The notes below the pieces were generated by a model that saw nothing but the letters and a program-made list of their open reading frames with translations, was not told where the DNA came from and did no database searches. From Clostridia bacterium (GTDB taxonomy: Bacteria; Bacillota; Clostridia; Oscillospirales; CAG-272): a stretch of 34,344 nt of DNA. Of this stretch, positions 1 through 34,344 are shown piece after piece. The position numbers and the translations under genes were made by a program. Where the stretch lies: positions 1 to 34,344 of the forward strand of contig JAFTOT010000059.1 in the NCBI GenBank assembly GCA_017463665.1. Reading direction: 5' to 3'. Each line of letters begins with the position of its first letter. Position 1 is the stretch's first letter.

Positions 1-171
1 AATTTCTACCGGCTTGCGACCACGCTTGCCGTCAGGGTAATAAGGAACAACCAAAGATACCCATGCGCCCCAAGGCAAAGTAGCATCCATTTTTTCTAAA
101 AAAGCTTCCCTTTTTGTAGTGCGCCGACGATTGGCATACTCAATATCCGTAAAATTCTGCTGTTTTTCCAT
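1..171 (-). CDS. IS5-family transposase, N-terminal fragment (runs off left edge)
   Basis: The minus strand reads 57 codons from ATG at 169-171 to the edge with no stop. The protein begins MEKQQNFTDIEYANRRRTTK and continues to LPWGAWVSLVVPYYP and KRGRKPVEI. This matches the N-terminal pattern of IS5-family transposases, in which a Lys/Arg-rich stretch precedes an L/I-PW...W...I/V-PYYP motif and a GRKP/GRPP motif. The catalytic DDE residues lie outside the window. A ribosome site (AGGGG) sits about 8 nt upstream of the ATG, and a TATAAT -10 box lies at 192-197 with only a weak -35. Intactness cannot be judged from this fragment. The family call comes from remembered motifs, not from a search. 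Confidence 0.8.
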   Translation of the reverse strand, partial: MEKQQNFTDIEYANRRRTTKREAFLEKMDATLPWGAWVSLVVPYYPDGKRGRKPVEI

Positions 172-234
172 CTGTAACACCCCTTTTCTCTATTATACCA
201 TAAATATCCTTGGGGTGGTAGAATTAATCAGCGT
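1..234. mobile_element. Right part of an IS5-like insertion sequence, truncated by the window edge
   Basis: The stretch holds the start of an IS5-like transposase gene pointing off the left edge, with its own promoter-like sequence, and it abuts the prematurely ended AEC permease gene. The outer end of the element must lie between the transposase start at 171 and the permease stop at 235-237, but I could not identify the terminal inverted repeat or a target duplication because the other end is outside the window. The boundary at 234 is therefore approximate. Confidence 0.55.
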
Positions 235-933
235 TTACTTGAAGCGGAGCGAGCCGAGGACAAAGCCGGTCATGATCATCGCGACGGGAGACATGCATCC
301 TTTGAGCGCACCCGTCATGCCGGTGACAAAGGACGGCAGCTTCACACCCGTGAGACCGACGACCACGCCGAGCACCAGAGCGCACAGGATCGGGATCATC
401 TTCTTCGGGATGGTAAACTTCTTCGATCCGCCGTTCGACAACAGGATCGCGCCGTAGGTATAGATCGCAAAGGTAAACGGAACCGCGAAAAGGATCATAG
501 AGGTCAGCATGCCCGAACCGAAGACTCCTTCGATCACCGGATAGCCGACATAGCCGTAGTTTGCAAAAGCAAACATATACATGTAGGTTCCGTATTCATC
601 CGCGGGTCTGCCCTTGGAAAAGATCTTGGTAAATCCCCATGCGACCAGCAGAACGAACACGAGGAAGACCGCGCCGCTGATCACCATGACCGAGTAGGTC
701 GTCAGCTTTTCGATCCGCACGTTCGAGGAAAGATTGTTAAAAAGCAGTGCGGGCAGGAATACAAAGGTCTCCAGCAACGAAAGGCTCTTGGATGTGCTCT
801 CGGGCAGCAGCCCCGAGCGGCGCAGGATAAAACCGATGCCGATATACAGCAGGATCATCAAAATTTGAGTCGCCGCTCTCGTAAAGTATTCATACATGGG
901 AGAAGCCGTGACTGTCTGCAAAAAGTCCATCAT
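235..933 (-). CDS. AEC (auxin efflux carrier) family transporter, 3' end truncated
   Basis: This is a membrane permease of the AEC family, which moves small organic acids or similar solutes; the substrate is unknown. About seven hydrophobic segments are visible, along with the family's early motif (a membrane helix ending GFILRRSGLLPE, then LETFVFLPALLFN) and FANYGYVGYPV in the middle. The protein is 232 residues against roughly 300-310 for intact members. It stops right after MIMTGFVLGSLRFK, where family members normally continue with about three more helices. The stop lies directly beside the IS5-like element, so insertion probably removed the C-terminus and the gene may be non-functional. 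Its ATG overlaps the stop of the upstream dehydrogenase by 4 nt (ATGA), which indicates translational coupling. Confidence 0.82.
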   Translation of the reverse strand: MMDFLQTVTASPMYEYFTRAATQILMILLYIGIGFILRRSGLLPESTSKSLSLLETFVFLPALLFNNLSSNVRIEKLTTYSVMVISGAVFLVFVLLVAWGFTKIFSKGRPADEYGTYMYMFAFANYGYVGYPVIEGVFGSGMLTSMILFAVPFTFAIYTYGAILLSNGGSKKFTIPKKMIPILCALVLGVVVGLTGVKLPSFVTGMTGALKGCMSPVAMIMTGFVLGSLRFK

Positions 934-1913
934 TTAAGTGTCAAAACGACCTTTCCGACATTTTCGCCGCGCTCGAGGATACCGTGTGCCTCGATCGCCT
1001 GCGACATGGGCAGTACTTTATACACGGTGGGCTTGATCTCGCCGCTTTCAAGCTTGGGCCATACGTTTTGAACCAACTCGGAGAGCAGATCCGCCTTTTC
1101 CTGTACGCTTCTCTTTCTGAGCATGCTGCCGACCAGATGCAGACCGCGCGTGAGCAGCGGACGGAGCCATACATTGGTCTCAACGCCTGCGAGCGTGGAA
1201 ATGACGACCCAGTAGCCGCCCTCTCCCATGTACTGCAGGCACTTGCCGAGCGTATCACCGCAGAGGCAGTCCATCGCAACATTGACAGGTTCGCCCTTGG
1301 CATCGAGCTCTGCAAATACATCTTCGAGCTTGGTCACCGAGGTATCGACCACGATGTCCGCACCGAGATGCTCGATGCTCTTGGCGATATCCGCGTTCAA
1401 AACGCTGGTTACGACCTTGGCGCCGAACGCCTTTGCCATCGGAATGGCAACGCTGGCAAGACCGGATGCGCCTGCGGCAACGTAGATCGTCTGTCCGGCT
1501 CCCAGGTGTCCCTCATAGAACAGGTTCAGGTACGAGGTGGCATATGCCTCGGGCAGCGATGCCGCCGTTGCCATATCCATTCCCTTCGGTACGGGCATGA
1601 CCATGTTATACGGAACGGCTACCATCTCGGCATATCCGCCGCCGCCGAGCAGTGCACAGACCTTGTCACCGACCTGCAGCGAGGATTTTTCCTTGGCGAT
1701 ACTGCCCATCTCCTTGACGGTACCTGCAACCTCGAGTCCCATCCACTCGGGCCAGCCCTTCGGGCTCGGATACTTGCCGACTCTCTGCAGCAGGTCTGCA
1801 CGGTTAAGCGCAGCCGCCTCAATATCAATAATGACCGACTCGTCGCCGCATACCGGATCGGCAACGTCCGACCAGACAAGATTCTGATTTCCATCTACAA
1901 GCATTGCTTTCAT
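930..1913 (-). CDS. Zinc-independent MDR oxidoreductase, NAD(P)H:quinone reductase-like
   Basis: The 327-residue protein belongs to the medium-chain dehydrogenase/reductase superfamily and is closest to the quinone oxidoreductase (QOR/PIG3-like) branch. The N-terminal GroES-like domain carries ALNRADLLQRVGKYP and GLEVAGTV. The nucleotide-binding fold follows with AGASGLASVAIPMAKAFGAKV (about residues 146-166). I see none of the catalytic or structural zinc cysteines of classical alcohol dehydrogenases, which fits a zinc-free NADPH reductase. The start is supported by GGAGG 7 nt upstream of the ATG. It follows the Gfo/Idh gene by 18 nt and is coupled to the AEC permease downstream, so the three form one transcription unit. 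Its substrate is unknown. Confidence 0.85.
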   Translation of the reverse strand: MKAMLVDGNQNLVWSDVADPVCGDESVIIDIEAAALNRADLLQRVGKYPSPKGWPEWMGLEVAGTVKEMGSIAKEKSSLQVGDKVCALLGGGGYAEMVAVPYNMVMPVPKGMDMATAASLPEAYATSYLNLFYEGHLGAGQTIYVAAGASGLASVAIPMAKAFGAKVVTSVLNADIAKSIEHLGADIVVDTSVTKLEDVFAELDAKGEPVNVAMDCLCGDTLGKCLQYMGEGGYWVVISTLAGVETNVWLRPLLTRGLHLVGSMLRKRSVQEKADLLSELVQNVWPKLESGEIKPTVYKVLPMSQAIEAHGILERGENVGKVVLTLK

Positions 1914-1931
1914 GTTGTTTCCTCCGAAAAA

Positions 1932-2930
1932 TTATAATTCAATATCAAATCCGCAGGCTGCAAGCGTCGCCTTGTGTACATAGAGGTCATGCTCGTATGT
2001 ATAGGGGTTCTCTCCCTCACCGCGGATCATTTTTGCAAAATCGGTGAGCATGTTGCTGTATCGATGCTCCTGCGCGGGCGGGAACACCTCGGTGTGCACA
2101 TCGCTCCAGGACTTTGTATTTGTCGAATACGCTTCGGTCACATGCATGGGATTCTCGATCGGCTTGATCTCGATCGTCCCCTTGGTGCCGCAGACGACAA
2201 ACTGACGGCGTCCCCAGCCGTTGACCTCCACGGAAGAGGTGCGGATGAAGCAGGTGCCGTCGTCATAGACGAGCGCCGCACAGCAGTTGTCGGGAAAGTC
2301 GAGCCCGTCCTGCCCCGAATGGGTAAGAAACGGAACGACCTTGTTCGGCTTGCCCTTGATCTTGACGATCAGGTCAATGAGGTGACAGCCGAAGATATAC
2401 ATGGAGCCGCCTTTGAACTGCGACAGGAACTTGCGGAAATCCGCCTTATGCTCGGTGCTCATGTGCGCATCGATCGTGTGGATATCGCCGAGTTTCCCCG
2501 CCTCGATCTGCTCGAGCGCGTAGAGCACGCCGGGATTGTAGCGATACATATACCCCATCTGCACGGCAAGCTTTTTCGCCTTGGCATCCATAAGCAGCTT
2601 TTCAAACTCCGCGATGTCCTCGCCCGCAGGTTTGTCCAGATGGATATGCAGACCGCGGTCAATCGCCCGCTGCGCGGTGGGTACTAAATGCGGAACGGAG
2701 GTCTCGATCAGCACCGCCTCAAGATCGGGGATGGCAAACAGCTCTTCCTCGGTCATAAAAGGCACGTCCCGATATACCTCGGCGGTCTTTCTGCCGAAAT
2801 ACTTCTCGTCCGCATCGGGCGCAACCACACCGACAAATTCAAACAGCTCGCACAGACGCTTGCAATCCGCTGCCTTCGCAGCACCGTGATTATGTCCGAT
2901 ACCGATCTGACCGATTTTTATTTTTTTCAT
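1932..2930 (-). CDS. Gfo/Idh/MocA family oxidoreductase
   Basis: This is a predicted NAD(P)-dependent dehydrogenase of the glucose-fructose oxidoreductase/inositol dehydrogenase/MocA family, 332 residues. The N-terminus MKKIKIGQIGIGHNHG is a Rossmann-fold glycine motif. A middle motif, HLDKPAGEDIAEFEKLL, corresponds to the family's EKP signature with Asp replacing Glu, and the C-terminal half looks like the usual alpha/beta substrate domain. The start at 2930 is preferred over an upstream in-frame ATG at 2951 because AAGGAG lies about 9 nt before it. The gene is first in the minus-strand unit with the MDR reductase and the AEC permease, and it is divergent from an AraC regulator, which suggests a sugar or sugar-acid pathway. 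That role is inferred from context. Confidence 0.85.
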   Translation of the reverse strand: MKKIKIGQIGIGHNHGAAKAADCKRLCELFEFVGVVAPDADEKYFGRKTAEVYRDVPFMTEEELFAIPDLEAVLIETSVPHLVPTAQRAIDRGLHIHLDKPAGEDIAEFEKLLMDAKAKKLAVQMGYMYRYNPGVLYALEQIEAGKLGDIHTIDAHMSTEHKADFRKFLSQFKGGSMYIFGCHLIDLIVKIKGKPNKVVPFLTHSGQDGLDFPDNCCAALVYDDGTCFIRTSSVEVNGWGRRQFVVCGTKGTIEIKPIENPMHVTEAYSTNTKSWSDVHTEVFPPAQEHRYSNMLTDFAKMIRGEGENPYTYEHDLYVHKATLAACGFDIEL

Positions 2931-2984
2931 AAGCAAAAACTCCTTAGTCACACTGTTCGTTGTGTATACTTCTTCTCCATATTC

Positions 2985-3013
2985 ATACTACACGCAATCC
3001 CGCAGCTTGTAAA
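2985..3013 (-). promoter_or_regulatory. Possible promoter for the Gfo/Idh-MDR-AEC unit
   Basis: On the minus strand TTTACA (3008-3013) and TAGTAT (2985-2990) are separated by 17 nt and lie upstream of the Gfo/Idh start. The -10 is a weak match to TATAAT, so this promoter may need activation, possibly by the divergent AraC protein. Confidence 0.4.
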
Positions 3014-3063
3014 TGTACTTGGCGATATTTTTGTCTTTTTTGATACTCGATTTTTTTGTTTTA

Positions 3064-3092
3064 TTGACTTCTTATTTTTCGTTCGGTATAAT
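3064..3092 (+). promoter_or_regulatory. Sigma-A promoter of the AraC regulator gene
   Basis: TTGACT (3064-3069) and TATAAT (3087-3092) are separated by exactly 17 nt. The in-frame ATG at 3091 falls inside this -10 box, so translation must begin further downstream, at 3133. Confidence 0.75.
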
Positions 3093-3132
3093 GAATTACA
3101 CAAAGGTCCAAACCAAAAGTGCGGAGGCGTCT

Positions 3133-3912
3133 ATGGAAAAAATCGATTTGCCATCTATCAAGATCAAAAAGATTCGCGCTGTCAACCGTCTCAATATCAG
3201 TACACAACATTCGTACTACAGAAAACACAGATGCTGTTGGGCGATCTCGGTCAAGCTCGTCGGAAAGACCACCTACACTTCCGACGGAAAGGTACATATT
3301 TCCGATCCGGATCACATCGTACTTTTGCCGAAGGGCGCTGCCTATAAACTCAGCTATGAGGAGCTCGGCGAGTGCTTCATGGTGGAGTTTGAAGCCGATT
3401 ACGAAGGAGAAAACCCCGGCATCACGAGCTATGCCGTGAGCAGGAAGCACGATTTCGTCAACAAAGCGATCAACCTCGAGCGCCTGTGGACGTTTAAGAA
3501 GCCTGCCTACGAGCTGTTCTGCATCTCCGGTCTGTACGACCTGATCGCAAAGCTGCACGAGACCGAGCTGTCCGGCTACTACTCCTCCGGCAAGTATAAG
3601 GTCATCGAACCCGCGATCAAATATTTGGAGGAAAACTATGCCGATCCCGACCTGTCCAGTGAGGACATGGCGCGCGTCGCCGGCATCAGCTGTGTGTATT
3701 TCCGTAAGATCTTCTCGATCGTATTCGGTCAATCCCCGATGCGATACCTCCAATCGGTGCGCATGGAAAAGGCAAAAGACATGCTCTCGGGCGATTATAC
3801 GCCCATCACCGACATCGCGGAAAGCGTCGGCTTCAAAAGCATTTACTATTTCAGCAAGACCTTCAAAAAGATCACAGGCTACACCCCGACCGAATACGCA
3901 AGACGCAAATAG
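3133..3912 (+). CDS. AraC/XylS family transcriptional regulator
   Basis: The 259-residue protein has an N-terminal cupin-like sensing half (about residues 1-140, containing the phrase HIVLLPKGAAYKLSYEE) and a C-terminal AraC-type DNA-binding domain with two helix-turn-helix motifs. The first is around DPDLSSEDMARVAGISCVYF. The second contains ITDIAESVGFKSIYYFSKTF, followed by the family ending KKITGYTPTEYARR. The start at 3133 is preceded by GGAGG (3123-3127) and lies downstream of the promoter, so longer reading frames are excluded. The gene is transcribed away from the Gfo/Idh-MDR-AEC unit and is the obvious candidate regulator of it, probably answering to the pathway substrate. The ligand cannot be read from the sequence. 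Confidence 0.88.
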   Translation: MEKIDLPSIKIKKIRAVNRLNISTQHSYYRKHRCCWAISVKLVGKTTYTSDGKVHISDPDHIVLLPKGAAYKLSYEELGECFMVEFEADYEGENPGITSYAVSRKHDFVNKAINLERLWTFKKPAYELFCISGLYDLIAKLHETELSGYYSSGKYKVIEPAIKYLEENYADPDLSSEDMARVAGISCVYFRKIFSIVFGQSPMRYLQSVRMEKAKDMLSGDYTPITDIAESVGFKSIYYFSKTFKKITGYTPTEYARRK

Positions 3913-3957
3913 CGATAAATCGCCGTAAGTCTCACTGATAAAAATACACAAAACATA

Positions 3958-3986
3958 TTGCATTTCTCCTCCGTTTGTTGTACAAT
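3958..3986 (+). promoter_or_regulatory. Sigma-A promoter of the phosphoribosyltransferase-like gene
   Basis: TTGCAT (3958-3963) and TACAAT (3981-3986) have a 17-nt spacer and lie about 30 nt before the start codon at 4017. Confidence 0.65.
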
Positions 3987-4016
3987 AACAACATAACTGT
4001 ACCAAGGAGGATTCCC

Positions 4017-4652
4017 ATGCCGACACAAGACACGCTGAAACTCGGAACCAAACGTAAAAACCTGTATCTCCGCGCCGTGAAAGGGCACTTTGCCACAAGC
4101 AGCGCACACTCGAATTACTATATAGATGTTGCGGCGCAGAAATCCCGCCTCACCGAGGCACAGGCGGTTGCCGATGAGCTGAGCGCCTATTACCACACCA
4201 CCGTGGTGGATACCATTCTCTGTCTGGACGGCACCGAGGTCATCGGTACCTGCCTTGCCGACAAGCTGACCAGAGGCAGCTATGTCAGCATGAACGCACA
4301 TCAGACCATCTATATCGTCACACCCGAAATGTTAAACGGACAGCTCCTGTTCCGCGACAATATCGTCCCGATGATCCAGGGTAAGCACGTGCTTGTGCTC
4401 GCGGTATCGGTCGCATCGGGCAACACGGTAAAAAGTGCGCTCGAGGCAGTGCGGTACTACGGCGGACAGCCGACGGGCATTGCAGCCATCTTTGCCACCA
4501 AGGACAAGATCGGCGAGATCGCGGTGCACTCGGCATTTGATCCCAACGACATCGACGGCTACGGCAGCTATGCCCCGCACGAATGTCCGCTCTGCAAGCA
4601 GGGCGCAAAGATCGACGCGCTGATCAACTGCTACGGCTTCTCCAAACTGTAA
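4017..4652 (+). CDS. Phosphoribosyltransferase-like protein (orotate PRTase-like)
   Basis: The 211-residue protein resembles a Clostridia-wide family annotated as phosphoribosyltransferase or orotate phosphoribosyltransferase-like. Visible motifs are the N-terminal GHFATSSAHSNYYID, then DTILCLDGTEVIGTCLAD, SMNAHQTIYIVTPE and FRDNIVPMIQGKHVLVL. The segment at the PRPP-loop position reads VLVLAVSVASGNTV, so it lacks the acidic Asp-Asp/Glu-Asp pair of ordinary type I PRTases (usually VDDVxxTGxT). Catalysis of a standard PRTase reaction is therefore uncertain. The C-terminus has a CxxC (CPLC). The start is fixed by AAGGAGG at 4004-4010. It has its own promoter, and the scfA promoter follows its stop within about 20 nt. 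Confidence 0.75.
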   Translation: MPTQDTLKLGTKRKNLYLRAVKGHFATSSAHSNYYIDVAAQKSRLTEAQAVADELSAYYHTTVVDTILCLDGTEVIGTCLADKLTRGSYVSMNAHQTIYIVTPEMLNGQLLFRDNIVPMIQGKHVLVLAVSVASGNTVKSALEAVRYYGGQPTGIAAIFATKDKIGEIAVHSAFDPNDIDGYGSYAPHECPLCKQGAKIDALINCYGFSKL

Positions 4653-4669
4653 AAATCATTCTTTAAATA

Positions 4670-4698
4670 TTGACTTTGCACGGCGCATGTGCTATAAT
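4670..4698 (+). promoter_or_regulatory. Strong sigma-A promoter of scfA
   Basis: TTGACT (4670-4675) and a perfect TATAAT (4693-4698) are separated by 17 nt, about 30 nt before the scfA ATG. This near-consensus promoter fits high expression of a small precursor peptide. Confidence 0.8.
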
Positions 4699-4728
4699 TT
4701 GTTTAATCATTCAGTGGAGGTTACTATC

Positions 4729-4881
4729 ATGGAACATATCAAGACGATCGAGACCCGCAATCTGTGCGACAGCGCAAAGAACGGCGGCTGCGGCGAGTGC
4801 CAGACTTCCTGCCAGTCTGCTTGCAAGACCAGTTGCGGTATTGCTAACCAGCAGTGTGAGAACACCAAGGAAAGCAAGTAA
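4729..4881 (+). CDS. scfA: SCIFF family radical SAM-modified peptide precursor
   Basis: The 50-residue precursor peptide belongs to the SCIFF (six cysteines in forty-five residues) family of ranthipeptides, whose maturase makes Cys-to-Thr/other thioether cross-links. The leader starts MEHIKTIETRNLC and the core carries CGECQTSCQSACKTSC followed by IANQQC, which is the family signature. Cysteines are at 13, 21, 24, 28, 32, 36 and 43, so there are seven: the six core cysteines plus one in the leader. Threonines 26 and 34 are candidate acceptors. A TGGAGG ribosome site lies 8 nt upstream of the ATG, and the gene has its own near-consensus promoter. It is followed by an intrinsic terminator and then the maturase gene. 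SCIFF peptides are nearly universal in Clostridia; a role in quorum-like signalling has been proposed, but the function is not settled. Confidence 0.95.
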   Translation: MEHIKTIETRNLCDSAKNGGCGECQTSCQSACKTSCGIANQQCENTKESK

Positions 4882-4900
4882 TCACAGAGAATAAAATGAT

Positions 4901-4931
4901 AAAAGTCGTCCACATGTGAGACGACTTTTTT
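4901..4931 (+). terminator. Intrinsic terminator between scfA and scfB
   Basis: The stem AAAAGTCGTC (4901-4910) pairs with GACGACTTTT (4920-4929) around a 9-nt loop, and the T run extends to 4931. Partial termination here would make far more peptide mRNA than maturase mRNA. Confidence 0.85.
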
Positions 4932-4936
4932 CCATA

Positions 4937-5027
4937 ATATTTCCGATCGGAAATATATCACGCGTTCCTCGGAACGCATATCACACGCCGCAAGGCGTAT
5001 ATCACGCACTCGCAAAGTGCATATCAC
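4937..5027 (+). repeat. Hairpin array A: four different hairpins joined by ATATCAC linkers
   Basis: Between the terminator and scfB lie four unrelated perfect or near-perfect hairpins: 4937-4956 (perfect palindrome), 4962-4977 (GCGTTCC/GGAACGC), 4985-4998 (ACGCC/GGCGT) and 5006-5020 (GCACT/AGTGC). The stems share no sequence, yet each hairpin is followed by the same linker: ATATCAC at 4978-4984, 4999-5005 and 5021-5027, and the overlapping form ATATCAC at 4955-4961. The array ends about 40 nt before the scfB start. The same linker recurs in the array between ilvC and ilvD. Confidence 0.85.
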
Positions 5028-5067
5028 TTTTTATGCACTTCCCCATTTTCACAAGGAGAACCTACAT

Positions 5068-6456
5068 ATGATACATCAGTATAAACTCGGCGGTTACAAT
5101 ATCGTGCTCGATGTCTGCTCCGGCTCGGTGCACGCGGTAGACGAGGTCGCCTACGATATGATCGCCATGTTTGAGCAAAGCGACCGCAGCGCAGTGATCG
5201 CCGCAATCCGGGAAAAATACGCCGACCGCGCCGACATCACGGATGCGGATATCGAGGAATGCTACGAGCAGGTCGTATCCCTCAAAGAGAGCGGCAAGCT
5301 GTTTGCCCCCGACACCTTTGAACCGATGGCGGGCGCTCTCAAAGCCAAGACCGCAGGCGTTGTCAAGGCGCTCTGCCTGCACGTGGCGCACACCTGCAAC
5401 CTGAACTGCGCCTACTGCTTTGCCAGCCAGGGAAAATACCACGGCGACCGCGCGATCATGTCCTTTGAAGTGGGCAAGGCGGCGCTGGACTTCCTCGTGG
5501 AGCATTCGGGCACGCGCCGCAATCTCGAAGTGGACTTTTTCGGCGGCGAACCGCTGATGAACTTTGACGTGGTCAAAGAGCTCGTTGCCTACGCGCGCAG
5601 CATCGAAAAGGAACGCGGCAAGAACTTCCGCTTTACCCTCACGACCAACGGTCTGCTCATCGACGATGACGTGATCGACTTTGCCAACCGAGAAATGAGC
5701 AACGTTGTCCTCAGCCTCGACGGTCGAAAGGAGATCCACGACCGCTACCGCGTGGACTACGCAGGTAACGGCAGCTATGACCGCATCGTGCCGAAGTTTC
5801 AAAAGCTAGTCGAAGCGCGCGGCGGCAAGAACTACTACATGCGCGGCACCTTCACGCACCGGAACCCCGACTTTCTCAAGGACATTCAGCAGATGCTCGA
5901 CCTCGGCTTTAACGAGCTGAGCATGGAGCCCGTCGTCTGCGCGCCCGGAGACGCATCCGAGCTGACCGAGGCGGACAAGCCCATCGTCATGGAACAGTAC
6001 GAAAAGCTCGCCGAGCTGATGCTCGAGCGCAACCGCGCGGGCAAGCCGTTCACCTTCTACCACTACATGATCGATCTGACGGGCGGTCCCTGCATCTACA
6101 AGCGCATCTCGGGCTGCGGCTCGGGAACCGAGTACATGGCGGTTACCCCGTGGGGCGACCTGTACCCCTGCCACCAGTTTGTCGGCGATGAAAAATTCAA
6201 GCTCGGCAGCGTATTCGACGGCGTGACCAACACCGCCATGCAGGACGAATTTGCCTCCTGCAATGTTTACGCGCGTCCCGAGTGCCGCGACTGCTGGGCA
6301 AGGCTCTATTGCTCGGGCGGCTGTGCGGCAAACGCCTACCACGCGACAGGCTCGGTCAAGGGCATCTACAAATACGGCTGCGACCTCTTCCGCAAGCGCA
6401 TGGAATGCGCGATCATGGTGCAGATCGCCGAGATCTTTGAAGGTCAGGGGCAATGA
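5068..6456 (+). CDS. scfB: SCIFF peptide maturase, radical SAM/SPASM thioether-forming enzyme
   Basis: The 462-residue radical SAM enzyme is predicted to install thioether cross-links in the ScfA peptide. In order, it has an N-terminal RiPP recognition-like region (residues 1 to about 95), the CxxxCxxC cluster motif HTCNLNCAYC with Cys 110, 114 and 117, a partial TIM barrel including DFFGGEPLMN, and a C-terminal SPASM/twitch region. That region contains CGSGTEYMAVTPWGDLYPC and then CRDCWARLYCSGGCAAN, which supply the ligands for two auxiliary iron-sulfur clusters. Its length is typical of the family. The start at 5068 follows AAGGAG by 9-10 nt, and the reading frame further upstream lies in the hairpin array. 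The last codons overlap the next gene by 4 nt (ATGA). Oxygen-sensitive clusters fit an anaerobe. Confidence 0.95.
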   Translation: MIHQYKLGGYNIVLDVCSGSVHAVDEVAYDMIAMFEQSDRSAVIAAIREKYADRADITDADIEECYEQVVSLKESGKLFAPDTFEPMAGALKAKTAGVVKALCLHVAHTCNLNCAYCFASQGKYHGDRAIMSFEVGKAALDFLVEHSGTRRNLEVDFFGGEPLMNFDVVKELVAYARSIEKERGKNFRFTLTTNGLLIDDDVIDFANREMSNVVLSLDGRKEIHDRYRVDYAGNGSYDRIVPKFQKLVEARGGKNYYMRGTFTHRNPDFLKDIQQMLDLGFNELSMEPVVCAPGDASELTEADKPIVMEQYEKLAELMLERNRAGKPFTFYHYMIDLTGGPCIYKRISGCGSGTEYMAVTPWGDLYPCHQFVGDEKFKLGSVFDGVTNTAMQDEFASCNVYARPECRDCWARLYCSGGCAANAYHATGSVKGIYKYGCDLFRKRMECAIMVQIAEIFEGQGQ

Positions 6457-7781
6457 CAACGCCGATCGTCGATTTTGTGCGCCGCTATGCAGAGAGCAAC
6501 GCCATGCGCCTGCATATGCCGGGGCATAAGGGCATGCCGCTCTGCGGCATGGAAGCGCTCGACATCACCGAGATCGAGGGTGCAGACAGCCTGTACGAGG
6601 CAAGCGGTATCATCAAAGAAAGCGAAAACAACGCAAGTGCGCTGTTCGGCTGTGATACGTTCTATTCCACCGAGGGGTCTTCCCTCTGCATCCGCGCTAT
6701 GCTCCATCTTGTGCTGCTGCATGCAAAGCAGTGCGGCAAAAAGCCGCTGATCGCCGCGGGGCGCAATGCGCATAAAACTTTTCTCAGCGCGGCTGCCCTG
6801 CTCGACTTTGACATCGCATGGCTGTACCCGCGCGATGACGCGTCCTACCTCTCCTGCGACATCGATCTGTCCGCACTCGAAAACGTTCTGCAAAAGGAGA
6901 GTCCCGCAGCGGTGTATATCACTTCCCCCGACTATCTCGGCAATGTCGCGGATATCGGGAAGATCGCCGCGCTCTGCCACCGCTATGATACGCTGCTGGC
7001 GGTAGACAACGCGCACGGCGCGTATTTAAAGTTTCTGCCAACCTCGCGGCATCCGATCGACCTCGGCGCGGATATCTGCTGTGACTCCGCACACAAAACG
7101 CTCCCCGTGCTCACGGGCGGCGCCTATCTGCACATCGCAGAAAACGCGCCCGAACTCTTTTCGGCGCAGGCAAAAAATGCGCTCGCCCTGTTTGGCTCGA
7201 CCAGTCCGTCCTATTTAATCCTGCAGTCGCTCGACTGCGCGAACAAGTACATCGCGGACGGCTATCGCGATGCGCTCGCCGCATTTGCAGATCGCGTGCA
7301 GGCACTCAAAGACAAGCTCGCCGCGCATGGATATATCCTGATCGGCAATGAGCCGATGAAGATCACGATCAGCACAAAACCATACGGCTACAGCGGGAAA
7401 AATTTTGCCGATAGACTCGCAAAACAGAATATCATCTGCGAGTTTGCCGACAACGACTTTACCGTGATGATGCTCACGCCCGAGATCGGTGACAGCCTCG
7501 ACCGTCTCGAAAGTGCCCTCTGCTCCATCGAGAGAAAAGCCGCCATCGACAAGCAGCCGCCCGCCTGTCAAAAGCAGGAGCGCGTACTCTCCGTGCGGCA
7601 GGCAACCTTCTCCGCATGTGAGACCGTCCCCGCAAGCGAAAGCGTCGGCAGGATCCTCGCCGCCGCCACCGTCGGCTGTCCCCCCGCCGTCCCCATTGTC
7701 ATCAGCGGCGAACGCATCGACGCGCACGCGGTCAAGTGTTTCGACTATTACGGCATCGAGACATGCACCGTGGTAAAATAA
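6453..7781 (+). CDS. PLP-dependent Orn/Lys/Arg decarboxylase-like protein (YaaO-type)
   Basis: The 442-residue fold-type I PLP enzyme belongs to the Orn/Lys/Arg decarboxylase group. Motifs are MRLHMPGHKG (residues 18-27), DITEIEGADSLYEASG, VDNAHGA with Asp 185 and His 188, and the Schiff-base lysine Lys 215 in CDSAHKTLPVLTGGAYLH. The protein is shorter than the roughly 700-residue inducible enterobacterial decarboxylases and resembles Bacillus YaaO-type proteins that lack the N-terminal response-regulator-like wing. The C-terminal domain (about residues 340-440) contains FADNDFTVMMLTPE. The start codon overlaps the scfB stop (ATGA), so translation is coupled to the maturase. The substrate, and whether the gene serves the SCIFF system, are unknown. 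It was terminated by the hairpin now split by the inserted element. Confidence 0.85.
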   Translation: MTTPIVDFVRRYAESNAMRLHMPGHKGMPLCGMEALDITEIEGADSLYEASGIIKESENNASALFGCDTFYSTEGSSLCIRAMLHLVLLHAKQCGKKPLIAAGRNAHKTFLSAAALLDFDIAWLYPRDDASYLSCDIDLSALENVLQKESPAAVYITSPDYLGNVADIGKIAALCHRYDTLLAVDNAHGAYLKFLPTSRHPIDLGADICCDSAHKTLPVLTGGAYLHIAENAPELFSAQAKNALALFGSTSPSYLILQSLDCANKYIADGYRDALAAFADRVQALKDKLAAHGYILIGNEPMKITISTKPYGYSGKNFADRLAKQNIICEFADNDFTVMMLTPEIGDSLDRLESALCSIERKAAIDKQPPACQKQERVLSVRQATFSACETVPASESVGRILAAATVGCPPAVPIVISGERIDAHAVKCFDYYGIETCTVVK

Positions 7782-7790
7782 AATCAAGTC

Positions 7791-7812
7791 AAAAAAGGTT
7801 CCTTTACGCAAG
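7791..7812 (+). other. Left half of an interrupted bidirectional terminator, with left target duplication
   Basis: AAAAAAGGTTCC (7791-7802) is followed by TTTACGCAAG (7803-7812). The latter is repeated directly at 9598-9607, and it is followed there by GAACC and a T run. Deleting 7813-9607 restores a stem AAAAAAGGTTCC/GGAACCTTTTTT around loop TTTACGCAA, a clean intrinsic terminator between the converging genes at 7781 and 9626. Confidence 0.85.
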
Positions 7813-7845
7813 CAATGTCATTTAGATATGATAGTGCAAGTTTAG
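7813..7845 (+). repeat. Left terminal inverted repeat of the cassette
   Basis: The 33-bp repeat is nearly identical (about 30/33) to the reverse complement of 9565-9597. It contains TTTAGATA and then TTTAGCTA about 20 nt apart; the right end has TTATCTAAA twice at the same spacing. This suggests two transposase contact sites per end. Confidence 0.88.
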
Positions 7846-7867
7846 CTAAGCCCAACGCGAAAGATTC

Positions 7868-7902
7868 CTCGGTTGTCAAAAGCAATCGAGGGGTCTTTTT
7901 TC
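7868..7902 (+). terminator. Inward-facing terminator inside the left end of the cassette
   Basis: CCTCGGTTG (7868-7876) pairs with CAATCGAGG (7884-7892) using one G-U wobble on the plus-strand RNA, then comes GGTCTTTTTT. It would stop plus-strand transcripts arriving from the decarboxylase gene, replacing the terminator that the insertion broke. Confidence 0.8.
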
Positions 7903-7939
7903 TGTCAAGGAGTAAGGTTGTGCAATTCTCAATCTAAAT

Positions 7940-7969
7940 AAAAAATGCCCCGCACGAAGCGGTGCGAGA
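7940..7969 (-). terminator. Terminator of the XRE/TPR gene
   Basis: On the minus strand CTCGCAC and GTGCGGG pair around a short loop, followed by CATTTTTTATTT, immediately after the stop codon of the regulator gene. Confidence 0.7.
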
Positions 7970-7970
7970 A

Positions 7971-9014
7971 TTACTTGATATATTCTGCAAGGTCGTAGTT
8001 TTCGAGATACTTATAGAAAGGCTCCATATAATACTCTTTATTCTCCTCAAAATCCTTCCATACAACGGATATGAGTTTGTATGCTTCGGAAATAGACTTT
8101 TCGCACTCTTCAATATTACCAAGTTTTTTATAGCAAGCGGCAATACACTGAAGGAAACTCCAATGGAACGTTTGCATACCCTCCCAAAGATATTGATCTG
8201 CAGGGGCATCATAGTAATCTGTCAAAAGGAACGTTGTCAGAACCAGAAGTCCCTTTTCATAGCATTTCAAAGCCTCGGGAATATAATCCTCGGGCGCATA
8301 ATCGCGGAACTTAACCTCGGGATGCTGATCCATAAAGAACCAAGCATTGCCCTCCTCCATACAAGCTTGGTATAGGCTCTGCAAATGATGACATCTTGAC
8401 ATAATTGCGCCATTGAGTTTATCTCTTCCGGACAGACGAAATGCAAATGCAGAGTCGCGAAGGTCGTATTCGCGAGGAAGCGTTTCCAAAACGCCTTTTG
8501 CTTTTTGATAATCGCCTTTCTTGAGATATGCTGCGGCTTGTATATCTTTTACGTTACACACCCGGATGAAATCGTTGCTTTCTGTAATGATTTTTTGGGA
8601 GAGTTCAATCATTTCGTCCAAATGCGTAACATCGCCCTCATCGCGCAAAGCATATTCGTATGCATCTAAAAGTGCAGTCAGTAGTTCTTCGTTTCCCGGA
8701 TATTCTTGCAATGCTGTTTTAATAATCTCGATATACTTCGGCGTGTCATCAAATAAATAATCCCAAGCGTCGTCAATGATTTTTTGAATTTTTGCTTTCA
8801 TTTCGCGAATATCATAATCAAACAGAATATCCATAGAAACCTCAAAATATCCTGCGATAACCGGTATCATTTCCATATCGGGATATGTCAGACCACTCTC
8901 CCATTTGCTTACCGCTTGCGGAGAAACAAAAAGCACGGAGGCAAGCCCCTCTTGGGTAATACCTTTCTTTTTTCTGAGTTCTCGTATCTTATTGCCTATA
9001 TTGATATTGGTCAT
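7971..9014 (-). CDS. XRE-family transcriptional regulator with C-terminal TPR-like region
   Basis: The 347-residue protein starts with an XRE/Cro-CI helix-turn-helix (about residues 5-62) containing KIRELRKKKGITQEGLA, VSPQAVSKWESGLTYPDMEM and IAGYFEVSMDILF. The remaining 280 residues are helical and look like degenerate tetratricopeptide repeats rich in Tyr, Leu, Glu and Lys, as in RRNPP-like and related cytosolic regulators that respond to peptides or protein partners. No transposase or integrase motif is present. CCTCC complementary to a ribosome site sits just upstream of the ATG on the minus strand. It is the only gene in the inverted-repeat cassette and has its own promoter and terminator. 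Codon use is AT-rich compared with neighbours, consistent with horizontal acquisition. Its targets are unknown. Confidence 0.88.
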   Translation of the reverse strand: MTNINIGNKIRELRKKKGITQEGLASVLFVSPQAVSKWESGLTYPDMEMIPVIAGYFEVSMDILFDYDIREMKAKIQKIIDDAWDYLFDDTPKYIEIIKTALQEYPGNEELLTALLDAYEYALRDEGDVTHLDEMIELSQKIITESNDFIRVCNVKDIQAAAYLKKGDYQKAKGVLETLPREYDLRDSAFAFRLSGRDKLNGAIMSRCHHLQSLYQACMEEGNAWFFMDQHPEVKFRDYAPEDYIPEALKCYEKGLLVLTTFLLTDYYDAPADQYLWEGMQTFHWSFLQCIAACYKKLGNIEECEKSISEAYKLISVVWKDFEENKEYYMEPFYKYLENYDLAEYIK

Positions 9015-9056
9015 AAGAAACCTCCAATTTTTATTGTAAAGCGCTTCACTGATTAA

Positions 9057-9085
9057 AGTATAACATAAAAATGGGGGTATATCAA
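9057..9085 (-). promoter_or_regulatory. Sigma-A promoter of the XRE/TPR gene
   Basis: On the minus strand TTGATA (complement of 9080-9085) and TATACT (complement of 9057-9062) are separated by 17 nt. An AGCGCT palindrome lies between the promoter and the ATG (around 9040) and could be an operator, which is speculative. Confidence 0.7.
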
Positions 9086-9530
9086 CAACGCTATATTAGA
9101 ACAAAATCAACCAATGGTTAAAACGGTTGAAGTGTAAGAATATTATTAACATTTACTGTTTTCCACGACGCTCGCGTCCGGGGTAGGCATAGTATAACAA
9201 ACCCCGCCCATCTATAAGATTAAATTACTATCGAAGCTATTTCAGATGCGCGGACGAATACCCTCCCCCAGTTTTTTATACGAGTTTTTTCCTATTTATA
9301 TAAAAGATTTCCGCACTAAAATTTTTATACTTTTATTCCACATTTTGCGTATAAGTCTGTATTTTCTGCAAAAAACAGCGTAAACGCACCTTTTTCAGCG
9401 ATTTCACGCTCAAACTTGATAAGTAAATCCCCCGAAATCTTTCGTCAAAATCTTTCTTTCGTTGCCCCGTCCCAAGCGGACGAGTAGGTATAAGCAGCAA
9501 TTTTATACATATCTAAGCAGCCGACAGAAG
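9086..9530. other. Non-coding AT-rich interior of the cassette
   Basis: No convincing gene was found in this roughly 445-nt stretch on either strand. It contains a loose dyad CGGGGT...ACCCCG (about 9179-9207) and several T-rich runs. It may be remnant sequence of a former transposase gene or a regulatory region, but nothing recognisable remains. Confidence 0.5.
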
Positions 9531-9563
9531 AAAAATAAGGGCAAACCCGAAGATTTACCCTTA
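9531..9563 (-). terminator. Inward-facing terminator inside the right end of the cassette
   Basis: On the minus-strand RNA TAAGGGTAAA pairs fully (one G-U) with TTTGCCCTTA, followed by TTTTTC; the plus-strand RNA would have a C-A mismatch. It would stop transcripts from the lipoprotein gene entering the cassette, matching the opposite-facing terminator at the other end. Confidence 0.75.
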
Positions 9564-9564
9564 T

Positions 9565-9597
9565 CTAAACTTGCACCGTCTTATCTAAATGACATTG
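9565..9597 (-). repeat. Right terminal inverted repeat of the cassette
   Basis: It is the partner of 7813-7845 with three mismatches in 33. It ends GACATTG next to the direct repeat TTTACGCAAG. TTATCTAAA occurs at 9561-9569 and again at 9581-9589. Confidence 0.88.
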
Positions 9598-9619
9598 TTT
9601 ACGCAAGGAACCTTTTTTT
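9598..9619 (-). other. Right half of the interrupted terminator, with right target duplication
   Basis: TTTACGCAAG (9598-9607) is the second copy of the target duplication and runs into GAACCTTTTTTT. Seven nucleotides further right is the stop codon of the lipoprotein gene, so the original hairpin once ended transcripts from both sides. Confidence 0.82.
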
Positions 9620-9625
9620 GATTTG

Positions 9626-11209
9626 TCACTGCGGCAGGACGACGGTAACTTTGTCGCCGTAGATCAGCAGATTTCTGCCGAGTTCATACGGGCATGTATA
9701 GAGGATCTCCCCGAGTTTTTGGCTGAGATCGGGCGAATAGAACGCAACTTGCAGCATGTCCCATCGGGAGCCGGGCGCCTCTCCGTTTTCGGTGTAGTAT
9801 GCACACCACATCGAGTTGTCAAAAGTATAATAATAGCCGTCCCGCATCCAAAATACGCCGTCTGCGGCATCGCGCGAAGCAAGCAGCGTTTTTTCGCCGC
9901 TCAAATCATTTTTATAATATTTTTGCACCGCATAGTTTTGCAAAAGCGCGCTGTAAAAGCCGCCGTCAAAGACAGTATCGGGGAGCGTGCCGTCTTTCAC
10001 TTCTCTCTTTTCGCCCGTCTCTACATTGTAGATGCCATAGCCCGCAGACCATTCATATCCGCCGATCCAATAGAGCAGATCTGTGTCATCGATAAAGCCG
10101 ATCGGCTCATAGCCGACCACATCGCCGATGCTTTTCGCCTTGCAGGCATCGGCATCGCCGTACATGACATTTTCACAGATGCGTTTCACGGTGCCGTCGG
10201 GATATTTTATATCCAAGCCGCCGTTATTCCATCCATCCTCCCGCACAGCATACGCGATATGCCGACCGTCGGGAGATATACAGCATCGCTCCGCAATAGG
10301 AAAAAGCTCCATTTCGATCTCCCGCAGAGCAAAGGAGCCGTTTTCTTCGGTCAAGGAGATTGCACGATCGACAAACCGCGTATTTCCGTCATCGGAATGT
10401 TTTGTCGTATAGATCACGATGCCATCGGCGGTGTACGCAATATCCGAGTAACCGGACGTAATATCCGATGCGGTCTCATACACCGCTTCACCTGCGGATG
10501 CGTCCACGACGTACAGCGCATCGTAATAGCAGGCAGCATTCTCCATGCGGCGGTAGCGCAGGTATACCGTATAGCGGTCGTTGTACGCGTATGCGCAGTA
10601 GGCAGTATCCTCGGGCAGCGGCAGCTCGACCGTTTGCAGTGTAACGGTGCCGTTATCGGCGAGCACATGCACGGGTTCGCGCTTTACCCATATCTGTTGC
10701 GGCACAGCAACGGCATCACTGTAGAGCAGATAGACCAAGCATACGGTTTTGCCGTTCTGCTTGGCAAGAACGGTCAACAGGATCTCCCCGCTGCCGGCAC
10801 CGCCCGAAGCGGCAACGATCCTGCCATCCGTGTGGCCCTCGGGAAGGGACAATACACACTCGGACACCGACAAGACCTCGCGGGTCTGCGGATCGCCCAA
10901 AACCTGCACATAGTAGGTAAGTCCCTCTTCAAAAATATAAAACGTCGGGTTGCCGCCGACAGGAGAGGCTGTCAGAAGCGCACTTGCGGGATCGGCAGGC
11001 AGTGCCTCGATCTCCTGCAAAGCGGATGGTGCAGCCGTGATCTGCGGCTCGGCAGTTTCTTTCGGCGCCGTTGTTTCGACGGTAGTGATTTCGGCAGTTG
11101 TCGTTTCTACGGTCGCCACCGTCGTCTCCGCAGGCAGCTGCTCCTTGCCGCAGCCAACCGGAGCAAGCACCAAAACCGCGCTCAAAGTTGCAACCCAAAT
11201 CTTTTTCAT
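9626..11209 (-). CDS. Putative lipoprotein with beta-propeller-like (TolB/PD40-type) repeats
   Basis: The 527-residue predicted surface lipoprotein has the N-terminus MKKIWVATLSAVLVLAPVGC. This is a signal peptide with a lipobox-like cysteine at residue 20, though the residues before it (P-V-G) are not canonical. A Thr/Glu/Ala-rich linker follows (about residues 25-60). The large extracytoplasmic domain contains propeller-like phrases such as CISPDGRHIAYAVRED and YSDIAYTADGIVIYT, typical of TolB/PD40-like repeats. No catalytic motif was recognised. The start at 11209 is fixed by AAAGGAGA and lies downstream of a promoter. The stop sits directly beside the cassette, whose inner terminator now ends its transcript. 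The function is unknown; sensing or binding at the cell surface is a guess from the fold. Confidence 0.75.
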   Translation of the reverse strand: MKKIWVATLSAVLVLAPVGCGKEQLPAETTVATVETTTAEITTVETTAPKETAEPQITAAPSALQEIEALPADPASALLTASPVGGNPTFYIFEEGLTYYVQVLGDPQTREVLSVSECVLSLPEGHTDGRIVAASGGAGSGEILLTVLAKQNGKTVCLVYLLYSDAVAVPQQIWVKREPVHVLADNGTVTLQTVELPLPEDTAYCAYAYNDRYTVYLRYRRMENAACYYDALYVVDASAGEAVYETASDITSGYSDIAYTADGIVIYTTKHSDDGNTRFVDRAISLTEENGSFALREIEMELFPIAERCCISPDGRHIAYAVREDGWNNGGLDIKYPDGTVKRICENVMYGDADACKAKSIGDVVGYEPIGFIDDTDLLYWIGGYEWSAGYGIYNVETGEKREVKDGTLPDTVFDGGFYSALLQNYAVQKYYKNDLSGEKTLLASRDAADGVFWMRDGYYYTFDNSMWCAYYTENGEAPGSRWDMLQVAFYSPDLSQKLGEILYTCPYELGRNLLIYGDKVTVVLPQ

Positions 11210-11239
11210 ATGCGCGTCTCCTTTGTTCCTTATATGTAT

Positions 11240-11268
11240 AGAATATCGCAATTCCCCGCAAAAGTCAA
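11240..11268 (-). promoter_or_regulatory. Sigma-A promoter of the lipoprotein gene
   Basis: On the minus strand TTGACT (complement of 11263-11268) and TATTCT (complement of 11240-11245) are separated by 17 nt, about 30 nt before the start codon. Confidence 0.7.
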
Positions 11269-11343
11269 TAGGTCTTGTAAAATCAAAATACGGTTGTAAA
11301 AATATGTATCTGTAAAGAAAAGATTATAGAAAGCGCTATCTTT

Positions 11344-11540
11344 AAGGCTTCCTCTCGAGGTGGAAGCATAGCGACCTGCGGTCGCATTGCGGTAAACCGC
11401 TGATGAGGTGTAGCCGCTGCAGCGGCGTTTCCCTTTACGGAATGAATGTTACATCTCTACGGACACGGATGCGAAATACGTCGCATCCTACACCTCATCC
11501 ACCGCTGACGCGGTCCCCCTTCCCCTCGAGGGGAAGGCTT
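11344..11540. repeat. MITE/REP-like palindromic intergenic element
   Basis: The roughly 200-bp element has overall dyad symmetry. A CTCGAG-centred hairpin at 11344-11367 is mirrored by CCCCTTCCCCTCGAGGGGAA at 11516-11535. GATGAGGTGTAG near 11402 is mirrored by CTACACCTCATC near 11488. Small hairpins lie inside: 11371-11385 (GCGAC/GTCGC), 11389-11400, 11413-11426 (GCCGC/GCGGC), 11469-11486 (ATGCGA/TCGCAT) and 11501-11514. It contains no gene. Similar 'cttcccc...gggaag / gatgaggtg' elements are, from memory, scattered through gut Firmicute genomes. Confidence 0.75.
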
Positions 11541-11608
11541 TTGGACTTTCGTGGCGTTCTATCTTTCCTATGCTAAATTCATTTTCTACACAAAACATTT
11601 GCAAAAGC

Positions 11609-11653
11609 AAAAAGCCTTGCAAAGTTCGAGACAAACTCGGACTTCGCAAGGCT
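11609..11653 (-). terminator. Terminator at the end of the branched-chain amino acid operon
   Basis: On the minus strand a long stem (11614-11630 with 11636-11653) begins AGCCTTGC, ends GCAAGGCT and is followed by TTTTTGCTTTT. A second hairpin at 11727-11746 (CGCGGGCA/TGCCCGCG), nearer ridA, has only a weak T run. No gene was seen in 11541-11794. Confidence 0.7.
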
Positions 11654-11794
11654 CTCTTCTTACTGCTTATTGTGCTTTCCATATTCTTCGCACTTTGCAC
11701 GCGAACACGCCGCGTTTTATCAAAACCGCGGGCACCATTGCCCGCGAGGCGTGGTCGGAGCGCAACGGAACATAAGGTCTGCTAAAGAAGTCGG

Positions 11795-12169
11795 TTAGCG
11801 TTGCGCTATGCACTCAATCTCCACTTTCGCGCCTTTCGGGATGGCTGCGACCTGCACACAGCTACGTGCGGGGAACGGATCCGCGAAGAAGGACTCATAT
11901 ACAGCATTTACGGCTGCGAAATCGTTCAGATCCGCGAGGAAAACGACCGTCTTTACGACATTTTCCATGCCGAGACCTGCTTCGGCGAGAATATTTTTAA
12001 GATTGGTCAGTGACTGCTTTGCCTGCTCCTCGATGGTGTCCGCCATCAGACCGGTTGCGGGATCGATCGGGATCTGCCCCGAAACAAATACCATGTTGCC
12101 GAGATCGAGCGCCTGCGAATACGGTCCGATCGCCGCAGGAGCATTCGTGGTAGAAATCTTCTTGATCAT
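11795..12169 (-). CDS. ridA: RidA family 2-iminobutanoate/2-iminopropanoate deaminase
   Basis: The 124-residue protein of the RidA/YjgF/Rid family hydrolyses reactive 2-aminoacrylate-derived and 2-iminobutanoate intermediates released by PLP enzymes. Signature segments are APAAIGPYSQALDLGNMVFVSGQIP and the C-terminal RSCVQVAAIPKGAKVEIECIA, which includes the Arg-Ser/Cys and Glu residues of the active site. The length is standard. It is the last gene of the operon, 16 nt after ilvA, the enzyme that creates its substrate during isoleucine synthesis. It also protects PLP enzymes such as IlvE. An operon terminator follows downstream. Confidence 0.95.
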   Translation of the reverse strand: MIKKISTTNAPAAIGPYSQALDLGNMVFVSGQIPIDPATGLMADTIEEQAKQSLTNLKNILAEAGLGMENVVKTVVFLADLNDFAAVNAVYESFFADPFPARSCVQVAAIPKGAKVEIECIAQR

Positions 12170-12185
12170 TTTCGTTTATCCTTTC

Positions 12186-13382
12186 CTACTCTATAATTTG
12201 GAAACCTGCTTTACGCAGTTCGGTCTTGATCTCCTCAATGTGCTCAAAATCGCGCGTTTCCATACCGATGTGCAGGATGCAGCTTGCGACAGCCATGTTG
12301 GCATCCGAACGCTCGTGATGTACGCTGACCACATTGCCGCCGCATTTGGAAATGATGGTGCTGACGCCGAGCAGCTGACCGGGCTTATCTTCCAGCGCGA
12401 TCTGCAAGTTGGTGGTTCTGCCTGTGGTGACAAGACCGCGGGTGATGACGCGGGAAAGAATGTTTACGTCGATGTTACCGCCCGAGACCAGGCAGACCGT
12501 CTTTTTGCCCTCGATGGGCAGTTTGCCGAACATGGCAGCCGCAACGCTGACCGCGCCCGCCCCCTCGGCAATCAGTTTTTGCTTTTCGATCAGGGCAAGG
12601 ATCGCCGTTGCGATCTCGTCCTCGGTGACCGTAACCACGTCGTCCACATACTGCATATTCATGGCGAAGGTGATGTCGCCGGGGTGCTTGACCGCGATAC
12701 CGTCGGCAAAGGTGGAAACCTTGTCGAGCGTGATCGCCTCACCCGCTTTGCGGCTCTGCGCCATGGAAGGCGCTCTCTCCGCCTGTACGCCGTACACCTT
12801 GACATCGGGGCGAAGCTGCTTGATGGCATAGGCAACGCCTGCGATGAGTCCGCCGCCGCCGATCGGCACGATGACCGCCTCGACATCGGGGAGCTGTTCC
12901 AGAATTTCGAGACCGATGGTTCCCTGTCCCGCGATGACCTCGTCATCGTCAAAGGGATGGATCATCGTCGCGCCCGTTTCCGCTTTCAGCTTGCACGCGT
13001 ATGCATAGGCATCGTCGTACGCACCGGGAACCAGCACGACCTCGGCGCCGAGCGCCTTGGTTGCCTCTACCTTGCTGATGGGGGCACCGTCGGGCATGCA
13101 GATCACGCTCTTGGCACCCATCTTGGTTGCCGCAAGGGCAACGCCCTGCGCGTGGTTGCCCGCACTGCAGGCGATGATGCCCGCCTTTTTCTGCTCGTCG
13201 TTGAGCTGGCTGATCTTGTAGTACGCGCCGCGCAGCTTAAAGCTGCCGGTCACCTGCAAATTCTCGGTCTTGAGATAGATCTCGGACTTTCCCGAAAGCT
13301 TCTGCGAATAGATCAGATCGGTCTTGCGCGCCACTTCTTTGAGCACGTATGCCGCCTGATAAACTTTATCAAGTGTTAGCAT
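12186..13382 (-). CDS. ilvA: Threonine ammonia-lyase with single C-terminal ACT domain
   Basis: The 398-residue PLP enzyme converts L-threonine to 2-oxobutanoate and ammonia, the first committed step of isoleucine synthesis. The PLP lysine is Lys 49 in TGSFKLRGAYYKIS, the glycine-rich phosphate loop reads IGGGGLIAGVAYAIK, and CSAGNHAQGVA is also present. The final 70 residues form one ACT domain (LEDKPGQLLGVSTII... VSVHHERSD), so this is the short ilvA/tdcB-like form rather than the two-ACT long form. The ATG overlaps the DUF815 stop by 7 nt, and a GAAGGGA ribosome site lies in that gene's end. Its place in the ilv-leu operon supports a biosynthetic role. Confidence 0.95.
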   Translation of the reverse strand: MLTLDKVYQAAYVLKEVARKTDLIYSQKLSGKSEIYLKTENLQVTGSFKLRGAYYKISQLNDEQKKAGIIACSAGNHAQGVALAATKMGAKSVICMPDGAPISKVEATKALGAEVVLVPGAYDDAYAYACKLKAETGATMIHPFDDDEVIAGQGTIGLEILEQLPDVEAVIVPIGGGGLIAGVAYAIKQLRPDVKVYGVQAERAPSMAQSRKAGEAITLDKVSTFADGIAVKHPGDITFAMNMQYVDDVVTVTEDEIATAILALIEKQKLIAEGAGAVSVAAAMFGKLPIEGKKTVCLVSGGNIDVNILSRVITRGLVTTGRTTNLQIALEDKPGQLLGVSTIISKCGGNVVSVHHERSDANMAVASCILHIGMETRDFEHIEEIKTELRKAGFQIIE

Positions 13383-14698
13383 TCTTCATTCCCTTCGCAT
13401 TTTCCTGCAAGATAATCGACAAACTGTTTTGCTGTACGCCCGCTTACGCCGCCGTGCCGCAGCTCCCAGCGGTTCGCAAGGGCACACAGCTCGCTGTCTT
13501 CCATTTGTATATTCTCGCGCTTTGCCAGCTCGCGCACGATACTGAGAAATTCGTCCTTGCGGGGAGCGGAATAGTTGATCGTTACGCCGAAGCGGCTGGA
13601 AAGCGAGAGCTTTTCTTCGATGGTGTCCGAGCGATGGATCTCGCCCGTAAACTCCATGTCGTTTTTGTCATTCCAAGTTTCTTTGATGAGGTGGCGTCGG
13701 TTGGAGGTCGCGTAGATCAGAATATTGTCGGGTCTCGACTCTACGCCGCCCTCGATCACTGCCTTGAGGAACTTATATTCCACCTCGTGCTCCTCAAAGG
13801 AAAGGTCGTCTATGTAGATAATAAAACGGTAATTGCGGTTTTTGATCAGCGAGATCACGGTAGAGAGGTCGCGGAACTGATGCTTGTAGATCTCGATCAT
13901 GCGCAGTCCGTCCTCAAAGTACTCGTTGAGCACCGCTTTGATGCTGGTGGACTTGCCCGTACCGCTGTCGCCGTAGAGCAAAACATTGTTTGCCCGCTTA
14001 CCGCAGACGAAAGCGTATGTGTTATCGACAAGCTCCTGCTTTTGCAATTCGTAGCCGACCAGATCGGAAAGTCTGACGCTGTCGGCGTTGTTGATGGGGC
14101 AAAATTCAAGATCCGCACCGCTGCCCCGAATGCGGAATGCGCGGTTCATGCCAAACATGCCCACGCCGCACTTCTCATAGTGCTCGGTGACAAGGTCGAA
14201 GACCTCGTTTTCGTCTTTTGCCGCGGCAATCTTCCCACTGAGAGCGCGCACCTTGGCGCTGACGTTTTTGTTGTAGAGCTGCTCCCGTTTCGGGATCGCC
14301 TGATAATTTGTGATGATGGAGAAGCAGTCAATGCCCAGCTCCTTTTCGAGCGGCGCAAAATCATAGTGGAACAGGTTCTTAAAAATGCGGAAATCGTGCT
14401 TTGCAAACACATTGACGCTGCCGCCATCACTGACTCCTTTTCGCTCACTGGTGAGCGAAAAGGAGTTTTCATTTGTGATGAGCAAAAAGGTGAGGTAATT
14501 CTGCCACAGGTTGGTATCAAAGCCATACGATGTGGAGAGGTCAAGCAGGCGCTTGATCTCGGTATAAATTTTACGAATGGTGGTGTCTCGGTCATCCGTG
14601 CTGCTGTCCTTTGCCGCGATCGCCGCGGCGAGATTTTCCAGTATGCTGTCCCCGCCGAGATCGCTGTACAGCAATAGCTTTGATACTTCGTTTAGCAT
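13376..14698 (-). CDS. DUF815 family AAA ATPase
   Basis: The 440-residue cytosolic P-loop ATPase belongs to the DUF815 family. Walker A is GDSGTGKS (residues 243-250). Walker B is FIIYIDDLSFEE with acidic residues 296-298. A sensor-like IYATSNRRHLI and the DTIEEKLSLSSRFGVTI segment, typical of DUF815, follow. An N-terminal region of 240 residues is helical and of unknown role. The start at 14698 is preferred because AGAGGA lies 8 nt before it and the longer reading frame runs back into the hairpin array. It is placed between ilvE and ilvA and overlaps ilvA by 7 nt, although no DUF815 protein has a known role in amino acid synthesis. It contains a 16-bp-stem palindrome in the coding sequence at 14433-14466. 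Confidence 0.88.
   Translation of the reverse strand: MLNEVSKLLLYSDLGGDSILENLAAAIAAKDSSTDDRDTTIRKIYTEIKRLLDLSTSYGFDTNLWQNYLTFLLITNENSFSLTSERKGVSDGGSVNVFAKHDFRIFKNLFHYDFAPLEKELGIDCFSIITNYQAIPKREQLYNKNVSAKVRALSGKIAAAKDENEVFDLVTEHYEKCGVGMFGMNRAFRIRGSGADLEFCPINNADSVRLSDLVGYELQKQELVDNTYAFVCGKRANNVLLYGDSGTGKSTSIKAVLNEYFEDGLRMIEIYKHQFRDLSTVISLIKNRNYRFIIYIDDLSFEEHEVEYKFLKAVIEGGVESRPDNILIYATSNRRHLIKETWNDKNDMEFTGEIHRSDTIEEKLSLSSRFGVTINYSAPRKDEFLSIVRELAKRENIQMEDSELCALANRWELRHGGVSGRTAKQFVDYLAGKCEGNEEC
14433..14466. repeat. Perfect 16-bp inverted repeat inside the DUF815 gene
   Basis: ACTCCTTTTCGCTCAC (14433-14448) and GTGAGCGAAAAGGAGT (14451-14466) are perfect complements separated by 2 nt. On the protein level it encodes a segment around SFSLTSERKGVSD, which seems to belong to the normal DUF815 alignment, so the dyad is written within the reading frame. 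Confidence 0.9.
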
Positions 14699-14719
14699 AA
14701 AATATCCTCTTTGTTTTTG

Positions 14720-14940
14720 CTTCCTACGCATCGCGTCGGAAGCATGAATTGTGCCTTGCACATGAATTGACATCTACGATGTCATGATTTCTCGCTACGC
14801 TCCATGAATTGTGACGCACAGCGTCACATTTCGGTTGATTTTCGCCGTCAAAAGGCGAAAATCTTCATAAATGCCGAAGGCAATTCATGAACACGCAGTG
14901 TTCAAATCATGCCCGACAGGGCAATTCATGCACTGTAGGG
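14720..14940. repeat. Hairpin array C: about ten hairpins joined by ATGAATT / AATTCAT linkers
   Basis: The intercistronic stretch between ilvE and the DUF815 gene is almost entirely short hairpins. They are 14720-14744, 14752-14762, 14770-14784, a degenerate one at about 14790-14803, 14811-14829 (TGTGACGC/GCGTCACA), 14838-14864 (GATTTTCGCC/GGCGAAAATC), 14873-14883, 14890-14904, 14911-14924, and a degenerate one at about 14931-14942. On the plus strand the linkers read ATGAATT (or ATGATTT) to the left of the central 14838-14864 hairpin and AATTCATG (or AAATCATG) to its right, so the whole array is itself a large dyad. Confidence 0.85.
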
Positions 14941-14947
14941 CAAATCA

Positions 14948-16012
14948 TTATTTTACTTCCTGTCGCCAGCCGAATTCATCGGGGAGCTTGCCGAGCTGGA
15001 TACCGGTAACGGTATCGTACAGTCTCTGGCTGACAGGGCCGATCTTGCCGTCGCCGATGGTCATAACATCGTCCTTGTAACGCAGCTTGCCGACAGGGGA
15101 AATAACAGCCGCCGTACCGGTGCCGAATACTTCCTCGAGCTTGCCGCTCTTCTGCGCTTCGAGCAGCTCTTCTACCGAGATCTTGCGTTCGGAGACCTTG
15201 TAGCCCCAATGCTTGCAGAGGTGCAGCACCGAGTTGCGCGTAATGCCGGGCAGGATCGAGCCGTTGAGCATAGGCGTAACGATCTCGCCGTCGATCTTGA
15301 AGAAGATGTTCATTGCGCCGACTTCCTCGATGTACTTGCGCTCAACACCGTCGAGCCAGAGTACCTGCGAATAACCTGCGTCATGCGCCTTGACCTGTGC
15401 AGCAAGGCTTGCGGCGTAGTTGCCGCCCGTCTTTGCAAAGCCCATACCGCCGCGAACCGCACGGACATAGTCGTCCTCGATCCAGATGCCTACAGGCTCC
15501 AGACCGCTTGCGTAGTATGCGCCCGAGGGCGAAAGGATGATGATGAACAGATAGGTCTTGGAGGGCGAAACGCCGAGGAATGGATCGGTCGCAATGATGA
15601 AAGGACGCACATAGAGCGAGGTGCCCTTCTCGGTCGGAACCCAGTCCTCATCCATCTTGACGATCGCTTTCACCGCCTGCACAAAATCCTCTTCGGGCAG
15701 CTGCGGAATGCAGAGACGATCGTTGGTCGCGTTGGTACGCTTTGCGTTCATGTCGGGGCGGAACAGATAGGTCTTACCGTCCTCGCCGCGATATGCCTTG
15801 AGTCCCTCAAACATCTCCTGTCCGTAGTGGAACACCATGGATGCGGGAGAGAAAGCCAGATCACCGTAGGGTACGATGCGGGCATCATGCCAGCCCTTGC
15901 CCTCGGTGTAGTTCATGATAAACATATGGTCGGTAAAGATCTTACCGAAACCAAGTGGGCCCTCGGGCTTAGCCTTCGGGTGTTCTGTTTTTTGGATCTT
16001 GATATCCAACAT
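14948..16012 (-). CDS. ilvE: Branched-chain amino acid aminotransferase
   Basis: The 354-residue fold-type IV PLP aminotransferase catalyses the last step of valine, leucine and isoleucine synthesis with glutamate as amino donor. The Schiff-base lysine is Lys 194 in GMGFAKTGGNYAAS. Other class signatures are FHYGQEMFEGLKAYRGEDG, ERKYIEEVGAMNIFF (with the PLP-binding Glu) and EEVFGTGTAAVISPVG. Length and motifs fit the BCAT II-type (ilvE, TIGR01123-like) group found in Firmicutes. A GAAAGGGA ribosome site precedes the ATG. It lies about 30 nt after leuB and is followed by hairpin array C. Confidence 0.96.
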   Translation of the reverse strand: MLDIKIQKTEHPKAKPEGPLGFGKIFTDHMFIMNYTEGKGWHDARIVPYGDLAFSPASMVFHYGQEMFEGLKAYRGEDGKTYLFRPDMNAKRTNATNDRLCIPQLPEEDFVQAVKAIVKMDEDWVPTEKGTSLYVRPFIIATDPFLGVSPSKTYLFIIILSPSGAYYASGLEPVGIWIEDDYVRAVRGGMGFAKTGGNYAASLAAQVKAHDAGYSQVLWLDGVERKYIEEVGAMNIFFKIDGEIVTPMLNGSILPGITRNSVLHLCKHWGYKVSERKISVEELLEAQKSGKLEEVFGTGTAAVISPVGKLRYKDDVMTIGDGKIGPVSQRLYDTVTGIQLGKLPDEFGWRQEVK

Positions 16013-16043
16013 TTATATCATCCCTTTCAAAAATTTGTTAGGA

Positions 16044-17117
16044 TTACAGTCTGGAAATAATCTCAGCGGTCATGCCGGTGCAGGTAACGGGGGTCGCACC
16101 GCTGTCGCCCACGATGTCCGCAGTGCGAACGCCTGCTTCCAGCGTTTCGTTGACAGCTTTTTCGATCGCGTCTGCCTCCTCGGTAAGACCGAAGGAGTAG
16201 CGCAGCATCATGGCTGCCGAGAGAATGGTTGCGATCGGGTTTGCCTTGTTCTGACCTGCGATGTCGGGTGCCGAGCCGTGGATAGGCTCATACAGACCGC
16301 ACTTGCCGCTGCCGAGCGAGGAAGAAGCGAGCAGACCGATGGAACCGGTGATCTGCGAAGCCTCGTCGGAGAGGATGTCGCCGAACATATTCGAGGTAAC
16401 AACAACGTCAAAGCGGGAAGGATCGCGGACGAGCTGCATTGCAGCGTTGTCTACGAGCATATCGGTGCACTCGACCTCGGGGTACTCCGCAGCGATGCGG
16501 TGTACCGTCTCACGCCACAGGCGCGAGGTCTCGAGCACGTTCGCCTTGTCGATCGAGATGACGTTCTTGCGGCGCTTCATCGCCGTTTCAAACGCAACGC
16601 GCGCAATGCGCTCGATCTCCATGACGCTGTATGCCTCGGTGTCGTATGCCTCGGGGCCGTATTTGCCCTCGCGTCTGCCGCGCTCACCGAAGTAGATACC
16701 GCCAGTCAGTTCGCGTACGATGACGAGGTCAAAGCCGCGCTCGATGATGTCGGGGCGCAGGGTGCAAGCACCTGCGAGTGCGGGATAGATCTTTGCGGGG
16801 CGCAGGTTGGTGAACAGTCCGAGTGCCGCGCGAAGACCCAGCAGTGCCTTTTCGGGGCGGATGTTGCCGGGGAGGGTGTCCCACTTGGGACCGCCTACAG
16901 CGCCGAGCAGTACGCTGTCGCTGTTTTTGCATCCCTCAACGGTTTCCTTCGGCAGGGGTTCGCCGCACGCGTCGATCGCACAGCCGCCTGCCAGATAGGG
17001 AGTGAAGTTAAAGGTATGACCGTACTTTTTGCCGATGACCTCCAGCACCTCAACAGCGCTGTCTACGATCTCGGGGCCGATACCGTCACCCTTAACAAGA
17101 GCTATATTGAATTCCAT
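16044..17117 (-). CDS. leuB: 3-isopropylmalate dehydrogenase
   Basis: The 357-residue NAD-dependent oxidative decarboxylase of the isocitrate/isopropylmalate dehydrogenase family is the third step of the leucine branch. Motifs include the N-terminal [30 protein letters not shown] and [17 protein letters not shown] with its substrate-binding arginines. Further on are [14 protein letters not shown], the metal-binding [16 protein letters not shown] and the NAD-site [17 protein letters not shown]. The length is normal. The ATG overlaps the leuD stop by one base (TAATG), giving tight coupling. Confidence 0.97.
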
Positions 17118-17614
17118 TACTTGTTTGCCTCCTGCTTTGCTTTGATATAGGGGAGAAGTCCGCCGGCATCAATGATACCGTTGATGAACGCAGGGAAAGC
17201 AGCCGCACGGAAGGTCTCGCCGGTGGTCTCATCGGTGATCACACCGGTGGAGAAGTCCACGGAAACCTTGTCGCCGGCATTGATCTTCTCTGCTGCTTCG
17301 GGGCACTCGAGGATCGGGAAGCCGATGTTGATCGCGTTGCGGTAGAAGATACGCGCAAAGCTTGCCGCGATAACGCAGGAAATGCCGCTGGCGCGGATTG
17401 CGATGGGCGCGTGCTCACGGGAGGAGCCGCAGCCGAAGTTTGCGCCGCCGACCATGATGTCGCCTGCCTGCACGTTCTTGACGAAATCGATGTCGATGTC
17501 TTCCATGCAGTGTTTTGCGAGATCCTCGGGCGAGGGTGCGTTCAGATATCTTGCGGGGATAATTACGTCGGTGTCTACGTTGTCACCGTATTTAAAAACT
17601 CTTCCTTGTGCCAT
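17117..17614 (-). CDS. leuD: 3-isopropylmalate dehydratase small subunit
   Basis: The 165-residue swivel domain of isopropylmalate isomerase works with LeuC to convert 2-isopropylmalate to 3-isopropylmalate. Visible are [16 protein letters not shown] and the substrate-binding loop [17 protein letters not shown], followed by [23 protein letters not shown]. The short length (about 165 rather than 200 residues) is the form common in Clostridia and archaea. GGAGG overlaps the end of leuC, 4 nt of gap separate the genes, and the stop overlaps leuB. Confidence 0.97.
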
Positions 17615-17617
17615 TGT

Positions 17618-18883
17618 TTAGCCCTCCAAATCCTCAGGCGAAGCCATGCATCCCTTTACTGCCGATGCCGCTGCAATCGCGGGGCTGGCGAGGATAACTT
17701 CACTCTTGGTATGTCCCATTCTGCCGACAAAGTTGCGGTTGGTGGTAGCGACGGCGCGCTCGCCCTCGCTCATAACGCCCATGTGACCGCCGAGACAAGG
17801 TCCGCAGGTCGGGGTGGAAACTGCGCAGCCTGCCGTGATGAAGGTCTCGAGAAGTCCTTCTTTCATTGCCTGCAGATAAACGTCCTGCGTTGCGGGGATG
17901 ACGATGCAGCGCACGCCCGCAGCTACGGTTCTGCCCTTGAAGATTGCAGCGGCAGCACGCAGGTCGGAGATACGACCGTTTGTGCAGGAGCCGATGACAC
18001 ACTGGTCGATGTGCATGCCCTTGACCTCGTCGATGGTCTTGGTATTGGAGGGCAAATGCGGCAGGGATACGGTGGGTTTCAGCTCGGAGAGATCAATGGT
18101 CACTTCCTGCTCATACTCTGCATCCTCGTCTGCTTCGTATACGACGACGGGACGCTGGAATCTGTCTTTTACATACTCCATGGTCTTTTCGTCCACAGGG
18201 AAAATGCCGTTTTTGCCGCCTGCCTCGATCGCCATGTTCGCGATGGTAAAGCGGTCGTCCATGGAGAGCTCTGCAACGCCTTCGCCCGCGAACTCAATGG
18301 ACTTGTAGAGAGCACCGTCTACGCCGATCAGACCGATCAGGTGCAGGATGACGTCCTTACCGCTGACATACTTCTGCAGCTTGCCGACAAGGTTTACCTT
18401 GATCGCGGACGGAACCTTGAACCAGTTCTCGCCTGCAGCCATGCCCGCTGCCATGTCGGTGGAACCAACACCCGTGGAGAACGCGCCGAGCGCGCCGTAG
18501 GTGCAAGTGTGCGAATCCGCACCGATGATGCAGTCGCCGGGGCCGACAAGACCTTTTTCGGGCAGAAGCGCGTGCTCGATGCCGACGCATCCTACATCAT
18601 AGAGATGGGTGATATCAAATCTCTTTGCAAAATCTCTTGCGGTAGCGCAGAGCTGTGCCGACTTGATGTCCTTGCAGGGGGTGTAGTGGTCGAGTACGAT
18701 CGCGATTCTATCCTTATCAAAAACTTTTGTAAAGCCCGCGTCGTCAAATACCTTGACGGCAACGGGGGTGGTAACATCGTTGCCGAGTACCAGATCCAAG
18801 CGTGCCTCGATCAGGTCGCCCGCTTTAACAGAGGGCAGACCTGCGTGCGCCGCGAGGATCTTTTGTGTCATTGTCATTCCCAT
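17618..18883 (-). CDS. leuC: 3-isopropylmalate dehydratase large subunit
   Basis: The 421-residue [4Fe-4S] aconitase-superfamily subunit forms isopropylmalate isomerase with LeuD. Cluster ligand motifs are [17 protein letters not shown] and [34 protein letters not shown] supplies active-site residues. The length fits the shorter homoaconitase-like LeuC form. The start at 18883 ([15 protein letters not shown]) is preferred over an earlier in-frame ATG at 18925 because AAAGGA sits 8 nt before it and the earlier frame runs through the leuA-leuC hairpin. Confidence 0.97.
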
Positions 18884-18901
18884 TATGTTAATCCTTTCTA
18901 T

Positions 18902-18925
18902 TTGAAAGATGTCTGCATCTTTCAA
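18902..18925 (-). repeat. Intercistronic hairpin at the leuA-leuC junction
   Basis: TTGAAAGATG and CATCTTTCAA form a perfect 10-bp stem with a 4-nt loop, overlapping the leuA stop codon and lying just before the leuC ribosome site. There is no T run on the minus strand. It could act as a processing or stability element. Confidence 0.75.
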
Positions 18926-20451
18926 GCCTGAACAGCCGCCTGCATCTTGTTGACGGCATTGATATACGCTTTCAAACTTGCTTCTATGATATCCGTGGAA
19001 AGTCCGCGGCCGACATAGGTGCGGTCGCCGGCTTTCAGCTTAACGGATACATCGCCGAGCGTGTCCTTACCCTCAGAGGTGGAGTTGATGGTATACAGCT
19101 CCAAGGTATGCTCGACCGGATTTACTATATTGTCGATTGCCTTGAACGAAGCGTCGATCGGACCGTCGCCGAGGGATACGCCCTCGTATTTTTCTCCGTC
19201 CTTCTTCAGGCAGACCGTGCTGGTCGCCGTGGTAAAGTTGGAGGTGTGTACGTCGAACCAATCCAGTGTGAATGCAGCGCTCTCATCCAGCTCCTCTACA
19301 GAAGCCTTGTGGAGCACGATCGCTTCGATATCGGCATCGTTGATCGTCTTCTTTTTATCGCAGAGTACCTTGAATTCCTCAAAGCAGCTGAGCAGTTCTT
19401 CGGGGGTGAGCGTGTAGCCCAACTCTTTCAGATGGCTCTCAAACGCGTGCTTACCCGAGTGCTTGCCGAGGACGATGTTGTTGGTATGGATACCGACTGC
19501 CTCGGGGGTGAGGATCTCGTAGGTCTGCTTGTTTGCCAGCACGCCGTGCTGGTGGATGCCCGACTCATGTGCAAATGCGTTTTTGCCGACGATCGGCTTG
19601 TTGAGCGGTGCGTTCTGACCGATCACGGTGTAGACCGCCTTACTGGTGCGGTAGATCTGCGTGGTATCGAGACGGGTGGTAACATTGTAAAGATCGGGGC
19701 GTGTGTGCATTGCCATGACGACCTCTTCGAGCGAGGTGTTGCCTGCTCTCTCGCCGAGACCGTTGACCGTGCACTCGATCTGTCTTGCGCCGCCGAGCAC
19801 GCCTGCAAGCGAATTTGCAACGCCCATGCCGAGGTCATTGTGGCAGTGTACCGAAAACTCGACCTTGTCGGCATTCGGCACTGTCTTTATCAAATACTCG
19901 ATCAGCGCGCGCATTTCGTTTGGCGTGGTATATCCGACGGTGTCGGGGATGTTGAGGACAGTTGCACCGTTTTTGATCGCGGTGTCCACTACTTTTGCCA
20001 AAAATTCGGGTTCGCTGCGAGTCGCATCCTCAGCCGAGAATTCGATGTTCGAGCAATATTTCTTTGCATACGCTACCATTTCGGCAGTTCTGGCAAGTAC
20101 CTGCTCGGGAGTCATGCGCAGCTTATACTCCATATGTACGGGGGATGTTGCGATAAAGACATGGATACGCGGGTCGGCAGCGACTTTCACTGCCTCCCAC
20201 GCGGTATCGATATCCTTTTGTGCCGCTCTTGCGAGCGAAGCAACGGTGCAGTCCTTGACCGCCTTTGCGATCTCGTTGACCGACTCAAAGTCGCCGGGCG
20301 AGGAAATGGCAAAGCCCGCTTCGATGATGTCTACCTTCATCTTTTCAAGGCACTTTGCAATCTCCAGCTTTTCGCGCAGATTCATGCTGCAGCCGGGCGA
20401 CTGCTCACCGTCGCGAAGGGTGGTATCAAAAATTTTTACCTGGTTGCTCAT
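18922..20451 (-). CDS. leuA: 2-isopropylmalate synthase
   Basis: The 509-residue enzyme condenses acetyl-CoA with 2-oxoisovalerate, the first step of leucine synthesis. The catalytic TIM barrel starts with [18 protein letters not shown] (Asp and Arg active-site residues) and includes the metal-binding HxH in [13 protein letters not shown] and [15 protein letters not shown]. The C-terminal third is the LeuA allosteric dimer domain that mediates leucine feedback inhibition, ending around [20 protein letters not shown]. The start is chosen at 20451 because AAGGAG lies 6 nt upstream; a longer frame to 20481 would overlap ilvD. The gap to ilvD is 10 nt. Confidence 0.97.
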
Positions 20452-20461
20452 TTCGTTCTCC

Positions 20462-22126
20462 TTACACTTCGAGAATTGCACCTTTGTCCGCAGAGGTCAC
20501 AAGCTTTGCGTAGCGTGCGATATAGCCGGTCTTGACCTTCGGCTCGGGGCATACCCATTTTGCACGGCGCGCAGCGAGAACCTCGTCGGTAACTTCCAGT
20601 GTGATCTTACAGTTTTTAATGTCGATGGAGATGATGTCTCCTTCTTCTACAAGTGCGATATTGCCGCCTGCCGCAGCCTCGGGGCTGACATGTCCGATCG
20701 CCGCGCCGCGGGTAGCACCCGAGAAACGTCCGTCGGTGATGAGCGCAACGCTCTCGCCGAGTCCCATGCCGCAAATTGCGGAAGTGGGGTTGAGCATTTC
20801 ACGCATGCCGGGACCGCCCTTGGGGCCCTCGTAGCGGATCACAACGACGTCGCCGGGCTTGATGTTGCCCGCGTAGATCGACGCGATCGCCTCCTCCTCG
20901 GAGTTGAACACGCGTGCAGGCCCGCTGTGTACCATCATTTCGGGGGCCACAGCCGACTGCTTGACCACGCAGCCGTCGGGAGCAATGTTGCCCTTCAGCA
21001 CTGCGATGCCGCCGTTTTCGGAGTACGGATTGTCGATCGGTCGAATGACCTCGGGGTTCTTGTTGACAACGCCTTCGAGATTTTCCGCCATGGTCTTGCC
21101 GGTAACGGTCATAACGCTCGTATCCAGCAAATTCTTTTTGGTCAGCTCCTGCATAACGGCGTATACGCCGCCCGCGCGGTTGAGATCTTCCATGAAGGTA
21201 TCGCCTGCGGGTGCAAGGTGGCAAAGGTTGGGCGTTTTGCGGCTGATCTCGTTAGACATGTCGAGACTGATCTCAACGCCTGCCTCATGCGCGATGGCGG
21301 GAAGGTGCAGCATGGTATTGGTGGAGCAGCCGAGCGCCATATCGACCGTCTCGGCATTGTGGAACGCCGCCTCGGTCATGATGTCGCGAGGACGGATGTC
21401 CTTTTTGATCAGGTCCATGATCTGCATGCCCGCTTTCTTTGCAAAGCGCAGACGCGCCGAAAGGGGTGCGGGAATGGTGCCGTTGCCCGAGAGCGCCATG
21501 CCGATCGCCTCGGTCAGACAGTTCATCGAGTTTGCGGTGTACATACCCGAGCAGGAACCGCAGGACGGGCAGGCGTTTTCTTCATAGTCCTTCACGCCGC
21601 ATTCGTCCATGGTACCCGCGTGGTATGCGCCGACCGCCTCAAACATGTGGCTCAGGCAAGTACGGCGACCGTCCTCGAGATGACCTGCGAGCATCGGACC
21701 GCCCGAGCAGAAAATGGTCGGGATGTTCAGTCTTGCCGCCGCCATCAGAAGTCCCGGAACGTTCTTATCGCAGTTCGGGATCATAACGAGACCGTCAAAC
21801 TGATGCGCCGTGACCATAGCTTCGGTCGAATCGGCGATCAGATCGCGCGTAACCAGCGAATACTTCATGCCGATGTGTCCCATGGCGATACCGTCGCAGA
21901 CAGCGATCGCGGGGAACATGATCGGCGTGCCGCCCGCTAGGCGAACACCTGCCTTGACCGCCTCGGTGATCTTGTCCAGGTGCATGTGACCGGGGACGAT
22001 CTCATTGTGCGAGGAGACGATACCGACCAAGGGGCGGGAGATCTCCTCATCGGTCAGACCGAGAGCATACAGCAGACTTCTGTTCGGCGCACGTTCAACG
22101 CCACGCTTGATGTTTTCCGAATTCAT
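20462..22126 (-). CDS. ilvD: Dihydroxy-acid dehydratase
   Basis: The 554-residue iron-sulfur dehydratase turns 2,3-dihydroxy-acids into the 2-oxo acid precursors of isoleucine and valine. Cluster cysteines are seen in [30 protein letters not shown] and [16 protein letters not shown]. The C-terminal signature [21 protein letters not shown] is intact, as is the early [12 protein letters not shown]. The length is standard. GGAGG precedes the ATG. Hairpin array B separates it from ilvC upstream, suggesting post-transcriptional adjustment between the two genes. Confidence 0.97.
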
Positions 22127-22145
22127 AAAAACCTCCGGGAATTGT

Positions 22146-22294
22146 GTAAGGATATGCGGTGCATATCCTTACCGTGATATAAATCGCTTTGCGATTTGTG
22201 ATATGCGCCTATAGGCGCGTGATATTTGCCCTATGGGCAAGTGATATACGCCGTGCGGCGTGTGTCGGTAGCAAATTGCCTTTCGGCAATTTGC
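22146..22294 (-). repeat. Hairpin array B: six hairpins joined by ATATCAC linkers
   Basis: The ilvC-ilvD gap contains six hairpins with unrelated stems: 22146-22172 (a 12-bp stem, GTAAGGATATGC), 22181-22197 (AAATCGC), 22205-22218 (GCGCC), 22226-22240 (TTGCCC), 22248-22261 (ACGCC) and 22271-22294 (GCAAATTGCC). The first five are separated by GTGATAT on the plus strand (22174-22180, 22198-22204, 22219-22225, 22241-22247), which is ATATCAC in the direction of transcription. This linker and orientation match array A before scfB. The last junction (22262-22270) is degenerate. Confidence 0.88.
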
Positions 22295-22300
22295 AAAAAC

Positions 22301-23320
22301 TTAGTTAGAAGCAGTATCGAGATCTGCGTCGTTCTTCCAGAGCATCTGCTCGCGGAGCTGCTTGCCGACGATCTCCATCTGGTGCTTTGCAAGTGCCTCA
22401 CGCTTGGAGTTGAAGAAGCATCTGCCGTTCTTGTTCTCCGCGATCCACTTGCCTGCGAAGGTACCGTCCTGAATGTCGCTGAGAATTGCCTTCATGTTTG
22501 CCTTGGTCTGCTCATAGGGCAGTACGCGGGGGCCGGAAACATACTCACCGAACTCAGCGGTATCGGAGATGGAGTAGTTCATAGCTGCAACGCCGCCCTT
22601 GTTGATCAGGTCGATGATGAGCTTCATCTCGTGGATGCACTCGAAGTATGCGTTCTCGGGCTCATAGCCTGCCTCAACGAGGGTCTCAAAGCCGCAGCGC
22701 ATAAGATCGACTACGCCGCCGCAGAGAACTGCCTGCTCGCCGAACAGGTCGGTCTCGGTCTCGTCGTGCATAGTGGTCTCCATGATACCTGCGCGAGCGC
22801 CGCCGATACCTGCGATGTACGCCAGAGCGATGTCATATGCCTTGCCGGTAGCGTTCTGCTCAACAGCAACGAGACAGGGTACGCCCTTGCCTGCAACATA
22901 GGTGCTTCTTACGGTGTGACCGGGGCCCTTGGGAGCTGCCATGAATACGTCAACGTCTGCGGGAGGAACGATCTGCTTGTAACGGATGTTGAAGCCGTGT
23001 GCAAATGCGATCGCCTTGCCTGCGGTGAGGTAAGGAGCGATGTCCTTCTTGTACATGTCTGCCTGAGCCTCATCGTTGATGAGGATCATGATGATGTCTG
23101 CCTTCTGCGTAGCCTCAGCAACGGTCATTACGTTGAAGCCGTCCTTCTCTGCTACGGGCCAGGACTTACCGCCCTTGCGAAGACCTACGACTACATCGCA
23201 GCCGCTGTCGCGGAGGTTGAGTGCGTGTGCGTGGCCCTGCGAGCCGTAACCGATGATCGCGATGGTTTTACCATTCAGTTTGTTGAGATCGCAATCCTTC
23301 TCATAATACATTTTTGCCAT
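22301..23320 (-). CDS. ilvC: Ketol-acid reductoisomerase (class I)
   Basis: The 339-residue enzyme isomerises and reduces acetolactate or acetohydroxybutyrate. The Rossmann motif is [21 protein letters not shown]. The cofactor loop [10 protein letters not shown] (residues 45-54), with Arg, Lys and Ser, suggests NADPH preference. The C-terminal knotted domain contains [14 protein letters not shown] and the metal ligands in [20 protein letters not shown]. The length is that of class I bacterial enzymes. The start at 23320 is supported by AAGGAG 9 nt upstream; longer in-frame starts lie within ilvN. The 5' end overlaps ilvN by 20 nt. Confidence 0.97.
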
Positions 23321-23852
23321 AGTTAAATTCTCCTTTTTCTTTTGTTTCATCATAAATTGTTTCCTGGCCCCGTTCAAGCGCTACGACACCGGTACGTACC
23401 AGTTCGAGCACCTCAAACTCCTCCAGTAATTTTTGGATAGCTTCGATTTTGCTCTCGTCGCCGATCATGGCGAGTGTCAGAGAGCCGATGGCGACATCAA
23501 TGATGTTCGCACGGAAGATATTGGCGATCTGAATGATCTCATTTCGCTTCTCGCCTGTAGCGGCGCGTACCTTAAAGAGTACCAGCTCGCGGCGGATCGA
23601 GCGCTCGGGAGTGAGCACCTTGACCGAATGCACCGGAAAGAGCTTGCGCAGCTGATTGGAGAGCAGCTTGATCTGATCGTCGTCGCCCAGCACCTCAATG
23701 GTGATACGCGATACCGCAGGATCGGTGGTGGTGCCCACCGCCAGCGATTCGATGTTATACCCCTTGCGGGAAAAGAGGCGCGATACCTGCGAGAGAACGC
23801 CCGCTTCGTTATCTACGAGCACGGCAAGTGTTTGTCTTCTGACTTCGTTCAC
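23301..23852 (-). CDS. ilvN: Acetolactate synthase regulatory (small) subunit
   Basis: The 183-residue subunit mediates valine feedback on the acetolactate synthase catalytic subunit. The N-terminal ACT domain reads [28 protein letters not shown], followed by a second ACT-like half containing VDVAIGSL-like text (here [15 protein letters not shown]). The length is that of the long IlvH-type subunit. The start codon is GTG, with AGGAGG 7 nt before it. It follows ilvB by 12 nt and its 3' end overlaps ilvC. The symbol ilvH would be equally acceptable. Confidence 0.95.
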
Positions 23853-23864
23853 AGTTGTACCTCC

Positions 23865-25571
23865 TTAGCTGATAATAAACTTGGTAATGGGGCTGCCGCC
23901 GCCGACCATGGGACGTACCATTTCGTCCATGTCGATCACGCAGTCGATGACATAGCCGTGACCGTATTCCATGGCTTCTTGGATCGCAGCTCGCAGTTCA
24001 TCTTCGCGGGCAACGCGTCTGCCGCGCAGTCCGTATGCCTCGGCGAGCTTGACAAAGTCGGGGGCGTGACCGAGGGTGGTCTGCGAATAATGCTTGTTGT
24101 AGATCAGCGTCTGCCACTGGCGAACCATGCCGAGCGTCTTGTTATCGAAAATGAAGGTGATAACGGGGATATCATAGTGCTGCTCGGTGGCGAGCTCGTT
24201 GCAGTTCATGCGGAAGCTGCCGTCGCCCGTGATATGGATGACCGTTTTTTCGGGGTTGCCGACCTTGGCACCGATCGCGGCACCCAGACCAAAGCCCATC
24301 GTACCGAAGCCGCCCGAGGTGAGCAGCTGACCGGGATAGTCGAAGTGGAAGTGCTGGATCGCCCACATCTGATGCTGACCGACGTCGGTGGCAACGATGG
24401 TATCCTGCGGCATCAGCTCAGCGATCGCGCTGAGGATCTGCTTGGGAGTAAGTGCCGAGTCGCCCATATCGTACTCGGTCTCGGTGGGGTAAGCAAAGAC
24501 GTTCTCTTTCCATTCCTCGTGGCTCTGCTGCGCAATGCGTCTGTTGAGCATAGCAAGCACGCGCTTGGCATCGCCGACGATATGGTGATCGGTCTTGACA
24601 TTCTTGTTGATCTCCGCGCGGTCAATGTCGATCTGTACGATCTTTGCCTGCTTGGCAAAGCTCTTGGGATCGGTAGCCACACGGTCGGAGAAGCGGCAGC
24701 CTACCGCGATCAAAAGATCGCATGCGGCGCACGCTCTGTTAGCAGCCTGCGAGCCGTGCATACCGACCATACCTGCGGTGAGCGGATTGCGTCCCTTAAA
24801 GCCGCCCGCACCCATCAGCGTGATGGCAACGGGCGCGTCGAGCTTTTCGGCGAACTCGGTGAATTCCTCCTGCGCTCTGCCGCGGACGACACCGCCGCCG
24901 CAGATCAGAAGCGGCTTCTTCGCCTCGCGGATCATATCCACCAGCGTGTCGATATCCTTTTCATCGGGCTTCGGCGGCTGGAAGTTCTGCGAGGAGCGCT
25001 GCATCAGCGCACCGAGACGACCGTTCGAGGAATGCTCGCTGCGCGGCAGCGGCTCAAAGTCCGCCTTTGCTGCGGTGACATTCTTCAGAATGTCGATGAA
25101 CACGGGGCCCGGTCTGCCGCTGCGTGCGATGGCAAATGCCTCACGCACGATATCCGCAAGCTGATTTACATCGCGTACAAGATAATTGCACTTGGTGATC
25201 GGCATCGTGATGCCTGTAATATCGACCTCTTGGAAAGAGTCCTTGCCCATCAAAGTTTCATTGACGTTGCAGGAAATGAACACTACAGGCGCCGAATCCA
25301 TGTTTGCGGTCGCGATACCCGTGACCAGGTTGGTCGCGCCGGGGCCCGAAGTCGCAAAGCAAACGCCGACCTTGCCCGTGCTTCTCGCATAGCCGTCTGC
25401 GGCATGTGCCGCGCCCTGCTCATGCGAGGTCAAAATATGCTTGATCTTCCCGTCGTACGCATACAATTCGTCATACACATTCAAAATCGTACCGCCGGGG
25501 TAACCAAAGATGGTGTCAACGCCTTGTTCTACAAGGCATTCCATCAAAATTTTTGCTCCGGTCATCTGCAT
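23865..25571 (-). CDS. ilvB: Acetolactate synthase catalytic (large) subunit
   Basis: The 568-residue thiamine-diphosphate and FAD dependent enzyme performs the first common step of branched-chain synthesis. The N-terminus MTGAKILMECLVEQGVDTIFGYPGG, the catalytic Glu 51 in TSHEQGAAHAADGYARSTG, and the ThDP motif beginning ITGDGSFRMNCNELAT and ending FIFDNKTLGMVRQWQ are all present. The FAD-binding middle domain includes GMVGMHGSQAANRA. The start at 25571 is placed 11 nt after AGGAGG; a second ATG two codons later is also possible. It is preceded by a leader peptide and terminator that probably attenuate it. Confidence 0.97.
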   Translation of the reverse strand: MQMTGAKILMECLVEQGVDTIFGYPGGTILNVYDELYAYDGKIKHILTSHEQGAAHAADGYARSTGKVGVCFATSGPGATNLVTGIATANMDSAPVVFISCNVNETLMGKDSFQEVDITGITMPITKCNYLVRDVNQLADIVREAFAIARSGRPGPVFIDILKNVTAAKADFEPLPRSEHSSNGRLGALMQRSSQNFQPPKPDEKDIDTLVDMIREAKKPLLICGGGVVRGRAQEEFTEFAEKLDAPVAITLMGAGGFKGRNPLTAGMVGMHGSQAANRACAACDLLIAVGCRFSDRVATDPKSFAKQAKIVQIDIDRAEINKNVKTDHHIVGDAKRVLAMLNRRIAQQSHEEWKENVFAYPTETEYDMGDSALTPKQILSAIAELMPQDTIVATDVGQHQMWAIQHFHFDYPGQLLTSGGFGTMGFGLGAAIGAKVGNPEKTVIHITGDGSFRMNCNELATEQHYDIPVITFIFDNKTLGMVRQWQTLIYNKHYSQTTLGHAPDFVKLAEAYGLRGRRVAREDELRAAIQEAMEYGHGYVIDCVIDMDEMVRPMVGGGSPITKFIIS

Positions 25572-25605
25572 ATACCGAAAATCCTCCTTTATCGGGTAAG
25601 ACAAC

Positions 25606-25644
25606 AAAAAGCCCTATGGACTAAAAGTTTAGACCATAAGGCTT
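25606..25644 (-). terminator. Attenuator terminator in the ilv leader
   Basis: On the minus strand a 17-bp stem (25609-25625 paired with 25628-25644, starting AAGCCTTATGG) ends in GGGCTTTTTG and lies between the leader peptide and the ilvB ribosome site. It is the expected off-switch of a translation-coupled attenuator. I did not define the competing antiterminator. Confidence 0.85.
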
Positions 25645-25695
25645 GCCTATTCCTAAATTTTACATCCGGGTGTATATGAAGTATTTCGCCCGAAC

Positions 25696-25818
25696 TTAAA
25701 ATCCCATGGCTTTGCAACTCAAGGCACAACTTTTAGCACTATTCTCTGCGTTCTTCACGACTAGCACAAGAATAATGCTCACGATAATTATGCTGTTGAG
25801 TGCATAAGCGAAATGCAT
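25696..25818 (-). CDS. Branched-chain amino acid leader peptide (ilv attenuator)
   Basis: The 40-residue peptide begins MHFAYALNSIIIVSIILVLV, and the Ile/Leu/Val run continues to residue 21. In the window SIIIVSIILVLVV, 11 of 13 residues are isoleucine, leucine or valine, the hallmark of an ilv leader peptide whose ribosome stalls when charged branched-chain tRNAs are scarce. The ATG is preceded by AGAGGT. The reading frame starts about 45 nt after a consensus promoter and ends about 50 nt before the terminator hairpin, leaving room for alternative pairing. It can be followed further upstream in frame, but the promoter lies inside that extension, so the internal ATG is the start. It is analogous to enterobacterial ilvL/ivbL; such peptides are seldom annotated in Clostridia. 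Confidence 0.85.
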   Translation of the reverse strand: MHFAYALNSIIIVSIILVLVVKNAENSAKSCALSCKAMGF

Positions 25819-25861
25819 GTTTTTTACCTCTGAAATCACTGTTATCAACGGATTTTCCGTA

Positions 25862-25890
25862 ATTATACCACTTATAAAAAAGCTTGTCAA
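25862..25890 (-). promoter_or_regulatory. Consensus sigma-A promoter of the ilv-leu operon
   Basis: On the minus strand TTGACA (complement of 25885-25890) and TATAAT (complement of 25862-25867) are perfect consensus hexamers with a 17-nt spacer. A promoter this strong needs downstream control, which the leader peptide and attenuator supply. Confidence 0.88.
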
Positions 25891-26022
25891 TACCCCTTTT
25901 GCAAATTTTTGCAGGATTTGAAACAAAAAATTGCAAAAACGAAAAATGGATACAAAATGTGTATATTTATGCAACGTAATATACAGCTTATGCGCTGTAA
26001 CGGCGACAAACAGCTCTTGTAG

Positions 26023-26044
26023 GGCGCGACGTCCTCGACGCGCC
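26023..26044. repeat. Short GC-rich inverted repeat in the gap upstream of the ilv promoter
   Basis: GGCGCG and CGCGCC pair around a core with one mismatch and a CG/CG step. It is preceded by TGTAG and lies after the MutS-like gene. No T run follows on the minus strand, so it is not an obvious terminator. A smaller hairpin (ACAGC/GCTGT) is at 25983-25998. The rest of 25891-26082 shows no gene. Confidence 0.45.
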
Positions 26045-26082
26045 GCATAAACCATAGTAAAACTTGTATGCCAAATGAAAGT

Positions 26083-27576
26083 TTAGAGTTGCAGCAAACA
26101 TCTCCCCACAAGATCCGAGCAGCAACCTTCCCGCTCGATTCCGTAGCCTTTGGTGGTATGCAAAAACGCTGCATCTGCGCGGACGTGCTTTTGGAGTTGA
26201 TGCATGTGGGACACGAGGATCCAGCGGACGCCGCAGGCGGAGAAATACGCCAGGATATCGGCGAGTCCCTTTGCGCCCTCATCGTAGGCGGTGGACTGAA
26301 ACGGTTCATTGAGCAGAACCAATGTCCCCGGAACGAGCGCATCGAACATCGCGCGAAACTCCCGCACTTCCTGCTCAAAGCGCCCTGCTCCCTGCTCTGC
26401 CTTCTCCGCCTCGGCATAGTAGGTGAGCAGCCGCGAACAGGGCGAAAACGTCAGCCTTGCGGCAGGAACCGGCAGCCCCGCCTGTGCCAGCATCTGCAGC
26501 ACGCCGACCGTGCGCAAAAAAGTGGTCTTGCCGCTGCTGTTGTCGCCGAACAATATCGTGCCGCGTGCGGCATCGACCTCTACGCTGTACGGCACGACCG
26601 CGGCGGGCGATGCCGTCAGCAAAAGCAGCAGATCATACGCATTTTCACAGGAAAATGCCCCATCTGCCGCGACCGTCGGAAAACAGGTCGCAACTCCCGA
26701 ATTCCGCAGACGATAGCAATACTTGACCGCCGCCTTATAGAACAGCACCTCCCGCGTGAGATGCTTGTACCGATCAAACAAAAAGCGCGCGATCTCCCCG
26801 AACTGCCCCGCAAGAGAAACCACCGCGGCAATGTACATCTCCTCCTGCAGCTCCACACTCTGCCCATCCAAAATAACGCCCGCAGGCTCTGCTTCCGTCT
26901 GCTTTCGGGAAAACAGTTTTTTCTTTTTCGGTGCCGCAAAAGCCGCACGGATAGCATTGTGCGGGATCAGATCGCACGCGCAGATCCTGCCGCTCGCATT
27001 TAAAGCCAGACGAAAATCCAACTGCCCGACCGTGGTATACTGCTCAAACCTCGAACACAGCACAAGCAGTGCATTTGCATCCTCGCCACGTGCGATCCGC
27101 CGTATATCCGCCTGCAAGTCGCGCAGCCCCTCGGACGCAAATGAACAGGTGCCGAGCAGATCGTCCATCGCGCCGAGAAGCAGCAGCACGCGTTTGAGCG
27201 TGAGCGCACTCACCGAAACAAGACTTGCCGCGCCGGCAAACGACTGCCCCTGCCCGCCCGTGCGCCGCATCCGATAGATCTCCTGCCGCTCACGCTCATA
27301 TTCCGCAGAATACCGCGAAAGCTTTTCCAAATGCGCATGCAGCTCGGAAAGCAGCTCCGAGCGCTCCAAAAGATCCCGCAGGATCGCCTGCCGATACCGT
27401 ACCCCGTCGGCAGTGCGCGGCAAATTGCAGATCGCTTCGGTGAACGCCGCGCTCTCGCGCACATCGCTGCAAAAATAGGGGATGCTCTTGTCGAGCGACA
27501 GGCGGTACAGCGCTTCTTTGCCAACCGCGCTTTCCGTGGCTTCTTCGGTATACAATAAGCTCAAACCGTCATGCAT
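26083..27576 (-). CDS. MutS-family ATPase paralogue B (domain V type, no mismatch domain)
   Basis: The 497-residue protein has a helical N-terminal two thirds resembling the MutS core/clamp and a C-terminal MutS-type ABC ATPase. Walker A is FGDNSSGKTTFL (GDNSSGKT, residues 344-351) and Walker B is LVLLNEP (419-425). The ABC-ATPase histidine is in WILVSHMHQLQKHV. The N-terminal mismatch-recognition domain with its Phe-x-Glu motif is absent. The Walker B Asp is Asn (LLNEP), unlike canonical MutS (LLDE). The phrase TCFPTV...ENAYDLLLL recurs in the upstream paralogue. The ATG overlaps that gene's end by 8 nt. It is probably a partner of the adjacent protein, forming a heterodimer; its role in DNA repair or recombination is unproven. 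Confidence 0.85.
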   Translation of the reverse strand: MHDGLSLLYTEEATESAVGKEALYRLSLDKSIPYFCSDVRESAAFTEAICNLPRTADGVRYRQAILRDLLERSELLSELHAHLEKLSRYSAEYERERQEIYRMRRTGGQGQSFAGAASLVSVSALTLKRVLLLLGAMDDLLGTCSFASEGLRDLQADIRRIARGEDANALLVLCSRFEQYTTVGQLDFRLALNASGRICACDLIPHNAIRAAFAAPKKKKLFSRKQTEAEPAGVILDGQSVELQEEMYIAAVVSLAGQFGEIARFLFDRYKHLTREVLFYKAAVKYCYRLRNSGVATCFPTVAADGAFSCENAYDLLLLLTASPAAVVPYSVEVDAARGTILFGDNSSGKTTFLRTVGVLQMLAQAGLPVPAARLTFSPCSRLLTYYAEAEKAEQGAGRFEQEVREFRAMFDALVPGTLVLLNEPFQSTAYDEGAKGLADILAYFSACGVRWILVSHMHQLQKHVRADAAFLHTTKGYGIEREGCCSDLVGRCLLQL

Positions 27577-29002
27577 GTGTTTTCAACCTCTTAGATAAAG
27601 AATCGTGATCCAAGCCGTACTTTCGCAAAACATCCCGCACATACGCCGATGCCGTTCTGCACAGCCGCCGCACCTTGTACAGGCGGTTGCTCTCTCCGTC
27701 TACGAGCACCTGCAAAACAGGAAACTCGTTTTGGCATACCTCCCCGAAGTGCGTCACAAACAAACCGAACATCTGCCTGTCGCGGAGCACCTGCGCGCTT
27801 TGACACGCCAGCGCCGCCCCGACCGTGTCATTGGCACCGCTGTACGCCTCGTTGAGGAAGACAAAGCTGTCCCGCACATCCTCGGCGACAATGGCGTCAA
27901 AGCGATGCTTTTCTTCTTCCAATCGCCCCATCCCCTCAAAGCGCTCGTCCCTCGGAAAGTGCGTGCAGATGCGGTCAAAGCAATATACAGAAGCGCTTGC
28001 AGCAAGCATTTTGCAGCCGCCGAAGGCAAAGACCAGATTCAGCGCCGCGCAGCGCAGAAATGTGGTCTTGCCGCCGCTGTTGGCACCGACCAGAAAGAAG
28101 AACGGCTCCTCCTCGTCAAAGCCTATGTCATTGGGCACGACGCAGGCCTGCTTTTGCAGCAGATAGGGATCGTACGCGTTTTCGGCGCGGTACTGTCTGC
28201 GATCGGAGACTTCGGGGAAACAGGTGCGGATCCCCTTTCGCTCCATCTCTTTCATAAACTTATGCATCTGCACATAAAATTCCAATTCCTCGATGTATCC
28301 GAGCGGTTCGGACAACGTCTCTGCCGTGAATGGTGCCAGCAGTGCATCCAATGCCGCAAATTCCGCAGCGTACATGGCGCACAGCGCGTTCGACACCGGC
28401 AGATTCAGGCGATATGTCTGCGCCTTTGCACATAGCGGCGGCATACCAATTCCCGCCGCGTGCGCCGCAAGCATCTCGCCGTAGCTCTCGGTGCCGTCCT
28501 CCGGCTGCATCCATGCGCGATCCATCAGCGAAACGTCAAACGAAGATATCCGCCCCGCAAGCGGCTCTGCCGCCGAGACCGCCGCTTCCATGCTCGCATA
28601 CAATGCCCGATGCGCCCCGTCGCTCCAATATGCGGCAGCGGCGGCGGTAACGGCATTTTCACGCGGGAACGCGCACAGCAGCCGAACCGCATCCAGATAC
28701 AGCCGCAGCACGTGCAAGCGCAGCAAGCTCTTCTCGGCTGCAAGCTCCGTCTCGGCAGCGTGATACCGCTCCGACGCGAGCGCACGCAAAACTTCCAACA
28801 ATTCGGTCACATGGCGGCAAAAAGCATCGTCATCCATATCGCGAAAGAAGTCCTGTCGGCAGATCACCGTCCGCTTGTCGCACGGTCGCGTCAGGATCGG
28901 CAGGATCTTTTTCGGCAGAATGTCGGCAAGGTGCAGATCCCCCATCAGCGATGCATCGTATGGCGCTTTTCCCGCCGTATATAAAAAGGAAGGCATCCTC
29001 AT
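27569..29002 (-). CDS. MutS-family ATPase paralogue A (domain V type, no mismatch domain)
   Basis: The 477-residue protein has the same plan as the next gene. A helical N-terminal part precedes the MutS-like ATPase with Walker A GANSGGKT (residues 306-313), a signature-like ERFEGMGRLEEEKHRF and Walker B FVFLNE (380-385), where Asn again replaces the usual Asp; the histidine is in FGLFVTHFGEV. The shared segment GIRTCFPEVSDRRQY then ENAYDPYLL marks it as a paralogue. The start at 29002 gives an ATGA overlap with the upstream membrane protein; a second ATG two codons later is possible, and a longer frame to 29167 would lie wholly inside the upstream gene. The sequences are strongly diverged, consistent with an obligate heterodimer rather than a recent duplication. 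Confidence 0.85.
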   Translation of the reverse strand: MRMPSFLYTAGKAPYDASLMGDLHLADILPKKILPILTRPCDKRTVICRQDFFRDMDDDAFCRHVTELLEVLRALASERYHAAETELAAEKSLLRLHVLRLYLDAVRLLCAFPRENAVTAAAAAYWSDGAHRALYASMEAAVSAAEPLAGRISSFDVSLMDRAWMQPEDGTESYGEMLAAHAAGIGMPPLCAKAQTYRLNLPVSNALCAMYAAEFAALDALLAPFTAETLSEPLGYIEELEFYVQMHKFMKEMERKGIRTCFPEVSDRRQYRAENAYDPYLLQKQACVVPNDIGFDEEEPFFFLVGANSGGKTTFLRCAALNLVFAFGGCKMLAASASVYCFDRICTHFPRDERFEGMGRLEEEKHRFDAIVAEDVRDSFVFLNEAYSGANDTVGAALACQSAQVLRDRQMFGLFVTHFGEVCQNEFPVLQVLVDGESNRLYKVRRLCRTASAYVRDVLRKYGLDHDSLSKRLKTHA

Positions 29003-29559
29003 GCGCGCAGTTCCCCCTCGTACTCGATTTTTGCAAGCAAACGGGACAGCGAATAGACAAAAACACCGTTTACCATATCCCCCGAAGATACGTCCTTTTC
29101 GCCTTGTTTGATCTGATAGCAGATCGGATGCACCAGCAAAACGGGAACAAAGTCTTTTAAGTACCAATCTTCCGCAAAGCGATATTGAAAATCATATCGC
29201 GGCAAGGAGTGCGGTCGGCTGTCAAAGGACAGCTTGTGCGCGCCCCCGTACGAGAAGATCGCAAATTCGTTGCGCGTGACATACTTACCGTCGTTTTGAA
29301 ACACCAGCGTGGACAGACGGCGCCCTGTCGCAAAAAGCTTGACCGCGTACACCGTGTCCTTGGTTTCTATGTAGAAATCGCACCTCGGTGTACTTTTGCG
29401 CCCGAACATCCACAGTCGATGCGTCGGCACGAGCCTTGCACCGCTCTTTCCGAGGCACTTTTGCATTTTCAAAACAAGCAGCACCCGCTTTGCAAAAATG
29501 CGCAAATACGGCAAAACCGACAGCGCCGCAGCGATGCCGAAAACAGAAAGCCATCCCAT
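28999..29559 (-). CDS. Predicted membrane-anchored protein of unknown function
   Basis: The 186-residue protein was not recognised. One hydrophobic segment at the N-terminus (GWLSVFGIAAALSVLPYLRI) is followed by a basic region (FAKRVLLVLKMQKCLGK) and a soluble domain of mixed strands containing CDFYIETKDTVYAVKLFATG, which resembles a nuclease-like or restriction-endonuclease-like core only loosely. The start at 29559 was chosen because AAGGAGG lies about 6 nt before it; ATG codons at 29565 and 29577 are too close to or upstream of it. It is first in the operon with the two MutS-like genes (ATGA overlap), so a joint function at the membrane is inferred. Confidence 0.7.
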   Translation of the reverse strand: MGWLSVFGIAAALSVLPYLRIFAKRVLLVLKMQKCLGKSGARLVPTHRLWMFGRKSTPRCDFYIETKDTVYAVKLFATGRRLSTLVFQNDGKYVTRNEFAIFSYGGAHKLSFDSRPHSLPRYDFQYRFAEDWYLKDFVPVLLVHPICYQIKQGEKDVSSGDMVNGVFVYSLSRLLAKIEYEGELRA

Positions 29560-29588
29560 ATACATCCTCCTTTTCAACCGCCACTTAT

Positions 29589-29617
29589 AGGATACCGCCG
29601 CGGGGGTTCCCCGTCAA
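29589..29617 (-). promoter_or_regulatory. Promoter of the membrane protein-MutS-like operon
   Basis: On the minus strand TTGACG (complement of 29612-29617) and TATCCT (complement of 29589-29594) are separated by 17 nt and lie about 30 nt before the start at 29559. Confidence 0.6.
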
Positions 29618-29695
29618 GCAATCCTTAGTTGCCTTGTTATCTTATATAGTGTACCAGACCGCCGCGCGGTTCGCTGTTTTGTGGATTTTCATTGC

Positions 29696-29730
29696 AAAAA
29701 ACTCCCCGAAGGCGTTCGCCTTCGGGGAGT
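29696..29730 (-). terminator. Terminator after the AI-2E-family gene
   Basis: A perfect 13-bp stem ACTCCCCGAAGGC/GCCTTCGGGGAGT with a 4-nt loop is followed on the minus strand by TTTTTT. It closes the degV-fakA-AI-2E unit. Confidence 0.9.
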
Positions 29731-29735
29731 TTGCT

Positions 29736-30914
29736 TTACTTTTTCTTTTTATTCTTTTTTACGGGCTTTGGCTTCGGTGCTTCCACGGGCTCTGCGGGGA
29801 TGGGATCCTCCTTATGCAGATCATTGCGCAGCATGCGATAGAGCGCCGCCGCGAGCGGAACCGCCAGAATCATGCCGCCGACACCGCCAATGCCGCCGCC
29901 CACAGTGACTGCGGCGAGCACCCAGATCGCGGGGAGTCCCATAGAAGAACCGACCACGCGCGGGTAGATCACATTGCCCTCAAACTGCTGCAGGACGACA
30001 AGGAAAATGAGGAAAAAGACTGCCTTGATCGGCGAGACGGTAAAGATCATAAACGCGCCGACCGCACCGCCGATGTACGCGCCCGCCACGGGGATGAGCG
30101 CGGTAACGGCGATAAATGCGCCGATCATCGTTGCATACGGCAGCTGCAGGATCAGCATACCGGCTGTGCAAAGCATACCGAGGATCAATGCCTCGGTGCA
30201 CTGCCCGATGATGTAGCGGCGGAAGCAATCGTTGAGGATGCCCACCACATAGCGCACCTTGTCATACACCTTTTCGGGTGCATACCGATGCAGCACGCGG
30301 TCACACTGTCCGCCAAGCGTCTCTTTGCCCATCAGCAGATAGATCGCGAAAATGATGCTGAGGAACGCGGTGACCACCGACGAAACCACCGTGGAAACCG
30401 TGCTGATCACAATATCCACAGCGCCGCCGATACCCGAGGTGAGGACATCCGCGATCCGCTCGATGAGAGATTTCCAATCCAGATTGCGCAGCTGCGCCAA
30501 AAAATCGTCCGAAACAAGATCCAAAGTATCCCACTGATCGAGCAGGGGCAGCAGATACTGCACGGCACCCTGCAACTGCGAAAATAACAGCTTCACGCAA
30601 GAGATAAACTGCGGCACGACCAGTGCGATCACCAGCGCAACGACCGCCACCAAGGTGAACATAGCGGTGAGCATGCAGATCGGTCTGCGACTCTTGGCGA
30701 TCCACGCTTTTTTCGTGCGCGGAAAATAATACCGCTCGTAGCTGCTCATCAAAATATTGACGATATACGCGATCACGCCGCCGACAGCCAAAGGCGTCAG
30801 CGCGCCAAACACCGCGCCGATCGCACCCGCGACATTTTGCCAATACTGTATGCACAGATACAGCAAAAAGGCGCTGACGCCGACGCGCAAACAGGTTTTC
30901 CAGTCTATTTTCAT
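29736..30914 (-). CDS. AI-2E family transporter (UPF0118/TerC-unrelated YdiK/YtvI-type permease)
   Basis: The 392-residue polytopic membrane protein of the AI-2E transporter (PerM) family has about eight hydrophobic helices. An early pair (LTPLAVGGVIAYIVNILMS) and a middle soluble stretch, about residues 140-190, come first. The C-terminal set then includes IGGAVGAFMIFTVSPIKAVFF, QQFEGNVIYPRVVGSSMGL and the family motif PAIWVLAAVTVGGGIGGVGG. The C-terminus is a charged tail, KPKPVKKNKKKK. Members have been assigned autoinducer-2 export or sodium/proton antiport in different bacteria, so the substrate is open. No good ribosome site is visible before the ATG. It follows fakA by 15 nt and is followed by a strong terminator. 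Confidence 0.88.
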   Translation of the reverse strand: MKIDWKTCLRVGVSAFLLYLCIQYWQNVAGAIGAVFGALTPLAVGGVIAYIVNILMSSYERYYFPRTKKAWIAKSRRPICMLTAMFTLVAVVALVIALVVPQFISCVKLLFSQLQGAVQYLLPLLDQWDTLDLVSDDFLAQLRNLDWKSLIERIADVLTSGIGGAVDIVISTVSTVVSSVVTAFLSIIFAIYLLMGKETLGGQCDRVLHRYAPEKVYDKVRYVVGILNDCFRRYIIGQCTEALILGMLCTAGMLILQLPYATMIGAFIAVTALIPVAGAYIGGAVGAFMIFTVSPIKAVFFLIFLVVLQQFEGNVIYPRVVGSSMGLPAIWVLAAVTVGGGIGGVGGMILAVPLAAALYRMLRNDLHKEDPIPAEPVEAPKPKPVKKNKKKK

Positions 30915-30929
30915 AGCATTCTTTTTACA

Positions 30930-32642
30930 TTATTCCGCAACGAAGATATACGGATAGATGTCCTGACCGCCATCCACAAAATACACCTCGGCAGCAGGAT
31001 ACTGCTCACTCAGCTTTGCCTGCAATGCTTCCTGCTCCTCGGGAGTGGTATCCTTACCTGCGAAAATCGTCAGCATAAACTTGTCCGGCATATCCAGCAG
31101 CTTTGCCGCAAGGCTGTACGCCGCCGCGTCTTTGTCCGGATCGGACAGGACGATCTCCTTGTCGATGATGCCGATGGTATCGCCGTTTGTCACATGCACG
31201 CCGTTCATGTCCGTGTCGCGGATCGCGGGCGAAACATATCCCGCGGTGACGCGCTGCATGGCGCTTTCCATCTCGCAAACGATCGCATCGGGATCGGGGT
31301 TTTCAAAATCGACCGACGAAACGGCGACATATCCCGTACCGATGTTCTTGCTGGGCAGCACATGCACTGTGGCATGCTCATAGAGCTCTGCAGCCTGTCG
31401 TGCAGCCATCAAGATATTGCCGTTGTTCGGGAACACAAAGATATGCTCGGCGGGCACCTTGCGGAACGCCGCCAAAAAGTCGTTGGTCGAGGGGTTCTGC
31501 GTCTGACCGCCCTGCACGACCTCGTCGGTACCGAGTTCGCGGAAAAGATCCTCCACGCCGGGACCGTTTGCCACGGCGACAACGCCGTATTTCTTGGTCG
31601 GTGTCGGCGCGGGCTCCTCCATGCCTTCCTTGTCTTCGAGCGCGGTATGCTGCACCGACATGTTCTCGATCTTCACGGTCAAGAACTCGCCGAACTTGCG
31701 GCAGTGCTCGAGCACCTTTTCGGGTGTGAGGGTGTGCACATGAAGCTTCACGATGCTGTCTACCTTAAAGGCAACGATCGAGTCGCCCACACCGCCCAAA
31801 AATTTCTTGAGCGCTTCGACATCAAACGCGTCGATATCGGTCTTGCTGTTTTGCAGCTGCACGAGCAGCTCGGTGCAGTACCCGTAGGTCATGACGCTGT
31901 CGGGGCCGAAACCCGTCGTATCCACGGGAGCCTTTGCGGTAACCAGCGGCGCACCCGTATCCTCGATCTTTTCACCATGCAGCACGCGGCCCAAGCCATC
32001 CATGATATAGTAGATGCCCGCTCCGCCGCTGTCTACCACGCCCGCCTCTTTGAGCACAGGGAGAATGTCGGGCGTACGCTCCAGCGATGCACGCATCTCA
32101 CAAACAATATCCGCAAAGAAGCTGCAGGGTGTGCTCTCCTTCGTGATCTGTTTTGCGGCGAACTCCACCGCTTCACGCATGACCGTCAGGATCGTGCCCT
32201 CGGTAGGTGTCATAACCGACGCATATGCCTGCTTCACGCCAGCCTCAAATGCACTGCCGAGCAGCGCGGCGTCGGCTTCTTCGACGGACGCAAGCCCCTT
32301 GGCGATTCCCGCGAAGAACTGCGAGAGGATAACGCCCGAGTTGCCGCGAGCGCCGAGCAGCATGCCGCGCGAAAGCACGCGTGCGACCTCGCCGATGTTC
32401 TCGGTTTCCAGATCTTTGATCGCCGCCGTGCCGCTTTCGATCGTCATGCGCATATTATCGCCGGTATCGCCGTCGGGAACCGGAAATACATTCAGTTTAT
32501 TGACCTCATCGGCATGTGCACGCAACTGTACGGCACCGCCGAGCGCCATCTTTGCAAAAAGCAGACCGTCCAGAACTTCGGGGCATTTTTCCTTGGAATT
32601 CTTTGCCCCGCTTTCGGGCTCTTTTGTCTTTGTTATAGCCAT
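30930..32642 (-). CDS. fakA: DAK2 domain fatty acid kinase FakA-like protein
   Basis: The 570-residue protein has an N-terminal DhaL/DAK2 nucleotide-binding domain with the metal-binding VFPVPDGDTGDNM, followed by LLGARGNSGVILSQFFAGIA. A middle domain contains YGYCTELLVQL and DSIVAFKVDSIVKLHVHT. The C-terminal domain is DegV-like (VAVANGPGVEDLFRELG). FakA phosphorylates fatty acids bound to a FakB (DegV) protein; the length and order match FakA/YloV. It lies directly after a degV/fakB gene, supporting the pair. The predicted ribosome site AAAGGA is 12 nt from the ATG, slightly long. Confidence 0.92.
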   Translation of the reverse strand: MAITKTKEPESGAKNSKEKCPEVLDGLLFAKMALGGAVQLRAHADEVNKLNVFPVPDGDTGDNMRMTIESGTAAIKDLETENIGEVARVLSRGMLLGARGNSGVILSQFFAGIAKGLASVEEADAALLGSAFEAGVKQAYASVMTPTEGTILTVMREAVEFAAKQITKESTPCSFFADIVCEMRASLERTPDILPVLKEAGVVDSGGAGIYYIMDGLGRVLHGEKIEDTGAPLVTAKAPVDTTGFGPDSVMTYGYCTELLVQLQNSKTDIDAFDVEALKKFLGGVGDSIVAFKVDSIVKLHVHTLTPEKVLEHCRKFGEFLTVKIENMSVQHTALEDKEGMEEPAPTPTKKYGVVAVANGPGVEDLFRELGTDEVVQGGQTQNPSTNDFLAAFRKVPAEHIFVFPNNGNILMAARQAAELYEHATVHVLPSKNIGTGYVAVSSVDFENPDPDAIVCEMESAMQRVTAGYVSPAIRDTDMNGVHVTNGDTIGIIDKEIVLSDPDKDAAAYSLAAKLLDMPDKFMLTIFAGKDTTPEEQEALQAKLSEQYPAAEVYFVDGGQDIYPYIFVAE

Positions 32643-32671
32643 CAGCCTGTCTTATCCTTTAATTGTAATTT

Positions 32672-33538
32672 TTATCTTGCCGTACCTACGAAGAAGAGGG
32701 CAAGCGTGCCGGGGCCGGAATGCGAACCGATAACGGGACCGACATCGGTGATGATCTGTACGTCTGCGCCGTATTTATCCTTCAGAATGGCGGCAAGCTC
32801 CTCGGCATCCTTTTGGCAGTCGCCGTGCGAAATATACACGGGACCTTCTCCGCGCGTGGCTGCCAGTTCGCCGTATTTCTCAGCGAGCGTCGCTACAGCG
32901 GTTTTTCTGCCGCGAACCTTGGATACATTGACAAGGTGGCCTGCTTCATCCATGTGCAGAATGGGCTTGATGCCGAGCACATTGCCGACAAAAGCAACGG
33001 TGGGGCTGACTCTGCCGCCGCGCTTGAGATACACAAGATCGTCTACGGTAAACCAGATAGAGATCTTGAGCTTCATATCTTCGATATACGCTGCGGTCTC
33101 CTCGATCGTTGCACCGCTCTTCTGCTTTTCCAGCGCGAGGTGCACAAGCAGTCCCTCACCTGCCGAAGCAGCCAGCGTATCGATCGTGATGACCTTGCGG
33201 TCGGGGAACTGTCCGCGCAGCTCCTCGGCAGCGAGTCGTGCCGAGTTGTACGTGGTGCTGAGTCCCGAAGAAAAACCGAGGTACAAAACATCTTTGCCCT
33301 CTTTGAGGATATTCATAAACGCCTTGCGGAAGGTCTCGGAATTGACCGCAGCGGTCTTGGCAATACCGCCCGCACGCATTTGGGTGTAAAAGTCTCCGGC
33401 AGTCATATCATTGTTTGCATACTCGGTCTCGTCTCCGTCAAAGCGGAAAGTCAACGACTGAAAAGGTACGCCCCACTCTGCCAGAAGCGCAGGACTGAGG
33501 TCACACGCCGAGTCGGTATAGATAACATAGTTAGCCAT
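32672..33538 (-). CDS. DegV family fatty acid-binding protein (FakB-like)
   Basis: The 288-residue DegV family protein binds a fatty acid for phosphorylation by FakA. The N-terminus is YVIYTDSACDLSPALLAEWG. The fatty-acid-contact loops are FSSGLSTTYNSARLA and TIDTLAASAGEGLLVH, and the C-terminus reads IGSHSGPGTLALFFVG with the conserved Ser-His. The start at 33538 is set by AAGGAG about 9 nt upstream; the frame extends to 33640 but the promoter and leader occupy that stretch. It is the first gene of the unit with fakA 29 nt downstream. The number of other FakB proteins in the genome cannot be known here. Confidence 0.92.
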   Translation of the reverse strand: MANYVIYTDSACDLSPALLAEWGVPFQSLTFRFDGDETEYANNDMTAGDFYTQMRAGGIAKTAAVNSETFRKAFMNILKEGKDVLYLGFSSGLSTTYNSARLAAEELRGQFPDRKVITIDTLAASAGEGLLVHLALEKQKSGATIEETAAYIEDMKLKISIWFTVDDLVYLKRGGRVSPTVAFVGNVLGIKPILHMDEAGHLVNVSKVRGRKTAVATLAEKYGELAATRGEGPVYISHGDCQKDAEELAAILKDKYGADVQIITDVGPVIGSHSGPGTLALFFVGTAR

Positions 33539-33608
33539 TTTCTTTCTCTCCTTAATTATATGGTCTGTCACTTGCCACGAAAGGATCTTCTTGTATTCAA
33601 TACTATCT

Positions 33609-33637
33609 ATTATATACAAATCTTGTTGATTTGTCAA
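33609..33637 (-). promoter_or_regulatory. Consensus sigma-A promoter of the degV-fakA-AI-2E unit
   Basis: On the minus strand TTGACA (complement of 33632-33637) and TATAAT (complement of 33609-33614) are perfect hexamers 17 nt apart. A TTGTTGA...TCAACAA dyad covers the -35 region and spacer and could be an operator. Confidence 0.8.
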
Positions 33638-33668
33638 CAACCCCGACAGTATAAGTCCAAAACAGACT

Positions 33669-33698
33669 AAAAAAGACCTGTCGCAGGCAGGCCTTTTT
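33669..33698 (-). terminator. Terminator of the ABC-F gene
   Basis: On the minus strand AAAAAGGCCTG pairs with CAGGTCTTTTT (one G-U) around a 7-nt loop and ends in a run of Ts, directly after the ABC-F stop codon. Confidence 0.75.
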
Positions 33699-33701
33699 CT
33701 T

Positions 33702-34344
33702 TTACAATTCTATTTTTTCCGTGGCGATCTGCTCGGCGAAGCGGGCGTCGTGCTCGACAAAGAGCAGCGTCGGCGCGTATTCGAGCAGCAGCTCCTCGAT
33801 CTGCATGCGGGAAAAGATATCCACAAAGTTCAGCGGCTCGTCCCAGATGTAGAGATGCGCCTGCTCGCACAGACTCCGCGCCAGAAGCACCTTTTTCTTC
33901 TGCCCGCCGCTGAAATCCTCCATGCGCTTTTCAAATTGCACGCGCTCGAAACCCAACTTGCGCAGGATCGCCTTAAATAGGCTCTCGTCGATCGCATACG
34001 CCTTTGCGTAATCCGAAAGATCGCCCGAGAGTGCCGATGTGTCCTGCGAAACATAGGAAATTTTCAGTCCGCTGCCCACCGCGAGCATACCCGTATGTGC
34101 GATGTCCTCACCGCAGATCAGCTTGAGCAAACTGGACTTGCCGCTGCCGTTTTTGCCGACCAATGCTATGCGGTCGCCGCGTCGGATCTGCAAGGTTATG
34201 CCCTCGCACACCGTCTTTTCGCCGTAGAACAGCGAAAGATCTTTCGCTTCTACGAGCAGATCCTTGGGGTACACAAGCGGCGAGAGTTTCAGGCTCTCGG
34301 TCTCCTCGATGTTGTGCAGCAGCTTGGACTTTTCGGCGATAGCG
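33702..34344 (-). CDS. ABC-F family ATPase, C-terminal part (runs off right edge)
   Basis: The last 213 residues belong to a tandem ABC ATPase without membrane domains. Walker A is LVGKNGSGKSSLLKLI, the signature is FSGGQKKKVLLARSL, and Walker B is LYIWDEPLNFVDIFSRMQIE followed by FVEHDARFAEQIATEKIEL. The DEPLN-x-x-D form and the ending resemble Lsa/Vga/Msr-type ABC-F proteins that protect ribosomes from lincosamides, streptogramins and pleuromutilins; that subfamily call is from memory. The reading frame is open to the window edge, so the first ATPase domain and linker lie to the right. An apparent GTG start at 34274 is internal, since in-frame coding continues upstream of it (EKSKLLHNIEETESLKLSPL). 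Confidence 0.88.
   Translation of the reverse strand, partial: AIAEKSKLLHNIEETESLKLSPLVYPKDLLVEAKDLSLFYGEKTVCEGITLQIRRGDRIALVGKNGSGKSSLLKLICGEDIAHTGMLAVGSGLKISYVSQDTSALSGDLSDYAKAYAIDESLFKAILRKLGFERVQFEKRMEDFSGGQKKKVLLARSLCEQAHLYIWDEPLNFVDIFSRMQIEELLLEYAPTLLFVEHDARFAEQIATEKIEL

Follow-up and report, generated by a model that had tools for sequence, protein, structure and literature searches.

The closest described counterparts of the element reported here are the mobile insertion cassettes of the Bacillus cereus group. MIC231, whose ends are those of IS231 from the IS4 family, lacks a transposase, is flanked by a duplication of about 10 bp and carries a passenger gene, and two articles describe its trans-activation by the IS transposase (PMC1196294, PMC2266710). 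According to the 2008 article (PMC2266710), modular elements with a passenger were at that time known only from the IS231 subgroup, and its Table 1 gives the IS4-subgroup consensus ends as -AATR--------WTW----, with repeats of 10-13 bp. The article also mentions strong target-arm specificity in some IS4-subgroup members, though without using the word 'terminator', and Figure 3 of that paper may already draw some of this target preference. Other IS derivatives are known with passenger genes (transporter IS, tIS) or without a transposase (MITEs) (PMC3129680). Unlike the cassettes described below, tIS keep the transposase and MITEs carry no gene. Intrinsic terminators are targeted by group IIC introns (PMC3522654, citing Robart 2007), which in contrast to the cassettes are retroelements: they integrate by way of RNA, downstream of the stem-loop, and have neither inverted repeats nor target-site duplications. 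No report of an IS targeting terminator loops was found in the open-access literature.

In the window, that is the whole stretch of 34,344 nucleotides that was analysed, there is an insert that splits a terminator between two convergent genes. The features of the locus are given below by window position; bit scores refer to model R1, a sequence model built from 27 ends.

6453..7781, + strand: left neighbour, Orn/Lys/Arg-decarboxylase-like PLP protein (OKR_DC_1, E 7e-32), convergent with the right neighbour
7791..7802: left half of the split terminator stem (AAAAAAGGTTCC), from the fold of the rejoined site
7803..7812: target-site duplication, left copy TTTACGCAAG, 10 bp
7813..9597: insert proper, 1785 bp, bounded by the copies of the duplication
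7813..7850, + strand: left terminal inverted repeat, 38 bp (41.4 bits)
7859..7899, + strand: inward-reading terminator of the left end (CCTCGGTTGT...GCAATCGAGGGGTCTTTTTT), common to other elements, with 0 shuffles as good
7930..9130, - strand: segment homologous to a regulator gene and its promoter in genome G091, 79-80% nucleotide identity to L037:6138-7235
7948..7969, - strand: terminator of the cargo gene
7971..9014, - strand: cargo gene, 347-aa XRE (HTH_3) and TPR regulator (HTH_3, E 1.7e-12)
9036..9049: palindrome GTAAAGCGCTTCAC beside the -10 box, candidate autoregulatory operator, with a close counterpart in G091
9057..9085, - strand: promoter-like site of the cargo gene (TTGATA-17-TATACT, extended -10)
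9388..9597, - strand: conserved right-end module, 78% identical to L065 over 210 nt and also present beside an ECF sigma gene in L035
9413..9481, - strand: fossil of the 3' end of an IS4-subgroup transposase gene (VRLGRGNERKILTKDFGGFTYQV; tblastn E 9e-7, profile E 5e-4 at 9407-9490)
9533..9566, - strand: inward-reading terminator of the right end (GGGTAAATCTTCGGGTTTGCCCTTATTTTT), from terminator scoring against shuffles
9560..9597, - strand: right terminal inverted repeat, 38 bp (49.6 bits)
9598..9607: target-site duplication, right copy TTTACGCAAG, 10 bp
9608..9619: right half of the split terminator stem (GAACCTTTTTTT), from the fold of the rejoined site
9626..11251, - strand: right neighbour, uncharacterised secreted or lipoprotein-like protein without Pfam match, convergent with the left neighbour

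Because the target-site duplication is exactly the 10-bp sequence listed, the element proper was set at 7813-9597. An earlier note on this DNA had described 33-bp inverted repeats with about 30 of 33 positions matching, and a 10-nt loop duplicated at both edges. Both were found, with 30/33 matches over the first 33 bp and an exact duplication, and the repeats could be extended to 38 bp at 34/38 matches. In the left end a motif TTTAGATAWG lies near bases 9-18 and is repeated at 29-38. The note had also described an insert with an XRE/TPR gene only and no transposase; there is indeed a single gene and no transposase ORF, but the transposase fossil had been overlooked. No credible Rfam match was obtained for structured RNA within the insert, where two sub-threshold matches were due to chance. 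The plasmid collection gave no match to the element, and the phage collection showed similarity at the HTH level only.

When the insert is removed, the flanks pair as AAAAAAGGTTCCTT-TACGC-AAGGAACCTTTTTT and form a strong bidirectional terminator between the convergent genes. The minimum free energy of this rejoined terminator was -22.5 kcal/mol as compared to -6.6 +/- 2.4 in 200 shuffles (z -6.7), none of which was as stable. The clean bidirectional terminator expected on excision is thereby restored; the hairpin drawn in the earlier note is real, but its stem is 2 pairs longer and its loop is TACGC instead of TTTACGCAA. The expected empty site was also present: in G005, a genome of the same genus, the orthologue of the left gene (83% identity) is directly followed by a terminator that is not interrupted, AAAAAGGATTCCG...CGGAATCCTTTTTT. 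In that genome (G005:C44, L275) the convergent neighbour of the decarboxylase-like gene is itself a short regulator of the XRE type and lacks cassette ends. The window further encodes a SCIFF-peptide radical SAM maturase (5017-6456; TIGR03974, E 8e-230) immediately upstream of its decarboxylase-like gene.

A search for copies in other terminator loops had been suggested, and sister elements were found that sit mostly in terminators. When 395 genomes of the family were searched with a pattern, the ends were detected in 12, with zero matches for the reversed-pattern control. Model R1 gave strong matches to the 38-bp ends in 13 of the 395, including a second copy in the source genome; outside the family, among 394 genomes of the order, it gave weak matches only, covering the first ~20-30 bases. 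The second copy (G000, C6:328-2380) is flanked by the 10-bp duplication CGTGTGTGCC and carries an ECF sigma factor. Some relatives have 9-bp duplications instead of 10 bp. Cargo could be recognised in 16 elements; not one of these encodes a transposase, and 15 carry a transcription regulator. The 16 cargos are distributed as follows.

XRE/TPR, 11 elements: window, G230, G261, G165, G287, G259, G303 (two), G225 (two), G305
ECF sigma, 3 elements: source genome C6, G182, G122
AraC, 1 element: G305
GNAT, 1 element: G043

Over their length, the other aligned XRE cargos are 20-25% identical to that of the window, as compared to a mean column identity of ~88% for the 38-bp ends. Judging from these sequences, the cassettes have therefore probably acquired cargo repeatedly. 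Incomplete copies were seen as well. The source genome also has, immediately next to an intact terminator, the decayed right end of another cassette (G000:C49:154-217, L036). Two contig ends, L068 (G305:C100) and L261 (G305:C44), resemble the halves of one XRE cassette split by assembly, and the flanks of both carry GCACCGCAT, likely a 9-bp duplication. In L259:3146-3595 (G225:C74) a 192-bp MITE at 3284-3475, with CAATGTCATTAACTTAAG at both ends, occupies an AT-rich site and adjoins or sits inside the decayed right end of a cassette.

The cargo of the window element has a counterpart with 82% amino acid identity in G091, a genome of another family, where it is an ordinary chromosomal gene without the ends. 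The dN/dS of this pair was 0.06 and that of the cargo pairs 0.06-0.22, with dS near saturation at the lowest value, ratios that are consistent with purifying selection. As a transcription factor, the regulator probably controls its own expression and is probably maintained by selection. Its structure, predicted without an alignment, was of low confidence (mean pLDDT 56.5).

The fossil corresponds to the last ~25 codons of the transposase gene and is common to elements with unrelated cargo. It was found at the same place and in inward orientation in the window, L035, L062 and L065, and more weakly in L261, L070 and L260, the last two being 100% identical over the 234 nt available. A profile made from 7 transposase C-termini was searched against six-frame translations of whole loci; the 7 fossils topped its list and all lie inside element ends, 3 of them only at E 0.03-0.05. 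This shared C-terminal sequence indicates that the elements are derivatives of the IS4 subgroup whose transposase gene was deleted. The window fossil matches VRPGRSDERKIVPKSFSGFTYRV in L263, a locus (L263:1-936, G142:C136) with an internally deleted IS4-subgroup transposase and the same UUCG hairpin as the cassettes. In L263 the end, the hairpin and the deleted transposase are followed by a promoter-like stretch facing the contig edge, and the locus is a possible intermediate between IS and cassette. The right-end module is 72% identical over 284 nt between the sigma-carrying L035 and the XRE-carrying L070. A structured RNA was at first considered for this module, part of which is accounted for by the fossil. 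A group IIC intron was rejected, as the element has no credible Rfam match and the insert lies in the loop with a target-site duplication, not 3' of the stem.

The ends of the window element, CAATGTCATTTAGATA..., fit the IS4-subgroup consensus with AAT at 2-4, G at 5 and ATA at 14-16, and the 10-bp duplications of this element and the second copy fall within the 10-13 bp of the subgroup. Of a DDE/YREK transposase only the C-terminal fossil is present, so the element derives from an IS without being one. With IS-type inverted ends and a target-site duplication around a passenger gene, and no transposase, it has the make-up of a mobile insertion cassette. The earlier assignment to a transposase-less cassette of the IS231/IS4 type thus holds for the IS4 subgroup (CAATG..., 10-bp repeats) but not for IS231: the ends begin with CAA, not with CAT-------AA--TAA--- as in IS231 and MIC231. 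The present cassettes also differ from MIC231 in carrying a transposase fossil and their own inward terminators, in almost always carrying a transcription regulator and in sitting in terminators.

Transposases of the IS4-subgroup type were detected in 16 of the 395 family genomes, and the end sequences recur on IS4-subgroup ISs whose transposases measure 443-447 aa. Full-length IS4-subgroup ISs from Paenibacillus, Solobacterium, Roseburia and several genomes of the same family have 9-10-bp duplications and a C-terminal transposase sequence that matches the fossil, and several lie in terminators, among them those of Paenibacillus and Solobacterium (L114, L132). Unlike the cassettes, they encode a transposase of 440-490 aa and lack the repeated TTTAGATAAG at 29-38, although three members have a second TTAAGTTAAG further in. 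A full-length IS with the same ends, which the earlier note had proposed to look for, was found in part: the first 18-20 bp are shared with these transposase-bearing ISs, but none has the complete 38 bp. With model R1 and transposase matches, the 395 family and 394 order genomes contained 0 transposase-bearing elements with full 38-bp ends, and the source genome, an 84% complete MAG, gave no PF01609 or IS4-subgroup profile match. Mobile insertion cassettes usually, but not necessarily, share their genome with a cognate autonomous IS. An Anaerolineae MAG contains many related 142-bp MITEs that share the end CAATGTCATTAAGATAAG (L089, L137, L139, L140, L148, L159, L169 and L174), none of these in terminators.

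For the target site, 11 empty sites were rebuilt, for which both flanks and the duplication were needed. An A-tract to the left and a T-tract to the right of the duplication were present in 9/11, as compared to a background of 0.6% (p 9e-19), and a centred stem of 11 or more pairs in 6/11, as compared to 0.2% at random positions (p 6e-14). Counted from the element, the A-tract occupies positions -21 to -15. Any one of the positions -19 to -16 is an A in 27-30 of 35 flanks, and the base adjoining the element was C or G in 32/35 end flanks; these flanks are not fully independent, as both flanks of a single insertion were counted. The fixed-distance A-tract, more than the hairpin, is the most constant signature of the target. 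The sites are explained most simply if the transposase reads a 10-bp core flanked by phased tracts, a type of sequence that occurs in terminators. It is unlikely, in our view, that instead of A-tracts in double-stranded DNA the hairpin itself, for example as a cruciform at the terminator, is recognised and cut at the loop. Centred hairpins cut at the loop do make up 8 of the 12 examined sites, counting L073, where an element with no recognisable duplication splits a long hairpin. However, the sites of L035 and L040 have both tracts but hardly any stem or none at all, the position of the A-tract is steadier than the stem, and the duplication is always about one helical turn, which fits normal IS4 strand transfer.

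Having moved once under an active parent IS, the cassette could now be a dead relic that is only inherited, which we regard as less likely but worth keeping in mind. The lack of a transposase match in the source genome and the 4/38 divergence between the two ends fit such a history. They stand against the presence of two insertions with perfect duplications in a single genome, and against related insertions, scattered over other genera, whose duplications are intact. Multi-copy IS elements are often dropped from MAGs, and since the genomes are mostly incomplete MAGs, the missing helper transposase is weak evidence. The prevalence of regulators among the cargos, against only 24 HTH_3 matches in the 1.77 Mb genome, could also mean that the regulator belongs to the mobility machinery, for instance by repressing or activating the helper transposase or by binding the ends, and is not plain cargo. 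This is quite improbable: the regulators (XRE, ECF sigma, AraC) are members of families that are not related, the XRE members have low identity, so one common function on the conserved ends is unlikely, and the window's regulator occurs elsewhere as an ordinary chromosomal gene. Chance repeats or a faulty assembly join can practically be dismissed. The source genome is a fragmented MAG, but the ends, the duplication and the target pattern are found again in 13 genomes that were assembled independently, with a control of zero.

We consider it very likely that the window element is an IS4-subgroup mobile insertion cassette with a regulator as cargo; it was probably moved in trans into a tract-flanked terminator site, and its end terminators probably replace the one that was split. 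The parent would have been an IS4-type insertion sequence that lost its transposase gene except for the last codons, and a self-contained regulator unit (promoter, XRE/TPR gene and terminator) now lies between the fossil and the other end. We infer that an IS4-type transposase mobilised the cassette in trans: now or earlier, a related enzyme would have cut it out and pasted it into the new site. The recognised site would consist of the 10-bp core, an A-tract lying to its left at a distance of about one helical turn, and a T-tract on its right side, a pattern that intrinsic terminators would naturally offer. When the first 130 nt of 24 ends were scored, 17 of these ends had an inward terminator that outscored every one of 100 shuffles. 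As both ends of the window element contain one, the element probably re-supplies termination to both neighbours. These terminators would stop transcription from the two convergent genes in place of the broken one, and the insertion would then be harmless and the cargo insulated.

The findings extend mobile insertion cassettes past the IS231 subgroup and tie them to a fossil of the parent transposase gene, and they suggest transcription regulators as preferred passengers. A fixed rule of A-tract and T-tract would give a simple account of why the cassettes land in terminators, and it can be tested directly. Splitting a terminator while bringing along replacements would allow a low-cost entry of mobile DNA into compact genomes. 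More tentatively, it is possible that fixed end modules and exchangeable cargo form a system in which an IS4-type transposase, acting in trans and reading the bipartite 38-bp ends, spreads regulators into terminators throughout the family, with the terminator replaced each time. If true, regulators would have a dedicated and inexpensive means of being exchanged across a bacterial family.
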